From positions 62,001 to 126,000 of the forward strand of contig DAOUQF010000003.1 in NCBI GenBank assembly GCA_030625815.1: 64,000 bases of DNA. The letters run 5' to 3'. Source of the stretch: Eubacteriales bacterium (GTDB taxonomy: Bacteria; Bacillota; Clostridia; Tissierellales; GPF-1). Positions 1-64,000 of this stretch are shown here, in pieces (position 1 is the first letter of the stretch; each line of letters starts with the position of its first letter). The notes under the pieces were generated by a model that saw only the letters and a list, made by a program, of their open reading frames with translations, had not been told where the DNA came from and searched no databases. The translations under genes were made by a program, and so were the position numbers.

Positions 1-1335
1 TCCAGCTCTCACCATGCAAGGTTGTTTAGGATCAAATCTCCAGCCTGGAATCAAGTATTGCATGGCAACTGCATCATTTCGATCTTCAGATTGCAGGGTC
101 TCGTACAACGCATTGGCAACCCGCACTTGTTCCCAATCCAGCTCAACCCCCATCCCTGGTTTCTCTGGTACCTGAATCTCTCCATTTATAATCTGCAAGG
201 GACTTTTTGTTAACCGCTCCGTCCTTTCCTGCCAAATCCAATGGGTGTCAATCGCCGTGATGGAACCCGGAATCGCGGCGGCCGTTTGAACCATCATCGC
301 CAAGGAAATATCAAAGTGATTATTGGAATGACAGCCCCAAACCATTCCCTGCTCCCGGCAAATTTCGCCAACCCTTACGGAACCTTCCATGGTCCAAAAA
401 TGCGGATCCGCCAAGGGAATATCCACGGCCTGTAAAGCCATGGCATGCTTCAATTGCCGCCAATCCGTTGCAACCATATTGGTTGCCGTGAGAATGCCGG
501 TTTTCTTTCGGAATTCCGCCATAATCTCGCGCCCGGAAAATCCATCTTCCGCGCCGCAGGGATCTTCACAATAAGCGATCAAGTCTTTCAATTCCTTACC
601 ATATTCGATGGCTTCCTCCAAGGACCAGCAGCCATTGGGATCAATAGTAATCCGCCCCTGGGGAAATTGCTCTTTCAAGGCGCGAAGCGTTTGAATCTCT
701 TCCCTTCCCGAGAAGACACCGCCCTTTAATTTGAAATCACAAAACCCGTACTTCTCATAAGCCGCTATCGCCAAACGAACCATAGCCTCCGGCGTAACCG
801 CCTCCTCCCGGCGAAGTCGATACCAATCGCACTCTCCCTTCGGTTCCCTAAAATAAGGCAGCTCCGTTAAATCTGGATTTGCCACATAAAACAAATAGCC
901 CAACACCGGCACAGCCTTTCGCTGCTGCCCTGTCCCAAGCAAAGCGGCCACCGGCACCCCTCGATGCTTTCCGACTAGATCCAGCATCGCGGATTCAACG
1001 GCGGTCACCGCATGGATCGCCACTCGCTGATCATAGGTTTGATTGCCACGCCCCAACCGATCCCGGTCTTGAAAATCAGCTCCGATCCGTTTTTTTACAT
1101 CCCAGACCGCATCGATCGATTCTCCCCGAACGAACTTTCTCGCCGCTTCCAAAGTATTTCGGATCTGCTCGCCCCCGGGCACCTCGCCGATTCCAGTCTG
1201 TCCCGTTGAATCGGTGAGCACAACAAGATTGCGAGTGAAATACGGGCCATGGGCGCCGCTTAAATTCAACAGCATGCTGTCGCGTCCCGCTACGGGGATC
1301 ACCTTCATTTCTACGATTACCGGTGTGCTTTCCAT
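1..1335 (-). CDS. gudD: Glucarate dehydratase, C-terminal end cut by the window edge
   Basis: Enolase-superfamily enzyme that dehydrates D-glucarate (or L-idarate) to 5-keto-4-deoxyglucarate in the cytoplasm. The frame is open for 445 codons from ATG 1335 (RBS AGGAG six bases upstream) to base 1. The N-terminus has the family signature [18 protein letters not shown]. The KxK catalytic pair is FKLKGG (about residues 201-206), the metal-ligand segment DPNG is near 232-235, the general-base region CHSNNHFD near 335-342, and IDTHWIWQ near 362-369. The protein still reads through CMVR, where E. coli GudD (446 aa) ends, so only a few residues are missing. It starts 10 bases after the tctA stop, so it is the distal gene of a transporter operon and hexarate is the likely imported substrate. 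The identification is strong. Glucarate versus a related aldarate cannot be settled by eye. Confidence 0.95.
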
Positions 1336-1344
1336 CCAACTCTC

Positions 1345-2844
1345 CTATCGTCTTTTTGTCTTAACTCGCAACCGCCTGGAATTTCGGATGGACAGCACCA
1401 CCGAAAGAAGGATCAACCCCCACAACACCACAACAATGGGACTCTTGGTGAAAAAGATTGCGAAGGTTCCATAAGACTCCAAGCTCTTGACGAAATACGT
1501 CTCGGCCGATTTTCCCAGAATAAATCCAATAATAAAAGGGGGTACTTCCAATCCAAATTTCACCCCGACATACCCGATGATTCCAAAAACCAACAGGGTC
1601 CAAATATCAAACATCACGCCATAGTTTGTTGCATACGCGCCGATCACGCACATCACTACAATTATGGGATATAGGATGTATTTTGGCACACGAACGATCT
1701 TGGCTAAACCACGGATCGAAAAAAACATCACCACAAACATCACGAGATTCGCAAAAAACAAGGCCGTTAAAATCCCCTTCCACGTCTCGGGATGATTCCC
1801 GATAAACAAGGGACCCACCTGAACTCCTTGAAGGGTGAATGCGCCAATCAGCACCGCCGTCGTGCTGTCTCCGGGAATCCCCAGGGACAAGAGGGGAATC
1901 AGGGCGCCGCCGGTCAAGCCATTGTTCGCGGCTTCCGAGGCAATCAATCCCGTTGGTTCTCCCGTACCCATGGCATCTTTTTTCTTCGAATAATTCTTCG
2001 CCTGGGAATAGGACAAAATGGAAGCCGCGCTTCCCCCTACCCCGGGTAGCATGCCCACAAAGGTACCAATAAAAGAGGAACGAATCAGATTTCCGATCTG
2101 CTCCTTCCAAAGCCGCCAATCAAATCGAGCTTTTTTCGTCAAGTCAACATCGTCAAAGGACGGATTCTTCATCCCCGTCTCCACTTCCCGAATCATGGTT
2201 GCAATGGCAAACAAGCCAATCAAAACCGGTAAAAGGGAAAATCCGTTTTTCAAGATCGGCGCCAAGATCGAAGGAACCAACCGCAACTTCCCATTTCCGC
2301 CAACGGATATGCTATAAGTGCCCACAAGACTTATCAAGATTCCCAATGTCCCGCTGGTTAGCCCAACCAGCATACTTCCCTTGGAAAGAGCTGCAATAAC
2401 TGTCAACGCAAATAAAATCAATAAGAACTTCTCCACATAAGAAAACTGAATGGCTACGTCAGCCAGCAAAGGCGCAAAAAGTGCAAGGATCAAAAAACTC
2501 ACCAGACCCCCGAACAGAGATGCTGTCACCCCAATCCGCAAGGCTGTCGCCCCCTCGCCCCGCTGAGCCATGGGATAGCCGTCAAAAGTGGTGGTGATCG
2601 AAGACGGCGTTCCTGGAATATTCAATAAAATAGCCGGAACTAAGCCCCCTGAAATCCCTCCCACATACAATCCGATCAAAAGCGCGAGGGCTTCCTTGAT
2701 CTCAAAAGCATAGGTCACCGGCAAAAACACCGCAACCGCCATGGTTGCCGTCATTCCCGGAATGGCGCCAAACACAATTCCGCCCAACACCCCCGTCACC
2801 AATAAAATAAAAAAGGCTGGGGAAACGATTTGCATGAAATCCAA
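1345..2844 (-). CDS. tctA: Tripartite tricarboxylate transporter, large membrane subunit TctA
   Basis: A 499-residue integral membrane protein of the TctA family, about the usual length of 500. Hydrophobic segments run throughout, with the typical glycine-rich stretches GAIPGMTATMAVAV near the N-terminus and GMLPGVGGSAASILSY in the middle; these belong to the family's repeated substrate-pathway motif. It forms the permease with TctB and takes substrate from the binding protein TctC. The start is TTG 2844, seven bases after a GGGGG ribosome site. ATG 2835 is the alternative but lies far from that site. It follows tctB by 15 bases and is followed by gudD after 10 bases, so the cargo is probably glucarate rather than citrate. 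Substrate is inferred only from context. Confidence 0.93.
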   Translation of the reverse strand: MDFMQIVSPAFFILLVTGVLGGIVFGAIPGMTATMAVAVFLPVTYAFEIKEALALLIGLYVGGISGGLVPAILLNIPGTPSSITTTFDGYPMAQRGEGATALRIGVTASLFGGLVSFLILALFAPLLADVAIQFSYVEKFLLILFALTVIAALSKGSMLVGLTSGTLGILISLVGTYSISVGGNGKLRLVPSILAPILKNGFSLLPVLIGLFAIATMIREVETGMKNPSFDDVDLTKKARFDWRLWKEQIGNLIRSSFIGTFVGMLPGVGGSAASILSYSQAKNYSKKKDAMGTGEPTGLIASEAANNGLTGGALIPLLSLGIPGDSTTAVLIGAFTLQGVQVGPLFIGNHPETWKGILTALFFANLVMFVVMFFSIRGLAKIVRVPKYILYPIIVVMCVIGAYATNYGVMFDIWTLLVFGIIGYVGVKFGLEVPPFIIGFILGKSAETYFVKSLESYGTFAIFFTKSPIVVVLWGLILLSVVLSIRNSRRLRVKTKRR

Positions 2845-2859
2845 AACAGGTCCCCCTTC

Positions 2860-3279
2860 CTAAGGCAATGTAATATGAAAAATCTGCCCAAACAAAACCC
2901 ACGCCAATATCGGCGTCAATAATGAATTCACAACCCCTGCGATCATCTTTTTCTTTGTCCGTTGCCCCATAAACAAAAAGGAACTGACGAGCATAAAGGC
3001 AATGGAGCAAAACAAAAATCCGTACCCGCGATTGGGGAAGAAAGCCCCCACCCAATCCATTGCCCAAAAGTAGAGGAACAAAAGCGCCAATGTCAGTCCA
3101 ACCTTTGCCTTTTCGGAATCAACAAAGAAAAACCGGACGGATTCACCGGACCGAATCATTTGAATTTTTGCAGGCAAAAAGCGGATCACCAGTACAAGGG
3201 TCATCATCACCAACAACCCTAGAATGATCCGCGGGAAAAACAAATGTGATTCTTCAAAATCAATCAACACGTTCAACAT
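2860..3279 (-). CDS. tctB: Tripartite tricarboxylate transporter, small membrane subunit TctB
   Basis: A 139-residue protein with four hydrophobic segments, at about residues 13-33, 57-72, 80-100 and 112-135, matching the size and topology of TctB. Sequence conservation in TctB is low, so the call rests on topology and position between the binding protein gene (ends 3299) and tctA (starts 2844). ATG 3279 has a GGGAG site about ten bases upstream. Only 19 bases separate it from the upstream stop. It stabilises or completes the TctA permease in the cytoplasmic membrane. Confidence 0.85.
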   Translation of the reverse strand: MLNVLIDFEESHLFFPRIILGLLVMMTLVLVIRFLPAKIQMIRSGESVRFFFVDSEKAKVGLTLALLFLYFWAMDWVGAFFPNRGYGFLFCSIAFMLVSSFLFMGQRTKKKMIAGVVNSLLTPILAWVLFGQIFHITLP

Positions 3280-3298
3280 TTGTCCACAGCTCCCTTGT

Positions 3299-4405
3299 CT
3301 ATTCCTTCAAAGATGAAATGATCGCATCATAGGCGGCAACCTTTTCCGTCAAATAAGTTTGAGCGTCTGAAATGTCCTTGTAGTTTGGAATAAAGAAGGC
3401 ATCCTTCAATTGCTGCACCAAGACTTCGTCGGCAAAAACTTCAGCCGCCGCGTCATTGTACAACTTCACCAGTTCCTCATCCATCTCCTTATGGAAAAGC
3501 ATAAAAAACTCCTTATCGAAGGTGAAGTCTTCCTCTTCATTCATTGGCACCGAAACCTGCGGGCTGACATAGGCCAGCATGTCTCCAATATTCATGGATC
3601 CAAACCCAGAATCATTGGTCTGCAGGATGGTTTCTTGACGCGCTGTCAGCCAGATGAATTTCATGGCCTTTTGATCATCCATCGGAAGTTGAGCGAACTG
3701 CTCATTCGCCTGAATGGAGGAGTGGATCACATCCACTTGGCCGTCAAAGAGCAATTGATTCTTATCCGATTGAGATCCCGTATGTACGGCAACTAGATTT
3801 TCTTCCATGCCGGGATATTGCATCTTGATGGCGTTTTTCGCCGCGCTGTAGCCAATCTCCGAAACGCCGCCCGGCTGAATGGCTATCTTCACGACTTCGC
3901 CATTCCCCACGGCTTCAATCACATCTTCGATGGTGCTGAAGGCTGAATTTTTTGGCGCCGAAAAGGAATTTCCGGGATTAATGGCCAGGGTCGGTCCAAC
4001 TTGATAGGACGAAAAGATATCCGTATATCCTTCCCGTTCATATAAATAACCCAAATACGCCATATCATGAAAGATCATAATGGTGCTGCCGTCATCAATC
4101 CGATTGATGGCGTCAAATCCATTGGAGGCGCCCACAGCGTCCACCTTCACATTTTTCCCCAATACTTCGCCCAGCTTCTGCGCCACCATATTCGAAACCT
4201 GATACGTGTCGCCACCCGTGGATGTCGAACCAATCACCACCCGCACATTCGGCGTAGGAATCAAAAGTTCCGCCCGCTCAACCAAGCTCATGGCAGCCAA
4301 GGCATTAGAATCCTTAGCTGCCGACTCATTCAAACAGCCAACCAGCGCCAAACCAAGCAATACAATCAATAATCCAACTAAATATTTGCGTTTCATTGCC
4401 TTCAT
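3299..4405 (-). CDS. tctC: Substrate-binding lipoprotein of the TctC family
   Basis: Extracytoplasmic solute receptor feeding TctA/TctB. The N-terminus is a lipoprotein signal: basic MKAMKRK, a hydrophobic stretch, then lipobox LVGC, followed by a Ser/Ala-rich linker. The mature part has the two-lobed TctC pattern, with a first strand RVVIGSTSTGGDT and a later GGVSEIGYSAAKNA segment. I place the start at ATG 4405, five bases after GGAGG; TTG 4417 overlaps that site and is unlikely. Length is 368 residues, somewhat longer than the usual 300-330. It is first in the tct-gudD operon. Similarity to canonical TctC is moderate, so the family call depends partly on the neighbours. Confidence 0.85.
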   Translation of the reverse strand: MKAMKRKYLVGLLIVLLGLALVGCLNESAAKDSNALAAMSLVERAELLIPTPNVRVVIGSTSTGGDTYQVSNMVAQKLGEVLGKNVKVDAVGASNGFDAINRIDDGSTIMIFHDMAYLGYLYEREGYTDIFSSYQVGPTLAINPGNSFSAPKNSAFSTIEDVIEAVGNGEVVKIAIQPGGVSEIGYSAAKNAIKMQYPGMEENLVAVHTGSQSDKNQLLFDGQVDVIHSSIQANEQFAQLPMDDQKAMKFIWLTARQETILQTNDSGFGSMNIGDMLAYVSPQVSVPMNEEEDFTFDKEFFMLFHKEMDEELVKLYNDAAAEVFADEVLVQQLKDAFFIPNYKDISDAQTYLTEKVAAYDAIISSLKE

Positions 4406-4469
4406 CATTCCCTCCAACTCACTGTTTTTCTATATTTTACCCAATCTTCAACCCATTCCATACAAATAC

Positions 4470-4494
4470 CCCCAAGTGAACCAACACTCAGGGG
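4470..4494 (-). terminator. Possible terminator after the capA-like gene
   Basis: Imperfect hairpin (CCCC plus GTG pairing with CAC plus GGGG, with a bulge) lying between the end of the capA-like gene and the tctC start. On the minus strand it is followed by TATTTG rather than a clean T run. It would separate the two operons, but the evidence is weak. Confidence 0.4.
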
Positions 4495-4509
4495 CATTTA
4501 TCGATCTTT

Positions 4510-5625
4510 TTATTTTTTGTTCTGTCGGTGATACATGCTTTTTAGGGCAAGGTAGAGTTTTTCTCCTATCGGATTCTTTCTAATCCTTTGAATCATAGCT
4601 GAAATCCGATACGCCAAGAAAAGTTTCTGAAGCTTTTGGCGATTCGCTTCTTGATCCCGAGTTAAAATTGGCGTCGAATTCAAAGATGTTTCCTGCGCCC
4701 GTTTCACATAGTCGGAAGAGAAAAAATCCTCCCCGGTGAAATCTAGTAAGACACGGTCCTGATTCATGACCCTTCGGCTTGCATCCGCTTCCAAATCATA
4801 CATCAATAAATTTTCATGATCCGTCTCGCCGGACTCCGAATTATAGGCCACCATGGCGCCATAATCGCAGAGATTGGAAACCGCCCCTTGAAACTTGCGC
4901 CTTGTGAAATTCGGACGCTTGTCGGAAAAATAAAAGTTTCCCAAAGAGTAGTAGACCGCTTTCCCCTTATATCGTTCAAAGGGTTGAATATTATGGGGAT
5001 GATGGCCGATGATAAGATCACCGCCCAAATCCAACACATCATGAGCCAATTGCACATCTCCCGGCATGGGCAGCGGATTCAATTCAAAGCCCCAATGAAA
5101 CACTGTAATGACTTTTGCTTCCGGATTCTCTCTACGCAAGGCTTCAGTTCGATGCAAAACCAGTTCTTCCTCCCGAGGCGCACAACCCGCGCTTTGCTCC
5201 GTGGCATATACGGTCTCTTCCACATACCAGCCAAAGTTTTGAATCATGACCGCGTCTTCTCCCACTCCCAATTTCATAGGCATGAGCGCCGCATCCAAAT
5301 TCATCCCCGCGCCTGCATGGGCGATGCCGTTCTCATCCAAGAGTTTCAGCGTCTCTTTCAAGGCTTCTTCCCCAAAATCCATCATATGATTGTTGGCCAA
5401 ACAAACCCCCACCACATTTAATTGCTTCAACACTTCCATTGCCGCAGGGCTTTGATATATCCTCCTCCCTCGCTTTTCTGCAGGATTCAGGGAGGGGACA
5501 AGTCCCCCTTCCAGATTGAGGATCACCTGATAGTCGTTCTCTCGAATCCACTCGGAAAGCGCCAAAATATCTGCCTGAATTTCCTCGTACGCATAATAAA
5601 AATCACCCAAAAACAAAAGTTTCAT
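4510..5625 (-). CDS. CapA-family metallophosphoesterase-like protein
   Basis: A 371-residue CapA/PgsA-type protein (PGA_cap, calcineurin-like fold). Visible motifs in order are FLGDFYYA at the N-terminus, NLEGG near 39, ANNHMMDFGEEAL near 98, HWGFE near 178, GHHPHNIQPFE near 207 and YYSLGNFYF near 225. Family members act in poly-gamma-glutamate or other capsule export, but many are annotated only by fold. There is no signal peptide or N-terminal anchor, unlike Bacillus CapA. It starts 11 bases after the end of the CapK-like gene, with AAAGGAGGG upstream, so the two form one transcript. A role in making or modifying a surface polymer is an inference from this pairing. Confidence 0.88.
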   Translation of the reverse strand: MKLLFLGDFYYAYEEIQADILALSEWIRENDYQVILNLEGGLVPSLNPAEKRGRRIYQSPAAMEVLKQLNVVGVCLANNHMMDFGEEALKETLKLLDENGIAHAGAGMNLDAALMPMKLGVGEDAVMIQNFGWYVEETVYATEQSAGCAPREEELVLHRTEALRRENPEAKVITVFHWGFELNPLPMPGDVQLAHDVLDLGGDLIIGHHPHNIQPFERYKGKAVYYSLGNFYFSDKRPNFTRRKFQGAVSNLCDYGAMVAYNSESGETDHENLLMYDLEADASRRVMNQDRVLLDFTGEDFFSSDYVKRAQETSLNSTPILTRDQEANRQKLQKLFLAYRISAMIQRIRKNPIGEKLYLALKSMYHRQNKK

Positions 5626-5636
5626 CGCGCCCTCCT

Positions 5637-6989
5637 TTACTCAAAGTTACGAATCACTGTCTTAATCTTCCCAGAAGGAGATTTCTCGATTTGCTCAACC
5701 ACTTCCCAAGTTATACGCATCTCGCCAATTATTTTTCTGGCATTTTTGTGAACCGATTTCATTTTTTCCGGCTCAAAACCTTCGCGTGTTTCAACACAAA
5801 TATGCAATTGCCCCGGCTCATCTTGGATATATTGAAAGACTCGGACGCCTGGAATCCCCGCCATGATTCTTGCCGTATGATTCACTTTTCTGCCTTCCGC
5901 GGTCACGATGTAATCCCGAACCCGTCCCGTCAGTTTTTCCAAGTATGGTCCCTGCCATCCGCAGGAACACCCGGATGGCTGCAGAATTCCCCGATCCCCG
6001 GGACAATAACGTAAAAACGGCGCGTCTGTTGACCACAGATCCGTTACTGCAATTTCCCCGTCCAAACCATCCGGCATCGGTTCTCCCGCTTCATCAAGAA
6101 TCTCAACAATCACGCGATCCAAAATATGATAATGACCTTGCTCGCATTGCACCGCAATCATGCCCACTTCACTGGTTCCATAGGTCTGAAACACCTTGCA
6201 GGCAAACGCCTTTTCCACCATCTGCTTTTGTTTTTGCGTCATTCCCTCGCTATCCGACACCACCGCCTTCAATTTCAGGCGATCATCCTTATGCGCCAGA
6301 GCTTCCTCCGCCAAGCGTAGCCAGAGAAAGGCGTATCCCGTTCCGATATCCGCTCCAAAATTAGCAATGGCTTGCAAATACCCCGCATACGATTCTTCGT
6401 CCAAATGATAAACCGAGCATTGCAATTGATTCATCTTGGACACTTCCATCCAAAATGGCGGAGTATGGGAAGTCGGACCTGCAATTGGCACATTGGAAAA
6501 CCGCGCTTTTTTCACATTCGAAACCCCGGCCGCAAATCCATACAGCCGATCGTATAGGGCGTATTCATAATGCAGACTGCGCAAGTCCCGCAAAAATTCC
6601 ATTTGCCCTGATGTTCCTCCCGTTGTCCCATGCCAAAATCCCAGTACCGGCTCAGCATTGCTATAGCGATCAAGATTCCCACGCAAGTCCTCTTTTCTCA
6701 ACAGCGGCAACTTGGCAATCTCCTTTAAGCTTGTCAATTCCTCCGTCGGTATCGACTCTCGATAATACGGAATATTGGTCCTGCATGCAGCCAACAGTGC
6801 ATTCAACCGTTCCAGCTTCTCATCTGAATGATCCTCTGAAAGAATCCGAAGCATATCGATATTCTCATAATGTTTTTTATAATCACCGCCATGGCGCGTT
6901 CCATTTCTCTTTACAGCCTCCAAATTCGCCAACACCTTTCGGACGCATAATGGCGAATGCTGAAAGATCGTTCTTTTCCACGGTTTCAT
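5637..6989 (-). CDS. CapK/PaaK-like AMP-forming adenylating enzyme
   Basis: A 450-residue ANL-superfamily enzyme of the phenylacetate-CoA ligase / CapK / F390-synthetase branch. Visible are the ATP-binding FWHGTTGGTSGQ motif near residue 120, YGTSEVG (A5-like) near 268, and TDLWSTDAPFLRY and GRVRDYI further on. The family activates a carboxylate as acyl-AMP; the acceptor here is unknown. ATG 6989 matches where relatives begin (MKPWKR...HSP). An upstream ATG at 7055 in the same frame would add 22 residues and has AGAGGTG upstream, so the start is uncertain. It is cotranscribed with the capA-like gene, a pairing seen in surface-polymer loci. Confidence 0.85.
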   Translation of the reverse strand: MKPWKRTIFQHSPLCVRKVLANLEAVKRNGTRHGGDYKKHYENIDMLRILSEDHSDEKLERLNALLAACRTNIPYYRESIPTEELTSLKEIAKLPLLRKEDLRGNLDRYSNAEPVLGFWHGTTGGTSGQMEFLRDLRSLHYEYALYDRLYGFAAGVSNVKKARFSNVPIAGPTSHTPPFWMEVSKMNQLQCSVYHLDEESYAGYLQAIANFGADIGTGYAFLWLRLAEEALAHKDDRLKLKAVVSDSEGMTQKQKQMVEKAFACKVFQTYGTSEVGMIAVQCEQGHYHILDRVIVEILDEAGEPMPDGLDGEIAVTDLWSTDAPFLRYCPGDRGILQPSGCSCGWQGPYLEKLTGRVRDYIVTAEGRKVNHTARIMAGIPGVRVFQYIQDEPGQLHICVETREGFEPEKMKSVHKNARKIIGEMRITWEVVEQIEKSPSGKIKTVIRNFE

Positions 6990-7096
6990 TCCCACTTCGA
7001 CTCCCCCCAATCTTCTTATGATCGCCGATCCGATAATTACTTGTAATTTTATCATTCAACAACCTTCACCTCTTTCGGTGCATGATCAATGCCGCC

Positions 7097-7211
7097 CTAT
7101 CGATCAGATAAATAAGAGTCCGGTTCATTCATAATCAGATCAATCGCATCTGTCGCACCGTTCGCCCGTGCCACATTAATCAAATCCTTTACGACTTAAA
7201 ATGATTTTCAA
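7097..7211 (-). pseudogene. Scar of a deleted gene with an Nmad3-like N-terminus
   Basis: The 350-base gap upstream of the CapK-like gene is not empty. A good ribosome site (GGAGG at about 7216-7220) leads to TTG 7211, which encodes LKIILSRKGFD and then a stop. This is the typical opening of nucleotide-modification-associated domain 3 (Nmad3) proteins. At the break the reading shifts by one and continues as an open, coding-like tail (INVARANGATDAIDLIMNEP...) to a stop at 7097. The two pieces look like the ends of a gene or genes joined by deletion. The Nmad3 match is from memory of the family and covers only 11 residues. Confidence 0.5.
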
Positions 7212-7406
7212 TGTTCCTCCTCTTCCTTCATTTTGCAACTTTTTATATGCTAATTATAACGCTTCTATACGTCTATAAACCAAATAGGGAAATATATCTG
7301 ACTGGGAACGATGATTATCTATTCACAATAGTCGAAAAAAAGGGTAGAATTAAAATATGAAATACCGGAATTTTGATTTTTACAAATCATAGTCAAGGAG
7401 GCGTAC

Positions 7407-8957
7407 ATGAAAAAACTTTTATCCGTACTATTAGTCACCGTTTTACTCTTGACCTCATTCACCCCCGGCTTTGCTGCCTTAGAAAGAGCAAAACTGCCAG
7501 ACTTCCCCGTAACATTCAATGGAACTCCCATTGATAACCAACGGGCGACTTATCCATTGATTGTATACAAGAATATTACTTATTTCCCAATGACTTGGGA
7601 CTATGCATCCGCCTTAGGCCTTTCATCCAACTATACAGAAGCCCGAGGATTGGTGATCGAGAAAAGCAACTCCTCAGTCAATCTGGTGCAAAGCGTGACG
7701 GCAAATAATAATCCAAATTCATCTTATACCGTCAGCCTTCCCTATTTCCAAATTACGGTAAACGGAAAGCGAATCAATAATGCAACTGAGCCGTATCCAT
7801 TGCTGCTCTTCAGAAACATCACCTATTTCCCTCTGACTTGGGCATTTGCCGTAACAGAATTCGGATGGGAATACTCTTATACCAATGTAACTGGACTTAA
7901 AATTAAAACCCATCCGTTCCAGCCAACCAGCCCGCAGCATGAGCAGAAAACCCTCAACTACGGCAACGGCGACAAATATGTGGGTGAAGTCTTGTTTAGC
8001 AAAAAAGACGGTGTTGGCACCTTCACCTGGGCAAATGGCGATTACTACTCAGGCGAATGGAAAGCAGGCCAAAAGCATGGCACAGGCACCTTGGTTCGCG
8101 CCAATGGAAACTCCTACTCCGGCGACTGGCACTTCGACGAAAAGAATGGAGTTGGCACAATTACCATGTTCAATGGCGACCGCTACACAGGCGATGTTAT
8201 TAAAGCCACCTATTCCGGAATCGGCACCTATACTTGGGCGAATGGCGACGAGTATAAAGGCGTATGGCTGAATGGCGAACGCACCGGAGACGGAATGTTC
8301 ACCTTTACCAACGGAGACCGATATGTCGGCGAATTCGAAAACGGCAAATATGACGGCTATGGAAAGTTGACCAAAGCGGACGGCAACATCATGGAGGGCA
8401 CTTGGAACAATGGAACCCTTTCAAAATCCATGCCGCAAGCCCCTTCCAATATCACCCTGGAAGTCGTATCTGACAACAAAATCGCGCTTCATTGGACACC
8501 CGCAGCTAACACAAATTATGCCACCCTCTATGTTGCGACTAATCCAGCCGGACCATGGGCGGACATGCGATATGCAGACGGATCAGAAATCAAATTGCGC
8601 GGAATCGGTTACACCTTTGCGGATGCCGTTTTCAAAGAGGGTTATTATTTCAAAATGACCTCCACCAGCAGCGGAATCGAATCGAAAGACAGCATGATTA
8701 TCAGCGCCAATACCGGCGATACTGGCAATACCATCACGCATCATGTTATTCAATCAAAAATCAAATACAAGTTTAACGGATATAAAAATGCAAAAGTATT
8801 CGAGCTTGAGAACGGTCAAATTTGGAAACAAACCTCATTCGAGAGCAAAACCGCTAAACGATTTATGCCGGAAGTCCTCATCTTCCTCGCACACGGTCAA
8901 TACAAAATGATTATCGAAGGATACGATGAAGAACTTACTGTTGTACGAGTCAAATAA
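7407..8957 (+). CDS. Secreted MORN-repeat protein
   Basis: A 516-residue exported protein. The signal peptide is about residues 1-24 (MKKLL, hydrophobic core, then FAAL). Two tandem copies of a roughly 85-residue module follow (residues 30-95 and 110-170), each with YPLIVYKNITYFPMTW or PYPLLLFRNITYFPLTW; they resemble the N-terminal stalk domain of copper amine oxidase-like proteins. Seven MORN repeats (about 185-345; pattern ANGDxYxGEW..G..xGxGT) follow, then a fibronectin-III-like segment (about 350-440) and a C-terminal region of unknown fold. There is no sortase or SLH anchor. MORN arrays form extended beta structures that bind partners or membranes. AAGGAGG precedes ATG 7407. The gene stands alone, bounded by its own terminator. 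Its function is unknown. Confidence 0.9.
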   Translation: MKKLLSVLLVTVLLLTSFTPGFAALERAKLPDFPVTFNGTPIDNQRATYPLIVYKNITYFPMTWDYASALGLSSNYTEARGLVIEKSNSSVNLVQSVTANNNPNSSYTVSLPYFQITVNGKRINNATEPYPLLLFRNITYFPLTWAFAVTEFGWEYSYTNVTGLKIKTHPFQPTSPQHEQKTLNYGNGDKYVGEVLFSKKDGVGTFTWANGDYYSGEWKAGQKHGTGTLVRANGNSYSGDWHFDEKNGVGTITMFNGDRYTGDVIKATYSGIGTYTWANGDEYKGVWLNGERTGDGMFTFTNGDRYVGEFENGKYDGYGKLTKADGNIMEGTWNNGTLSKSMPQAPSNITLEVVSDNKIALHWTPAANTNYATLYVATNPAGPWADMRYADGSEIKLRGIGYTFADAVFKEGYYFKMTSTSSGIESKDSMIISANTGDTGNTITHHVIQSKIKYKFNGYKNAKVFELENGQIWKQTSFESKTAKRFMPEVLIFLAHGQYKMIIEGYDEELTVVRVK

Positions 8958-8965
8958 ACAAGCTT

Positions 8966-9002
8966 AAGGACCATGATTGAAGTCACTTCAATCATGGTCC
9001 TT
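8966..9002. terminator. Strong bidirectional terminator between convergent genes
   Basis: Near-perfect 18-base inverted repeat, AAGGACCATGATTGAAGT against its complement, with a one-base centre, followed by TTTCTTATTT on the plus strand. It lies between the MORN gene (ends 8957) and the convergent gene ending at 9031, and can serve both. Confidence 0.85.
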
Positions 9003-9030
9003 TCTTATTTCTATATCCACAACTAAAATA

Positions 9031-9660
9031 CTACTCATCCACACCCCGATGCCGGGTATTCTCTTCATCCACCCAATCCTCTTCGTGATAGACATTTCCC
9101 TGCCGTCCCGGAACTTTTCGAATAGGTCCCGCTTTATAGAAGGGACAACTCTTCGGGCCATAGCAAAAGGTCTCAAACCGGTATTCCAAAACTCCCGGAT
9201 TCCAATGATCCACCGTAATCTCCACGGGCATTCGACATCCCCAGATACAAGACTGGCACTTTGCATGATAGGTTCTCGTGTCCAGCCTTCTATGGCCCCT
9301 TGCCCGATAGATCTCCAGCTCCGGCGGGTTCGTTTCCCACGGAGGAGGAGACTGAGCTTCACCCTCTCTACCAGCAGCTTTTACAAGCTTCGACACTTTG
9401 TAATACCCCACCCTCTCAAGGCGATCATCCGCTACCGGCAGGCACTCCCCGCTGATCTGATCATTCACTTTGAATTGATGCTTGGACTGTGCCCCTTTGC
9501 CGATCCCAACCCAGATTACGCTCAGTTCGTCAGCGAGGCTTCCCTCCACTAAAATTGCGTAACCCATATAGTTATGTTGAAATTGATCGAAGGAACGCCC
9601 CAATCGAATACGTGGCTGCACGGCTTTTACACTCCCTGCAAACTTCAATTTTTCCATCAT
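9031..9660 (-). CDS. Conserved protein of unknown function with a C-terminal cysteine signature
   Basis: A 209-residue soluble protein. I do not recognise a named domain. The N-terminal half has a beta-rich look and begins MEKLKFAG (ATG 9660 or 9657). The C-terminal 70 residues are very regular: C-x2-C-x3-C (CQSCIWGC), then CYGPKSC, then a highly polar end HEEDWVDEENTRHRG. Five cysteines in this arrangement suggest a zinc or iron-sulfur site. I recall close relatives of this tail in Firmicutes without an assigned role. It stands alone between two terminators. RNA or nucleic-acid binding is possible but not shown. Confidence 0.75.
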   Translation of the reverse strand: MMEKLKFAGSVKAVQPRIRLGRSFDQFQHNYMGYAILVEGSLADELSVIWVGIGKGAQSKHQFKVNDQISGECLPVADDRLERVGYYKVSKLVKAAGREGEAQSPPPWETNPPELEIYRARGHRRLDTRTYHAKCQSCIWGCRMPVEITVDHWNPGVLEYRFETFCYGPKSCPFYKAGPIRKVPGRQGNVYHEEDWVDEENTRHRGVDE

Positions 9661-9731
9661 TCCACCCCTTTCGATACCCTCGATTCCGACTCAAGATGCA
9701 CGAAATCTTTCCATTACATTTTTACCCAAAT

Positions 9732-9757
9732 AAAAAAAGAATCAAGCGCATACTTGA
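9732..9757 (-). terminator. Terminator of the MMPL-GLUG operon
   Basis: On the minus strand, ATCAAG-TATGCG-CTTGAT followed by TC and seven T residues, 26 bases past the stop of the GLUG-protein gene. Confidence 0.75.
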
Positions 9758-9782
9758 TCCCGTCCTTAATTAATACCCGATC

Positions 9783-12700
9783 CTATGATTTTTGTGACAA
9801 CCGCTTCTTTCTTTTCTTTTTTAAAACAAGAAATAAAGCGATGGCAAGCACAAGCATCGCAACGCCAATATAAACCCTGATATCAACTTCTTTCTCGTAT
9901 ACCATAAACACAAATTGCTCTTTCGGCCACTGAAACACAAGATAGCTGCCGTCCCAAACAGTATCGAGTGATTGCCATCCATTGCCTACCCACGCATACA
10001 GCTCATACTCTTTATGTTCAGGCGTATGATACCGGAAGGTATAGCCCTCATTCGCGATTTCATTATTCTTGATTTCCACATGCCACTGACTGATTTTATT
10101 CATGTCAGTCAGCAAGTCCCTCTCAATTTCATGATCCATCGTCATTTCAAGGGTTGTCCCTGGAGTGAACGTACCTTCTGTCAGCAGCTTTGCCACTCCG
10201 TCACCTTCGTCAGAAGCAAGGACTTGTTCCAACGGCATATATTCCGCTATGATCGTATCTGGAAACACCAGCTGATCATAATCATACTCAGGCCACTGAC
10301 CAAAGTACCCCGGCTTTTTTGGAATCTCCGGCAAATCTTTCACCTCAATGCCATCTGTATATTCAAACGGATACTCGAATACCGTCTCATCAGCAACAAA
10401 CGTCAATTTCAGTTGTTTAAAGGCTGTCGGCAAGTTTTCATCCTCAAGTAACTGTTCATATGCAATAGGTTCCGCTTTTTGTGAATAACTGACTCCGTCG
10501 ATTGCGGCCCACTTCCCACCAACAAATACATTGTTTGCGATGACAGGTTGCAGCTCCTCTTCCTCAAATTCCATTTCAGATTCCGTTTCGGGTTCTTTAT
10601 CATTTTCCCCAAATACTCCATCTTGTACATCACCCGCAATCATGCCAATAAATTCCACTGCCTTATCGATGGTTATCATGGATGTACACCCTACAATCCC
10701 TGTTCCAAATCCAGCAATCCCACCGATATAATCCAAGCCTGACAAATGGCTTAAGGAATAACTGTTTCGAATGACGGAATAAGAACCGCCGGCAATACCT
10801 CCAACATAATTGCCGTCACTGCTGACAACTTCACTGTTGTTGAAGCATTCAAACAAACTGCCCAGATCCATACGGCCAACGATTCCACCAGAATAATCTT
10901 TTTTCGCTGTAACCAAACCCGTGTTTTTACATTCGGCAAGCACACCTTTTGTTTGGAATTGAAAATGCATCAAATTGCCTTCCGTGGATGTCAGATCGCC
11001 CTCCGGATCGAAGTCGTAGTCAATCGCGAGAGTGCCTGCTATTCCGCCCACATTGATATCGCCGTTGATACTGCCTACATTGACGCAGTTTAGCACATAT
11101 CCAAAGGTCGGTTCCATATCTTTGAATTTTTCCGCATCCGCCGCCAACATCTCTTCGTCAGAAATGTCTTTAAATACTTCTCTATCTTCATCCATTGCAT
11201 TTCGGTATCCCTTTTTAATCAAATCAATGACAACGAATACCTGATCGTTGATCGCACGAAGATCCGCCGTTAGCATATCAACCGTACTTTTCGATATTTG
11301 ATTCAATTCTGATATCTCTGCGATTAGTTTATCGCCAGAGACAAAGAGTTCTTTTTTTGCCGCATCCACACTCTCTCCAAGAAGTGAAAACTGTGGGGCG
11401 CCAAGTTTTGCCTCACGATTCAAGCTTTGGTTAATCTGATCGATTGCGGCGGTCAAATGATCGCTGGCCTTTTCGAAGTCCTGTGTCGCGTGAGAGAAAT
11501 TGTCAATGCTATATCCCGCCATCTTTGAAGCATTCTCAAAATATGTGGCGGCATCATTGAAATCATCAATTCCTTTGTTTATATAATCCAGGCTTGTTTG
11601 AAAATAAGAAGCTGCCTCGCGAAAGTAGGTCATTGCCAGGGAGATTTCTTTTGAATCCTTTTCATATTCTTCCTGCAAATGGATGAGTGCTTTGCTCATT
11701 TCTTCTGACGCTAAATTGAAGCTGGTTCTCGCTGATTCAAGATCGTCTTTCGTTTGATCAACAATCTCGTCAAGATCTGCGTGAAGGGGATCCTCAGCAG
11801 CTGCAAGGATATCCGTCAGTTTTATTAACGCACCCATAAGTGCATCGAATCCATCGTTCATATGTTCCATGCCGCCGTTGATCTCCTTAATGGCGAGATC
11901 CAATGACTCATTGTTTGAGAGCGCTGCATCAAGATGATCAAATCCTTGTTCCATTTGGCTTGCGCCCTCTTTCAGTTCATCCACACCTATGCTGATATCT
12001 ACTAATCCGTCGCCAATCTCACCGAATCCCTTTTCTATATCTTCAGCTGCCATGGACATGCAAATAAATCCTACATTCATGTCTTTTAATCCTGCCGAAA
12101 AATCTTCTGTGCCAGCCTTCAATTCCGTCGTTGTACTTTCAAGATCAACGACAACATTGTGTATTCGATCCAATGTATCATTAATGGTTTCTATATTTTC
12201 ATCCGCATAATCTACGGTTTTATCCGATAAGATTTCCATTCTGTCCGCAACATTGGCTATGGACCGATTCACGTCTTCAAGCTGGCTGCTTACTTCTTCA
12301 TTGCTGATGTCCACTTGATCATAGGTGTTATCGATGAATTCTTGCAAGGAATCCAGTTCCTGTTCCAACTCCTTGAAGAAATCTTCATCACTTTTGATTG
12401 CCTGATAGGGTTCCATCTGCCCGGCAATTCCACCTACGTCTTTACGGCCAAATATCGTTCCATGGTTTACACTCGACCCGATGTAACCGTCTTGTCTTCC
12501 GGCAATACCGCCTACATTGTAACCGGCATGAAGATATCCTATAACACCCTCATTCACACACCCTTCAATAATTCCTCGATTGAATCCTGTGATTCCACCG
12601 GAGTTTGTCGAGGAAACAATGCTTTCCGCTGAATTGATTTCATTAATCTTGATGTCTTCAATATGCAATGTCGAAGGAGTTACGGTTGTATTTACCGCAC

Positions 12701-13304
12701 CTTTGTTTTTACAGTTTTTAATCAGTCCAAAATTCTCGCCGGCAATGCCTCCCGAAAAATTTTCACCGATGAGTTTTCCCGCAAATCTGCAATCAAGTAT
12801 TTGCCCGGTCGATTCATTTTTACCCGCAATTCCACCGATATGATTTTTCCCCGACAGAATCCCGTACACTTCACAGTTTTCAATAATTCCTCGGTTTTCA
12901 CCGGCAATGCCACCGATTCGATTCTCTGTTCCCGTCAGCTGAAGGTTCACCTCTACATTCAGATTTTGCACAACCCCTGTCGTTTGAATGTATCTGAATA
13001 ATCCAACCGTAGAACCCTCATGTGTCATGTTGACACCGGAAATGGTGTGGTTTCTTCCATTGAACATGCCGCCAAAGGTTGGGATCCCCCGGAAAGAATC
13101 ATCACCGAACTGAATATCCGTATTCAAGATTACCTTTAGTCCCTGAGAGTAGGTATCGAGCGTACAATTTTGGGCGAGGAGAATCAAATCTTCTTCATTT
13201 TCGATAGTATAAACTCGATCTTCCAGACTGAAGACATTGGTTTGAATCACAGATAGAAAGACGCATATCATTAACAACCTGCCAACAACTTTATTCCACC
13301 TCAT
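9783..13304 (-). CDS. Large exported GLUG-repeat / coiled-coil protein with C-terminal membrane anchor
   Basis: About 1173 residues. A signal peptide (MRWNKVVGRLLMICVFLSV...NVFS) is followed by GLUG-type beta repeats (VGGIAGENRGIIENC and variants) over about residues 80-320. A long helical, Glu/Asp/Leu-rich coiled-coil region of about 400 residues separates these from a second GLUG cluster (about 760-900). The C-terminus has beta domains (EFPF.. YTDG, MPLEQVLAS), one membrane helix (VYIGVAMLVLAIALFLVL) and a KKKRKKR tail, so it is anchored with its bulk outside. The start is ATG 13304, six bases after AGGTG; it overlaps the end of the MMPL gene by 14 bases, so translation is coupled. GLUG motifs occur in surface adhesins and peptidases. 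The coupling to a transporter suggests a periplasm-like or wall-side partner of the pump. Function is unknown. Confidence 0.85.
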   Translation of the reverse strand: MRWNKVVGRLLMICVFLSVIQTNVFSLEDRVYTIENEEDLILLAQNCTLDTYSQGLKVILNTDIQFGDDSFRGIPTFGGMFNGRNHTISGVNMTHEGSTVGLFRYIQTTGVVQNLNVEVNLQLTGTENRIGGIAGENRGIIENCEVYGILSGKNHIGGIAGKNESTGQILDCRFAGKLIGENFSGGIAGENFGLIKNCKNKGAVNTTVTPSTLHIEDIKINEINSAESIVSSTNSGGITGFNRGIIEGCVNEGVIGYLHAGYNVGGIAGRQDGYIGSSVNHGTIFGRKDVGGIAGQMEPYQAIKSDEDFFKELEQELDSLQEFIDNTYDQVDISNEEVSSQLEDVNRSIANVADRMEILSDKTVDYADENIETINDTLDRIHNVVVDLESTTTELKAGTEDFSAGLKDMNVGFICMSMAAEDIEKGFGEIGDGLVDISIGVDELKEGASQMEQGFDHLDAALSNNESLDLAIKEINGGMEHMNDGFDALMGALIKLTDILAAAEDPLHADLDEIVDQTKDDLESARTSFNLASEEMSKALIHLQEEYEKDSKEISLAMTYFREAASYFQTSLDYINKGIDDFNDAATYFENASKMAGYSIDNFSHATQDFEKASDHLTAAIDQINQSLNREAKLGAPQFSLLGESVDAAKKELFVSGDKLIAEISELNQISKSTVDMLTADLRAINDQVFVVIDLIKKGYRNAMDEDREVFKDISDEEMLAADAEKFKDMEPTFGYVLNCVNVGSINGDINVGGIAGTLAIDYDFDPEGDLTSTEGNLMHFQFQTKGVLAECKNTGLVTAKKDYSGGIVGRMDLGSLFECFNNSEVVSSDGNYVGGIAGGSYSVIRNSYSLSHLSGLDYIGGIAGFGTGIVGCTSMITIDKAVEFIGMIAGDVQDGVFGENDKEPETESEMEFEEEELQPVIANNVFVGGKWAAIDGVSYSQKAEPIAYEQLLEDENLPTAFKQLKLTFVADETVFEYPFEYTDGIEVKDLPEIPKKPGYFGQWPEYDYDQLVFPDTIIAEYMPLEQVLASDEGDGVAKLLTEGTFTPGTTLEMTMDHEIERDLLTDMNKISQWHVEIKNNEIANEGYTFRYHTPEHKEYELYAWVGNGWQSLDTVWDGSYLVFQWPKEQFVFMVYEKEVDIRVYIGVAMLVLAIALFLVLKKKRKKRLSQKS

Positions 13305-15714
13305 CTTCATCACCTTCTTTTCCAATATTCACAACACCTTTAACACTGCCTCGAATCGTACCGTTAACTGTTGCATCCATATATCCATTCACATATCCAT
13401 GGAGTTTTCCATTGATTTTCATACTGCCGGACTGGCTACTGATCAGCCTTTCCCGGTTTATGACAAATGCCGTTTTTTCGATAAGCGTATCACCCAATAG
13501 AAGGGTTTGCGGCAATACCCCCATGACCAGTATCAATGAAATAATCGTCCCTCTTCCCAAACATACGCCGATTGATGCCACCGCATAATCCGAGGATAAA
13601 AATCCGATCAAGATCCCTGCCGAAGCAAGAATGGTACCGGAGGTGATAATGGTTGGAAAAGCCTGATTCAAAGATGTTGTCATCGCATCTTCTATGCTCA
13701 TCGTTTTCTTAAGTTCCATATAGCGACTGGTAATCACAATGGCATAGTCAATGGTTGCACCCATTTGAATCGCTGTAACCACCAGATAGCTTAAGAAAAA
13801 TATGTTGGTTCCCATGACCGACGGAAAAGAGAAATTAATCCAGATACTCCCTTGTATCGTCAATACCAAGAGCACTGGCAAACCTGCTGATTTAAATGTA
13901 AACAACAAAATGGTCATAACAAAAAGAGCAGATAAAACGCTAATCAAAACATTATCAAAAGCAAAGAAGGTGGCCAAATCCTGATTGCTGGTAGACTCTC
14001 CTACGATATAGGCTTCCTCATAATATTTCCCAATGGTTTCATGAAACTTCGCCAAATGATCATCGGTCACTTCCCCTTCTTCCGGTAGGTCGGTAATCAA
14101 CAAGAGCCTTGAATAGGTTTCACTTTCCAATTGATTCTTCCCTCGGAATAATTGTTTGTATAAGTCATCGATTTCCTCTTCCAATTCCTCATCGAGAGTC
14201 ACATACCCTTCCTCCTTTTGATCATAGAGATACATAAACATATCAATCAAGGGAACCGGATAATCATTCAAACCGTTGATCAGTTTACTGTACGTTTCAT
14301 TGTGTACAGCGTAAGCGCCATATAGCATTTTCGCCACTTCTATATCCACATCCGTCAATTCTGCAAACTGTCTTGGGATCAGCTTATCCGTTACCATATG
14401 TCCGTCTAATGCTTCTGTATTGGCCAGTCCGACCGTCCGAGTCACCATGTCATACGACTCCAATTCCTCAAGCAATTCGGCTTCCTTGTCATAGTCGCCC
14501 GCCGGAACAATTACCGCCATAATATTGTCCTCACCGAAATTGTCCTTAATATTCTTCTTTGCAATTTGCGACTCATTTTGTGCAAAATTATGAAGGGTGG
14601 TATATCCAAATACATAATGGGTCTGATTGGAGAAATAGATGGATACAATCAAAATAACGATAAATATCGGAGGTATGATCATTCTTGTTTTGGCAACAAA
14701 TCTTCCCCAAACGGATATATCCGGGACAAAATTTTTGTGAACGGTTTTGTCCATTAGGTTGCTGAAAATCACTAAGAGTCCGGGCATAAGTGTAAAGACA
14801 ACGAACAAGCTGAATATCAATGCCTTGCTTAAAACCAGTCCCATATCGAAACCAACCTTAAATTGCATAAACATCAGCGCAAACAGGCTGGAAATCGTAG
14901 TTAAACTGCTTGATGAGATTTCCGGAATCGCTTTTGACAATGCCTGAATGGCGGCTTCCCTGGCCTCGAAATGCTGCCTCTCTTCTGTAAAGCGGTGACA
15001 CAAAATAATAGCATAATCAATGGCCAATGCCAGTTGCAAGACAATGGCAATGGAATTGGATATAAAGGAGATCTCTCCATAAATAAAATGGGTCCCCATA
15101 TTTAAAAGTGCCGCCACACCAAAAGTCAGTACAAGCACAGGTATTTCCATATATGTTTTTGATGTGAACAGAAGTACGGCAAGTATGATAAATACCGCAA
15201 TGATCAGAACCGTGCCAATTTCTTTTTCCAAGGATGCCGCCATATCTTCCGTGATTTCACTTTGAACATACGTATCATACTCATCAAGCAATGCGATCAC
15301 CTGATCCATCGCTATTATGGTTTCTTCATCCTTTGTTTCCTTATCAAAGGTAATGGAAAACAGCGCCGATGCAGATTTAAAATGTTCATCGCTGTTATCA
15401 AAGACAATACTATTGACACCACTGATCGCCAACATTTGGCCCTTTAATTCTTTCGCCTTTTCATAGGTGATATTGCTGACCATGACACTTGCCATGCCGT
15501 AGGTGGTAAACTCTTCTTCCGAAATGATCAGGCCTTGTCTGGTTTCTGTTTCTTCCGAAAGATATTTTGTTATATCATCGTTGACGTCCACCCAGCTTCG
15601 AGAGAACAGACAAAAAATACAGGCAATAATATATAAGAGAATAAATCCTGTTCTTTTGTCTACAATAATCGTGGACAGTTTTTCTATAAAACCAACTTCT
15701 TCTTTCTTTTCCAT
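13291..15714 (-). CDS. MMPL/RND-family membrane transporter
   Basis: 807 residues with the RND/MMPL architecture: N-terminal helix (about 22-40), extracellular domain (about 45-170), a helical bundle, a second extracellular domain (about 370-560) and a second bundle. The intramembrane Asp/Tyr signature occurs twice, as LALAIDYAIILCHRF and GATIDYAIVITSRY, as expected for proton-driven MMPL proteins that move lipids or other hydrophobic molecules. The C-terminal tail (KINGKLHGYVNGYMDATVNGT, then acidic DEDEVE) is unusual, polar and glycine-rich. ATG 15714 has AGGAG six bases upstream. It overlaps the downstream GLUG gene and is divergent from a TetR gene, the standard layout for a drug- or lipid-responsive pump. 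Confidence 0.93.
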   Translation of the reverse strand: MEKKEEVGFIEKLSTIIVDKRTGFILLYIIACIFCLFSRSWVDVNDDITKYLSEETETRQGLIISEEEFTTYGMASVMVSNITYEKAKELKGQMLAISGVNSIVFDNSDEHFKSASALFSITFDKETKDEETIIAMDQVIALLDEYDTYVQSEITEDMAASLEKEIGTVLIIAVFIILAVLLFTSKTYMEIPVLVLTFGVAALLNMGTHFIYGEISFISNSIAIVLQLALAIDYAIILCHRFTEERQHFEAREAAIQALSKAIPEISSSSLTTISSLFALMFMQFKVGFDMGLVLSKALIFSLFVVFTLMPGLLVIFSNLMDKTVHKNFVPDISVWGRFVAKTRMIIPPIFIVILIVSIYFSNQTHYVFGYTTLHNFAQNESQIAKKNIKDNFGEDNIMAVIVPAGDYDKEAELLEELESYDMVTRTVGLANTEALDGHMVTDKLIPRQFAELTDVDIEVAKMLYGAYAVHNETYSKLINGLNDYPVPLIDMFMYLYDQKEEGYVTLDEELEEEIDDLYKQLFRGKNQLESETYSRLLLITDLPEEGEVTDDHLAKFHETIGKYYEEAYIVGESTSNQDLATFFAFDNVLISVLSALFVMTILLFTFKSAGLPVLLVLTIQGSIWINFSFPSVMGTNIFFLSYLVVTAIQMGATIDYAIVITSRYMELKKTMSIEDAMTTSLNQAFPTIITSGTILASAGILIGFLSSDYAVASIGVCLGRGTIISLILVMGVLPQTLLLGDTLIEKTAFVINRERLISSQSGSMKINGKLHGYVNGYMDATVNGTIRGSVKGVVNIGKEGDEDEVE

Positions 15715-15755
15715 GGTATGCTCCTAGTCTCATCTCTTTGTGATTACTTCAATAA

Positions 15756-15761
15756 ATTATA
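15756..15761 (-). promoter_or_regulatory. -10 element of the MMPL operon
   Basis: Perfect TATAAT on the minus strand, 42 bases upstream of the MMPL start codon. No good -35 is visible at 17 bases, which would fit a promoter whose activity depends on regulation. TGTC(A/T)AAAA repeats at 15793-15800, 15802-15809 and 15831-15838 and the inverted TAGACA (15784-15789) / TGTCTA (15831-15836) lie between this element and the tetR promoter and are candidate operators. Confidence 0.5.
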
Positions 15762-15829
15762 GGCTATTCCACTTTTTAAACCATAGACACATTGTCAAAA
15801 CTGTCAAAAAACCAGACGAATTTAGAAAA

Positions 15830-15858
15830 TTGTCTAAAAATAACCATTATGGTATAAT
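15830..15858 (+). promoter_or_regulatory. Sigma-70-type promoter of the TetR gene
   Basis: TTGTCT, a 17-base spacer and TATAAT, 45 bases upstream of the chosen tetR start. The -35 overlaps a TGTCTA half site, so autoregulation is likely. Confidence 0.75.
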
Positions 15859-15902
15859 TCGGAGTGCCACAAAACTTGAATCTTTCCTATTGGAGACCTA
15901 CT

Positions 15903-16436
15903 ATGAAAAGCGAAATAACAAAAGATACGCTATCCGCAGCATTAAAGAAAAACCTTGCTCATAAAACGCTGGATAAGATCAGCATTAAAGAAATTACAGA
16001 CGACTGCGGATTAAATCGCCAAACTTTTTATTACCATTTTGACGATATTTACCAATTGATGGACTGGCTATTGAAAAAAGAAGCCGTTTCTATCTTTCTT
16101 GACCAAGGCGCGCATTTAAACTGGAAAGAAGGCCTGACCTTGCTTTTTGACTATATCAGCGCCAATCGGGAAATGTGTTTTAACGCGTTGACTTCCGTTG
16201 GCAACCAGTATATCTATCGGTTCTTTTATGATGAATTGTATGCCATTATTCGAAACAACTTAGAAAACACAGAAGAAGGTTGCGGGCTTGATGAAAAGCA
16301 TAAAGAACAGCTGGCCAAGTATTATGTCATTTCATGGGGCTCTTATATTGTTGCCTGGATGATGGGGATTGTTGAAGAGACGCCAGAAGAGATAACAGAT
16401 TTTTTGATTAGTCAAATAAAGACCAAGTTCCTTTAA
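15903..16436 (+). CDS. TetR/AcrR-family transcriptional regulator
   Basis: 177 residues from ATG 15903; an in-frame upstream ATG at 15864 lies too close to the promoter. The N-terminal HTH reads ISIKEITDDCGLNRQTFYYHFDD (residues 26-48; the recognition helix and the FYYHF signature are clear). The C-terminal ligand domain resembles the DhaS-type TetR_C subgroup (helix WGSYIVAWMMG near 145). It is divergent from the MMPL-GLUG operon with a 188-base shared control region, so it very probably represses that pump operon in response to an unknown ligand. Confidence 0.9.
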   Translation: MKSEITKDTLSAALKKNLAHKTLDKISIKEITDDCGLNRQTFYYHFDDIYQLMDWLLKKEAVSIFLDQGAHLNWKEGLTLLFDYISANREMCFNALTSVGNQYIYRFFYDELYAIIRNNLENTEEGCGLDEKHKEQLAKYYVISWGSYIVAWMMGIVEETPEEITDFLISQIKTKFL

Positions 16437-16471
16437 GTGGCGGTGATGCTTTGATACGCCCATAATATAAA

Positions 16472-16496
16472 AGCCCGCCAAATAACTTGGCAGGCT
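16472..16496 (-). terminator. Hairpin terminator, cognate of the one at 29124-29149
   Basis: AGCCTGCCAA / TTGGCGGGCT arms with a five-base loop on the minus strand, followed by TTTTATATT. It sits beside the acetyltransferase remnant and resembles the hairpin that ends the intact acetyltransferase locus, so it is probably the left end of the degraded repeat. It could also stop tetR transcription. Confidence 0.6.
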
Positions 16497-16530
16497 CTCT
16501 TGCATATCCACTTCCTGATCATTCTTGCTT

Positions 16531-16735
16531 ACGGTGCCACTAACGCTATCATTTCCCCGGCAATTTACTTTTCCATATAGATGCGCTCCATCCAGATGAG
16601 CATCTGCCTACCCCGCGCAATGTTCAGCTATAAAGTATGCTCGAAGCCTTTTCTTCCATACTCTTAATCACAGAAGCTTCGAAACTCTCCATCCCAGCCA
16701 AACCCATTGACTGCATAACCTCAACCCCGCCCCTT
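16531..16735 (-). pseudogene. Internally deleted remnant of the GNAT acetyltransferase locus
   Basis: This stretch is closely similar to two separate pieces of the 29-30 kb acetyltransferase locus in the same orientation: 16531-16644 matches about 29332-29446 (the 3' end of the gene) and 16645-16735 matches about 30054-30175 (the end of its upstream partner). About 600 bases between them are missing, plus a short second gap. It is therefore a deletion derivative of a second copy. The 16437-16756 interval holds nothing else that I can see. Confidence 0.85.
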
Positions 16736-16756
16736 TTTTTAAAAAAGATCTCTCTA

Positions 16757-17296
16757 TCAACTGTTTAATAAGTCCTTCTGTAAATAACCGCTAAAAGTAT
16801 TCGCAGGCAATTTTCTGCGTTTCTTCAGCATTTCCAACCAGATTTGATTTCCTTCACCCTCTGTTATCAATCTCTGATTTAACGCTTCTTCAAGAATCTC
16901 ACCCGTCGTAATCGTTTGAACCGAATACTTCTTAACATAGTAATGAATATCACAATAATTATTACTCGCTACGATCCCCCCATTTACGATGGCAAGCGCA
17001 AGAGCTGAAGCTTCTCCTTTTCCAATTACCTTGATTCCGCGATCCAGATTCTTCGTCATTTCATCAAACAACTTCGCTTCACGCGACCCGGTTTGGAAAC
17101 TCATGCTTTTCATATTTCCGGATTGAACCATTGCATCTACTCGTTTCTTTAAATGAGGGACACTAGGTCTCGAAAGTTCATCATACGCATGTTTCGGCAC
17201 TATCATCCGTTTTGCATATAAATCAATCAATAGCTATTCTTTCCGAACCCACAAGAATGAAGAAAGACAATCGGTGTCATAGAATTGTTTAGTCAT
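16757..17296 (-). pseudogene. PIN-domain toxin gene interrupted by an in-frame amber codon
   Basis: Reading from ATG 17296, which overlaps the end of the ImmA-like gene, gives MTKQFYDTDCLSSFLWVRKE, a TAG at 17234-17236, then LLIDLYAKRMIVPKHAYDEL and on to the stop at 16757 (180 codons in one frame). The first acidic residue of a PIN nuclease lies in FYDTDCLSSF, before the TAG; the later acidic residues (GKGEASALALA; ASNNYCDIHYY) lie after it. A product made from an internal TTG at 17230 would lack the first strand and its Asp and should be inactive. PIN/VapC proteins cleave RNA as toxins. The simplest reading is a toxin disabled by a nonsense mutation, unless TAG is read through. Confidence 0.8.
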
Positions 17297-18044
17297 ACAA
17301 TTCTTCACCTTCTTCATCTAATCCATAAACAATATCATCCCTGAATGCGTCCAACATCATTTCCTCATATTTACTTTCTGTAATTCGCCCCTCTTGTAGC
17401 GCCTTCTCCACTTTCTTAATATAACCACCCAACGTATTATACTGCGCTTCTTCCTTTAGCGGTAAGTAAAGGCGCTTATCAAACCCCAACCTTCTTGCCG
17501 ATTGAATAATGTTTTTTTCCATTTCAGCCGTCTCGGCTGCATGTAAATAACCTTCTCCGATCAAACGCCACAATACTGCCTGCCGGCTCATGCCAAAATG
17601 CTGTTCAATCCGTACAACATCTTCAAGCTTCAGCTTTTCATCTTCCTTTTTCAGATGATTTCTCACATACATATCCAAGGCTTCATGAGGCATTAAAAAA
17701 TAAGACGCAAATGTATTCGCCTCAATCTCTTTCGAATCTGCAAAATCAATATTCATCGAACATAAGGTTGAACCTGTCAGATCATGAAAAAACAAATGGT
17801 ATAACTCATGGGCAGCGGTAAATCTTTGCCTGCCCAAACTCATTTTTGAATTTAATGCTATAAATTTATTATCATGGTCTTTAATACACATCCCACTCAA
17901 TTCCTGACTCATCGCATAAAAAATCAGCGTAATATCATCTTGCGAACTGATCAATGCAAAAATATCCATCGGTGAAAACGTATCTTGTCCAAATTGTTTG
18001 CGCAAGCGAATTGCTTCTGTATTTAACAATAGTTTCGACTTCAT
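17289..18044 (-). CDS. ImmA/IrrE-family metallopeptidase
   Basis: 251 residues with the zinc-protease motif HELYH in RFTAAHELYHLFFHD (about residues 75-89) and a downstream acidic EIEANTFASYFLMP segment that supplies the third ligand and a conserved helix, as in the ImmA/IrrE (M78, COG2856) family. The C-terminal 100 residues are helical. Members cleave XRE repressors (ImmA) or form antitoxin complexes. ATG 18044 is separated by one base from the XRE stop codon and follows GGTGAG; the stop codon end overlaps the PIN start. XRE, protease and PIN therefore form one translationally coupled unit. Confidence 0.9.
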   Translation of the reverse strand: MKSKLLLNTEAIRLRKQFGQDTFSPMDIFALISSQDDITLIFYAMSQELSGMCIKDHDNKFIALNSKMSLGRQRFTAAHELYHLFFHDLTGSTLCSMNIDFADSKEIEANTFASYFLMPHEALDMYVRNHLKKEDEKLKLEDVVRIEQHFGMSRQAVLWRLIGEGYLHAAETAEMEKNIIQSARRLGFDKRLYLPLKEEAQYNTLGGYIKKVEKALQEGRITESKYEEMMLDAFRDDIVYGLDEEGEELYD

Positions 18045-18045
18045 T

Positions 18046-18375
18046 TTACTCACCACTTTCAATTGAATCGATAAAGCGAAGATTGAACACCAATTTATTA
18101 ATCACACGAATTGCATGTAAATCTTCCGTCACAATTCCATTTGTTCGAAAACCAATTCGCAAGGGTTCGAAATCAACCGATTCTTCTAAAAAATAAGACA
18201 CCTCAACACCAAATAATTCTGCCGTTTTCTCCAGTAAATCGTAATTCATGCTTCTTTCATTTTTTTCGATTTTAGAGATATAACTTTGATCCACCTCTAA
18301 AAATTCTGCTAATTGTTTCTGACTAATCTTTGCAGCCTTCCGAAGTTCTTTGATTTTCAATCCAAATTCACTCAT
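18046..18375 (-). CDS. XRE-family helix-turn-helix regulator
   Basis: 109 residues. The HTH is residues 7-60: LRKAAKISQKQLAEFLEVDQ then SYISKIEKNERSM. A short C-terminal extension (residues 65-109) probably dimerises. It is the first gene of the XRE-ImmA-PIN unit and the likely repressor or antitoxin component, acting on the inverted repeat in its own promoter. ATG 18375 follows GAGGTGG. Confidence 0.92.
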   Translation of the reverse strand: MSEFGLKIKELRKAAKISQKQLAEFLEVDQSYISKIEKNERSMNYDLLEKTAELFGVEVSYFLEESVDFEPLRIGFRTNGIVTEDLHAIRVINKLVFNLRFIDSIESGE

Positions 18376-18395
18376 AATCGCCCACCTCTATATTC

Positions 18396-18450
18396 AGTAT
18401 ATACCCGCTTTGTCATATTTTCAATAATTTTACCATTGCTAAATATGACA
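18396..18450 (-). promoter_or_regulatory. Promoter and operator of the XRE-ImmA-PIN unit
   Basis: Minus strand: -35 TTGAAA (18419-18424), 17-base spacer, -10 TATACT (18396-18401). A perfect 10-base inverted repeat, TGTCATATTT (18411-18420) and AAATATGACA (18441-18450), spans the -35 and the region upstream, placed for repression by the XRE protein. Confidence 0.75.
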
Positions 18451-18495
18451 CAACATTAATGACAAAATGAATATTCCATCCTTTATACGAAAAAA

Positions 18496-18523
18496 CGCAT
18501 CAGATCATGATTCATCCGATGCG
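18496..18523 (-). terminator. Terminator of the SIS-domain gene
   Basis: CGCATC / GATGCG arms with an internal imperfect extension, followed on the minus strand by TTTTTTCG, 17 bases after the SIS gene stop. A degenerate copy of this terminator lies at about 30540-30580. Confidence 0.7.
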
Positions 18524-18539
18524 CTCTTCTCAAACTCAC

Positions 18540-19259
18540 TTAAATCCCGCAATACTCCTCCATCAACAGACGGTTTCTTTCATCAGCGCCATCTACATTC
18601 GAACTCCTAAAAACTGGCGGCTCCAATCCTTCTTTCACATAGTTCTGAACCACCTCCGTAATGAGAGACTGCATGATAAATGCGCCAAGAATCGTTGATG
18701 TCGCTCCAACTGGCGTTTCCAGCCCAGGGATTTTTGTCGCTGCATCACCAAAATCCCCAGCATTATCGATAACAAGATCCGCTACATCCATCAATCTTTT
18801 TCCACTCGGGTGTCGACTGGATACAGCTAAAGAATGGGCCAAATTCGTTAGCGCAATCACCTTGCAATTCCGCCCCTTGGCTCCTAACGCCATCTCGACA
18901 GGAAATGCATTCCTTCCCGAATTCGACACCACGATCAATACATCCTTACTCCCAACACCATACTGATCCAACAACACGTCCGCGTATCCAGACAATCTTT
19001 CAACCATGGTACTCTTCAATGGATGTTGATGCAACATCAGCTCCGGGTCTAAAATCGGATGAATCGCTGCAAACCCTCCCGCACGGACATAAATCTCTTC
19101 CGCCATCATATGCGAATGCCCCGAACCGGCAATAAAAAATTTTCCGTCATTGCTAAGCGTCTCAAAGATCATATCTGCGGCTGTTTGTATCTTGCCCGCT
19201 TCATTTTGAACCACCTTGTCAATTTTTTCTTTAATTGAATTTCCGTATTCTTGAATCAT
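18540..19259 (-). CDS. SIS-domain sugar-phosphate-binding protein (UPF0309-like)
   Basis: 239 residues from ATG 19259, seven bases after GGAGG. The SIS fold is visible: FFIAGSGHSHMMAEEIYVRAGG (about 40-61, phosphosugar-binding loop), VLIVVSNSGRNAFPVEMAL (second SIS motif, about 106-124) and VIALTN. It closely resembles the UPF0309 group often encoded beside N-acetylglucosamine or N-acetylmuramic acid genes. Its probable role is isomerisation or sensing of an amino-sugar phosphate. It is divergent from the LevR-type activator and lies at the edge of the PTS locus. It has its own terminator and no sigma-54 promoter, so its control differs from that of the PTS operon. Confidence 0.88.
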   Translation of the reverse strand: MIQEYGNSIKEKIDKVVQNEAGKIQTAADMIFETLSNDGKFFIAGSGHSHMMAEEIYVRAGGFAAIHPILDPELMLHQHPLKSTMVERLSGYADVLLDQYGVGSKDVLIVVSNSGRNAFPVEMALGAKGRNCKVIALTNLAHSLAVSSRHPSGKRLMDVADLVIDNAGDFGDAATKIPGLETPVGATSTILGAFIMQSLITEVVQNYVKEGLEPPVFRSSNVDGADERNRLLMEEYCGI

Positions 19260-19405
19260 TTCATTTCCTCCTTTAAGACTACAATTAGAAAGCAACTCCT
19301 TCTTCCAGCTCATTCATTTCAAGCCATTTACTCTTACTATCTCCTGTGATAGCATGGTATAGACAACATATCATTCCACCAAAATTGGTTGTTTTAGGAG
19401 CTGTT

Positions 19406-22126
19406 ATGAAACAGATTGATCAAGTTTATCAAGCCGTTTATCAGACATGTAAAGCCAAAGAAACGGATGGACTTTCCCTTGAGGTTACCACCAGCGAAAT
19501 GACAGAAATTTGCGGAATCCGCAGATCCAATCTGTCTCGCATCCTAAACACCCTCGTGCAAGCAGGTAGGTTGCAAAAAAACACGGGACGCCCCGTTCTC
19601 TATTCAATCGATACAAAACAAAATTCAATTCCCTTAAAATCAGAATCAACCGTTTTCAGTCATATCATTGGCGCAGACAAAAGCCTAAAAAATGCCATTC
19701 AGCAAGCCAAGTCCGCGATGATGTATCCACCCCATGGTCTTCATACCATGCTGGTTGGAGAAACAGGTGTTGGAAAATCGATGTTTGCCGAGCAAATGCA
19801 TCTATACGCCAAGCAAATTAACCGAATCAGCAAGAATGCACCCTTGATTTCCTTCAACTGCGCCGATTATGCCAACAACCCTCAGCTTTTGCTCCTAATC
19901 CTCTTTGGCGCGAAAAAGGGAAGCTATACTGGCGCCGATGAAGACCGGGACGGATTGGTTAAAAAAGCGGATGGAGGCATTCTCTTCCTCGATGAAATTC
20001 ATCGTCTGCCACCCGAAGGTCAGGAGATGCTTTTCTATCTTCTCGATAAAGGCACTTATCGCCGAATGGGCGAAAATAATACCATGCAAAAATCACAAAT
20101 CGTCTTTCTCTGTGCAACAACTGAGAATATTAATTCAGGGCTTCTTCAAACCTTTCTTCGAAGAATTCCCATGATCATCAATTTGCCGCCCTTGCGTGAA
20201 ATGACGATTGAAGAACGTTGGGAATTGGTGCAATGGTATTTTATGCAACAAGCGGAGTTTCTGAAAATTCCAGTTTCCATAACCGCCAATGTAATCCGTT
20301 CCTTTTTGTCTTACAATTGCGCCAACAATATCGGCCAACTCATCAGCGACATTAAATTATGTTGCGCCAGAACCTATCTTGAATACATATCAAAGAACGA
20401 AAAGGAAATGGTAATCCACTACTCCTATCTCCCCAAGCATGTGCAAAATGGGCTCCTGTTCTACAAGGAAAATCAATCCGCCTATGAATCTGCGGATCTT
20501 CCGAAAGAGCCGGTGGTGTTTGCTGTCGACAATTTCAGCCAACCCGCTTCACTCGATAACGCGCCTTTTAATTTATACGATGTCCTTGATCAAAAATCGG
20601 CAAGTTTGAAAAAAGAAGGGTTGAATGAAACGGATGCCCATCTTCTGATGAGCCTGGAATTAGATCACTATCTCGACAAATACATTCACCGCACGTTAAA
20701 CGCGCCGATTGAAGAATTGCAAAAGATCATCGATCAAGAACTCATCGCCCTAACGCAAGTCTTTGTCGACTATGCCTTCAAAAGTCTGAATCTGCCTTTG
20801 AATGACAAAAATGTCCTTGCTTTGGCGCTGCATATTTCTTGCACCCTTGAGCGACTAAAAAAAGGCATGCCCATCAACAATCCAAACTTGGATGAAATTA
20901 AAACTTCGCACCCTGTGGAATTCACCCTGGCTTCGAAGTTTGTCGCGACCCTCGAAAAGGAATATCACCTCGACATTCCTGAGGATGAGGTTGGCTTTAT
21001 CGCCATGTTCTTGCTCCATGACAAGAAATTACACGAAACCAAATCCGGTCACGTCGGTGTGATCGTCGCCATGCATGGGGAGAGCAGTGCAACCTCTATG
21101 GTAGATGTTTCCAATCGCTTGCTGGGCACCAACCATGCCCATGGCTACAATATGAGTCTGGATCAGAAGGTTGAAACCGCGCTAGAAAACCTAATTGAAC
21201 TTGTCAAGCACGTCAACGATCAAAAGGGCGTCATCCTCCTTGTTGATATGGGCTCCCTTCTATTCTTGGGTGATATGGTTAACAAACGAACCCAAATCCC
21301 TATAAAAACCATTGAAATGGCCAGCACCCCCATGGTACTGGAAGCCACAAGACGCGCCCTGATGGAAACTGATCTGGAGGCGGTTTATCAATCCGTCATC
21401 GATTTCAGCCCCTATATCGGCCGGATGTACGACAATCATAAGCTCTTGAATCAGACTCAAAAAAACAACGTCATCATCACGGCGTGCATCACAGGCGAAG
21501 GCACCGCCATCAAATTAAAAAGCATTATTGAAAACAGCCTGTTGCGGGGGCAAAACAAATGGAGCGAACTGCCTGATATCTTACCGATTGAAATCATGAA
21601 TCTGGATGACTATAACCAAAAACTGCATATGATTCAGAAACAGAAAAAGATTATCGCCGTCGTCAGCAATGTGAAACCGCAAAACAAAAACCTGCCCTAT
21701 ATTCCAATGGAAGAATTGCTTTTAGGGAACGGCCTAAGCCGGCTCAATCATCTGATCACCGCCCATGAAGACCCTGACTTTTTCCATCGCATGCGACAGG
21801 TCATTCAAGATCATGTTGAAATTCCTACCGATACTTATATGAACGCATTTCAAGAATTTCTATTCATCCTTCAAAATGAAAACATCTTCTTGGATCAATC
21901 GATTCTTTCCGGTTTGATCTTGCACATCGCCTGTGTAATTGAAAAGCATCTGTTGGGCACCTTAAGCAATCGGTTTGCAGTTGATCAAACGGTATTGGAC
22001 CAAAATCAAAACATATACCTGATTTTGAAAAAGGCTTTTGTTTCCTTTAGCCAGGCCTTCCAAATCGATTTTCCTGAAATCGAATACGTCAATGCCATCA
22101 AATTGATTCGAGCCACCAACTCATAG
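19406..22126 (+). CDS. LevR-type sigma-54-dependent PTS operon activator
   Basis: 906 residues from ATG 19406, after TAGGAG; the longer frame from 19346 lacks a site. Order of domains: winged HTH (about 1-75), AAA+ sigma-54 interaction domain with Walker A GETGVGKS (118-125), a GSYTGA loop replacing GAFTGA (172-177) and Walker B GGILFLDEIHRL, first PRD (about 430-520), an EIIA-mannose-like domain starting HVGVIVAMHGESSATSMV (about 547), an EIIB-like stretch and a C-terminal PRD (about 800-905). Phosphorylation of the PRD and EIIA histidines by HPr and the cognate EIIB normally couples activity to sugar supply. It faces the sigma-54-promoted PTS operon that ends just beyond it. I expect it to activate the promoter at 28838-28853. 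Confidence 0.95.
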   Translation: MKQIDQVYQAVYQTCKAKETDGLSLEVTTSEMTEICGIRRSNLSRILNTLVQAGRLQKNTGRPVLYSIDTKQNSIPLKSESTVFSHIIGADKSLKNAIQQAKSAMMYPPHGLHTMLVGETGVGKSMFAEQMHLYAKQINRISKNAPLISFNCADYANNPQLLLLILFGAKKGSYTGADEDRDGLVKKADGGILFLDEIHRLPPEGQEMLFYLLDKGTYRRMGENNTMQKSQIVFLCATTENINSGLLQTFLRRIPMIINLPPLREMTIEERWELVQWYFMQQAEFLKIPVSITANVIRSFLSYNCANNIGQLISDIKLCCARTYLEYISKNEKEMVIHYSYLPKHVQNGLLFYKENQSAYESADLPKEPVVFAVDNFSQPASLDNAPFNLYDVLDQKSASLKKEGLNETDAHLLMSLELDHYLDKYIHRTLNAPIEELQKIIDQELIALTQVFVDYAFKSLNLPLNDKNVLALALHISCTLERLKKGMPINNPNLDEIKTSHPVEFTLASKFVATLEKEYHLDIPEDEVGFIAMFLLHDKKLHETKSGHVGVIVAMHGESSATSMVDVSNRLLGTNHAHGYNMSLDQKVETALENLIELVKHVNDQKGVILLVDMGSLLFLGDMVNKRTQIPIKTIEMASTPMVLEATRRALMETDLEAVYQSVIDFSPYIGRMYDNHKLLNQTQKNNVIITACITGEGTAIKLKSIIENSLLRGQNKWSELPDILPIEIMNLDDYNQKLHMIQKQKKIIAVVSNVKPQNKNLPYIPMEELLLGNGLSRLNHLITAHEDPDFFHRMRQVIQDHVEIPTDTYMNAFQEFLFILQNENIFLDQSILSGLILHIACVIEKHLLGTLSNRFAVDQTVLDQNQNIYLILKKAFVSFSQAFQIDFPEIEYVNAIKLIRATNS

Positions 22127-22137
22127 CAAAAGAATAA

Positions 22138-22160
22138 CCCCGCTTCAAAAGTGGGGCTTT
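22138..22160 (+). terminator. Terminator shared by the convergent levR-like and kinase genes
   Basis: CCCCGCTT-CAA-AAGTGGGG with one mismatch, followed by CTTTC on the plus strand, directly between the two convergent stop codons. Confidence 0.6.
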
Positions 22161-22164
22161 CTGA

Positions 22165-23097
22165 TCAGCGCATCAATTCTAAGGCATATTGAACAGCTCC
22201 AAAAGAAGCTTCTTTCTGCAATTGTCGCACTTCGACCTTCGGATAAAGCGACCGAATTTCTTCTGAAAAAATCTGACTGATTCTTTTATTCTTTGTCACA
22301 ATGCTGCCATGGGGAACCAAAACAAATTCCTTGTCTTCCCATTCCATGCGACGAACCAAAGTTGTCGCCAACTTGCATAACGCTTCTGCCGCTTGCGAAA
22401 CAATCACCCTTGCATCAGAATCTCCCGCCTCATCCAGTTCGCAAACAATTTCTGCAATTTTTGCTATGCGTTGCTTCTCAAAAGGCGCCTGATACACAAA
22501 TTCCATAATCCCGTCGATCCCCCGGTTGCCCATTTCTTCGATCATCCGCTGAAACAATACCGAAGGCACTCCTGTTTCATCCCAAGATTCCAATGCTCGC
22601 TGAATGGCTTTTACGGCAATCCAATACCCACTGCCTTCATCACCCAGCAAATAATCCCAACCGCCTGCGCGATAGACTTCGCCCACTTCATTCTTCGCCA
22701 AAGCGATTGATCCTGTACCGGCGATCAACAGCATGCCGCAATCATCCTTCACCGCAGCCTTCAGTGCGATATCCGCATCGCTTGTCGCCAACACATCGCA
22801 TGAAAATCCTAGATTGGTTAAGCAAAATTCCATCTTCTGCTGATTCAAATCCGTATCAATCCCCGCAGCACCAATGCAAACGCCTCTACAGCCTTCCATC
22901 GAACAGCCACTCTCCAATAAGAATCGTTGAACGGCTCCATCCAAGTTGGAACTTACCTGTTCTTGCGAATCAGAATGCAAGTTCGTCGCACCAAAGTCCA
23001 CCTTCCCAATCACCTTTCCCTCCAGATTGGTGGCCAGCAACATGCTCTTGGTTCCGCCTCCCTCAATTCCGATCACATAAGAATCTTGTCTCTCCAT
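22165..23097 (-). CDS. BadF/BadG-family kinase, N-acetylglucosamine kinase-like
   Basis: 310 residues of the ASKHA fold: phosphate-1 motif YVIGIEGGGTKS (residues 6-17), phosphate-2 region LLIAGTGSIALA, and GGWDYLLGDEGSGYWIA, the signature of eukaryotic-type and bacterial GlcNAc kinases. ATG 23097 follows GGAGGG and starts 13 bases after the GH4 gene, so the longer frame from 23157 is wrong. It probably phosphorylates the unphosphorylated sugar released when the GH4 enzyme splits an imported disaccharide phosphate. This is the last gene of the PTS operon. The sugar (GlcNAc versus another hexosamine) is inferred from family only. Confidence 0.88.
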   Translation of the reverse strand: MERQDSYVIGIEGGGTKSMLLATNLEGKVIGKVDFGATNLHSDSQEQVSSNLDGAVQRFLLESGCSMEGCRGVCIGAAGIDTDLNQQKMEFCLTNLGFSCDVLATSDADIALKAAVKDDCGMLLIAGTGSIALAKNEVGEVYRAGGWDYLLGDEGSGYWIAVKAIQRALESWDETGVPSVLFQRMIEEMGNRGIDGIMEFVYQAPFEKQRIAKIAEIVCELDEAGDSDARVIVSQAAEALCKLATTLVRRMEWEDKEFVLVPHGSIVTKNKRISQIFSEEIRSLYPKVEVRQLQKEASFGAVQYALELMR

Positions 23098-23110
23098 TTC
23101 CAAGCCCTCC

Positions 23111-24421
23111 TTATTGAAATTGTGGAAGGTATTCTTTGTTCTCAAGAAGAATATCATCTAGAATTTTCTTCGCGATACCCGCACTGGTCACCAAAGGATT
23201 CATTGTTAAAGCCTGCAGCGCGACGCCATAATCTCCCGTCACAGCTGCTTCTATCGTTAATTCTTCATACGCCTTCACAACCTGCATCAACCCTCGGATT
23301 TTGGTTTCCACACGGCCTGTATTCAGCGGTAGCACCCCATGCTTGGTAATCAACGCGCTGGTTTCTACCACAACATTTTCCGGCAAATCCGCAATGGCGC
23401 CATTGTTCCGTACATTCACCGGCATGACAATTCGCTTATCGTTGTAAATGGCATGAATCAGGGTACAGGCGGCATCGGAATAGTATTGCCCGCCACGCTC
23501 TTCCAATTGCTTGGGTTTTACATCAAGGTCTTGGTTCGCATAGATCGCAAACAATTCCTCTTCCACTTTCTTGACAACCTCGCCTCGGGTGCCCACCGTC
23601 TTCGCGGCCTCTATCTCCTCTTTCAACATTTCATCCGTCAAATAAAAATATCGGTGATACGGACACGGCAGCATATTCAAATCCTTGATCTGTTCGGCGA
23701 CCCACTCGTTTTCCGGAATATTCTTGACACCGGACTGGATATCATGAACAAGCAAATCGACAACTTTTTCCGTTACATCCTCGCCCTTGCAATACACCTT
23801 TCTTCCCCAAACCAAATGGTTCAAGCCAACAAAGTGAACAAAAATATCCGTTTCCTCGGCCTCCATCATTTCCGCAACCATCTTCTGCATCAGGATCGGC
23901 ACATTGCAAAGCCCAACGCATTTGATTTTTGTGTGTTTCAACACTGCTTCAGTGATAATCCCCGATGGATTGGTAAAATTGACAAGCCATGCGTCTGGAC
24001 ACAATTCCTCCATGTCCCGGCAAATATCCAAGATCACCGGAATCGTTCGCAAAGCCTTGGCAAATCCGCCTGCTCCCGTCGTTTCCTGACCCATGCAGCC
24101 ATAGCGAAGCGGAATCTTCTCATCCCGAATCCGTGCGTCCAAGAGTCCAACACGAAATTGTGTCGTCACAAAATCCGCATCCTTCAACGCGCTTCTTCGA
24201 TCCAGTGTCAGATTTATCGTACAATCAACGCCCGCTTTTTTCACCATGCGCTTCGCAAGATTCCCAACAATTTCTAATTTATCTTTACCTGCTTCAATGT
24301 CCACCAGCCACAATTCCTTGACCGGCAACTCTGCATAACGGTTGATAAATCCCTCAATAATTTCAGGCGTATAGCTAGATCCCCCTCCAATGATGGCAAT
24401 CTTCAATCCTTTTTCTATCAT
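23111..24421 (-). CDS. GH4 family 6-phospho-glycosidase
   Basis: 436 residues of glycoside hydrolase family 4, which cleaves phosphorylated disaccharides by an NAD- and Mn-dependent redox mechanism. Visible are the dinucleotide loop IAIIGGGSSYTPEIIEGF (about 6-23), a middle WLVNFTNPSG, CVGLCNVPI with the metal-ligand cysteine near 170, HFVGLNHL near 200 and QYYSDAA near 290. The pattern is closer to LicH/CelF 6-phospho-beta-glucosidases than to alpha-specific MalH. ATG 24421 lies eight bases after GGAG; GTG 24430 is in the same frame. It acts on the product of the EIICBA genes upstream in the same operon. Confidence 0.93.
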   Translation of the reverse strand: MIEKGLKIAIIGGGSSYTPEIIEGFINRYAELPVKELWLVDIEAGKDKLEIVGNLAKRMVKKAGVDCTINLTLDRRSALKDADFVTTQFRVGLLDARIRDEKIPLRYGCMGQETTGAGGFAKALRTIPVILDICRDMEELCPDAWLVNFTNPSGIITEAVLKHTKIKCVGLCNVPILMQKMVAEMMEAEETDIFVHFVGLNHLVWGRKVYCKGEDVTEKVVDLLVHDIQSGVKNIPENEWVAEQIKDLNMLPCPYHRYFYLTDEMLKEEIEAAKTVGTRGEVVKKVEEELFAIYANQDLDVKPKQLEERGGQYYSDAACTLIHAIYNDKRIVMPVNVRNNGAIADLPENVVVETSALITKHGVLPLNTGRVETKIRGLMQVVKAYEELTIEAAVTGDYGVALQALTMNPLVTSAGIAKKILDDILLENKEYLPQFQ

Positions 24422-24436
24422 TTCACACACTCCAAT

Positions 24437-25810
24437 CTACCAACCGTATCGGTTGGATCCCCATGACTTCATTTCCTTTTCCTGCTTCACGACAACCAAT
24501 GTCTCCGAAGCGATATCTTGATCAATAATCGCCCCTGGCCACAGGGCAACATTGCACCCAATTTTCACGCCGGGCAAAAAGATGTTTCCCACGCCCGTCC
24601 GGCTATGGTCGCCAATAAAAATCGCATCGGAATACTGCGCCGGATATTCCATCCGACCTTGAATGCGCTGAGGCGTAACCCCGTCATCAAATCGCAGCGA
24701 TCCCGTCAAGCAGCCCGCTGCAATATCGGTATAACTCCCAATCACACCGCGCATTTCACAATTATGCGCCAAGCTGACATGATCAAAGGTCACCCCTGCC
24801 ACTTCCGCATTAAACCCAATCTTATTGTACACACCTATGGTGGTATGCGATCGGATACAGCAAATATCCTCGATCCGACAACCGTCTCCGATGACAACCT
24901 TGTCTTCTAGGATCGCCCCGCTGTCAATCACCACATTCTCGCCGATATAGGCATCGCCCTTGATCATGACATTCCTTCCAATCCGGCTTCCTTTCCCCAG
25001 ATGAATCTTTCCGCCAATCCACGCAGAATCATCGATGAAGGTTGATGAATCGATTTCATTCGTTTCCATCTTTTCAAACAGCGATTCAATCATCAACTCA
25101 TTCGCCTCCAGAAGATGCCAAGGCTTGTCAAGATCCAAACAGAATCCAGTTGCCTCAACCGCCGATACGGAAATCCCGTCCTCGATCATCATCTGCATGC
25201 TCTGCGCCAATTCCGCTTCCTTATTCGGCATGCCGCCTACGCAGACATTCATCATATAACCGGGATTTGAAAGCAGATAGGACATCGCTGATTGCGGCAA
25301 GGCAAAAACACCACCCAAGCGCGAATTCACATAATGGCTTCTTGGATGGCCATAGATCCCGCGCACTTGTTGTTTCTCGCAATCCGCGCAAATCCAATCG
25401 ATGGATCGCTCTGTCGGATCCAACTTTTGCGTCAGGATAACCGCTTCGCCCGTTTTTTCAAAACAATCTATCACTTCTCGCATACTTTGATCATCCACAA
25501 CAACATCGCCGTAAACAATCAAAACATCATCATTCTCATTTTCAAGTCCAGCTAATGCGCTCTTCGCGGTGCCGGCTGCTCGCGCTTCTTCAACAATCCG
25601 CACAGAACCGTATTTCCGCAAGGCATAACGCACCATTTCAGCATGATGCGATATCACTACCACAATCTCTGAAATCCCAGCCTGCTCCAGTTGCTCTACC
25701 AATCGTTCCACTACGGGTTTATTGAGTACGGGCAAACAAGCTTTAGGTCGCCATTCTCCGAAAGGCCACAGCTTCTTTCCCTTACCCGCACATAAAATGA
25801 TTCCCTTCAT
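24437..25810 (-). CDS. GlmU-like bidomain sugar-phosphate nucleotidyltransferase
   Basis: 457 residues. N-terminal nucleotidyltransferase: IILCAGKGKKLWPFGEWRPK (the G-x-G-x-R/K-x-x-P loop, residues 3-22) then ACLPVLNKP, and VYGDVVVDD at about 100. The C-terminal half (about 255-440) is a left-handed beta helix made of hexapeptides such as IGGKIHLGKGSRIGRN and VFLPG-like turns, as in GlmU, GalF-like and related enzymes. It would make a nucleotide sugar from a sugar 1-phosphate and may acetylate. ATG 25810 gives the canonical start; the earlier frame from 25960 overlaps the upstream gene and is spurious. A nucleotidyltransferase inside a sugar-uptake PTS operon is unusual. Confidence 0.88.
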   Translation of the reverse strand: MKGIILCAGKGKKLWPFGEWRPKACLPVLNKPVVERLVEQLEQAGISEIVVVISHHAEMVRYALRKYGSVRIVEEARAAGTAKSALAGLENENDDVLIVYGDVVVDDQSMREVIDCFEKTGEAVILTQKLDPTERSIDWICADCEKQQVRGIYGHPRSHYVNSRLGGVFALPQSAMSYLLSNPGYMMNVCVGGMPNKEAELAQSMQMMIEDGISVSAVEATGFCLDLDKPWHLLEANELMIESLFEKMETNEIDSSTFIDDSAWIGGKIHLGKGSRIGRNVMIKGDAYIGENVVIDSGAILEDKVVIGDGCRIEDICCIRSHTTIGVYNKIGFNAEVAGVTFDHVSLAHNCEMRGVIGSYTDIAAGCLTGSLRFDDGVTPQRIQGRMEYPAQYSDAIFIGDHSRTGVGNIFLPGVKIGCNVALWPGAIIDQDIASETLVVVKQEKEMKSWGSNRYGW

Positions 25811-25826
25811 TTCGACCATCCTCTTC

Positions 25827-26774
25827 CTATTTGCGTATGGAATATCCCATTCTTCGGTAGGTGTGTCTCTTTCCTCGAACCGCGACAGACAACGCCATAA
25901 TATTCTCAGGGTCCGCCATGCCCGAATGACCTGCATCGCCAATATGCACAATATCGGCACCCGCCATCTTCGACATCATTCCAATATCTTCAAGAACTCG
26001 AATGCTTGAGCCCTCTTGCGAGGTACCCATCGCTGTTTTCGCCAAGGCTCCCGCACAATGAATCGCCTCAATCTGCTTTCTTGCAAGCTCTTGATCCATT
26101 CCCGGTACAGTTCCCGGCGCGGGAATCATCACCACATCGGCACCAGCTTCAGCAAAATCAACCAATACCTGCGGATCATAGATGTTCTCTCCTCCGGCAC
26201 CATGCATTTTGCCGGCGATAATCATCACGTGATCACCCAGAATTTCAACCGCTTCCTTGATTCCTTCCAAAATGGTTTCCACCGTCACTCCAGTATTTGG
26301 ATTACCGGTGATTACAATATAATCAAAACCCAACTCCAATACACGCTTGAGATTTTCTCGATTCAAACGCAACCCCATGGGATAATCCGACCCCTCTGGC
26401 ACCGGCTCCATATTCACGCCGACAAATCTTCCCAATACGCTTTTCAGCTTACGGATATAATCTAGATTCTTGCTTTTCTCCAATACAAATTCGGAAAATT
26501 GAGCATATCCGTCCGCCGGGTTATCTCCTTCATTATCAAATTCATCCAATCCATGGACAAATGGAACCTGGAAATTAAAGGTATTCAAGGTAATCATGTC
26601 AGCGCCAAAGGCTGCTGCTGTCTCGGGATTGCTCGTTCCATAAATCAAGCTTTGACAACTGATCACAGTCTCCGCCATAATGGTTCTGCCTTCAGATCCC
26701 CTGATGCATTGAACCAGCTTCGCTTTATCACAGGTCATCACATCTTCATGATTCAGTTCAAATATTCTTTTCAA
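25827..26774 (-). CDS. PTS-associated TIM-barrel-like protein of unknown function
   Basis: 315 residues, TTG start 26774 with AAGGA eight bases upstream. The sequence has the alternating strand/helix pattern of a TIM barrel: AFGADMITLNTF, FDYIVITGNPNTG, MIIAGKMHGAGGEN, ADVVMIPAPGTVPGM, and ADIVHIGDAGHSGM at the C-terminus, a phosphate-binding-like ending. I associate it with a family (DUF7916, recalled and not checked) found in lactose/cellobiose-type PTS operons and sometimes labelled PEP phosphonomutase-like. It lies 18 bases after the EIIA gene and 16 before the nucleotidyltransferase. An isomerase or lyase step on the imported sugar is a guess. Confidence 0.75.
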   Translation of the reverse strand: MKRIFELNHEDVMTCDKAKLVQCIRGSEGRTIMAETVISCQSLIYGTSNPETAAAFGADMITLNTFNFQVPFVHGLDEFDNEGDNPADGYAQFSEFVLEKSKNLDYIRKLKSVLGRFVGVNMEPVPEGSDYPMGLRLNRENLKRVLELGFDYIVITGNPNTGVTVETILEGIKEAVEILGDHVMIIAGKMHGAGGENIYDPQVLVDFAEAGADVVMIPAPGTVPGMDQELARKQIEAIHCAGALAKTAMGTSQEGSSIRVLEDIGMMSKMAGADIVHIGDAGHSGMADPENIMALSVAVRGKRHTYRRMGYSIRK

Positions 26775-26792
26775 CGTAATTGTCCTTTCTTC

Positions 26793-27098
26793 CTAGACTC
26801 TACACTCAATCATGCCCACCATTTCAGCAATTAAATCCTTCGCCAAGGTTGCATTCATCAAATGATCCTGAGCATGAACCATCAGCAAGTTGACTTCTAT
26901 TTTTTCACCGCTTGCTTCCGCCTGAAGCATTTTTGTTTGCACATGATGCGCTTCCAACAGTTCTTGATCCGCTTTTTTTATCAATTCACCTGCTTTATCC
27001 AGATTTGATTTCTTGGCTTCACTTAGCGCCTCAAAACTATATCCTTTTGCATTTCCCGAATGAATAATAATTGACATTATCGTTTCTTCAAATCCCAT
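26793..27098 (-). CDS. PTS EIIA component, lactose/cellobiose family
   Basis: 101 residues, all-helical, typical EIIA-Lac/Cel. The phosphorylated histidine is in LMVHAQDHLM (His75), with the metal-ligand Asp three residues later. The start is ATG 27098, eight bases after GGAGG; the frame continues upstream but without another good site. It accepts phosphate from HPr and passes it to EIIB, encoded 22 bases upstream. Confidence 0.95.
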   Translation of the reverse strand: MGFEETIMSIIIHSGNAKGYSFEALSEAKKSNLDKAGELIKKADQELLEAHHVQTKMLQAEASGEKIEVNLLMVHAQDHLMNATLAKDLIAEMVGMIECRV

Positions 27099-27120
27099 GT
27101 TCATCACCTCCACCTATTTA

Positions 27121-27420
27121 TTAAAGCCCAAGGGCTAAATCCAATGCCTTCTCTCCGTCTACCATTCCATAAATCATCGGTGCGATCAGCGCAAATTTCT
27201 TGTCGTACTCCATGCACGTCTTTGAAATTTCTTTTTCCTTATAAGCCAATTGCGGTCCCAAAAGAAATACATCATAGGTCTCAATCAATTCACGCAACTC
27301 CAATGCGGATCGCGCTTCGATTTCGATATTCTCAATCCCGCGTTCTGCCGCGACGACTTTCATTTTCTTCACCAATAGACTGGTTGACATTCCCGCATTG
27401 CAAAGCAATAAAATTTTCAT
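27121..27420 (-). CDS. PTS EIIB component, lactose/cellobiose family
   Basis: 99 residues. The active cysteine is Cys7 in ILLLCNAGMSTSLLVKKM, the hallmark P-loop-like phosphocysteine loop of EIIB-Lac/Cel. ATG 27420 is six bases after GGAGG, and a tandem ATG at 27423 is possible. It receives phosphate from EIIA and phosphorylates the sugar bound by EIIC. It may also modify the LevR-type activator's PRD, as in related systems. Confidence 0.95.
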   Translation of the reverse strand: MKILLLCNAGMSTSLLVKKMKVVAAERGIENIEIEARSALELRELIETYDVFLLGPQLAYKEKEISKTCMEYDKKFALIAPMIYGMVDGEKALDLALGL

Positions 27421-27487
27421 CATTTCCCTCCAAAATTTTAATTTCCATCAGCAGACAAGTGATCCCTGCCTGCCGATAGAAATTGAA

Positions 27488-28753
27488 TTAGCTAATTGCT
27501 TTTTCCTCTGATTCTGCTGTCACGCTCTTAGGAAGCAAACTTTGTTTTTCAGCACTTTTGAAGAACGGATAGTATACGGTTGCCGCAATTACAATTGAAA
27601 TCGCACTCCATACCGCTGCTTTCCAGTCTCCGCCTGTTGCCAAATATGGTCCAATAATGGCAGGCATTGTCCAAGGAACCGCCGCCACTGGACGGCCGAT
27701 AATATTTAAAGCCATTAAAATATACGTCGTTGCTGTCAATACAAATGGTGTCGCAATATACGGAATCATCATAGTTGGATTCAATACAATCGGGAATCCA
27801 AAGACAACTGGTTCATTGATTTGAAAAATTGCCGATGGCAATGACAAACGTCCCAATTGTTTGTACATTTTGTTCTTTGAACGAATCATCAACAAAACCA
27901 AAGCAAGGGTTGCGCCAGTTCCGCCGATATTAACAAACATCGGAATGAATCCATCCGCTGCAATATATGGAATTGGATCTCCTGCTGCAAATGCAACCGC
28001 ATTGGCCGCCAAAAATTGAAGCATAATCGGGCTACCCATCGCGTTCATAATTGCGTCCCCATGAATACCTACCGTCCACAACAAAGTAATCATCAACATG
28101 TATACCAATAGTCCTGGCAATGTATTCAAAGCAAAAACAGCCGGTTGGAAGATCATTGTAATAAAATCATTCACATTAAACTCAAGAACAATTCGAACGA
28201 CCCACAAGGAAACGATCATAAAAACAATTGGCATCAACGAAATAAATGAATTCGCAATTGCCGGTGGAACGTTTTCCGGAAGTTTAATAACAAATCCTTT
28301 TTCCACAAAGAATTTCTGCACCTCAACAGCAAAAATTGCTACGATCAGCGCTGTAAACAATCCCTCAGGACCAAAGTTCCCCACAAGCAAACCTGCTCCC
28401 GGTTCTGTTTGAAGCAATAGAAAACCGACCAATGCCATAACACCGCCTGTAATTTCATGCTGCTTGAATTGAACCGAGAGGTTGTAGCCAACCGCAAACG
28501 ATGCAATCAAGCCCAGGCAACCAAAGGTAACATCCACCGGCGCCAGCATTTTATCCATATATGGTTCCATAATGGCTTCCCATCCTGGAATCGGCAAGAA
28601 CGAAATAATCAAGAAAATACTACCGGCAATCGTGAAAGGAATTGTTGCAATCAAGCCATCACGGATCCCCATTAAATGCTTGTTCTCTCCCAACAGAGCA
28701 AGTTTTGGAAGAACTTTATCAATTAACCATGCCATAAAGCCTTTCTTTTCCAT
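27488..28753 (-). CDS. PTS EIIC permease, lactose/cellobiose family
   Basis: 421 residues with about ten hydrophobic segments. Conserved features are the HGDAIMNAMGSP substrate loop near residue 225, the INEPVVFGFPIVLNP motif near 310 and DGLIATIPFTIAGS at the N-terminus. This is the translocation subunit for beta-linked disaccharides such as cellobiose or chitobiose. It is the first gene of the operon and begins 85 bases downstream of the sigma-54 promoter; ATG 28753 follows GGAG eight bases upstream. The 64 bases to the EIIB gene contain no clear terminator. Confidence 0.95.
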   Translation of the reverse strand: MEKKGFMAWLIDKVLPKLALLGENKHLMGIRDGLIATIPFTIAGSIFLIISFLPIPGWEAIMEPYMDKMLAPVDVTFGCLGLIASFAVGYNLSVQFKQHEITGGVMALVGFLLLQTEPGAGLLVGNFGPEGLFTALIVAIFAVEVQKFFVEKGFVIKLPENVPPAIANSFISLMPIVFMIVSLWVVRIVLEFNVNDFITMIFQPAVFALNTLPGLLVYMLMITLLWTVGIHGDAIMNAMGSPIMLQFLAANAVAFAAGDPIPYIAADGFIPMFVNIGGTGATLALVLLMIRSKNKMYKQLGRLSLPSAIFQINEPVVFGFPIVLNPTMMIPYIATPFVLTATTYILMALNIIGRPVAAVPWTMPAIIGPYLATGGDWKAAVWSAISIVIAATVYYPFFKSAEKQSLLPKSVTAESEEKAIS

Positions 28754-28837
28754 GTTTTCATCTCCTTATCTAACACCCATTATTCCATTTTACGCTACTC
28801 ATGATCATAACACTACTGTCTAGACACTACTATTTAT

Positions 28838-28853
28838 TGCAAGTACCGTGCCA
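28838..28853 (-). promoter_or_regulatory. Sigma-54 promoter of the PTS operon
   Basis: Minus-strand TGGCACGGTACTTGCA, a near-consensus -24/-12 element (GG and GC ten bases apart), followed by the AT-rich start region. It needs an enhancer-binding activator; the LevR-type protein encoded at the other end of the operon is the obvious one. Confidence 0.92.
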
Positions 28854-28910
28854 AAAACACTAGCGACCCCATTTTATGCGATTCCTCGACCAATTTACTT
28901 GAACTCCATT

Positions 28911-29039
28911 TGTGTGTAAAGGTTTTCCTGCAGTGTGTATGTTTCAGGTTTATTTCAAATCCAGCAACCAGAAGGATCCCTCGGCGCTCATACCGCTTGC
29001 AAGCATTCTGTGTATAGTGTGTAAAAAAACTTGTACACA
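28911..29039 (-). promoter_or_regulatory. Candidate upstream activator sites for the LevR-type protein
   Basis: Clustered TGTGTA motifs lie 60-190 bases upstream of the sigma-54 promoter: TGTGTGTAAA at 28911-28920, GTGTGTAT at 28933-28940, TGTGTAT at 29009-29015 and the inverted repeat TGTGTA-N10-TACACA at 29018-29039. The spacing fits enhancer sites that act by looping. No open gene is present here; the 573-base gap 28754-29326 holds this control region, a terminator and a short in-frame tail after the GNAT gene. Confidence 0.6.
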
Positions 29040-29123
29040 TTTCTTGATTTTTTCACACAAATCACGCTTCCCTTTCCGCATATCCCCTTCTCAACCTAGC
29101 GCTTTATCGCGAATTCAAAAAAA

Positions 29124-29149
29124 CAGACTGCCAAAAAACTGGCAGTCTG
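29124..29149 (-). terminator. Terminator of the GNAT locus
   Basis: Perfect 10-base arms CAGACTGCCA / TGGCAGTCTG with a six-base loop, followed on the minus strand by TTTTTTTGAATTC. A strong intrinsic terminator that insulates the PTS control region. Confidence 0.88.
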
Positions 29150-29206
29150 CTCTCCGTTCTTCTATTCCACGCTTCGCATATTTCCGACTTACAGGTTCAA
29201 CTGGAT

Positions 29207-29326
29207 CTATTCCGTTGTTTCCGAATGAAAATAGGCTTTCTCTAGCGCCGCTTTCGCCAAAGTAGGATTCCGCAATTCTGCGCAAAAACGATCAGACTCC
29301 CAAAATATCAGTTCCCTTATATTTAT
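29207..29326 (-). other. Open, coding-like tail in frame after the GNAT stop codon
   Basis: After the acetyltransferase TAA (29327-29329) the same frame stays open for 39 codons, ending ...LAKAALEKAYFHSETTE at a TAG at 29207. The amino-acid composition is protein-like. It may be the remnant of a longer C-terminal domain cut off by a nonsense mutation, or the end of another decayed gene. I do not recognise it. Confidence 0.35.
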
Positions 29327-30037
29327 TTATCGCGGTGTTACTAACGCTATTGTTTTCCCGGCAATTTGCTTTTCCATATAGTCATACGCCCCATCCAGAT
29401 GAGCATCTGCCTGCCCCGCACCATACTCAGCTATAAAGTACGCTCGGATCACAGCCAGTAGTTCATCTCCTTTTACAGCATCCTTCTCCGCTCGAATCCA
29501 AAGATTATTATACGTAATGACATCGCCAGAACCATTCTCGTTTTCAAGACCCGGATTGGCATAATCAAAATCGCATTTTTGAAACCCCCTTTTACGCCAA
29601 AATCCCTCCCGCTGTACACAGGTAACGCCACAAAATTTCTCTTCTGCCACAATCTCTTCCTCCGACAGTCCTCCTTGCTCCAGCACCTCGCAAAACCAAA
29701 ACTCATCCTGATCGTTAGAAATTAAGCATTCAATCACCTGTCTTCCCAATCCCCGGTTGCGATAATTCCCGTCTGTAAAGGCATACACGATGCCATGATA
29801 CATCCGATCACCTACCCAAAGGCGTACAGAGACGGTTCCGCTCACTGCTCTTCCATCCTCTTTCACATAGGTAAAATAGAATTGCGCCTGTTTATCAGCA
29901 GACGACAGAATTTCCAGAAACTCTGGTTTGGTGTCTTTGTCGCTTTCCAACCGAATCGCCGCATTATAGCCTTCAAACATTTGACGCGTCAATTTCTCGT
30001 CGGCGTCTCTCACATTCACCATCATCACTTGATTCAT
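29327..30037 (-). CDS. GNAT-family N-acetyltransferase
   Basis: 236 residues. The acetyl-CoA-binding motif A is YRNRGLGRQVIECL (about residues 92-105, the R-x-x-G-x-G loop) after the beta strand VSGTVSVRLWV. The C-terminal 70 residues extend beyond a minimal GNAT. The substrate is unknown. Its ATG overlaps the TGA of the frame upstream (ATGA), so it was translationally coupled to that interrupted gene. A deleted copy of the same locus lies at 16531-16735. The gene itself looks intact. Confidence 0.85.
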   Translation of the reverse strand: MNQVMMVNVRDADEKLTRQMFEGYNAAIRLESDKDTKPEFLEILSSADKQAQFYFTYVKEDGRAVSGTVSVRLWVGDRMYHGIVYAFTDGNYRNRGLGRQVIECLISNDQDEFWFCEVLEQGGLSEEEIVAEEKFCGVTCVQREGFWRKRGFQKCDFDYANPGLENENGSGDVITYNNLWIRAEKDAVKGDELLAVIRAYFIAEYGAGQADAHLDGAYDYMEKQIAGKTIALVTPR

Positions 30038-30321
30038 GACACTTCCCCTCTCAGAGCCTTTTCTTCCATAATCTTATTCATAAAAGCTTCGAACTCTCCA
30101 TCCCAGCCAAACCCATTGACTGCCCAGGCATCGCGCTAATTATCTCTTTGGGCATAGACATGCATGACCTCAACCCAACCTTGCCACTGCATATTATGCT
30201 TATTGAATCCCCTCGCCTTACACATCACAAATGCCCGCTCAAAGATAGCAAACAAGACAGAATAGGCGATCAGATATGAGAGTGATTCCAATACATCTTT
30301 CCATTCCACTAAATTCTGCAT
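30034..30321 (-). pseudogene. Small gene upstream of GNAT, interrupted by an amber codon
   Basis: From ATG 30321 (GGAGG seven bases upstream) the frame encodes a 61-residue piece beginning MQNLVEWKDVLESLSYLIAY, containing a hydrophobic helix, and stops at TAG 30136-30138. The same frame then continues RDAWAVNGFGWDGEFEAF... to a TGA that overlaps the GNAT start. The whole 95-codon frame reads like one protein with a TAG in the middle. I do not recognise the family. The ATGA overlap with GNAT argues that the long form was once made. A nonsense mutation is the simplest cause. Confidence 0.65.
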
Positions 30322-30530
30322 CTTCTTCCCTCCGTTTTCCACAGCACACCATTCCGTGCAGCTTGTTATCCACAATCTATCCTCATTTTAACCGATTTTT
30401 CTACAATGAACTTAATTTCAGTTTGCTTTTCTCATACCATTATATGGGTTTTCCACATCACACACAAACGAAAAAATCGTCGGTATTCCTATTCCATTTG
30501 GTCCATCGAATATAATCTTTCCTTCACGCT

Positions 30531-30612
30531 AAAAGAACGCATCCGATTATGATTCATCCAATACGCTCTTCTCAATTTCACCTAGATCCCACTACATCTC
30601 ATCGTTAATTGA
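30531..30612 (-). pseudogene. Degenerate copy of the SIS gene end and its terminator
   Basis: This plus-strand stretch matches 18490-18565 base by base for most of its length (AACGCATC...GATTCATCC...CGCTCTTCTCAA...ATCCC), that is, the terminator and last codons of the SIS gene. The rest of the gene is absent. Together with the GNAT repeat it marks a second direct-repeat unit on the far side of the PTS locus. The 30376-30530 interval shows nothing else. Confidence 0.7.
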
Positions 30613-30625
30613 CGAAACTAGCACT

Positions 30626-31642
30626 TCAAGAAATGGAAAGATTTTTCGAAAAAGAATAAGAAATTATGCAATTCTTCCCAGTGCATTGATAGGCTTCCTC
30701 ATCATGCATTTTCTCGACAATTTCCTCTGCTTTCAACTCCCCAACAGCGGAAACAACCGCATCCATAGCCTCTCGTTCTGTTTGCGACAATTCTTTGATC
30801 CTAAATTCCAATACCGGCTTGAACTTATATCCAATATGATCGCCATAGGCAACCGTATCAAACTCAACCCCGTCCAACATTACAATTTGATCATATCCTT
30901 CAGGAACTGCACCCATAGGCAGCGCACTGTATACCAAACCGCTAATCGCTTTTCCCTCACGCTTATAATGAAGCGCATCAGAATACCATAACATCTTCAT
31001 TAGTTTAACTTTGTGCAGACTGGTTACTTTCGATGCTAGATAGTTTATCATCTCGACAACCTTTTGCAAATTCAACGAAACGCCACCCGTTATCTCTTTA
31101 TTTTCAAACTCCGCGTAAATCGCTTCAATCGATTCAAGAAGATACTGATTTTGTTTTCCCTTGAATTGAGCAGCTCCAATCCGATAATATTTCTGATACG
31201 CTTTAATCGTAATACGTTCTTTCACTTGTTCCAGCGTATCCAGAAACCACTTTGGATCCGAATCAATTTTCTGCAGTACAGCATCGTGGGCACGATCTTG
31301 CACCTGATGATTTTCATATCGCGTAATCGTAGCCTTTCCCCAATCCAAAATCTCCGAAAAATCCTTTTGGCTTACACCATATTGATTCCGAATTTCAATA
31401 ATCTCGTTCGAGGTTAGTAATCCCACTTTTATACGATACGCGTCTTTCATCGCAAGGCTATTTGCCTTAATCATTTCTTCCTGTTCAATCAATTGATCTG
31501 ACCTTGAACAATACTCATAAACCGCTTGAAAGGATACTTCTTCCCCTTTAAAGATTTCTGTATCTTCCACCTCTACCGTATCCACTTCATGAATTTCCAT
31601 ACAAGCCAAACACAACTTAATCTCACGTTTTGTACTCTTCAT
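30626..31642 (-). CDS. Panacea-type antitoxin (YgiT-like N-terminus, HTH, DUF4065/SocA-like)
   Basis: 338 residues in three parts. The N-terminal 65 residues resemble the MqsA/YgiT zinc-finger region with only one CxxC left (CLACMEIHEV, then YEYCSRSD). A HTH is at about 80-135 (YGVSQKDFSEILDWGKATIT, RYENHQVQD). The C-terminal Panacea/DUF4065 domain is at about 195-320 (KLMKMLWYSDALHYKREGKAI, GLVYSALPMGAVPEGYDQI). Panacea domains neutralise many unrelated toxins in two-gene systems. ATG 31642 follows GGAGGTG. The 47-codon ORF just upstream, 14 bases away, is the candidate toxin. Autoregulation through the HTH is expected. Confidence 0.9.
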   Translation of the reverse strand: MKSTKREIKLCLACMEIHEVDTVEVEDTEIFKGEEVSFQAVYEYCSRSDQLIEQEEMIKANSLAMKDAYRIKVGLLTSNEIIEIRNQYGVSQKDFSEILDWGKATITRYENHQVQDRAHDAVLQKIDSDPKWFLDTLEQVKERITIKAYQKYYRIGAAQFKGKQNQYLLESIEAIYAEFENKEITGGVSLNLQKVVEMINYLASKVTSLHKVKLMKMLWYSDALHYKREGKAISGLVYSALPMGAVPEGYDQIVMLDGVEFDTVAYGDHIGYKFKPVLEFRIKELSQTEREAMDAVVSAVGELKAEEIVEKMHDEEAYQCTGKNCIISYSFSKNLSIS

Positions 31643-31656
31643 GCTACACCTCCATA

Positions 31657-31800
31657 CTACCGAAAAGGAAACTCCGCACCACGTTCCTTCTGAAAAGCAA
31701 CATGAACAAAACCACTTTGAATCGCATATTTTAGCCGATCAATATAGGTTTGCACTTCCATTCTGGTTTCAATACGTTTTCTTTCATTCCCTTTATTCAT
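31657..31800 (-). CDS. 47-residue ORF, candidate toxin partner of the Panacea antitoxin
   Basis: Below the usual ORF-size cut-off. ATG 31800 to TAG 31657 encodes MNKGNERKRIETRMEVQTYI then a basic/hydrophobic stretch and ends KERGAEFPFR. It is highly charged and without a membrane helix. AAGGAGG lies 13 bases upstream of the ATG; a TATAAT sits between the two, so transcripts started there would be nearly leaderless. The 14-base gap to the antitoxin start contains the antitoxin RBS, the tight spacing typical of toxin-antitoxin pairs. I do not recognise a family; the role is inferred from position. Confidence 0.6.
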   Translation of the reverse strand: MNKGNERKRIETRMEVQTYIDRLKYAIQSGFVHVAFQKERGAEFPFR

Positions 31801-31867
31801 CTATATTATAACGCCTCCTTAGATTGACATCGATGTTTTTGGTATCAATTGATTCCATGAAATTTTT

Positions 31868-32647
31868 CTATAAAAACAATTCTGGTTCCTTCTCTTTCAT
31901 TCTAACCAGCACAAAGGACAAGACAGACAATACCGGATGTTTCAATTCTCGTGCATTCTCAGGACACTCTTTCACGCAGGCACAACATTGAATGCATTTA
32001 CTGCTGTCGCAGATGGCTTGTTGATCAATCGCGCCCACCGGACAAACCGCTACGCATTTCAAGCACATGGTGCAATTCTCTTTCGGTCGTGATGCCATTT
32101 TCGGCATGCTTATTGGTGCCTTCTCTGAAAACTTTCCGGGAAGGTTCAACGCTTGCGTCTTCAGGGTTCCTATAGGTGTTTCCTGCAGTTTTCGCATTAT
32201 CTTCTGCCCGAAGTCTTTTGCAATCATAAGATCGCTCAAATTCGGTCTTCCCTTAGCAATCTCTCGCTTTTCATTGGACCAAGCATGTTCTCCGATGAAT
32301 CCCGCTCCTGCAACCGGATGGAAACCCTGATTCTCCATGGTCTTTGTCAGCTCCATCAGCGCGTTGCCAAAAGAGTGATTGCCATAAACAGACACACAAA
32401 CAATTGGCTGTCCATTCCCCTTAATGGCTTTCAACCGTTCCATGGCGGCTATCGGCACCCTTCCAAAATGGACAGGCGTTCCGACTACAACAAGATCTTC
32501 TTCGCCAATAACCAAATCTGTATTTTGACATACGATCGTCAAATCAACATCAATGACTTCTTCCATATTCAAGCCTTCCGCAATCCCATGCAACACGCGC
32601 TTTGTTGTATGAGTTGGAGAAAAATAAATCAATACCACTCTTCTCAT
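31868..32647 (-). CDS. EFR1-type flavodoxin-ferredoxin fusion protein
   Basis: 259 residues from ATG 32647, seven bases after GGAGG. The N-terminal flavodoxin-like domain (residues 1-150) has the FMN phosphate loop YFSPTHTTKRV at 7-17 and VVGTPVHFGRVP. The C-terminal domain carries two 4Fe-4S motifs, CTMCLKCVAVCP (about 190-201) and CIQCCACVKECP (about 216-227). Proteins of this type shuttle electrons in the cytoplasm of anaerobes; partners are unknown. It stands alone. The C-terminal 30 residues are hydrophobic-basic and could touch the membrane. Confidence 0.92.
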   Translation of the reverse strand: MRRVVLIYFSPTHTTKRVLHGIAEGLNMEEVIDVDLTIVCQNTDLVIGEEDLVVVGTPVHFGRVPIAAMERLKAIKGNGQPIVCVSVYGNHSFGNALMELTKTMENQGFHPVAGAGFIGEHAWSNEKREIAKGRPNLSDLMIAKDFGQKIMRKLQETPIGTLKTQALNLPGKFSEKAPISMPKMASRPKENCTMCLKCVAVCPVGAIDQQAICDSSKCIQCCACVKECPENARELKHPVLSVLSFVLVRMKEKEPELFL

Positions 32648-32799
32648 TTGTATCCCTCCACGTTTTCGCACCGTCTCCGATCGGACAATATTTCCAATCC
32701 TTATCTCTATTGATTCTACCACTCTTCCTCTACCCAGACAAAGAATCAGACTCGCTCAAACTGTCTCCTACATCTTCGACTGCCTCTGAAGTATACAAA

Positions 32800-32826
32800 A
32801 AATCCCATCATTAAATGATGAGATTT
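32800..32826 (-). terminator. Terminator after the DUF5692-like gene
   Basis: AAATC/GATTT outer and CATCAT/ATGATG inner arms around a TAA loop; on the minus strand it is followed by TTTTTTGT. It lies about 100 bases past the stop of the membrane protein gene. Confidence 0.7.
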
Positions 32827-32928
32827 GATCTGTATCCATTTTCAATTCGATCATTTCCTGATTCTTTTGTCCATCGATTGTGCTGAACACTTCCTTCAAG
32901 TTATGCCTTCCAGCTTCTATACAAACAA

Positions 32929-33903
32929 TTAACTGATCCTTTTTGAAGATTTCTTCGTTCTCTTCCCTGATGTGTCCGCATCGATCGTCAAGCCGTTTGC
33001 AGACAAGTTTTTCTGATACGCTTTCAATCCCACATACAACTCTGATGTAATCGGATTTCGTTTCGTCTTCATCATCGTGAAGATCTGGTAACCAAATACC
33101 CCCGCATTAAAAACCAGTGCCGCTACGCTCAACATCATCAGCGCCTTTGGATCATGGGTAGATTGAATTTGGAAAGCCGGATACTGCGCATAATTCATAG
33201 TCAATGAGAACATCGCCCAAATCGCAAGGGTCGCCGCCCGATGCTGCAGCCATGCGCCTCGTTTAAATACCTCGGCAACCGTACAGGCTACAATCAACAG
33301 CACACCGGCATACATTGCGCGATCCGAAATACAGTTGTAGACATAAGCCAAGTTCCACAAGTCATACCCGATAATCCAAAACCACAATTGATCCGCCCAA
33401 ATCATATCTTGAGACTCGGTATTGGCTACACGAATCTTTGCACACCCTGTCAGGGTCAAAATCACCAGGATTCCAGCAATCGCATTAATCAGATTCCATG
33501 GTCCGCCAAGCAAGGTAATGCCGTTTTCCACTTGACCCGCCATCGAATATACTTCGATATCCCGGAAAACAGCTTCCAAAATATTCACCGATAAAATGAC
33601 AAAGGGGAAATATCGAAAATACTTGTTCTCTCGTAGCGTTTTGGTATACCGAACCGCCATAAAACCAATGACCCCGGCCAAAGCCGAGTAGGTTTTCACC
33701 CATGCGAACCAGTATCCGCCGGATGTACCGGCACCCGCTGTTTTAGGCCATACAAACAAGGTGGCCAAAATCGGAAAAACAATAAAAACAAGGACTGCCG
33801 CCTTTTTGTTTCTTCGCGTTACTTCATTTAATAAAAGCATAATTCCTAATAAACCAATCACCGCAAGCACTGAACCCACCGTATAATTCTCAAAGAAAAA
33901 CAT
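32929..33903 (-). CDS. Polytopic membrane protein, DUF5692-like
   Basis: 324 residues with about nine hydrophobic helices; ATG 33903 follows GGAGG by seven bases. Characteristic segments are WPKTAGAGTSGGYWFAWVKTY, WADQLWFWIIGYDLWNLAYVYN and a basic C-terminal tail (GKRTKKSSKRIS). I recall this as the DUF5692 family, but no function is known to me. The aromatic-rich middle helices suggest binding of a hydrophobic ligand or transport. An operator palindrome shared with the divergent GntR gene lies 38 bases upstream of its start, so the regulator probably controls it. Confidence 0.8.
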   Translation of the reverse strand: MFFFENYTVGSVLAVIGLLGIMLLLNEVTRRNKKAAVLVFIVFPILATLFVWPKTAGAGTSGGYWFAWVKTYSALAGVIGFMAVRYTKTLRENKYFRYFPFVILSVNILEAVFRDIEVYSMAGQVENGITLLGGPWNLINAIAGILVILTLTGCAKIRVANTESQDMIWADQLWFWIIGYDLWNLAYVYNCISDRAMYAGVLLIVACTVAEVFKRGAWLQHRAATLAIWAMFSLTMNYAQYPAFQIQSTHDPKALMMLSVAALVFNAGVFGYQIFTMMKTKRNPITSELYVGLKAYQKNLSANGLTIDADTSGKRTKKSSKRIS

Positions 33904-33940
33904 TTCAATTCCTCCTATTCGCATTTCCGTTCTTCGATTT

Positions 33941-33953
33941 GTGGTTTAACCAC
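33941..33953. promoter_or_regulatory. Operator palindrome upstream of the membrane protein gene
   Basis: GTGGTTTAACCAC, a perfect 13-base palindrome sharing the core TGGTTWAACCA with the site at 34088-34100. The TGGT-N-ACCA pattern is typical of FadR/GntR-family operators. Confidence 0.75.
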
Positions 33954-34087
33954 GAATACTCGTTAAAAGATCAACATTTCCATTGGAGAAATACAAGGTT
34001 TCTCAGAAAGTATTGACAATAATAGACAGCTTTTTTGTTATTTTCTCTTTCCTATGTAATAAATATGATTTATACTATACTTGGTAT

Positions 34088-34100
34088 CTGGTTAAACCAG
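34088..34100. promoter_or_regulatory. Operator palindrome upstream of the GntR regulator gene
   Basis: CTGGTTAAACCAG, a perfect palindrome just downstream of a -10-like TATACT (34071-34076) and 17 bases before the GTG start. A bound protein would cover the transcription start, so negative autoregulation is expected. A separate TTGACA at 34013-34018 could be the -35 of a second promoter. Confidence 0.75.
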
Positions 34101-34117
34101 AAGCAGGAGGGGTTAGT

Positions 34118-34855
34118 GTGTTTAAGGAAATTGTCGCACCATCCATGAAAGAACTTTTTGTGCAATCCATCGAACATCTTATTTTATCCGAAGAACTTCC
34201 CATCGGAACCAAGCTTCCAACGGAACGGGAGCTGGCAATAAAGATGAAAGTAAGCCGTTCCATTGTGAATCTTGGACTCAATGAGTTGGAACGAAAAGGA
34301 TTTATCGAGATCATCCCCCGCCAAGGAACCTACGTGGCAGATTATATCCGAAAAGGGAAATTGGATACCCTTATGTCCATTGTCAACTACAACGGCGGAC
34401 AACTCAATCATCGCCTCTTCAACTCCATTATGGAATTCCGAATCATCAACGAAGGAGAGGTGGCATATCTCGCCGCCAAAAACCGCACGGAGTCCGACTT
34501 GGAAAACATGGAACTCCTATATGAAAAGATCCTCGTGACAACAGCCTCGAAAACGGCTTCTTCCAAAGCCATTTCTCAAGTCATCTTTGATTTTCACCAT
34601 GCCATTTTTTGCGCCACTGGGAATACAATCTTCCCCTTGGTCTTCAATGCCTTTGAGAACATTTATCTTGTGATGATCGCCACCATTTTCCGTTATCTCA
34701 AGGCTGAAGAAACTACCGACCAACTTCAGCTGATTCTCGAAATGATTCGCATCCAGGATGCCGACCTAGCAAAAGAATCCATGATCGCCCTCATTCAAGG
34801 CGGCGTGGAACGGCTCGAAAAAGATTACTTTACTAATGGAAACAAAGACGCATAA
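34118..34855 (+). CDS. GntR/FadR-family transcriptional regulator
   Basis: 245 residues from GTG 34118, which follows AGGAGG by seven bases; the open frame from 33983 has no site and runs through the promoter. Winged HTH at about 10-75: LPIGTKLPTERELAIKMKVS then RSIVNLGLNELERKGFIEII and PRQGTYVADY. The C-terminal FCD domain (about 95-235) is all-helical with the conserved metal or ligand residues in the EFRIINEGEVAYLAA and FDFHHAIFCATGN segments. It is divergent from the DUF5692-like gene and likely represses it and itself through the two TGGTTWAACCA sites. Confidence 0.92.
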   Translation: MFKEIVAPSMKELFVQSIEHLILSEELPIGTKLPTERELAIKMKVSRSIVNLGLNELERKGFIEIIPRQGTYVADYIRKGKLDTLMSIVNYNGGQLNHRLFNSIMEFRIINEGEVAYLAAKNRTESDLENMELLYEKILVTTASKTASSKAISQVIFDFHHAIFCATGNTIFPLVFNAFENIYLVMIATIFRYLKAEETTDQLQLILEMIRIQDADLAKESMIALIQGGVERLEKDYFTNGNKDA

Positions 34856-34953
34856 GAAGGAGGTACGGAGTTTTCGTTCTTCGAAATATATTGATAGGAA
34901 TAAATTTATGACAGAAGAGAAAATACTTTTAATGATAAAATTAGATGTTGAAG

Positions 34954-34988
34954 CAAAAAAATACACCCTCCGCAATTGCGAAGGGCGT
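34954..34988 (-). terminator. Terminator of the peptide-use operon
   Basis: ACGCCCTTCGC-AATT-GCGGAGGGTGT followed by A and TTTTTTT on the minus strand, ten bases after the M20 peptidase stop. A strong intrinsic terminator for the long operon that starts near 44.2 kb. Confidence 0.88.
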
Positions 34989-34997
34989 TTCTACGTT

Positions 34998-36179
34998 TTA
35001 TGATTCAAGCAAAGCAAACGCACTCTCCACTTGCAAGACAACCCCGACAGGGATACAATCCTCATCGGCGTCAAAGAATTTATTATGTGCTGAAGCCGTT
35101 ATCCCTTTCGCTTCGTTTCTGCAGCCCAAATGATAGAAGGAAGATGGCACCGCTTCGGCAAAGTACGCAAAATCCTCGCCACCCATGCTCGCAAATTCCT
35201 TGAACTGAACCTTCTCCTCGCCCAATAGCTTGACTGCCACGTCTTTTATCACATCAGTGACCGCGACATCATTGACTACGCCGATATATCCCTCTCTAAG
35301 CTCCATGTCCACCGTCGCGCCAAATGCGGTCGCGATCTGAGTTGAGATCTCTCGAATGGATTCTTCAATTTTTGTTCTCGTCTCCCAGCTAAAGGTACGT
35401 ACCGTACCTTCCATCTCGACCTCTCCGGCAATAATATTAGCCTGGCTTCCGCCAGCAATCTTGCCGATTGTCAGGACTGCGGTATCATGAGGCGATACGA
35501 TTCTGCTGACGATCATTTGAAGGCTCGTCACAATCTGTGCGGCAACAGCAATGGAATCCACCGCCAAATCTGGAACAGCCGCATGACCCGCCTTCCCCTT
35601 CACCGTCATCAACAACTTATCCGTAATCGCGGTTAAGGTGCCGTATTTCATCTCGATATTCCCCGTAGGAATCGATGCCTGAACATGCAAGCCAATGACA
35701 TGATCGACCTCTGGATTTTCCAGGCATCCTGCCGCTATCATCCGTTTGGCTCCCCCAACCGCTTCTTCCGCCGGTTGGAAAAACAACTTCACCGCACCAG
35801 CGAATTCATCTTCTCGCTCCTTGAGGATTTTTGCCGCACCCAAAAGAATCGTTGCGTGCATATCATGGCCGCAGGCGTGCATCACACCATCGTTTACAGA
35901 CCGATATTCCCGATCCTCCGCTTCATGAATGGGTAGCGCGTCGATGTCCGCACGCATGCCAATCACCTTTCCGGTGCCATTCTTCTTGCCCCGGATGATG
36001 CCCACAACACCCGTATCCGCAACTCTTGTATTCTCAATGCCCCAGGCATCCAAATAGGCTTCAATCTTTTCTGCCGTTCGGTATTCTTTGCTGCTCACTT
36101 CCGGATGCATATGAAAATCCCGTCGAATCTCCACCAATTCTTCGAACAATTCCTGTGCTCTTTCCTGTACCTCTTTCAT
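34998..36179 (-). CDS. M20-family amidohydrolase / aminoacylase
   Basis: 393 residues of the M20D (HipO/amidohydrolase) group. Dinuclear metal-site motifs: GMRADIDALPI (about 74-84), HACGHDMHATILLGAA (about 101-116), FFQPAEEAVGG (about 133-143, Glu-Glu) and GGEDFAYF near 355. The central dimerisation domain includes GKAGHAAVPDLAVD. Members hydrolyse N-acyl amino acids, hippurate or dipeptides. ATG 36179 follows GGAGGGG. Last gene of the opp operon; 39 bases after the amidohydrolase gene. A second, divergent M20 protein is encoded at 60.9-62.1 kb. Confidence 0.93.
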   Translation of the reverse strand: MKEVQERAQELFEELVEIRRDFHMHPEVSSKEYRTAEKIEAYLDAWGIENTRVADTGVVGIIRGKKNGTGKVIGMRADIDALPIHEAEDREYRSVNDGVMHACGHDMHATILLGAAKILKEREDEFAGAVKLFFQPAEEAVGGAKRMIAAGCLENPEVDHVIGLHVQASIPTGNIEMKYGTLTAITDKLLMTVKGKAGHAAVPDLAVDSIAVAAQIVTSLQMIVSRIVSPHDTAVLTIGKIAGGSQANIIAGEVEMEGTVRTFSWETRTKIEESIREISTQIATAFGATVDMELREGYIGVVNDVAVTDVIKDVAVKLLGEEKVQFKEFASMGGEDFAYFAEAVPSSFYHLGCRNEAKGITASAHNKFFDADEDCIPVGVVLQVESAFALLES

Positions 36180-36218
36180 TGTCTCCCCTCCGATCAACCC
36201 GAATTCCAATTTGAACGT

Positions 36219-37394
36219 CTAGCAGCTTTCCTCTATTTCTTTTTGATACACCACTTCACCATCGATGATCGTCCAAAGGGGTTCCGATGCAAGCTCGAAA
36301 GGATTGCCGCTCCAGATTACCACATCCGCGTCCTTGTCCGTTTCGAGGCTCCCTATGCGATCATCCATTTCAATGATTTTCGCCGCGTTGAGGGTGATCG
36401 CCTGGATGGCTGCCTCAAAGGACAGTCCCTCCTTCATGGCCATAGCCGCAAGAATATTCAAGTTCTGAATCGGCACCACAGGATGATCCGTCATAATGGC
36501 AACCAGCACTCCTGCTTTATGAAGGATCGCCGGCGTCTTAAAGGTGTTGTTTTTCAGTTCAAGCTTCGAGGGGAACCCGAATCCCGGTCCCGTAATGGCC
36601 GGCACACCAGCTTTCGCAATATGTTTCGCAATCAAATGCCCTTCCGTGCAATGCTCAAGGGTGAGCTTCACATCAAATTCCTTGGCTATGCGAATAGCTG
36701 TCATAATATCGTCTGCCCGATGCGCGTGAACCTTCAGGGGAATCTCCCTGCGAATAACTGGCAGCATCGCTTCCAGCTTAAAGTCAATCGGAGGACGCTT
36801 CAAAGGATCGTCTCCCGCATATCGGACCTTTTCTTCGTACTCAAGCGTTTTCACCAGAGTTTCCCGAAGCACGGCTGCGTTTCCCATCCGCGTCATCGGC
36901 ATCTTCCCCTTGTCTCCGTAGGTCCGCTTGATATTCTCTCCAAAGGCGCATTTTATGGCCAAAGGCTCCCTCAGCAGCATCTCGTCGATGGAATCTCCAT
37001 GGGTCTTTAAGACCGCAAACTGACCGCCGATCGTATTGGTGCTTCCCGGTCCGGATGCCACGCAGGTCACCCCGCCTTTTACCGCGTCCCGAAAGGCTGG
37101 ATCCAGAGGATTCATCCCGTCGATTGCCCTAAGTTGCGGCGTCACGGGATCTGTCTTTTCATTGACATCCATTCCGCTAAATCCGATTCCATGCTCAACC
37201 AGCCCCAAATGGCAATGGGCATCCACAAAGCCCGGCAATACCCACGCGCCTTGCGCGTCGATCACTTCCACGTCTTCTTGCACAGGGATCTCCCTACCGA
37301 TATCCATGATTTTCCCATCTTCAATCAGCAAGTCTCCCTGCTCAAAATCTATGCCTGTACCCGTTATGATTTTTCCGTTTTTGATTAACAGCAT
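36219..37394 (-). CDS. Amidohydrolase-superfamily metal hydrolase
   Basis: 391 residues. Metal-binding motif GFVDAHCHLGL (HxH, about residues 55-65), VHAHRADDI near 221, LEHCTEGH near 246 and MTDHPVVP near 303 supply the expected His/Asp ligands of the TIM-barrel amidohydrolases related to imidazolonepropionase and prolidase-type enzymes. A small beta domain is formed by the N- and C-termini (LLIKNGKIITG; VIWSGNPFELASEPLWTIIDG). Cytoplasmic; substrate probably an N-substituted amino acid or dipeptide, given the transporter and peptidases in the same operon. ATG 37394 follows GGAG by nine bases. Confidence 0.9.
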   Translation of the reverse strand: MLLIKNGKIITGTGIDFEQGDLLIEDGKIMDIGREIPVQEDVEVIDAQGAWVLPGFVDAHCHLGLVEHGIGFSGMDVNEKTDPVTPQLRAIDGMNPLDPAFRDAVKGGVTCVASGPGSTNTIGGQFAVLKTHGDSIDEMLLREPLAIKCAFGENIKRTYGDKGKMPMTRMGNAAVLRETLVKTLEYEEKVRYAGDDPLKRPPIDFKLEAMLPVIRREIPLKVHAHRADDIMTAIRIAKEFDVKLTLEHCTEGHLIAKHIAKAGVPAITGPGFGFPSKLELKNNTFKTPAILHKAGVLVAIMTDHPVVPIQNLNILAAMAMKEGLSFEAAIQAITLNAAKIIEMDDRIGSLETDKDADVVIWSGNPFELASEPLWTIIDGEVVYQKEIEESC

Positions 37395-37416
37395 CGCATT
37401 TTGCTCCTTTATCCAG

Positions 37417-37599
37417 CTAAGCGCCCAAAAACTTCGCCATAAGTGTTCCCGCCAAGATCAGGGCGAGAAGGGTTATTAAAAGCTTCGGAAGAACCATTCG
37501 AAAGATCGCGATGGAAAGGGCGATCACATCCTTATATCCGACCACAACCTTTTGATTGTCTTCTTCCTCCGTTAAATTTCTTTTGTCTCTGAAACTCAT
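37417..37599 (-). CDS. Small single-pass membrane protein
   Basis: 60 residues. A charged N-terminus (MSFRDKRNLTEEEDNQKVVV) leads to a long hydrophobic stretch at about 28-58 (IALSIAIFRMVLPKLLITLL and onward). GAGGAG is well placed before ATG 37599. It lies ten bases after oppF and 22 before the amidohydrolase gene, inside the operon, so it is expressed with them. No family recognised; it may be a membrane accessory of the transporter or hydrolases. Confidence 0.7.
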   Translation of the reverse strand: MSFRDKRNLTEEEDNQKVVVGYKDVIALSIAIFRMVLPKLLITLLALILAGTLMAKFLGA

Positions 37600-37608
37600 C
37601 TTGTCTCC

Positions 37609-38595
37609 TCACTTCACCAAATGACACCAAACCGTATGCCCGGGCTCCACTTCTTTCATCTCTGGAGCGACTTCCGAGCAAATACCCATGGCTTGCGGGC
37701 ATCTCGTATGGAATTTACAGCCTTTAGGCGGGTTCGCCGGACTTGGCACGTCCCCTTCCAAGATAATCCGATCCTTGACTTCCGACGGATGAGACCGCGG
37801 AACTGCCGATAGAAGCGCCTGAGAATAGGGATGCATGGTATTGGTGAAAAGCTGTTCCGACGTTCCGATCTCCACAAAGGATCCCAAATACATGATCCCC
37901 AATCGATCGCAAAAATAGCGAACCAAACTCAGATCATGAGAAATAAACAAATAGGTTAACCCAAGGCTTTCCTTCAGCTCTTGCATCAGGGTCAAAACCT
38001 GCGCCTGAATGGAAACATCCAAGGCCGCAGTCGGCTCGTCGGCAATAATAAACTTTGGATTCAACGCCAAGGACCTGGCGATGCCAATCCGTTGCCGCTG
38101 CCCGCCTGAAAACTCATGGGGATATTTCGAAACATTGCTCTTGTCCAAGCCGCAGATTTCCAGCAGTTCCTTGGTTCGTTCCAAGGCTTCCTCTTTCCCC
38201 ATAATCTTATGCTTGATCAGTCCTTCTGACACAATGGCACCAATGCTCATGCGGGGATCCAACGAAGCAAACGGATCCTGAAAGATCATTTGAATATTTC
38301 GCCGCATCTTCTGCATTTTTTTCTTCTCGATATAATAGTTTTTATCCACATCAAAAATCACTTCGCCGTCAAACACCACCTTGCCCGCCGTCGGCTTGTA
38401 CAGGTTGGAGATCGCACGGCCCGCCGAAGACTTGCCACAACCCGACTCGCCCACCAAACCGAAAATTTCTCCCTCGCCAATCGTAAAGGTAATATCGTCC
38501 ACCGCCTTGATATCGCCGACTTTCTTTGAAAAAATGCCGCCGTGAATCGGGAAATACTTCTTTAAATTGGTTATTTCGATCAATGATTTGCTCAT
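37609..38595 (-). CDS. oppF: Oligopeptide ABC transporter ATPase OppF
   Basis: 328 residues. Walker [18 protein letters not shown] (about 46-62), signature SGGQRQRIGIARSLAL near 160, Walker B FIIADEPTAALD, and the C-terminal oligopeptide-transporter domain with the cysteine cluster CKFHTRCPQAMGIC. It pairs with OppD to drive uptake. ATG 38595 overlaps the TGA of oppD (ATGA), so the two are coupled. Confidence 0.95.
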   Translation of the reverse strand: MSKSLIEITNLKKYFPIHGGIFSKKVGDIKAVDDITFTIGEGEIFGLVGESGCGKSSAGRAISNLYKPTAGKVVFDGEVIFDVDKNYYIEKKKMQKMRRNIQMIFQDPFASLDPRMSIGAIVSEGLIKHKIMGKEEALERTKELLEICGLDKSNVSKYPHEFSGGQRQRIGIARSLALNPKFIIADEPTAALDVSIQAQVLTLMQELKESLGLTYLFISHDLSLVRYFCDRLGIMYLGSFVEIGTSEQLFTNTMHPYSQALLSAVPRSHPSEVKDRIILEGDVPSPANPPKGCKFHTRCPQAMGICSEVAPEMKEVEPGHTVWCHLVK

Positions 38596-39578
38596 TGATT
38601 TTCCCTCCTCTCCTGATGCAGCCAGCACCTAACCTTATGATTCGGTGCAACCTCCACCAACTCTGGCATTTTCTCTTTGCAGATCTGCATGCAGTGCTTG
38701 CAACGCGGTGCAAAAGCGCACCCAGTCGGTAAATTGTTGAGCGGCGGAACCATGCCCTGAATACATTGAAGGGCTTCGCCCTTTTTCACATTTATGACTC
38801 GCGACGAAAACAGACCCTTGGTATAGGGATGTTTCATCTCGTCAAAAAGAGTCACCGCATCCGACTCTTCCACAATCCGCCCTGCGTACATCACCGCGAC
38901 ATCATCCGCCATCTCGGCAATAACGCCCAGGTCATGGGTAATAAACATCACGGACATGTCAGATTCCTCGGTCAAATTTCTCATCAAATCCAACACCTGC
39001 GCCTGAATAGTCACATCCAGGGCCGTCGTCGGCTCGTCTGCAATCAACAGTTTTGGATCGCAGCTCAAGGCCATGGCAATCATCACGCGTTGCCGCATGC
39101 CACCGCTCAACTGATGAGGATATTCATCAATAACCTGATCCGCTCTGGGAATCCGCACCTTTTTTAATAGCTCAACGCACATTTGCCGATTCTTTTCACC
39201 CTTCAAACCCTTGTGAATCGCCAAAGATTCTCCAATCTGATTCCCGATGGTAAACACAGGATTCAGAGCCGTCATGGGTTCCTGAAAGATCATGGCAATA
39301 TTATTTCCCCGCACCTTTTGCATCTCCAATTCACTTAATGCAACCAGATCTTCTCCCTCAAAGAGAATTTCTCCCGTATCGATAAAGCCCTGGTTCTTGG
39401 GCAGCAATCGCATAATCGAAAGACTGGTCACACTCTTGCCGCAGCCGGATTCTCCCACCACGCCCAGGACTTTCCCCTTCCTGATGGTGATATCCACATG
39501 CTGAACAGCTGTCAACTTCCCTTCCGAAGTCTTAAATGAGGTTGTCAGATCCTTCATCTCGAGTAAAATTTCAGACAT
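38592..39578 (-). CDS. oppD: Oligopeptide ABC transporter ATPase OppD
   Basis: 328 residues. Walker [21 protein letters not shown] (about 38-57), signature [15 protein letters not shown], Walker [17 protein letters not shown], and the Opp C-terminal domain with [14 protein letters not shown], which resembles the Fe-S site of DppD-type proteins. Starts 11 bases after oppC. Confidence 0.95.
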
Positions 39579-39589
39579 CTCCTCACCCC

Positions 39590-40465
39590 CTATCGTTTCA
39601 ATTTTGGATCAAATGCATCCCGTAATCCATCTCCAAGAATGTTGATGGACAAGATCGTGATCAGCACCATCATTCCAGGCGGGATCCACAACCACCAGTG
39701 CAGTCTGAGCGATCTCAAACTCTGCGCTGCCGCCAGCATATTCCCCCAGCTCGGTTGCGGTTGCTTTACGCCCAATCCAAGAAAACTCAGGCCCGCTTCC
39801 GACAGGATTCCTACCGCAATCCCCAGGGTTGCATAGACGATAATCGGCGCCAGAATGTTCGGTAAAATATGCTTCACAATAATCTCTCTGGATTCCAGCC
39901 CCAAGGAAATGGCGGCTTCAATAAACTCCCGTCCCTTGATCGACATGACTTCCGCCCGCACAATGCGGCAGATCTTGGTCCAACTTAAGATTCCCGAAAT
40001 AAACATAACGTTATAAATGCTTGGTCCTAACACCGCTGCAATGGCAATGGCAATAACAAAAAACGGAAAGCACATAAATACATCTACAATCCGCATAATC
40101 AAGTTATCGACCCATCCGCCGGAATACCCGGCGATTGCTCCCAAGAAAACACCAATGATCAGGGAGATGGCCGTCGATACAAGACCGACGCTTAGCGAAA
40201 CCCGTCCTCCATAGACCAGACGCGTAAAGGTGTCGCGTCCCAAGTCATCCGTTCCCAGCCAATGTTCCGAGCTTGGCTTTTGATAGCTGTTGGCCATGTC
40301 TATTTGATCTCGATCGTAAGGCGTCAACAGCGGCGCGATAATAGCCGTAGTCGACAACAGAATCATGATAAACAAAGCGATCAACGCCAGCTTGTTTCTT
40401 GTGAGTCTCTTATAGACAATCCCCATTGGAGAAAGACTTTTTGCATCAAGTTTTTGCGTACTCAT
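39590..40465 (-). CDS. oppC: Oligopeptide ABC transporter permease OppC
   Basis: 291 residues with an N-terminal cytoplasmic/first helix segment (OppC_N) and five more helices. The EAA loop is EFIEAAISLGLESREIIVKH (about 189-208). GTDDLGRDTFTRLVYGGRVS is the typical OppC/DppC motif near 75. ATG 40465 is eight bases after GGGTG; the TTG at 40471 is an alternative. Confidence 0.95.
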   Translation of the reverse strand: MSTQKLDAKSLSPMGIVYKRLTRNKLALIALFIMILLSTTAIIAPLLTPYDRDQIDMANSYQKPSSEHWLGTDDLGRDTFTRLVYGGRVSLSVGLVSTAISLIIGVFLGAIAGYSGGWVDNLIMRIVDVFMCFPFFVIAIAIAAVLGPSIYNVMFISGILSWTKICRIVRAEVMSIKGREFIEAAISLGLESREIIVKHILPNILAPIIVYATLGIAVGILSEAGLSFLGLGVKQPQPSWGNMLAAAQSLRSLRLHWWLWIPPGMMVLITILSINILGDGLRDAFDPKLKR

Positions 40466-40485
40466 ACTCAAATCACCCTTCCTCC

Positions 40486-41448
40486 TTATTTGTATCGAAT
40501 CCGCGGATCAACCAAAGCGTACATGATATCCGCAAAAAGATTCGCCATTAAAATCATAAAAGCAAGCACCATGGTCGCATCCATAATCACCGGATAATCC
40601 CGATTCATAACCGCCTGAAAGATTAGCGTCCCCATGCCCGGCCAGACAAAAATCGTTTCAGTCAAAACCGCGCCGGAAATCAATTGCCCCAGAGACAAGC
40701 TGATAATGGTGACAACAGGAATCATGGCATTGCGAAGCGCATGCTTATAGATGACAATTCGTTCGTTGACACCTTTCGCCCTTGCGGTTCGTATGTAATC
40801 CTGCTGAATCACTTCCAAGAGCGCGGTTCTCGTATAGCGCATAAAGGAAGCCATTTGAATAAAACTCAACACGATCACAGGCAACGCCAAGTGATAGGCC
40901 AAATCCAAAAATTTCTTCATTCCTGTATAGCCGCTCGCCAAAGTCTCCATCCCCGATATGGGAAACAGCTTCAGATCAATGGCAAAAAACTTCACCAAAA
41001 GGAGCGCAAAGAAGAATGCCGGGATCGAAAGGCCGATAAAGGCGATAATCGTGGCCACATAGTCGAAGACCGAGTACTGCCTGGTGGCGGATATCACCCC
41101 CAGAGGTATGGCCACCAGAATACTTAATAGGAGCGCTACCCCCGAAAGCAGCAAGGTATTGCCGATTCTTCTGCCAATCATGTCGGAAATTGGTTCTTTG
41201 AACTTGATGGAATAACCCAAATTTCCTTGCATCAATCCCCCAACCCATTTTACATACTGGACTGGCAAGGGATCGTAATAGCCAATAGCTTGCAGCATGC
41301 TCTCAACATCTTCCGCTCTTGCATCCGATTCAATCAGATAGGCATATGGATTGCCCGGCATCATATGAATCAGCGAAAAAACGATAATAGAAATGCCAAT
41401 CATGACGGGAATCATTAAGAGAATGCGTCGAATTACATAGTTTTTCAT
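40486..41448 (-). CDS. oppB: Oligopeptide ABC transporter permease OppB
   Basis: 320 residues and six membrane helices. N-terminal YVIRRILLMIPVMIGISIIV and MPGNPY are typical of OppB/DppB. The EAA loop is QDYIRTARAKGVNERIVIYK (about 216-235). ATG 41448 follows GGGGGAGAG. Separated from oppA by a 301-base hairpin-containing spacer. Confidence 0.95.
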   Translation of the reverse strand: MKNYVIRRILLMIPVMIGISIIVFSLIHMMPGNPYAYLIESDARAEDVESMLQAIGYYDPLPVQYVKWVGGLMQGNLGYSIKFKEPISDMIGRRIGNTLLLSGVALLLSILVAIPLGVISATRQYSVFDYVATIIAFIGLSIPAFFFALLLVKFFAIDLKLFPISGMETLASGYTGMKKFLDLAYHLALPVIVLSFIQMASFMRYTRTALLEVIQQDYIRTARAKGVNERIVIYKHALRNAMIPVVTIISLSLGQLISGAVLTETIFVWPGMGTLIFQAVMNRDYPVIMDATMVLAFMILMANLFADIMYALVDPRIRYK

Positions 41449-41476
41449 CGCTCTCCCCCTTTCCGTTTTCTAATTT

Positions 41477-41554
41477 CAGGCAGTTTCAACCCCTGCCTGC
41501 AATGCATAAAGCCCGCAGACAACAAAACCCTCTCTTGGGCATTGAATCTGCGGG
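41477..41554 (-). promoter_or_regulatory. Intercistronic hairpins between oppA and oppB
   Basis: Minus strand: CCCGCAGA (41547-41554) pairs with TCTGCGGG (41512-41519), with an inner CCC/GGG stem, followed by CTTTATG. A second hairpin, CAGGCAG/CTGCCTG, lies at 41477-41499 next to the oppB ribosome site. The likely roles are mRNA protection of oppA and partial attenuation of the downstream genes, giving more binding protein than permease. The rest of the 41449-41749 gap shows no gene. Confidence 0.6.
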
Positions 41555-41749
41555 ATTCATGAACCAGAGAGAAACCGAATTCCAATGGCGATTAGCTAGA
41601 CTCGGCTTCCCTCTTTCTGTTCATTATTGTATCATCTGGCAACATCGACTCTCATACAAATAAGGGGACTTCGCTGCTGCATAAGAAATCACGCAACAGA
41701 ACCATTTTCAATGTTGTTCAGCGATATGCAAATACCCATTTCTGATTGT

Positions 41750-43435
41750 TTAGTTCTCGAAGTACCAGTGGTTCGCATCGTACCACAATACATTCGGCGC
41801 CGAGGCTCCTCGCAAGTCAGAACTTACGGCACAACCCAATTCTGGCGTGTACAAGAAGATAGACGGCAAATCCTGATTCAGGAAGACACCCCATTCTGCG
41901 TACACCGCTCCACGCTCGTCGTTATCGATAAACGAAATGCCCTTGTCCAATAAGCGGTCGTTTTCTGCGCTTTCATAGTTCATCAAGTTGTACTTCGCTC
42001 CCGTTTTCCAAAAACGACTTTGATCCGGTTCAACACCGGCGCCGAAGCCGATTAGGAACAACTCGAAGTCGTCGGCATTCAACTGATCAAACATGGTTGC
42101 AAATTCCATAAGCTGCAGTTCCAAATCAATTCCGATATCCTTCAGGTTCTGTTGAATAACCGGCGCTGATCGTTCACGTGTTTTGTTTCCTGATGGGTAT
42201 TTCAGTACCCATTTCAGTTGCTCTCCATCGGGACGGTACATGATACCATCTTCATACTTGAATCCCGCTTCTTCAAACAAAACAATGGCTTTTTCCGGGT
42301 TGTAATCATAGTTGTTTACCGTGTCTTCACCCGGATGCGCCCAACTGGAAGTTGGCAATGGCTGCGTTAAAATCTCGCCGTAACCATACAACAGGTTCTC
42401 CACCAATCCCTGTCGGTCAATGCCATACATCAATGCTTGTCGCACTTTCATGTCTTGGAAATCTGGCAACAAGTGGTTTACGCCCATAAACTGATAAGAA
42501 CCGCCTGCAGTTGTCAGCACTTGAATGCCTTCATCCTCATAAAGTCCCATATCGTCCGGATTGAAGTCCGATACAGTCATGTAGTTGATCTGGCCGCTCA
42601 ATAATTCCGCTTGCGCTGTATCTTGGTTGGTCGCCTTGATAATAATGCGATCCAAGTACGCTCGCCCGTCCCAGTAATCTTCGAAAGCAACTAGACTAAC
42701 GTATTGATCCGGTGCGAATTCATCCATCATAAACGCGCCGGTTCCAATTGGATTTCTCAACATTTCTGTTTGTTCACTGGCTTTGCCAACTTCAATATCT
42801 TTCCAGATATGCTCCGGAATCAGGTTTGCCTTGGTTCCTACCATGGTCAATACAGAGGCATATACATCATTGAAAGAAATTTTGATTGTATATGGATCGA
42901 TGATTTCAACACCTTCGATCTCTTCTGTTTCGCCATTGTGGAATGCTTCCATGCCAACAATTGGCGCAAAGTTCGAATAAAGCGGTCCCGTATATTCAGG
43001 ATTCGCGATAAATTTCCAGTTGAACAAAACGTCATCGGCGTCAAAGTCTTCGCCATCATGCCATTTTACACCCTGGCGCAAATGGAAGATCATACTCTTG
43101 GAGTCATCGGCAATCTCCCAGCTTTCCGCCAAACCCGGCACCAGTTCGTTCTTGTCGGTAATAAAAATCAACGACTGGAACACCACATCCGTTACCAGAA
43201 AATCATTGTCCGTAGATGTAATCAAGCTCAAGAAGTTCCCGCTTGGCGGGTTCCAAGACGCGCGGATCAATGTGCCGCCGTACTTGCTGTCTTCTGTCGG
43301 CTCTGCTGCCGGCTCATTGGTTTCCTCACCCGGCGTTGCCGGTTCAGCCGCTTCTGGTGCCGGTGTTCCGCAACCGCTCAACATGGTTGTGAGCATCAAA
43401 ATCGCTACCATAAATAGTATAAATCGTTTTTTCAT
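41750..43435 (-). CDS. oppA: Peptide-binding lipoprotein OppA/DppA family (SBP_bac_5)
   Basis: 561 residues. Lipoprotein signal MKKRFILFMVAILMLTTMLS with lipobox SGC, then a Pro/Glu/Ala-rich linker (about 25-50). SBP family 5 features: LVPGLAESWEIADDSKSMIF, HLRQGVKWHDGEDFDADDVL (about 105-145), and KVRQALMYGIDRQGLVENLL (about 330). The mature protein binds peptides outside the membrane and delivers them to OppBC. ATG 43435 follows GAGGAGG. Lies 77 bases after the C26 peptidase gene in the same operon. Confidence 0.95.
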   Translation of the reverse strand: MKKRFILFMVAILMLTTMLSGCGTPAPEAAEPATPGEETNEPAAEPTEDSKYGGTLIRASWNPPSGNFLSLITSTDNDFLVTDVVFQSLIFITDKNELVPGLAESWEIADDSKSMIFHLRQGVKWHDGEDFDADDVLFNWKFIANPEYTGPLYSNFAPIVGMEAFHNGETEEIEGVEIIDPYTIKISFNDVYASVLTMVGTKANLIPEHIWKDIEVGKASEQTEMLRNPIGTGAFMMDEFAPDQYVSLVAFEDYWDGRAYLDRIIIKATNQDTAQAELLSGQINYMTVSDFNPDDMGLYEDEGIQVLTTAGGSYQFMGVNHLLPDFQDMKVRQALMYGIDRQGLVENLLYGYGEILTQPLPTSSWAHPGEDTVNNYDYNPEKAIVLFEEAGFKYEDGIMYRPDGEQLKWVLKYPSGNKTRERSAPVIQQNLKDIGIDLELQLMEFATMFDQLNADDFELFLIGFGAGVEPDQSRFWKTGAKYNLMNYESAENDRLLDKGISFIDNDERGAVYAEWGVFLNQDLPSIFLYTPELGCAVSSDLRGASAPNVLWYDANHWYFEN

Positions 43436-43512
43436 TCCTTTGCCTCCTCTTATTCAGCAAACATGCTGTTCCCTCTTATAAAACGTGAATTTACTCTACT
43501 CACGTATCTACC

Positions 43513-44232
43513 CTATGCTCGATTGACCAACCATTGGAATAGGTTGTTCATTACTTTCGAGCTGTCAATCATATCCTCCGGATGCCATTGCACCCCAATG
43601 ATCTTGTCTCCCGATTCAACGGCCTCAATCACACCGTCACCAGCTCGGGCGCTGACCGTCAAGCCCTTGCCCAATTGACGTATGCTCTGATGATGCAAGC
43701 TATTGACCGACACTTCCGATTGCCCGAGAATGCCATGAACCTTTGTGCCCTCGTCAATGGCTACCTTATGTACGCTATGGCTGCGCTTCCCACTCTGCAG
43801 ATGCTGATAGGAATTAGGAATCTGATTATTGATGTCCTGATACAGATTGCCTTGCCTCGCCGTGTTGATGATCTGCAAGCCGCGACAAATGCCCAACACC
43901 GGTTTCCCGGATTTCTCCACTTCCACATACAAACTCAACTGAAAGGTGTCGAGCTCCGGATCAATCTCACCCAGGCGGCTGTCCGGTTCTTCTCCATACT
44001 GGCTTGGGTCGATATCGCCTCCGCCAGTAAACAAAAAGCCGTCACAGATTTCCACTTGACTGGAAATCACGTCCGGATCCCCAAAACAGGGAATAATCAC
44101 CGGCAATCCTCCAGCGCGAAGTACGCCTTTCACATATGCGCTATTCACATATGCTCGCTCCATATCTCCAAAAGGAGTATTTGATATTAATGTATTGCCT
44201 ACGATTCCAATCACTTTTTTATCCATAAACAT
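43513..44232 (-). CDS. C26-family gamma-glutamyl hydrolase (PuuD-like)
   Basis: 239 residues, class I glutamine-amidotransferase fold. The nucleophile cysteine is in VLGICRGLQIIN (about 95-106); the His and Glu are in GVQWHPEDM near 212. GFLFTGGGDIDPSQY precedes them, as in PuuD/GGH proteins. It cleaves gamma-glutamyl amides, for example gamma-glutamyl-GABA or gamma-glutamyl peptides. ATG 44232 follows GGAG; ATG 44226 is also possible. First gene after the sigma-54 promoter at 44270-44285, so the whole peptide operon may serve gamma-glutamyl or related peptides. Confidence 0.92.
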   Translation of the reverse strand: MFMDKKVIGIVGNTLISNTPFGDMERAYVNSAYVKGVLRAGGLPVIIPCFGDPDVISSQVEICDGFLFTGGGDIDPSQYGEEPDSRLGEIDPELDTFQLSLYVEVEKSGKPVLGICRGLQIINTARQGNLYQDINNQIPNSYQHLQSGKRSHSVHKVAIDEGTKVHGILGQSEVSVNSLHHQSIRQLGKGLTVSARAGDGVIEAVESGDKIIGVQWHPEDMIDSSKVMNNLFQWLVNRA

Positions 44233-44269
44233 CGTTCTCCTTTGATTCCGTTTCCCACATGAAATTAAT

Positions 44270-44285
44270 TGCAAGTATCATGCCA
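44270..44285 (-). promoter_or_regulatory. Sigma-54 promoter of the C26-opp operon
   Basis: Minus-strand TGGCATGATACTTGCA, with GG and GC ten bases apart, 38 bases upstream of the first start codon. It matches the PTS promoter at 28838-28853 closely. Confidence 0.88.
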
Positions 44286-44307
44286 ACTCAACCAAATCTT
44301 GGAATAC

Positions 44308-44320
44308 GTGTAAAATACAC
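44308..44320. promoter_or_regulatory. Candidate enhancer site for the sigma-54 activator
   Basis: Palindrome GTGTA-AAA-TACAC, about 25 bases upstream of the -24 element and just after the activator gene. The position and symmetry fit an upstream activator sequence, though the distance is short for looping. Confidence 0.5.
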
Positions 44321-44348
44321 CATTGCGATTCTGTAATAAACAAAAAGA

Positions 44349-44386
44349 GGGCTTAATTGGTCGAATCATTTCGTCCAATTGAGCCC
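44349..44386 (-). terminator. Terminator of the sigma-54 activator gene
   Basis: GGGCTCAATTGG / CCAATTAAGCCC arms with one wobble, followed by TCTTTTTGTTT on the minus strand, 15 bases past the activator stop. It separates the activator from the sigma-54 promoter. Confidence 0.85.
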
Positions 44387-44400
44387 CATCGCTCATCCAT

Positions 44401-46380
44401 TTATTTTTTTTCTTTCACCAACTTCAACCCATCATCCGTAAGACAACACCCTTGCCGTCCTCGATGCACCTTCATCAGATTTTTCTCAGCCAGCTGCTTG
44501 CATAACTTTCTAATCTTGTATTCGCTGATCTCGGTCCCGCTTGATTCCTCCAGCTCCTCCTTTAATCGCTCCCGTCCAATGCTTTCGCCTCTTCCCTGAG
44601 CCTTGTAGCAGATCTTCAGAATTTTATCCTCCAAGCCGCTCTCCCCATGGTCCTGAACCTCCACCACAGAATTCAACAAATACGGGGGATAGGGTTCATC
44701 GGTATCCTTCATCAGCTTAAAATAATTCGCCACATTCTCAAGCTCGCGCACATTGCCTTCCCATTCATGGCCGATCAGAATCTGTCTCAACTTCATCGAC
44801 AAGACCGTTTCCGGTTCTTCCAAAAACAAGTTGAAGAGCAGCAAGATATCTTCTTTCCGCTGATTCAGCGGCGGCACTTCCAGTGGAAGCACATTGATCC
44901 GATAATAGAGATCCTCCCGGAACCGCCCCTGTTCCACTTCTCTTTTTAAGTTCTTATTGGTCGCGGCGATGACCCGCACATCGACCCCAATGATCCGATC
45001 GCTGCCAATCCGCATAATCTGTTTCTCTTGAATGACTCGAAGCAAACGGGATTGCAGGTTCGTCGGCATATCTCCAATCTCATCCAAAAAGATCGTTCCG
45101 CGGTTCGCTTGTTCAAACAAACCTCGCTTGCCTTCCTTGCGCGCCCCCGTAAAGGAACCTGCCTCATAACCGAACAACTCGCTTTCCAACAAACTTTTAG
45201 GCAGAGCCGCGCAGTTTACAGCGACAAACGGTGCCATATTCCGTCCGGATTGATTATGAATGGACTGGGCCAACAGCTCTTTGCCAGTCCCACTCTTCCC
45301 TTCGATCAAAACGGTCAAGTCATTCTCGGCAAACCGCCGCGCCTTTTCAATGCATCGCTTCATGATCTCCGATTGCGAAACGATATCGTCAAAGGTGTAG
45401 ATCGCCTGTTGTCCCTTGGACTTGGTTTTTTCCCAAACGGAATTCTCCAGTTTTCGAATATAGGTAATATCTCGAAACAGCATCATATACTCGTCAACAG
45501 AGGTCATATGATTCACTTTCTCACTGGAGACCAAGACCCATTTGCCATTGATCTTGACCAATTCATCGGTAAAATTGCCCTTGCCTGCAAGGTCGGTTCC
45601 TTCTAGCAGGGATGCCAGTCGTGTCTCCCCGTCCATAATGTTCCAATTCAAATCCTTGGACACAAAATCATTGTGCATAACAATCACGCCATCTTTTGAA
45701 ATCAGTAAAAATCCTTCCCGAGACATGTTGACCACTGTTCGAAGCTGCGCTTCCCGCAAACGGGTCCTGCGATACTGCACCTTGATCCCTTCATCCAGGT
45801 TGGCGGTGCTGTTGATGTATTTCAAAAGCTTTTTGTTGATCTCCCAGTTATTCATGCCCAAAATATTGACAATGTGGATCATGGTTTCCGCATCGATGCA
45901 ACGGTTGCCAACATCGATGATGTTTTTGATTCCTACCGGTACAAGCCGGCTCTCCCCCGGGGTAACCGCCACACTAAACCGCGATGTATCCATCGTCGTA
46001 TCGTAAGGGATCACCTTCAAACCCGTAATCTGCAACCGATAAATCATCGCAACAGTTTCCGACGTATTTTCGATGCAGTCGTTGACCAATAACACTTCCG
46101 ACCCTTCGGGCATATCCAAGAGCTTAAAAGCCATGTCCTCCTTAATGGTTCGAGATGCAACCACCACATGAGCAGCTGGGTCAATGACTTCTTTGAACTG
46201 ATCCGCTCGTCTCTGCATCATAAAGAGAACCACATCTCCAAAAATGGGTCTCTTCGCATTCATAGCGTCCACAAATAAATGCTCAATCTCCACATCCAGG
46301 TCCAGCACTTCCCGCAAATTTCGATCCATTTCCAAATGAACACCACCATTAAAATCCGTAATTACGACAATCTTCTTCAT
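44401..46380 (-). CDS. Sigma-54-dependent transcriptional activator with N-terminal sensory region
   Basis: 659 residues from ATG 46380 (GAGGG five bases upstream). N-terminal 200 residues form an unrecognised sensory domain (KKIVVITDFNGG...). A PAS-like region is at about 205-320 (GFLLISKDGVIVMHNDFVSK). The AAA+ domain is at about 340-565: Walker A EGKSGTGKELLAQSIHNQSG, the sigma-54 contact loop as AGSFTGA, and Walker B GTIFLDEIGDMP. The C-terminus has GNVRELENVANYF and a winged-helix-like ending rather than a classic Fis HTH (GTEISEYKIRKLCKQLAEKN). It is immediately upstream, in the same direction, of the sigma-54-promoted C26-opp operon, which it very probably activates. Confidence 0.93.
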   Translation of the reverse strand: MKKIVVITDFNGGVHLEMDRNLREVLDLDVEIEHLFVDAMNAKRPIFGDVVLFMMQRRADQFKEVIDPAAHVVVASRTIKEDMAFKLLDMPEGSEVLLVNDCIENTSETVAMIYRLQITGLKVIPYDTTMDTSRFSVAVTPGESRLVPVGIKNIIDVGNRCIDAETMIHIVNILGMNNWEINKKLLKYINSTANLDEGIKVQYRRTRLREAQLRTVVNMSREGFLLISKDGVIVMHNDFVSKDLNWNIMDGETRLASLLEGTDLAGKGNFTDELVKINGKWVLVSSEKVNHMTSVDEYMMLFRDITYIRKLENSVWEKTKSKGQQAIYTFDDIVSQSEIMKRCIEKARRFAENDLTVLIEGKSGTGKELLAQSIHNQSGRNMAPFVAVNCAALPKSLLESELFGYEAGSFTGARKEGKRGLFEQANRGTIFLDEIGDMPTNLQSRLLRVIQEKQIMRIGSDRIIGVDVRVIAATNKNLKREVEQGRFREDLYYRINVLPLEVPPLNQRKEDILLLFNLFLEEPETVLSMKLRQILIGHEWEGNVRELENVANYFKLMKDTDEPYPPYLLNSVVEVQDHGESGLEDKILKICYKAQGRGESIGRERLKEELEESSGTEISEYKIRKLCKQLAEKNLMKVHRGRQGCCLTDDGLKLVKEKK

Positions 46381-46538
46381 CCTGTCCCTCAACAATCCAC
46401 AGAGCTTCATACTTTTCTTGTTATTATATCATACCAGCAACAACTCATCGCATCCGCAGCGCATGAATTCTACGTATCTCCTATTCCAAACAATCCAAGT
46501 GCAAAGCCCCCATCCACCATAGCGGGCTCCAATAAAAA

Positions 46539-46560
46539 GGACACCCAAATCCGGGTGCCC
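46539..46560 (-). terminator. Terminator of the epimerase gene
   Basis: GGGCACCC-GGATTT-GGGTGTCC (one wobble) followed by TTTTTATTGG on the minus strand, 15 bases past the stop. Confidence 0.85.
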
Positions 46561-46574
46561 AACCAATTTCCAAA

Positions 46575-47600
46575 TCACTCTTCTATCAAATAATACTCCC
46601 GGTACCAATCCACAAACCTCCGAATCCCTTCAGAAAGCTTCGTCTGCGGCCGATACCCAATCGCTTCTTCCAATTCGGAAATATCCGCGCAGGTTCTCTT
46701 CAATTCCCCAGGCGCCATCGGCAGATACGCCGTAATGGCCAGCTTCCCGCTCGCCTCTTCCAACTCGGTGATCAAGTCCTCTACCGACACCGGTTTATGA
46801 CTGCCGATATTATAGATCTTGTACGGCGAAAAACTTTCGCTCAAAGAACCCATTTCTTCGCTCCAGTTCGAATTTTCCTTAGGTCTCACAGGAATCAATC
46901 GCACAATGGCTTCCACCACGTCATCCACATATGTAAAGTCTCGTTCGATTTTGCCATGGACCTCAATCTCCCGCCCCGCAAAAAGATCCCCGGTATAGGA
47001 ATAATACGCCATGTCCGGCCGTCCCCAAGGACCGTAAACCGAAAAGAGCCGAAGCCCCGTCGTTGGAATCCCGTACAGATGACTATAGCAATGCGCCATC
47101 ATTTCATTGGCCTTCTTGGTTGCCGCATAGATGCTAATCGGATGATCCGCAGGAGATTCCGTTGAATTCGTTTCCCCTCGGTTCCCCCCATACACGGAAC
47201 TGGAGGAAGCAAAAAGCAGATGGGACACCGGCAAAAGGCGACAACACTCCAATACACTCATAAACCCAATGACATTGGATTGCAGACAACAATGGGGATC
47301 TTCCAAGGAATGTTTCACCCCCGGCTGCGCCGCCAGATGAATCACCGTTTCCGGCAAATGTTCGGCGAAGACCACATACAAATCACCCTCATCCATCAAA
47401 TCCTGCCCGTAGAAATAGAAATTTTCGTATTCTAGCAAAACCGCCAAGCGATTCCGCTTCAATTGCATGTCGTAGTACTCACAAAGATTGTCCAGACCAA
47501 TTACCTTGTAAGACTGCTCCAGCAGGGTTTTCGCCAAATGAAACCCGATAAAGCCAGCAACTCCGGTAATCAAGATTCGATTCCCGCGCTTCACCTCCAT
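46575..47600 (-). CDS. NAD-dependent sugar-nucleotide epimerase (UDP-glucuronate 4-epimerase-like)
   Basis: 341 residues, extended short-chain dehydrogenase. Rossmann loop ITGVAGFIGFHLAKTLL (about 10-26), catalytic Ser/Tyr/Lys in FASSSSVYGG and SIYAATKKANEMMAH (YxxxK near 157-161), and the substrate loop LRLFSVYGPWGRPDMAYY, which is typical of UDP-glucuronate/galacturonate epimerases. It supplies sugars for surface polysaccharide. ATG 47600 follows GGGAG by six bases. Stands alone with its own terminator; no other glycan genes are adjacent. Confidence 0.92.
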   Translation of the reverse strand: MEVKRGNRILITGVAGFIGFHLAKTLLEQSYKVIGLDNLCEYYDMQLKRNRLAVLLEYENFYFYGQDLMDEGDLYVVFAEHLPETVIHLAAQPGVKHSLEDPHCCLQSNVIGFMSVLECCRLLPVSHLLFASSSSVYGGNRGETNSTESPADHPISIYAATKKANEMMAHCYSHLYGIPTTGLRLFSVYGPWGRPDMAYYSYTGDLFAGREIEVHGKIERDFTYVDDVVEAIVRLIPVRPKENSNWSEEMGSLSESFSPYKIYNIGSHKPVSVEDLITELEEASGKLAITAYLPMAPGELKRTCADISELEEAIGYRPQTKLSEGIRRFVDWYREYYLIEE

Positions 47601-47726
47601 GATCTTCTCCCAAAAACGTATTTGACTCCTTCATATGTATGATATCCCTCTTCCGCAGGTTCATGCATCGAGAAACAATCATCGCTCCGAACATCCAAAT
47701 TTCCTTGAAAGCTCTTTTCTCATTAT

Positions 47727-47777
47727 AAACACCCCTGAAAGAAACGACGAAAATGCTCGTTTCTTTCAGGGGTGTTT
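47727..47777. terminator. Very long hairpin terminator after the SLH protein gene
   Basis: Perfect 21-base arms, AAACACCCCTGAAAGAAACGA and complement (47727-47747, 47757-47777), with a nine-base loop, 27 bases past the stop of the SLH gene. Unusually long and T-rich at both ends; it can act on both strands. Confidence 0.85.
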
Positions 47778-47803
47778 CTTCCATTCATCGAGTCATAAAT
47801 TTT

Positions 47804-50800
47804 TTATCTGCCATATAATTTTCCCATAACATTGTAGAGCATTTGCGCGACTTCCGCACGAGTTGTTGTGGCTGCTGGATCAATTCGATTCTCCGTTCCG
47901 TGAATGATATCGGCACGAATCATAAAATCAACACCTTCTATTGCATCTTCCGCCACCATTTCACTGTCATCAAAGGTTCGATAGGTTTTTTCTGATAAGT
48001 ACAGCTTCTCCGCTTTCCCAGAAACTTTCAATGCCTTAGAAAGAATCACCATCATGTCTTGTCGTGTGATCGGCATAAACGGGTGAAATTGATCCGCTTG
48101 GCTCGAGAGTATCCCCAGGGTCTTCGCCATTGAAATAAAATCGGAATAATACGAGTGATCTGCTACATCGCTGAAAGAATCTGAAAGTTCCGCTTCTAAT
48201 GCAAACATTCTCATGATCAGCGTGACAAAATCCGCTCGCGAGATATTCTGCTCAGGCGAGTATGCTTGTGCCCCGGTGCCCCGAACGACCCCGCGAACCG
48301 CCAGCGCTTCCACGGCCTCCTTCGCCCACGTATAATTTTCGAGATCCTCGAATTGTTGATCAATATACATAAGGCTGTAGCAGCTAAGATGATTCGTTTC
48401 AAATCGAATTTGTGTCCCGTCATAGATCCCATCAAGGATTTGAACACGCCCCGCTTCATCGATATACACCGCAACGATCTTATGATTCTCCAGATTGCTC
48501 TCAAAGGAGAATTCGATCACTATGGGTTCTTCGCTTTCATACTCAGCCTTTTCACCGCCAATCCAGAGCGAAATATCAAAGACTGGCAAGTTCCCAATTT
48601 CAGCCCGTTGCGCCTCCGTAAGGTTAAGCGCCCTCAAATCCATCAGTTCGATTCGGATCGCTACTTTCTGAGCTTCCATTCCAGCAAAGGCTTTTCCATT
48701 GAAAACAACCTTGATTTGATCCCTCTCAATTGAAATCACCTCATCGGCGCCCTTCGCTTCCCGCGGAATAACCGTTTCCATTGGTTGAATCACCGGCGAA
48801 GAAACACCGCCTCCTCCCGTAGAAGGATTCGCATACGTTTTTACGGCAAGCGGCAAACTCGCTTCAGAGCCCAGGCTTGTTTGGGACGCCTTTACTCTTT
48901 GAATGACTTCATAAACGGTACTCACTTCAAGACCTAGAAAATGATTCTCCTCTTGCCAAGTTGCCCCGCCATCGATGGAGTACTCATTTCCTACAATCTC
49001 CACCACCGAGATTGCTTGTGTCGATCGACTCAACAAGACAGGTGGCGCGGGAATTTCCGGCGTCGCTTTTGCAATGGGTTGAGTTGCGTCACTTGCCAAT
49101 TGCCCAAGTTGCTCACTCGTCGTCACCACCACACGGATCCCTTTCTCCATATCTTCAGCGACCAAGCGATATGTGGCGTTTGTCGCCCCAGCAATTTCCT
49201 GGCTCTCTCGGAACCACTGGTAAGCGACCGCTCCGGTCCCGTTGGTAATCCCGAAGATATTGCACTGAAGCACTTCATTCCACTCGGCCAGCCCTTCAAT
49301 AGAAACACTGCCAACCAATGTTTGCGGTGACCACTTTGCATACAATGTTAGGTTCGAAGTCACCCCATCTTGATCGAAGTTCCATGGATTCTCGAGTGCC
49401 AGTTCTTGATACCAGCCCGAAAAATCAAATCCTTTTTTTGTGGGAGGCTCAGGGGCAAGAACAGACTGTCCATAAGGAATATCCACAATAGACGCTACCG
49501 CACTCCCCTCCCTGCTGTCAAAAGTCATATCACACTTATCGGAGAAAATAATGGAAATCGTATCATCTTCCTGAATGTTCAACAAGGTGTACCACCCTTG
49601 CTCTTCAACAATTGTGTACCCTTTTACCGATGTCACTTCGTCTACAATGTTTCCGTCATTAGGCGCTACTATAAAGTCAAGATTTTGACCTTCATAAATC
49701 TCCTGGATCGTGTTCGGCGTGACAGAGCCGTTTCCGCTCACTACAAAATCAACCGTGAATTTTTCCAAGACTCTCCAGTTCGCATAAAGCACCAGATCTC
49801 CAGTTTGGCTCTCTTCAATTCTCGTCACAACCTGAGTAAACTCGCGATCCAAATACCAACCTTCAAATACACATCCAAATCGTGTCGGCTCTTTCAGTTC
49901 GATCATGTTCGACTCAACCGTATAGAATGCCGGGTTGCCTGCCCCGTTCACACCATCATCGAGCTCATAGGTGATGCTATAGTCAATTGGTGTTCCTTCC
50001 TTCATGTACGCATGTGTAAAATTTGTAATTTGTGTAACGATCGACCGCGAGGTTAAATCCGTCCAATGGACTTCCGAATATCCAACCGGCACCGCACTCG
50101 GTAAATCGATTGCCGTGAGAAACTCATTTCCTAAAAAGGCATAGCACCCCACATACTCCACTCGATCCGGCAAAACAACAGTGAATAATTGATTGTCATA
50201 AAAAGCATAATCGCCGACCCACTCCACACTTTCCCCTAAATAGAGTTCCTGGATTTCATTTGACTCAAAAGCCGACTCATTGATATCTAAAACCCCATTC
50301 GGGATTGCGACTCGAGTCAGTCGATTATACGCAAATGCATAATCAGCGATAATTTCCAGACTCTCCGGCAGAATCACACGGAACAAACCATGCTCCTCAA
50401 AACTGTTCACTCCCAACATTCTCACCGGAAGTTCATTCCCCTCTATCAGAAAGAATTCTGAAATTTCAATGTCTAGCGCCGTACTGTTATAACTAGCGAT
50501 ATCCGCAGCACCCGGAAATAAATTCACATCTTCAGGTGTCAATGTATAGGTTGTAAAATCCCATTTTGAGAAAAGAACAATGTTCGTCGTTGTTCCTTGT
50601 GGAATTAACGTAACCTCTTTGCCGGATAAATCAAACCACCCGATAAATGTAGCCCCTTTCCGGATGGCGGGCTTTAAAACGATCGTTGGATCTTCTTCCG
50701 TAAATTCTACTGGATTTTCAAAAGGATTCACCCCCAGGGGTTCATTGTAGAAAACGGTGTAAATCTTCAACCATTTTGCAAAAATTGAAATATCGCCCGT

Positions 50801-52387
50801 GCTCCCAGCAGGGATTTCTGTAATTGACTCCGAAAAGCTCGAATCTAAATACCAGCCCGCAAAGCGATAATAATTTTTCATTGGCGATTCAAAAATAATC
50901 GTATCATCTACACTTGTATAAAAGTCTGGAGCACTCTGATTGATTTGTCCCCCATTGAGGACATATTCAATATCATACCGCTTGGTCCATTTCGCATAAA
51001 GGGTCATATCCCCTTGGGTGCCTGCAGAAATTTCCATCGTCTTTTGCGTCATTTCCGCATCCAGGTACCAACCAACAAATACATAGCCTGTTTTTATTGG
51101 CTCTTCCAGTTTCACCGCGTCATCCAATGCGGTGAAGATCAGCGGATTAGATGGATCATTGATCCCCTCATCCATCTCATACGTAACGTGATACTCCTTC
51201 GTATAGCGTGCAAAAAGTTCAACATCCCCAGTGCTTCCGTGGGGGATCTCGGTAATCTGTGATGTGAATTCCGAATCCGTATACCATCCAACAAAACGAT
51301 ACCCCGCCTTTGTCGCCGGTTGAAGCGTGATCAAAGGGCTCAGTTCACTGTAAACAGAAGGGTTTGAATCAGAATTGACCCCCTCGTTGATTTGATAGAG
51401 AATTTCGTAATTCTGCGCCCATTTCACATATAAGGTTTTTCCTCCGACACTACCCATCGGAATAGCCGTGACCCGCTGCGTCAATTCTGAATCGGAATAC
51501 CAACCAGCAAAAGAATATCCCGCTTTTGTCGCATCGTTCAGCAGGACCGTGTCTTCCACCGTATAGGTGCTTGGATTCTCCGCCCCGTTTTCTCCTCCAT
51601 CAAGCATATAGGTCAAACCGAAGGCAATCGGCGTGTAACTCCTTTCATAGCCAAGATCGAGAGCGTTAGGATCGAGTTCCCTAGGGGCGATAAACGTCGC
51701 AAGTTCACCATTTGAATTTTCCCATCCATTGTAAATGTAATAATCCTTTGGAACCGGATTGACCGGCAAACCAATCCCCGATCCCATATAGCCGGAAAAT
51801 GCGCCTGCGCCGATTACCCGCATGCTTTCTGGAATCAGTACGTCGAACAAAAGGCAATCTGCGAACGCACCCACGCCAAGATAGGTGCTGGATGGTGGCA
51901 AGAACAAAATGCCGCCAATTCCAGTATCCTTAAACGCTTCGTTCCCAATACGGGTAAGTCCCATCCCCCCGACAAGTCCCGTGATCCCCGGATTGTGATA
52001 AAAAGCCCGGGTATCAATGGTTGTCACAGAGTCTGGTATCACAATTGCACCAGTAAGCACATTGCTCTCAAAGGCACTTGCCCCAATGGTATGCAAGGTG
52101 TTCGGTAACTGCACGTGCTCAACCCCACAGTTCGAAAACAAATTGGCCGACAATCCGTACACCGCATGACCGAAAATCGTGCCAATCGCGATATTTTGAT
52201 ATCGACTCTTGTCGAATGTGTCTGAACGCGTAAGGAATCCGCTTGGAACTGTGCGATAAACATCCAGGCCACCTTTCAACAAATATGGAACCTCGTCTGC
52301 AAATCCTGTCATAATCGGCGAACTCGCCAGCATCATGATGACAATCAAACTCCTGGCAATCCATCGTTTCAACCCTTTCTTTTTCAT
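47804..52387 (-). CDS. Giant S-layer-anchored surface protein with leucine-rich and InlB-type repeats
   Basis: 1527 residues. Signal peptide (about 1-30), BspA-type leucine-rich repeats (about 55-220; LPNTLHTIGASAFESNVL pattern), five InlB B-repeats/Flg_new modules of about 72 residues (about 255-615; GYxFxGWYxDxxxTxxxxxIxxG...LYAKW), a second leucine-rich block (about 635-775), two more B-repeat-like modules, an Ig-like/FN3-like region (about 1010-1150), a carbohydrate-binding-like or linker domain with PSTGGGGVSSP, and three SLH domains at the C-terminus (about 1335-1525; AKEAVEALAVRGVVRGTG). It is held to the cell wall polysaccharide and exposed outside; adhesion is likely. Its start overlaps the stop of the collar-domain gene (ATGA). 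Confidence 0.93.
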   Translation of the reverse strand: MKKKGLKRWIARSLIVIMMLASSPIMTGFADEVPYLLKGGLDVYRTVPSGFLTRSDTFDKSRYQNIAIGTIFGHAVYGLSANLFSNCGVEHVQLPNTLHTIGASAFESNVLTGAIVIPDSVTTIDTRAFYHNPGITGLVGGMGLTRIGNEAFKDTGIGGILFLPPSSTYLGVGAFADCLLFDVLIPESMRVIGAGAFSGYMGSGIGLPVNPVPKDYYIYNGWENSNGELATFIAPRELDPNALDLGYERSYTPIAFGLTYMLDGGENGAENPSTYTVEDTVLLNDATKAGYSFAGWYSDSELTQRVTAIPMGSVGGKTLYVKWAQNYEILYQINEGVNSDSNPSVYSELSPLITLQPATKAGYRFVGWYTDSEFTSQITEIPHGSTGDVELFARYTKEYHVTYEMDEGINDPSNPLIFTALDDAVKLEEPIKTGYVFVGWYLDAEMTQKTMEISAGTQGDMTLYAKWTKRYDIEYVLNGGQINQSAPDFYTSVDDTIIFESPMKNYYRFAGWYLDSSFSESITEIPAGSTGDISIFAKWLKIYTVFYNEPLGVNPFENPVEFTEEDPTIVLKPAIRKGATFIGWFDLSGKEVTLIPQGTTTNIVLFSKWDFTTYTLTPEDVNLFPGAADIASYNSTALDIEISEFFLIEGNELPVRMLGVNSFEEHGLFRVILPESLEIIADYAFAYNRLTRVAIPNGVLDINESAFESNEIQELYLGESVEWVGDYAFYDNQLFTVVLPDRVEYVGCYAFLGNEFLTAIDLPSAVPVGYSEVHWTDLTSRSIVTQITNFTHAYMKEGTPIDYSITYELDDGVNGAGNPAFYTVESNMIELKEPTRFGCVFEGWYLDREFTQVVTRIEESQTGDLVLYANWRVLEKFTVDFVVSGNGSVTPNTIQEIYEGQNLDFIVAPNDGNIVDEVTSVKGYTIVEEQGWYTLLNIQEDDTISIIFSDKCDMTFDSREGSAVASIVDIPYGQSVLAPEPPTKKGFDFSGWYQELALENPWNFDQDGVTSNLTLYAKWSPQTLVGSVSIEGLAEWNEVLQCNIFGITNGTGAVAYQWFRESQEIAGATNATYRLVAEDMEKGIRVVVTTSEQLGQLASDATQPIAKATPEIPAPPVLLSRSTQAISVVEIVGNEYSIDGGATWQEENHFLGLEVSTVYEVIQRVKASQTSLGSEASLPLAVKTYANPSTGGGGVSSPVIQPMETVIPREAKGADEVISIERDQIKVVFNGKAFAGMEAQKVAIRIELMDLRALNLTEAQRAEIGNLPVFDISLWIGGEKAEYESEEPIVIEFSFESNLENHKIVAVYIDEAGRVQILDGIYDGTQIRFETNHLSCYSLMYIDQQFEDLENYTWAKEAVEALAVRGVVRGTGAQAYSPEQNISRADFVTLIMRMFALEAELSDSFSDVADHSYYSDFISMAKTLGILSSQADQFHPFMPITRQDMMVILSKALKVSGKAEKLYLSEKTYRTFDDSEMVAEDAIEGVDFMIRADIIHGTENRIDPAATTTRAEVAQMLYNVMGKLYGR

Positions 52388-52644
52388 TGCTTATCCTCCT
52401 TGTCTTTTGTTCTATTTAATTGAGGAATCTCCCCTTCAACCGCGATGCAATAGTGAAAACGCTCCTCCTTTTTGTTAAAATTCGGCAATAAGAAATGATG
52501 TGGATCGACTTTTCCATATTTATTGCCGATCATCATATACAACTTCGGGAACTCCCTTATCTCGAGCACTTGCCCCTTGCATTCCAAAAACCCTTCCGGT
52601 ACATCGTCATACGGAAACAAGCGAATCTCACCCAGTACGCCCAT
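52384..52644 (-). CDS. Mini phage-tail-collar-domain protein
   Basis: 86 residues that are nearly all one phage tail collar domain (PF07484-like): MGVLGEIRLFPYDDVPEGFL, ECKGQVLEIREFPKLYMMIG, then NKYGKVDPHHFLLPNF. In phage fibre and microcystin-dependent-type proteins this domain sits N-terminal to longer repeats; here it is free-standing and short. ATG 52644 follows GGAGAGGGAGG. Its TGA overlaps the ATG of the SLH protein, so both are made together. There are no other phage genes nearby. It may have been taken over as a partner or folding aid for the surface protein; that is inference. Confidence 0.8.
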   Translation of the reverse strand: MGVLGEIRLFPYDDVPEGFLECKGQVLEIREFPKLYMMIGNKYGKVDPHHFLLPNFNKKEERFHYCIAVEGEIPQLNRTKDKEDKQ

Positions 52645-52693
52645 AAATCCTCCCTCTCCTTTTGCTCTTATTGTATAAAGTTGATTATTTTGT

Positions 52694-52713
52694 TACATCT
52701 GTCAAAAGATGTA
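52694..52713. promoter_or_regulatory. Inverted repeat upstream of the collar-SLH operon
   Basis: TACATCT-GTCAAA-AGATGTA, 50 bases upstream of the collar gene start, in the control region just downstream of the LuxR-type regulator gene. It is the best candidate operator for this operon; a TTGACA is embedded in the spacer on the minus strand, but no -10 is well spaced from it. Confidence 0.5.
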
Positions 52714-52714
52714 T

Positions 52715-52741
52715 ATTAAAAAAACAACCCTTTCGGATTGC
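52715..52741 (-). terminator. Terminator of the LuxR-type regulator gene
   Basis: CAATCC-GAAA-GGGTTG with a tetraloop, followed by TTTTTTTAAT on the minus strand, 13 bases after the regulator stop. Confidence 0.8.
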
Positions 52742-52753
52742 TTTTCATTCTCG

Positions 52754-55700
52754 CTATAAAATTTTCAGTTCAGCAGCTTTGGAGATCGCCTGAACCCTGC
52801 TTTCAACCTCGAGTTTCTGGTAAATTCTACTCAAATGTGTCTTCACCGTACCCACGGTTATATATTCACATCGGCTGATCTCCCGATTGGAAAGCCCTTT
52901 TGATACCTGTCGCAGAATTTCGATTTCTCTGCGCGTCAAGATCGCATCGCGACCGTCATTTCCCCTTACATCATGCAATGAAATCTCTTTAATCCTTTCA
53001 CATTTCATCAATATCAAAGGGAGTATCCCCCGAATCAAGTTTGTGGCTTCATCCACGCGCTCAACTTTAACGTGCACATAGACCACCCCCACCAAAACAT
53101 GAAAGAACTGAATCGGTATGCAAAGAGCCACCAATTCTCCGTTTTCTTGTACTCTCATAAACCGATCCCCGGTACGGTGAACATAATTTATCACAATCTG
53201 ATCAACTTTCGACTTGTTTTGAATAGAAATGGGACAGGTGAGAGAAATCGTCTGCCGCCCCGCTTCCTTTTCATAAGCCAAAACCAGCTCGCCATGCTCT
53301 TGAAAAATAATCGCCCCATAGGTCATCTGAACCTTTTCAACCAAGCTTTCCAAGAAATATGGAATCAACTCCCGCTCATTCATCCCACTTGCCTTCTCAT
53401 TGAATACTTGTAAAAAACTCTGATTCGTATAATTTGCAAGCGTTGGTCTCGGAGAACAAGCCCACTGCACACTCAAAGTTGCAACGATAAAATCCGCTCC
53501 CCATTTTTCATACGAACAAAGCGCTTCTTTTTGATAAAAGCCTTTAAGCATCGGTTGCTCAATGCAACTTTTAGACGCGATTGCGTTCCCAACCGCCGCA
53601 AGAAGGAAATTTTCCTTTTGCACCGCCCTCGCAATCGCTTCATTATAGAGTCCCACCGACCGGGTTGCATCTCCAAAAACTTGATGATAAAGCCCTTGAA
53701 CGATCCGCAATCGCACTTTATGATTGTCCTCAGAATGGAGGCAGGTTTCTTCCAAGAAGTGCAGGTGTTCATGAATCAATTTGCTATTTTCCTCTTTACG
53801 CTGCCCATGGAGTCGCGGGTGCATTTCCAGTCGGATCAAAAGAAAATAAAAAACCACCTCCGGGTATATGATATGACCGAGCGCACGAAAAAGTTTGTCT
53901 TTGATAGATTCAGAAATCATAAATGCTTCCTCAATCTTCTCCATCAAGTAGCTTTCTTGCATTTTTGTCCATAGAATCACAAGGGTGAACGCCTCTTCAG
54001 GCTCAGTGGACGCGACAAACTTCTCTGCATCCAAGGCCTTGCCATGGATAAGAAAATCCACATGACTGTTCAATCCATCCGTGATAAAGGCTTGTGTAAA
54101 TTGATTTTCCGCAAGCCCCATCTCGGCAAGAAGAAGCAACTTTTCTTCCATTCTCCGACGGATAGATTGCAAGTTCTTTCCTTCTACAAATAACGCGAAC
54201 ATCAAAGCAGTCATCATATATTCGCTATTGATAATTTCTCCCATTTCCAGGCTCAACGCAATCGTTTTTTCCAGATTTTCAATCGTCTCTCCCAAAGGAT
54301 ACGTCCAATGATGAACAAAACTGAGCAGGAACGAAAGGACCCGAATACCCATCGGATCGTTTATTCCCTCTTGGAGATTATTCATGGCAGCATCTAATAA
54401 TTTTTTTCCTCTCTCCAAATCATGAACAATATGGTAAAAAACATAGCTGCTTGCCGCATATCCTATATTGAAATACTGTGAGTTTCCTTCCCTCGCTGAT
54501 AGAACCGCAATCTTTAATAGAACATACATAAAATGCTGCTCACTGACAATCTGCGCCGACGGCATCATCTGATAGTAAACTTGCAAGGGCAACGAAGTCT
54601 CCCCTTCCATCGGTTTCTCGGTTGCCGTAATCCGATCAATAAACGCCTTATCGTATAATCGATTGATCCATTTGATCTCTTGATCGATATCACTCTCTTG
54701 GTAATCACAACCTAGCAGTTCGAGCACTTCAATCCCAATGGCAAGTACTTGCTGATCCTCTCCTAGAAATGCGAGCATCTGCATAAAACTCAATTGAATT
54801 CTGCCACGCTCGGGCCCTTGCCCATATGTGCGCAATAACTCCAGATAGTTTTTTTGAGCAGACTCTCTATCATCAAGCTGATACTGACAAGTCATAAGCG
54901 ATAAAAGAACCGTTACGCTTAGCTCTTCTTGATCTTTAAAGGAAAAGGCATTCATCAACTCATTGCAGGCTTCGCAAATGAGCGTTGCATGCCGGAAGTT
55001 CGCAGTTTCGATGGATAGTCGAATGGCTTTGATTAATAAAGGCAACCATGCTTTTCTTTCTTCCACTGCCCATTCCAAACAATTGGTTTGGATCAAATGC
55101 GAAGTGAATCCCATCAAATTTTCACAACGGCCATCCTGAACAAAGTCGTATTGCGCGATCGCGTAATGATAAGACGCCGCTTGCCTTGTCTCAATCATTT
55201 GATACACGTATTCAAGAATAATATCATGCACAAAATTAAAAGAATTCTCCGACTCTCTCCTCACTATAAAAGATTTTTGAATGAGCGAATATGCAATGGC
55301 TTCAATTTCTGTACGCTGAAAAGGCAGCAATGCGTTCAATTTCTTCAGATTCGATCGTCCTTTGCAACATGATAAATATTGCAGAAAGAGCAACTCTTCC
55401 TCGCCCAACGATTTCACATTGTTCCGCATTATCTGCTCAATATTTTCTGGTGTTTCAATCAAATTTAAGCGGTTTAAGTCCATCCGACACGAGGTTTCGT
55501 CCTCAGCACAAATAAGTACGGCTTCCTGATTCAACATTTGAATTGCCTTTGTGATATAAAAAGGATTCCCCATGGTGATGCCATAAATGTATCTTGTAAC
55601 ATACGCCAAGTGTCTAATCTCATTTCCGAAATGGGTCTTTAACATCATTTGAATCTCTTCTTCGCCGAGGAAATCCAGTTGAATATGTAGCGCGAGCTTT

Positions 55701-56329
55701 TCAATTCTTTCAATTCTTTTTCTTGAAGATAGTATAAGTATCCATTTTTGATCCGGTTTTTTTGCAAGGTACGCAATTAAATCCAACGTTTCATTATCCG
55801 CCCACTGCAAGTCATCTACAAACAGAAACAATCGCCCAAAAACATCGGAAGCACAGACGAAAAATGACTTGGTCGCCTTCCGAATCTTATATTTGGTTTT
55901 ACTGTAATCGATGGAATTAAAAGTCCGATTCTCGTGAAAAATTTTCTTTGCCGTGTCGCTAAAGAGACAAAGATAGCCAAGATCCTTCCCAAGTTCCCTT
56001 TTAATTCTTCCAATTAAGTCCCGATAAGGTTTCCTCGGCAACAATAAAATATGATGAAAGAGTTCCTCAATCATTTCCCCAATCGCCGCAAAGGGTTCGG
56101 CCTCGCTCTGCATGTATTTCGCGTGCACTTGCAGACAGTCCGAATCATCATCAAATCTTTTCAACAAGGTTTCGATAAAAAACGTTTTCCCAATGCCCGC
56201 TTCCCCACAAACCAATATCGTATTTCTGTTTGTACCAGAAACATCTCGAACCATAGCTTCCGCCATCTCTAGTTCTTTTCTTCGACCAACTAAGCATATG
56301 TTTTTATTCAAAGTTGAGTTTTCTTTCAT
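52754..56329 (-). CDS. Large ATP-binding LuxR-family regulator (LAL/MalT type)
   Basis: 1191 residues from ATG 56329 (GGGTG upstream). N-terminal AAA/STAND ATPase: Walker A CGEAGIGKTFFIETLL (about 38-53) and Walker B RLFLFVDDLQWADNETLDLI (about 160-180). A long alpha-helical TPR-like region (about 400-960) follows, then a GAF-like segment (about 985-1110) and a C-terminal LuxR HTH, LTRREIEILRQVSKGLSNRE then ISRCEYITVGTVKTHLSRIY. Such proteins activate transcription when they bind an inducer and ATP. It lies directly upstream of the collar-SLH operon in the same orientation, with its own terminator, so it is the likely regulator of that surface protein. Confidence 0.9.
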   Translation of the reverse strand: MKENSTLNKNICLVGRRKELEMAEAMVRDVSGTNRNTILVCGEAGIGKTFFIETLLKRFDDDSDCLQVHAKYMQSEAEPFAAIGEMIEELFHHILLLPRKPYRDLIGRIKRELGKDLGYLCLFSDTAKKIFHENRTFNSIDYSKTKYKIRKATKSFFVCASDVFGRLFLFVDDLQWADNETLDLIAYLAKKPDQKWILILSSRKRIERIEKLALHIQLDFLGEEEIQMMLKTHFGNEIRHLAYVTRYIYGITMGNPFYITKAIQMLNQEAVLICAEDETSCRMDLNRLNLIETPENIEQIMRNNVKSLGEEELLFLQYLSCCKGRSNLKKLNALLPFQRTEIEAIAYSLIQKSFIVRRESENSFNFVHDIILEYVYQMIETRQAASYHYAIAQYDFVQDGRCENLMGFTSHLIQTNCLEWAVEERKAWLPLLIKAIRLSIETANFRHATLICEACNELMNAFSFKDQEELSVTVLLSLMTCQYQLDDRESAQKNYLELLRTYGQGPERGRIQLSFMQMLAFLGEDQQVLAIGIEVLELLGCDYQESDIDQEIKWINRLYDKAFIDRITATEKPMEGETSLPLQVYYQMMPSAQIVSEQHFMYVLLKIAVLSAREGNSQYFNIGYAASSYVFYHIVHDLERGKKLLDAAMNNLQEGINDPMGIRVLSFLLSFVHHWTYPLGETIENLEKTIALSLEMGEIINSEYMMTALMFALFVEGKNLQSIRRRMEEKLLLLAEMGLAENQFTQAFITDGLNSHVDFLIHGKALDAEKFVASTEPEEAFTLVILWTKMQESYLMEKIEEAFMISESIKDKLFRALGHIIYPEVVFYFLLIRLEMHPRLHGQRKEENSKLIHEHLHFLEETCLHSEDNHKVRLRIVQGLYHQVFGDATRSVGLYNEAIARAVQKENFLLAAVGNAIASKSCIEQPMLKGFYQKEALCSYEKWGADFIVATLSVQWACSPRPTLANYTNQSFLQVFNEKASGMNERELIPYFLESLVEKVQMTYGAIIFQEHGELVLAYEKEAGRQTISLTCPISIQNKSKVDQIVINYVHRTGDRFMRVQENGELVALCIPIQFFHVLVGVVYVHVKVERVDEATNLIRGILPLILMKCERIKEISLHDVRGNDGRDAILTRREIEILRQVSKGLSNREISRCEYITVGTVKTHLSRIYQKLEVESRVQAISKAAELKIL

Positions 56330-56513
56330 ATTTTCACCCAATTTCACCAAAATTTACCTTCTATACACTTATCTTACCATATATCCTTCTATTTCCCCTT
56401 GCTACGCCTTCTCTATTTAAAAATCCCAATAACTTTAAAAAGGCTGATGATGAATTCCTTCATCCCACATCCTTTCGCTTTCTTGCAATTCGACCCGTTT
56501 CCCAAAAATAAAA

Positions 56514-56536
56514 GAGCCCTGCATTTCGCAGAACCC
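56514..56536 (-). terminator. Terminator of the nucleoid-associated protein gene
   Basis: GGGTTCTGC-GAAAT-GCAGGGCTC with two wobbles, followed by TTTTATTTTTG on the minus strand, 17 bases after the stop. Confidence 0.8.
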
Positions 56537-56552
56537 TCACCGTAAATCAGCT

Positions 56553-57539
56553 TTATTTTCCCTCTAGCTTTTCGATATTCTTCAGTAGAATCTGTATCCT
56601 TCCATCCTCAGTCGTCTGGAATTCAATAAATTCCTCCTGATTTACCCGTTCCATGGGAACATGGATCTCAATCCCGTTGTCGGCCACAATCACGCGCTTC
56701 TTCGTATATTTCCGTTCCACTTTTTTATTCACGACCACATTTTTTTGAATGCCAGACGCTTCCATCTTTTCCTTAAAGGCCTTTTGCGCCTCCGGCTTAT
56801 CGTGAAATCCCCGCTCCACAATCTCATCCATATCGATTCCGCCCGATTCCCCGATGATTTCGGAGATGCATTTCTCGACCTCGTTGTTCTTTCGAATGTC
56901 CTCGTCATAGTAATAAGCGATCACTTCCGATACCGCGTCTTCAATCGTCTGCACTTTTTCAGACAGCGACGCCTCCATCTCCAGGTCAAAGATTTTATCA
57001 ATCACCGTGTCCTTCTCTCCAGAAATCATGGCCTGGCTCGAAATCAAACTCGCAATTCCCGCCTCCAGATAAAAGACGATTCCATCAGAGATTTTTTGAC
57101 TGGGGCTCGGCAGAATACTTTGATGCAAATGGATTCTGGTGGCAATCCCACCCTCTTCATACTCGATCTGATGGATATATCCCTTTTTATAGTCCAATTT
57201 GATCATGCCGACAATCTCAGCCCCGTCAACGGTTCCGTCAAAAAAGACAAGATCGCCCCCGCGAATGCCTTGGTCCGCATAAAGCTTATGGGCTTTCTTG
57301 GCATAAAAGGTACTGAAGGCAATTAAATCCCGTTCCTCCATATACTTCTTCAGCACCAAATTCTCTCCCTTTGCTTTTCCCAAACGAAGATTGGTGTCCC
57401 CTAAAATTTTCTTAGTATGCTTTTCAAAATACCCAAGCGCCAAATCATCGGTTTGCAGCGACTGGCCAATCACGGGTTCTTGCAACTCCTCATCGCATAA
57501 ATGAACGATGGCAGATCGTAGTATCAATTCACTTTCCAT
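56553..57539 (-). CDS. Nucleoid-associated protein of the NdpA/YejK family
   Basis: 328 residues. The order and motifs match the 37-kDa nucleoid-associated protein family: N-terminal IVHLCDEELQEPVIGQ, a middle RGGDLVFFDGTVDGAEIVGM, KLDYKKGY, and a C-terminal NGIEIHVPMERVN. Family members bind nucleoid DNA, but the exact role is not well known. ATG 57539 follows GGAGG by six bases. Single gene with its own terminator; the cluster of accessory genes starts just to its right. Confidence 0.85.
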   Translation of the reverse strand: MESELILRSAIVHLCDEELQEPVIGQSLQTDDLALGYFEKHTKKILGDTNLRLGKAKGENLVLKKYMEERDLIAFSTFYAKKAHKLYADQGIRGGDLVFFDGTVDGAEIVGMIKLDYKKGYIHQIEYEEGGIATRIHLHQSILPSPSQKISDGIVFYLEAGIASLISSQAMISGEKDTVIDKIFDLEMEASLSEKVQTIEDAVSEVIAYYYDEDIRKNNEVEKCISEIIGESGGIDMDEIVERGFHDKPEAQKAFKEKMEASGIQKNVVVNKKVERKYTKKRVIVADNGIEIHVPMERVNQEEFIEFQTTEDGRIQILLKNIEKLEGK

Positions 57540-57683
57540 GTTTATCCTCCTGTTCCGTACAAGTCAACCCGTCTATCATATCAGATTCTGCTGCCCTTTT
57601 ACATGCAAATACCACCTTGCACCATCCAATTGAACCTCACACCTCAAAGGTCTTTCATAGGGATAATTGTTCGGAACTACAGA

Positions 57684-58802
57684 TTACAACACACGATTCA
57701 TATGAGCTCGATCAAATTTTTGGTAATACTGACTCTGGCTCCATTCTTTATACCGCGCGTGACTCGGATGGGATTCATCCGCCATCACCTCAAGGAAATC
57801 TTCAAATCCGTATTCCCCTCCCACATCTTCAGGGGGTGCATCCCCTTCGCCTTCCAGACAGAGAATACCCGGAGTTTCGGGATCGTGCACAATCTTTTCC
57901 ACATCGATCAAATGAATCCAATTGTCCCCAAAATCGTAGACATAAATCATCTGATCCGTCATCCAATCTCTCAGCTGTCTACCGCTTTCCAACTCCATGC
58001 GCACATAGGGGTCTCCATATTCCAAATCTTCTTCACTCTCCACCAAACATAAGGTTGCCAGCATGCCCCGCGGATGATATCCTGGATGATTTTCCAATGA
58101 ATCATCTTTTTTTGCTAGCTCACCGAATAAATAATAGCTATGCAAATGATAACTCTTCCAGCCAAATACCGTTTGGATCACTCGATGAAAATCTTTAAAT
58201 GTCAAATAAAGCGGCACCTGCACCCGCCGCCAAACGGAAAGATTCTCAAAGTCCAACTGAATTTTCATAATCACCGCAGCGGTTTCCACCACAGCTTCCC
58301 CCGCAAATTCCGTTAAGAACGCAACCAACGCCTTTTTTGGCCAGATGTGATCCTTCCTCCAATCACCCACAATTCGCTTATTCACCTGCGTACTTGCCGT
58401 AATTTGAACCAATCCGTCTTCTCGGTAACGATGAAAATACCATTCCAAGTTCCGAACCGCGTAATTGAGCCTGGCAATCATCTTCTGGTCCTTGGTCTTG
58501 GTCAATACCAATTCTCCCATTTGCGCCAGATACTTCTCAATCACCGACGCCTTGATTCCTTCCGCCGCCCAAACCTTGGCAACCCCCTCTCGGATCACCG
58601 CATTCACGTTCTTCCAGTCCTTTGCTTTCAAGCCGTAAAAGGCAATTTTATATTGGGTTGAATCATGGACCAAAACCAGCATCTTTCGCCTGTCCACCGT
58701 TACCACATTGGCATGCCACGAATAAACCTCGTTTTCCGTTTCCATCTTCACAGGCTTCATCTTCAACTGATCCAATAATTTCTTTGTGCATTGCAGCTTC
58801 AT
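57684..58802 (-). CDS. pRiA4b ORF-3-family protein with an N-terminal extension
   Basis: 372 residues from ATG 58802, six bases after GGAGG. The C-terminal half is a pRiA4b ORF-3 / IS1096 TnpR-like domain: WRRVQVPLYLTFKDFHRVIQ, then TVFGWKSYHLHSYYLF, VYDFGDNWIH (about residues 285-294) and [18 protein letters not shown]. The N-terminal 175 residues are a second, unrecognised domain starting MKLQCTKKLLDQLKMK. The ORF-3 domain is common on plasmids and in accessory regions; its function is unknown. Lies just downstream of the second ORF-3-like gene, so they may be cotranscribed. Confidence 0.85.
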   Translation of the reverse strand: MKLQCTKKLLDQLKMKPVKMETENEVYSWHANVVTVDRRKMLVLVHDSTQYKIAFYGLKAKDWKNVNAVIREGVAKVWAAEGIKASVIEKYLAQMGELVLTKTKDQKMIARLNYAVRNLEWYFHRYREDGLVQITASTQVNKRIVGDWRKDHIWPKKALVAFLTEFAGEAVVETAAVIMKIQLDFENLSVWRRVQVPLYLTFKDFHRVIQTVFGWKSYHLHSYYLFGELAKKDDSLENHPGYHPRGMLATLCLVESEEDLEYGDPYVRMELESGRQLRDWMTDQMIYVYDFGDNWIHLIDVEKIVHDPETPGILCLEGEGDAPPEDVGGEYGFEDFLEVMADESHPSHARYKEWSQSQYYQKFDRAHMNRVL

Positions 58803-58803
58803 G

Positions 58804-58908
58804 CTATTCCTCCTCTTTGCTAAGGCATCATTTTTTATATTTCTTGCCGCTCCCGCATGGACAGGGATCATTCCTGCCGATTTTTACGTGCCGCTCTCTT
58901 GTTTTCCC
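58804..58908 (-). other. SEC-C zinc-motif tail of the upstream gene in the -1 frame, with an internal UGA
   Basis: The -1 frame relative to the gene ending at 58884 encodes [25 protein letters not shown], a UGA (58828-58830), then CLSKEEE and a TAG (58804-58806). This is an almost complete SEC-C motif ([13 protein letters not shown]) whose first of two final cysteines is UGA. The frame change point coincides with the heptamer G GGA AAA (58908-58902) read in the correct phase for -1 slippage. It could be decayed (one indel plus one nonsense), or a recoding event. The motif itself is unmistakable; the mechanism is not settled. Confidence 0.8.
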
Positions 58909-59726
58909 CTGTATTTGTCTTCTAAAATCACATAATTTTTATGCTTGATCTTGTCCCATTGCGTTTTCTGATACTGAATCGCCTTCAGCATGAAATTGAT
59001 AAATTCCGGATCATATTCCCGATAATCCACAAATTCCGAGAAATTGCTCATTCTTTCATAATCCGGATGCTCCTCATCCTGCAAGGCTTCCAAAAAAGTA
59101 TAGTACCCATGGATTCCCCCCACATCTTCCGGCGGAGCAGTTTCCGCCCCGTCTAAAAGGGTTGGAAATCCAAAGTAGTAATCATGTACAACCGCTTCCA
59201 GGTGAACGGTAAACCACCAATTGTCACCAAAATCATAATTGTAGCGAATCATCTGATGCGTTTCCAAATACTTGTCAATCTTTAGACCGCTCGGTTTGCG
59301 CACTGACACTTGAAGCCGCTGCTGATATTCTCTTTCAATTTTTGCCAGCTTCGGCGAAAGTGTTTTCAACCGCTCTGCATACCTCTTTTTATTCTTCCGA
59401 TAATCCTGATGTTCCAAAAACCACTCATCGTCATTCGTCACCACCCGATTCTCTTCTTCCAAACCAAAGGTGTACAAATGATACCCGTCACTTGGATATC
59501 CGCCCTGAAAATTCGTCACATTTTGAATTACATCATGCAATCTTTTGTAGGTTGCCCCCGCCGGCATCACCACTCTTCTCCAAATCAAGGGATTCGACCC
59601 TTCCAGTTCGATTCTAATGATATATGATTTCACCCGATTCTCCTCTCCATGCGCAATCCGAGCTCGATATCCCAGATCATTCTCGCAACTTTTATACCCC
59701 TCCATTCTATCATCAAGGTTCCCCAT
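58884..59726 (-). CDS. pRiA4b ORF-3-family protein, C-terminal tail out of frame
   Basis: 280 residues in the annotated frame. ORF-3-type domain: [20 protein letters not shown] at about 34-53, [31 protein letters not shown] at about 158-177 and [20 protein letters not shown]. The last residues (GKQESGT) differ from relatives, which usually end in a SEC-C zinc motif; that motif is present in the -1 frame (58804-58908). ATG 59726 follows GGAG. Overlaps the following gene's leader region. Confidence 0.82.
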
Positions 59727-59736
59727 TTAGTCACTC

Positions 59737-59835
59737 CTATTTTATCGAAACTTCGCATCACTTTTCCATTTCCAAGATTGTTGTCGTCTTTCCGGATCCC
59801 TTCATCCCGAACAACGCCATGACCAACAAAAGCAT
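59737..59835 (-). pseudogene. 5' fragment of a P-loop protein gene
   Basis: Encodes ...VMALFGMKGSGKTTTILEMEK, a UGA, then CEVSIK and a stop. The Walker A and the residues after it match the start of the intact P-loop gene at 62424-63065 (LFGIHASGKTTTIRELEKHC). Only the first 30 or so codons remain. It abuts, in the opposite direction, a 3' fragment of an AAA ATPase gene. Confidence 0.7.
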
Positions 59836-60058
59836 CGGCTCGCTTGAGACGGATTTCGTCGCTACAAAAACAAATGAAAAAATCTACTATCAGATTTCTG
59901 CTACAATCATGGATAAAAAAACAAGAGAGCGCGAATTGCGCCCTCTTCAATCCATTTCCGACAATTATCCCAAAATAATCCTCACCATGAATCAAACCGT
60001 TTTTAATGACTATTCCGGTATCAAGGTTCAAAATATCATCGGTTTTCTCCTTGAGTAA
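59831..60058 (+). pseudogene. 3' fragment of an AAA/DUF4143 ATPase gene
   Basis: Plus-strand frame encoding SLETDFVATKTNEKIYYQI, then a helix-rich ...TRERELRPLQSISDNYPKIIL and ...GIKVQNIIGFLLE, the C-terminal nuclease-like end common to AAA_14/DUF4143 ATPases of accessory regions. The ATPase core is missing. The fragment starts exactly where the broken P-loop gene on the other strand begins, so the junction is a rearrangement scar. Confidence 0.75.
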
Positions 60059-60064
60059 CTTACG

Positions 60065-60084
60065 GCCCTAATCAAGGGCTTTTT
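60065..60084 (+). terminator. Terminator of the former AAA ATPase gene
   Basis: GCCCT-AATCA-AGGGC followed by TTTTT, seven bases after the fragment's stop codon; still intact although the gene is not. Confidence 0.8.
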
Positions 60085-60091
60085 CCCCTCG

Positions 60092-60844
60092 TTACAGCAT
60101 CAGCAACTCATCCAAATCCTCATACCCGTTCTCATTGAACACATATCGTTTCACTTCACCGTCAACCGTAGCTGTAATCATCCCCACCACCTGGCCGGAT
60201 TTCTTTTTAAATGTCATTGGCAGCTCTCCAAAGAACGCCGAACCATATTCCGACTCCATGAAATCTTGACCGTTGAGATGAATGGCGTGAATAAAATTAA
60301 TGATATTCAGATCAATCTCTTCCTCCACAGTAAACGCCACCCGGTTAAGCCGTTCTTTTCCCCTCTGCCCTTCCAACTCGTTTTTCTCGTATGGAATGTC
60401 GCAATGCTCGCACCATTCCTTCATAATCCGCTCGTATCCCGCATCCCTGAAATCATACCATTCCTGCCGGACGTCAAATCGGTCAATCGCATAGTCAAAC
60501 CGTCCAAATGCCCCTTTTCCTCGAATCAATTGTAAAACTATCTCGCGGGCTTCTGCCCCCAGGTTATGAGCGAACGCTTTCATCAGCTCGTAGGTTTCCT
60601 GAGTTTTATTTTCCGGCAGAATAACCAATCGGTCCCCGCCATTAATTGCTTCCCAACCAAGCATAACCTGTTCCCGCGCCACCTCAGATAGATCTGCGAA
60701 TTCCTCTTCCGTCTCAAAACTTTCAGCATGCCGAATATCCTCCTCCGTGATCACAATCACTTCATCACTGACGCGATCATAATAGGACGCAAAGGTAAAA
60801 TCATTCGTGCAGTCCCACATTTGCGCAAAATCACTCAACTTCAT
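60092..60844 (-). CDS. UPF0158-family protein
   Basis: 250 residues. Matches the UPF0158 pattern: ESFETEEEFADLSEV, LGWEAINGGDRLVILPENKT, RGKGAFGRFDYAIDRFDVRQ and EWYDFRDAGYERIMKEWCEH in the first 150 residues. The C-terminal 90 residues add an unrelated domain (FTVEEEIDLNIINFIHAIHL...). Function unknown. ATG 60844 follows AGGGG. Confidence 0.85.
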   Translation of the reverse strand: MKLSDFAQMWDCTNDFTFASYYDRVSDEVIVITEEDIRHAESFETEEEFADLSEVAREQVMLGWEAINGGDRLVILPENKTQETYELMKAFAHNLGAEAREIVLQLIRGKGAFGRFDYAIDRFDVRQEWYDFRDAGYERIMKEWCEHCDIPYEKNELEGQRGKERLNRVAFTVEEEIDLNIINFIHAIHLNGQDFMESEYGSAFFGELPMTFKKKSGQVVGMITATVDGEVKRYVFNENGYEDLDELLML

Positions 60845-60913
60845 CGATTCATTCCCCTTTCCTCAACAGCATATTTGCACAGCTTAACCTAACGATCAAA
60901 ACTCGAGCCTGTC

Positions 60914-62128
60914 TTATCGGACTTGACTATTCAAAAAATCAACTGCCACCATGGCCATGGTTCTTGTGCAAAGTTTAATGTATTTTTCGTCCACAACAAA
61001 TCCGGGATTGTGCTTTGACACGTGCCCGCCTGTGCTGACCCAAATCAGGCAAGCGGGGGCAAGCTGCGAATACATCCCAAAATCCTCGCCCACCAAGAGA
61101 GGCTGCGCATCCGTTATCAGATAATCCTCCGGTACCCCGTCCGCAATCCCCTCATAGAGCTTCTCCGAATGGGTTTTAATGGTGTTGCACACAAACTTCG
61201 TAAAGTTTGGATCATTCAGCACAGAAGGGTATCCCTCATTAAAATCCAATTCACAACTTCCGCCCATGGCTATTGAGATACCATTGCAAATCCCTTCGAT
61301 TCGCTCAAGCATGGACGCTCTCGCTTCCGGTGTCAAATTCCGGAACATGCATGACATTTCCACCTTGTCCGCCACAATATTCTCCGCGTATCCCCCGCGG
61401 ATCACCCCGATATTCAGGGTCGAATTCGCCATGGGACTGATGTTTTTTGATACGATTCCATTCAAGGCGGTCACAACGGATGCGGCGATATTAATGGCGT
61501 CCACCCCTTCCTGTGGCGCTGAGGAATGAGCTGCCACCCCATTGACCGTAATCCCGTAACTATCCGTATACGCGGTAATATACCCCGAACCCGCGACAAT
61601 CTCACCCGGTGTATTCGTATCCACATGCAACGCAAAACAGGCATCTGGCACCTCATCCATCAGCCCGGCCTTGATCATTTGTCTGCCTCCGCTGTTGCCG
61701 CCAACTTCCTCCGCCGGTTGGAACACCAGCTTTACTTTGCCTCTCCAATGCGCTTTGGTTCGGTTCAAAATCTCCCCAACCGCCAGAAGGTTTGCGGTAT
61801 GCACGTCATGTCCGCAGGCATGCATGACATTCGGCACCTGAGATGCATACTCAAGCCCCGTTTTTTCCTGCACCGGCAGCGCGTCCATATCCGCACGCAG
61901 CATCAAAAACTTGCCCGGCTTTCCGCTGTCGATCCACGCAATCACCCCAGGCTCGCAGGGGCTCAGTTCATAGGGAATGCCGATCCGCTCCAATTCCCTG
62001 CACACCAGCTTTCTTGTCTCAAACTCCTGAAACGCCAATTCGGGATTCATATGAATCTCCCGTCGAATTGCTATGGTTTGCACTTCCAATTCATCTGTCA
62101 ATTGCATGACCTGTTCCACCAACTCCAT
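60914..62128 (-). CDS. M20-family amidohydrolase, second copy
   Basis: 404 residues from ATG 62128, seven bases after GGAGG. M20 motifs: LMLRADMDALPVQEK, HACGHDVHTANLLAVGEIL, QPAEEVGGNSGG and GEDFGMYSQL. The dimerisation domain has VAAHSSAPQEGVD. It is an N-acyl-amino-acid or indole-acyl amidohydrolase-like enzyme and differs clearly from the operon-encoded copy at 34998-36179, so it is not a recent duplicate. Stands alone. Confidence 0.92.
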   Translation of the reverse strand: MELVEQVMQLTDELEVQTIAIRREIHMNPELAFQEFETRKLVCRELERIGIPYELSPCEPGVIAWIDSGKPGKFLMLRADMDALPVQEKTGLEYASQVPNVMHACGHDVHTANLLAVGEILNRTKAHWRGKVKLVFQPAEEVGGNSGGRQMIKAGLMDEVPDACFALHVDTNTPGEIVAGSGYITAYTDSYGITVNGVAAHSSAPQEGVDAINIAASVVTALNGIVSKNISPMANSTLNIGVIRGGYAENIVADKVEMSCMFRNLTPEARASMLERIEGICNGISIAMGGSCELDFNEGYPSVLNDPNFTKFVCNTIKTHSEKLYEGIADGVPEDYLITDAQPLLVGEDFGMYSQLAPACLIWVSTGGHVSKHNPGFVVDEKYIKLCTRTMAMVAVDFLNSQVR

Positions 62129-62216
62129 CTTTACTCCTCCAGACATTTGTAATTTCTTTACACTTTTCTTTTCCTTCAGAATATCAAATAACTGGAACAA
62201 AACGCAAAAAAACTTA

Positions 62217-62423
62217 TCATCGCGAATAAATATTCATATGCCAACTGACAAACTTCCATTCCCATTGCCTGCCTTGTCTTTCTTGTTCATAACATTGCGC
62301 TAATCTAAACACATAAAACGGCTCGGTAAAGGCAACAACCAGATCGGTTGTCGCCAATAGATTTAATTTTCCATTTGCAAGATATTCTTCAATCTCCGTA
62401 CCTAGGTGTCGCGCCAAAACTTC
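62217..62423 (-). other. Open frame after the P-loop gene stop, coding-like
   Basis: In frame after the P-loop gene's TAA the reading continues for 68 codons (EVLARHLGTEIEEYLANGKL and onward), ending HMNIYSR and a stop. Composition is protein-like and an internal TTG has no ribosome site. Possibly the lost C-terminal part of the P-loop protein or a fragment of another gene. Not recognised. Confidence 0.4.
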
Positions 62424-63065
62424 TTAGTGTCGCAATCTTTCACAATTCGCTCGCAGAAAAGCAGCGCGCTCCTCGACCGTCTTTCCCTGAACCACACGAA
62501 TCTCCATCGCCCCTTCCAGGACCTTGACAAATTCATAGAAATTTTCATAAAAAAACTCCAACTCGTCAAACCTTCTTTCCAGAACTGTGTTTTCCCCACG
62601 ATTGAAATTCCGTTCTCGGATTACCTCAATCGGCTCATCCAAATAGTATCCAACCCGACAATGAAAATGCGCAACGATGGCTAAAAGGTTGCGCCGGTCT
62701 TCCGGCTCAATCGGCGATGCCCCATACAAGTTCCACAATTTATGTAAAACCCCTCCCCCCAGAACAATCCTGCGCTCTTGTTCATAGAGATAGTAGTACC
62801 CGCGATGATTGATATTGTACCAAAGCTTCAATGTAGCAAGGTGCCAACCTTTTTTCTTCCAAACCATCCGTAGCATTTTCACCGAAAAAGAAGGGTCTTC
62901 CAGCACCACTTTTATTGCCTTTCGAAACTTGATCCGATTCCGAATTAGATAGGATCGCCGCTCGTTATCCGCAACGGGAAGCTCTACGTCACAATGCTTT
63001 TCAAGTTCTCGAATTGTCGTCGTCTTTCCAGATGCGTGGATGCCGAACAAATCCAAGACCACCAT
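62424..63065 (-). CDS. P-loop NTPase of unknown function
   Basis: 213 residues. Walker A at the extreme N-terminus: LDLFGIHASGKTTTIRELEK (residues 4-23, G-x4-GK-T). The rest is basic and aromatic-rich (KVVLEDPSFSVKMLRMVWKK, YYYLYEQERRIVLGGGVLHK) with an Asp-rich DEPIEVIRERNFNRGE segment that could act like a kinase lid. It resembles the small kinase-like P-loop proteins of capsule or mobile loci, but no specific family is clear. A broken relative lies at 59737-59835. ATG 63065 follows GGGAGAG. Confidence 0.7.
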   Translation of the reverse strand: MVVLDLFGIHASGKTTTIRELEKHCDVELPVADNERRSYLIRNRIKFRKAIKVVLEDPSFSVKMLRMVWKKKGWHLATLKLWYNINHRGYYYLYEQERRIVLGGGVLHKLWNLYGASPIEPEDRRNLLAIVAHFHCRVGYYLDEPIEVIRERNFNRGENTVLERRFDELEFFYENFYEFVKVLEGAMEIRVVQGKTVEERAAFLRANCERLRH

Positions 63066-63337
63066 GATTCTCTCTCCCTTCTTACTTTCTATAGTAAACT
63101 TCTACCCCCTAACTTGCTTTTTCTTACAACTCTTCAATATCCAAATCGTTTATCAAAAAAAGTGTGTACGTTCCCTTGAACATTCAATCGTGAAAAGCTT
63201 TATTACCAAGTTCGATCGGACACCCTAGTCATTTCATCTTCAAAATACGCTTTCTATCTCCTCTTGTTCTTTGTAGGTCAATCGCCAATGGGATTATGTC
63301 ATTTATGCTAAATCCTCTTCTAATTGTAGCGTGCATG
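63066..63337. other. Intergenic region, nothing recognised
   Basis: A 272-base AT-rich spacer between the P-loop gene and the AbiEii-like gene. I see no ORF with a ribosome site, no convincing terminator and no clear promoter. Confidence 0.6.
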
Positions 63338-64000
63338 TCAAATCAACTTTATTCTCTCCATCAATCTCTTCACCTGCTCCACAGCATCCAACCATTCAAT
63401 TGCAGAGACATATTTATTCTTCGAACAGTATTGTTCCCATAATCGCAGTAATACTTCCGATTCCTCGATTGTCTTAATATATTCCAAACCATTCATTTGA
63501 ATATTCCCATAACTGCCTCTATGCTCTGATGTATTTTTGAATGCTTCATTCAAAATCACTTCGTTAACTTCCTCTTCATGCATTGCCGTAAGAAGATAAA
63601 CATCATAAAAATCGCGCATCCTAGTTGTTGTTGTGCCGCGCGATAAAATGGTTTCCAATTTTTCAGCAAGAACAGTTTCCAAATTATAGGCAAGTACAGA
63701 AATGCTTCGCTCTTCCAACATCAATGGATAAGAATATTTAATGGCTTCACGGGTTATTCGATCCCCCGTCGTTATATCCACTTTCATGGTCTGCCTTGTC
63801 TTGTCAAAAACCGCATTGATTGATACTCTGTAACCAGGATATTCAGCCTCATCTCTAATCGATTCCAGCTTTCTCAGTGTCATGGATACACCATCTGCAA
63901 CATTCGTTGCCAAAATCTCATTGATCACATCTTCCAGCACTCCCTCCGACAGCATAATATCCTTTACTGTTACATCCATATCCATGGTGGATCGCGCGTC
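63338..64000 (-). CDS. AbiEii-type nucleotidyltransferase toxin, 5' end outside the window
   Basis: The frame is open to the window edge (221 codons shown, reading DARSTMDMDVTVKDIM at the edge). The STMDMDV segment is the catalytic Asp-x-Asp of the AbiEii/AbiGii nucleotidyltransferase family (STxDxDxxx), and KATMTGDR-like basic strands follow (NAVFDKTRQTMKVDITTGDR). Such toxins modify tRNA or proteins in abortive-infection systems; the antitoxin gene AbiEi would be expected upstream, just outside the window. Internal Met at 63985 is not the true start. Confidence 0.85.
   Translation of the reverse strand, partial: DARSTMDMDVTVKDIMLSEGVLEDVINEILATNVADGVSMTLRKLESIRDEAEYPGYRVSINAVFDKTRQTMKVDITTGDRITREAIKYSYPLMLEERSISVLAYNLETVLAEKLETILSRGTTTTRMRDFYDVYLLTAMHEEEVNEVILNEAFKNTSEHRGSYGNIQMNGLEYIKTIEESEVLLRLWEQYCSKNKYVSAIEWLDAVEQVKRLMERIKLI

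Follow-up and report, generated by a model that had tools for sequence, protein, structure and literature searches.

The window analysed here, a 64-kb stretch of DNA, harbors an operon of seven tightly packed genes on its minus strand (28753-22165). They run in the order EIIC, EIIB, EIIA, DUF7916 TIM barrel, two-domain nucleotidyltransferase (NTase), GH4 6-phospho-beta-glycosidase and NagK/MurK-like kinase, with intergenic gaps of 64, 7, 18, 16, 6 and 13 bases, and such short gaps make a single transcript likely. The preliminary description had placed this same set (PTS, TIM barrel, NTase, GH4 and kinase) in one operon, and all its members are present on the same strand at close spacing; its EIIC-EIIB-EIIA components stand, but they are encoded as three separate genes. 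The features of the locus are as follows.

28838-28853, minus strand: sigma-54 (-24/-12) promoter site, TGGCACGGTACTTGCA, an exact consensus match
27488-28753, minus strand: PTS EIIC, lactose/cellobiose family (PF02378, 170 bits; TIGR00410, 350 bits against a cut-off of 236)
27121-27423, minus strand: PTS EIIB, lactose/cellobiose family (PF02302, 62 bits)
26793-27113, minus strand: PTS EIIA, lactose/cellobiose family (PF02255, 121 bits)
25827-26774, minus strand: DUF7916 (beta/alpha)8-barrel protein, TTG start (PF25509, 367.9 bits against a gathering threshold of 27)
24437-25810, minus strand: two-domain NTase of 457 aa, NTP transferase plus hexapeptide repeats (N-terminal NTase, C-terminal left-handed beta-helix)
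23111-24430, minus strand: GH4 6-phospho-beta-glycosidase, GTG start (PF02056 and PF11975)
22165-23097, minus strand: BadF-family amino-sugar kinase, NagK/MurK-like (PF01869, BcrAD_BadFG)
19346-22126, plus strand: LevR-type activator (sigma-54 AAA+ domain, two PRDs and an EIIA-man domain)
18540-19262, minus strand: NagS-like SIS protein (PRK02947, 309 bits against a cut-off of 135)

The NTase is read from the ATG at 25810 and not from the start of the longest ORF at 25960, and the kinase, whose ORF is readable from 23157, probably starts at 23097.

Control by sigma-54, as previously proposed, is borne out by the promoter site and by the adjoining activator. The exact sigma-54 pattern is found a single time in the window and in none of 100 shuffles, and a similar site, TGGCATGGATATTGCT, lies upstream of EIIC at locus L022 of another genome. 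The activator gene is convergent with the PTS operon, and a 54% identical relative is found in the same locus of L017. Its AAA+ sigma-54 domain, two PRDs and EIIA-man domain are those of the LevR/DagR sigma-54 PTS activators, but it scores only 491 bits against a DagR cut-off of 1400.

The two catabolic enzymes conform to their earlier assignment as a GH4 phospho-glycosidase and a GlcNAc-type kinase: in a PDB search the closest solved structures to the former (1s6y and 5c3m, 586 bits) are 6-phospho-beta-glucosidases, and the best match to the latter (8zo3, 172 bits) is a MurNAc/GlcNAc kinase. To our knowledge, relatives of this kinase phosphorylate C6, not C1, and the seven genes of the operon include no phosphomutase or anomeric kinase gene. 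The operon shares with chitobiose PTS operons the lactose/cellobiose-family EIIC, EIIB and EIIA and an intracellular 6-phosphoglycosidase, which is likewise a GH4 enzyme in the E. coli chb operon; the Lacticaseibacillus paracasei chb operon uses the GH170 enzyme ChbE as glycosidase (PMC12791066). In contrast to chb operons, it adds the kinase, DUF7916 and the NTase, it is under sigma-54/LevR control, and its substrate is predicted from families. It also differs from E. coli chb in having no monodeacetylase ChbG; a family profile search detected no ChbG-type deacetylase gene in the operon, and a single YdjC gene is located at another site in the genome. NagA genes are likewise present elsewhere in the genome, as found by profile search.

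The TIM-barrel protein was rightly described as such. Its structure model (m5218fad59df7, pLDDT 83.7) shows the fold and returns TIM-barrel structure matches, all of them generic, and a literature search on DUF7916 found nothing direct. Relatives occur elsewhere in GlcNAc-type PTS operons, beside genes named from their sequences as NagE-type EIIBC, nagA and murQ. Two candidate roles were rejected. A substitute for NagA can be discarded, NagA being over cut-off in all 28 genomes searched (the 27 with DUF7916 from the genome survey plus G018, where DUF7916 was seen at the locus). DUF7916 matches the NanE profile weakly (E 0.03), but as a NanE stand-in it would call for a mutual exclusion that is not observed: NanE is present in 7 of 27 genomes with DUF7916 and in 24 of 272 without it. 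The substrate of this probable enzyme would be an amino-sugar 6-phosphate, and its reaction is a matter of guesswork.

The catalytic core of the two-domain NTase is intact, in keeping with the preliminary description, but the label "GlmU-like" does not hold in the sense of GlmU itself. The protein scores 91.8 bits against the GlmU profile TIGR01173 (cut-off 366.85), 206 bits against the Arch_glmU profile TIGR03992 (cut-off 292.1) and 49.4 bits against the MurU profile (cut-off 250), falling below all three. The role of housekeeping GlmU can be dismissed, as the genome carries a distinct GlmU gene scoring over the cut-off at 544.6 bits. Relatives were obtained by an alignment-based profile search of genome contigs, which returned 261, of which 80 were kept; a single-protein search of the same kind of data had returned none. 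The family spans Bacillota, Poribacteria, Armatimonadota and Chloroflexota. G9, G11, K23, D102, D226 and D228 are conserved in 83-84 of 84 sequences, that is, in all those covering each position, and K229 likewise in every aligned sequence that covers it; by alignment, the protein thus carries the G-x-G...K signature and the metal-binding aspartates of sugar-1-phosphate nucleotidyltransferases. On the sugar side, H155 and R157 of a G-H-P-R motif are present in 84 of 84 sequences in place of the E-K-P of relatives, and the N-x-G motif of relatives is also altered. Because both sugar-side motifs are replaced, the enzyme may use a substrate other than GlcNAc-1-P. The structure model (pLDDT 83.1) is predicted to adopt the two-domain fold of ST0452, an archaeal bifunctional sugar-1-phosphate nucleotidylyltransferase/acetyltransferase whose entries take Foldseek ranks 1-5 (best match: TM 0.68 on the query, 25% identity). 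The two proteins have similar nucleotide-side motifs, but ST0452 has E-K-P where the NTase has G-H-P-R, and their second domains seem to differ: at the positions that we take to be the acetyltransferase residues of ST0452, the NTase alignment retains the histidine and not the others. Its sequence sets the NTase apart from GlmU, in an unnamed family whose catalytic core is invariant.

The preliminary description had proposed a neighborhood search, with a gene order conserved in no other genome counting against its reading. That objection falls away, since two further Bacillota genomes carry the operon set. L017 has the activator and EIIC-EIIB-EIIA-DUF7916-NTase-GH4-SIS-kinase, with an NTase 56-57% identical; at L022 the order is EIIC-EIIB-EIIA-GH4-DUF7916-SIS-NTase. 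Of 19 Bacillota-type NTase loci, 14 also hold a NagS-like SIS gene, which in 10 of them lies no more than two genes away, whereas within the phylum only 49 of the 299 genomes searched have any SIS of the NagS-like family. Chance co-location is roughly estimated at about 0.003 per locus. On the NTase tree, SIS linkage requires five changes, against 11.8 with shuffled labels. An amino-sugar kinase shares the locus in nine cases, and at L058 and L064 GH4, kinase and NTase genes follow one another with overlapping ends and no SIS nearby. Other neighbors are NanE (L023, L056), NagB (L056, named from its sequence), a MupG-like gene (L020), GH84 (L018), and YdjC with a GntR/UTRA regulator (L084); at L077 and L084 the NTase-SIS pair stands nearly alone beside a GntR-type regulator. 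Genomic linkage of the NTase with amino-sugar catabolic genes is well supported, and the earlier statement that it "does not belong to catabolism" was too strong for a recurrent neighbor of such genes across Bacillota. None of 49 Poribacteria loci has an SIS or kinase gene nearby, so the general role of the NTase need not be amino-sugar salvage.

The preliminary description did not connect the SIS gene of the window with the NTase. It is divergent from the activator gene, lies outside the PTS operon and is probably on a separate transcript. Of the nine NagS residues with a substrate or catalytic role, eight are identical in its product (His53, Ser54, Arg64, Glu94, Ser119, Ser121, Asp179 and Asn228), with Thr for Ser91, and its aligned residues thus describe a NagS-type pocket. 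NagS is the GlcNAc-6P dehydratase of Streptomyces (SCO4393), and distant homologues from Clostridium and Paenibacillus are reported to have negligible or no such activity (PMC12680351). The protein of the window is only a distant homologue of Streptomyces NagS and, in contrast to it, is found with the NTase; a literature search for an NTase-SIS operon found nothing direct.

The interpretation we tentatively prefer, at somewhat less than even confidence, is that of a catabolic amino-sugar disaccharide operon with an NTase side branch that supplies the cell envelope with a nucleotide sugar. Judging from protein families, the sigma-54/LevR-switched PTS would take up a disaccharide of amino sugars, resembling chitobiose or MurNAc-GlcNAc, and deliver it as the 6'-phosphate. 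Cleavage by GH4 would yield a sugar 6-phosphate plus a free amino sugar, which the kinase would phosphorylate. The bulk of the product would enter glycolysis via NagA, encoded at another site in the genome, and presumably also via NagB. Our best guess is that part of the imported sugar is diverted: the NTase would join a sugar 1-phosphate derived from it to an NTP, with the SIS protein as its usual partner. The NTase product and the SIS reaction are guesses, as is the source of the 1-phosphate, perhaps a kinase phosphorylating C1 or a mutase. Several observations count against this interpretation: the operon has no phosphomutase or anomeric kinase, while known related kinases phosphorylate C6; the sugar-side motifs of the NTase are replaced; the Poribacteria loci have neither SIS nor kinase gene nearby; the SIS gene of the window lies outside the operon; and the operon has no deacetylase, whereas the E. 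coli GH4 enzyme works on the deacetylated substrate (PMC12791066). A parallel is the anabolic AmgK-MurU salvage of MurNAc in Pseudomonas, discovered through a GlmU-like NTase adjoining a kinase, where the genes for a sugar kinase and such an NTase lie close together as they do here (PMC5371407). The proteins are nevertheless unrelated, the kinase of the window being of the BadF family and its NTase having a second, beta-helix domain. The PF01869 kinase family differs from that of AmgK. A further proposal, which we regard as doubtful, is a Bacillota salvage branch in which SIS and the new NTase family would produce a non-standard nucleotide sugar from part of the imported amino-sugar disaccharide, bypassing GlmM and GlmU, with a separate NTase role in Poribacteria and Armatimonadota.

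The altered sugar pocket suggested by the invariant G-H-P-R and the changed N-x-G would also suit an NTase and SIS protein that handle a by-product or unusual amino-sugar phosphate, the NTase product then not being ordinary UDP-GlcNAc. Like NagS in Streptomyces, the SIS protein would make or remove a sugar phosphate in dehydrated or isomerised form, and the NTase would act on that unusual sugar. The eight NagS residues retained by the SIS protein and the nearly solitary NTase-SIS pairs of L077 and L084 agree with this. We consider it rather unlikely, given that L058 and L064 combine NTase, kinase and GH4 with no SIS nearby and that the Clostridium and Paenibacillus homologues show negligible or no dehydratase activity (PMC12680351). 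The same pocket, together with the absence from the second domain of most of the presumed acetyltransferase residues of ST0452, could instead mark a former enzyme that now tunes the operon by sensing a sugar phosphate or a nucleotide sugar; with catalytic positions invariant across phyla in full-length sequences, and a dedicated PTS-sensing activator already serving the operon, this is very improbable.

Neighbors outside Bacillota, namely a UDP-glucuronate decarboxylase-like SDR (L071), a phosphoglucose/phosphomannose isomerase (L092) and a gene named from its sequence as phosphohexomutase-like (L096), fit an NTase whose NDP-hexose product goes into an exported or storage polysaccharide, with the operon as no more than a precursor supply and its amino-sugar context secondary. 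Bacillota neighborhoods, in contrast, hold mostly amino-sugar genes, with no glycosyltransferase recognised among them, and we judge this explanation improbable. Least probable of all is an ordinary spare GlmU raising UDP-GlcNAc supply when amino sugars abound: domain order and fold class are as in GlmU and ST0452, but the scores lie far under the GlmU and Arch_glmU cut-offs, H155 and R157 replace the usual motif throughout the 84 sequences, and the second-domain positions compared with ST0452 are mostly not kept.

The presence of this NTase beside amino-sugar breakdown genes in many other Firmicutes suggests that sugars of the cell wall or of chitin are recycled through a branch not described so far. 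An SIS protein, an amino-sugar kinase and a phosphoglycosidase give a concrete context to an NTase family that is large, conserved and uncharacterised. DUF7916 and the distant homologues of NagS gain a context as well. If the side branch we favor is real, it would constitute a second anabolic route of amino-sugar recycling, in Gram-positive lineages and parallel to AmgK-MurU.

All seven genes that the preliminary description had assigned to a sigma-54-controlled PTS operon are present on the minus strand, with EIIC, EIIB and EIIA as three separate genes, in the following arrangement:

28853-28838, minus strand: sigma-54 site TGGCACGGTACTTGCA, the sole exact match in the window (0 of 100 shuffles)
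28753-22165, minus strand: EIIC, EIIB, EIIA, DUF7916 (PF25509 TIM-barrel protein), nucleotidyltransferase (NTase), GH4, kinase
19346-22126: activator sharing the domain set of LevR
19262-18540, minus strand: NagS-like SIS protein

Taking ATG 25810 and 23097 as the starts of the NTase and kinase, the intergenic gaps from EIIC to kinase are 64, 7, 18, 16, 6 and 13 bases, and no minus-strand terminator-like site was found within them. A second sigma-54-like site with one mismatch, TGGCATGATACTTGCA, occurs at 44270-44285 on the minus strand. It is flanked on one side by a sigma-54 activator gene (46410-44401) and on the other by a gene for a glutamine-amidotransferase-like protein, after which come a peptide ABC transporter and amidohydrolases (43435-34998). 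The region is possibly another sigma-54 operon, and a lone one-mismatch site of this kind is within chance.

The gene order, on whose conservation elsewhere the preliminary description had made its reading depend, recurs at two loci with protein identities of 37-78%. L017, in a genome of the same taxonomic order (G018), encodes activator, secreted protein, EIIC, EIIB, EIIA, DUF7916, NTase, GH4, SIS and kinase, and L022, in a Thermoanaerobacterales genome, encodes EIIC, EIIB, EIIA, GH4, DUF7916, SIS and NTase; there, EIIC is preceded by a sigma-54-like site. The complete set is rare, and a close NTase occurs in just one other genome among 100 relatives.

The NTase had been described as GlmU-like, a label that should be dropped: its scores rule out GlmU, Arch_glmU and MurU, and the same genome encodes a regular GlmU. 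Arch_glmU is matched by all 23 aligned family members, the window's NTase itself lying under the cut-off. The genome also holds a second GlmU N-terminal-like frame (G000:C20:92817-93560, 215 bits) with an in-frame TGA. An alignment-based scan detected relatives encoded in 261 stretches. The 80 best, mostly full length and 39-56% identical, belong to Poribacteria, Armatimonadota, Chloroflexota, Planctomycetota and Bacillota. Among 84 sequences of full or nearly full length, no variation is seen at the nucleotide-side or metal-side positions, or at H155 and R157, which belong to a G-H-P-R motif in place of the E-K-P of related enzymes; a C-terminal YGW is nearly invariant. The predicted structure (pLDDT 83) most closely matches those of archaeal ST0452, and in an alignment with ST0452 the second-domain histidine is retained; the other putative acetyltransferase positions of ST0452 are not. 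Since its sugar-side motifs are altered, the NTase may act on an unusual sugar.

Neighbouring genes were compared across 19 distinct Bacillota-type loci (window, L017-L023, L056, L077, L079, L084, L091, L093, L097-L100 and L103, counting L098, an unclassified MAG). A NagS-like SIS gene is present in 14, within two genes of the NTase in 10 of these, although just 49 of the phylum's 299 genomes carry any such gene. The rough probability of this linkage arising by chance at a single locus is 0.003. Because some loci are closely related, the NTase tree is a fairer test, and on it the SIS label requires five changes versus a mean of 11.8 for shuffled labels (0 of 500 shuffles as low). A kinase of the window kinase's family accompanies nine NTase loci, and in L058 and L064 the GH4, kinase and NTase genes are contiguous, their ends overlapping or abutting. 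Further neighbours include NanE, MupG-like, GH84 and YdjC proteins, ABC sugar transporters and GntR/UTRA or DeoR regulators; neither SIS nor kinase was found at 49 Poribacteria loci. PF04734 neutral/alkaline ceramidase-like genes (L023:1-1122, L056:4956-6272) adjoin NanE, SIS and NTase.

Large secreted-looking proteins (L017:4092-6437, L020:2425-7641, L021:12955-19901, L093:10587-18491, L097:10555-18468) adjoin NTase/SIS/kinase loci in three lineages. They are interrelated (25-43% identity between lineages), no Pfam domain was found over their shared part, and they may be an extracellular enzyme freeing the imported sugar.

The window's SIS protein keeps eight of nine substrate-binding or catalytically important residues of Streptomyces NagS, a GlcNAc-6P dehydratase (Ser91 becoming Thr), whereas distant NagS homologues from Clostridium and Paenibacillus have negligible or no such activity (PMC12680351). 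Three more NagS-like SIS genes stand in a tandem row elsewhere in the genome (G000:C43:25505-28653).

The predicted structure of DUF7916 is a (beta/alpha)8 barrel for which many structural matches score equally well. Its gene belongs to or adjoins a PTS operon in 17 of 19 other genomes with readable surroundings, neighbours being named from sequence inspection; these operons mostly combine NagE-like EIIBC, EIIA and an antiterminator, some with nagA, murQ or GH4. Its substrate is likely an amino-sugar phosphate. NagA was found in 28 of 28 genomes tested, and DUF7916 is therefore no substitute for it.

Judging from the protein families, the sugar would be imported with 6'-phosphorylation and cleaved by GH4, and the freed sugar would then be phosphorylated by the kinase; the intact core of the NTase suggests that nucleotidyl transfer would follow. 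The NTase could be supplied by the kinase acting at C1, or by a 1-phosphate from a mutase encoded elsewhere. The closest functional parallel is Pseudomonas AmgK-MurU, whose discovery started from a GlmU-like NTase adjoining a kinase (PMC5371407), although neither the window's NTase nor its kinase belongs to those families. The system is real, conserved and functionally coherent, and the earlier proposal that part of the imported sugar is diverted into a nucleotide sugar is plausible, if unproven.
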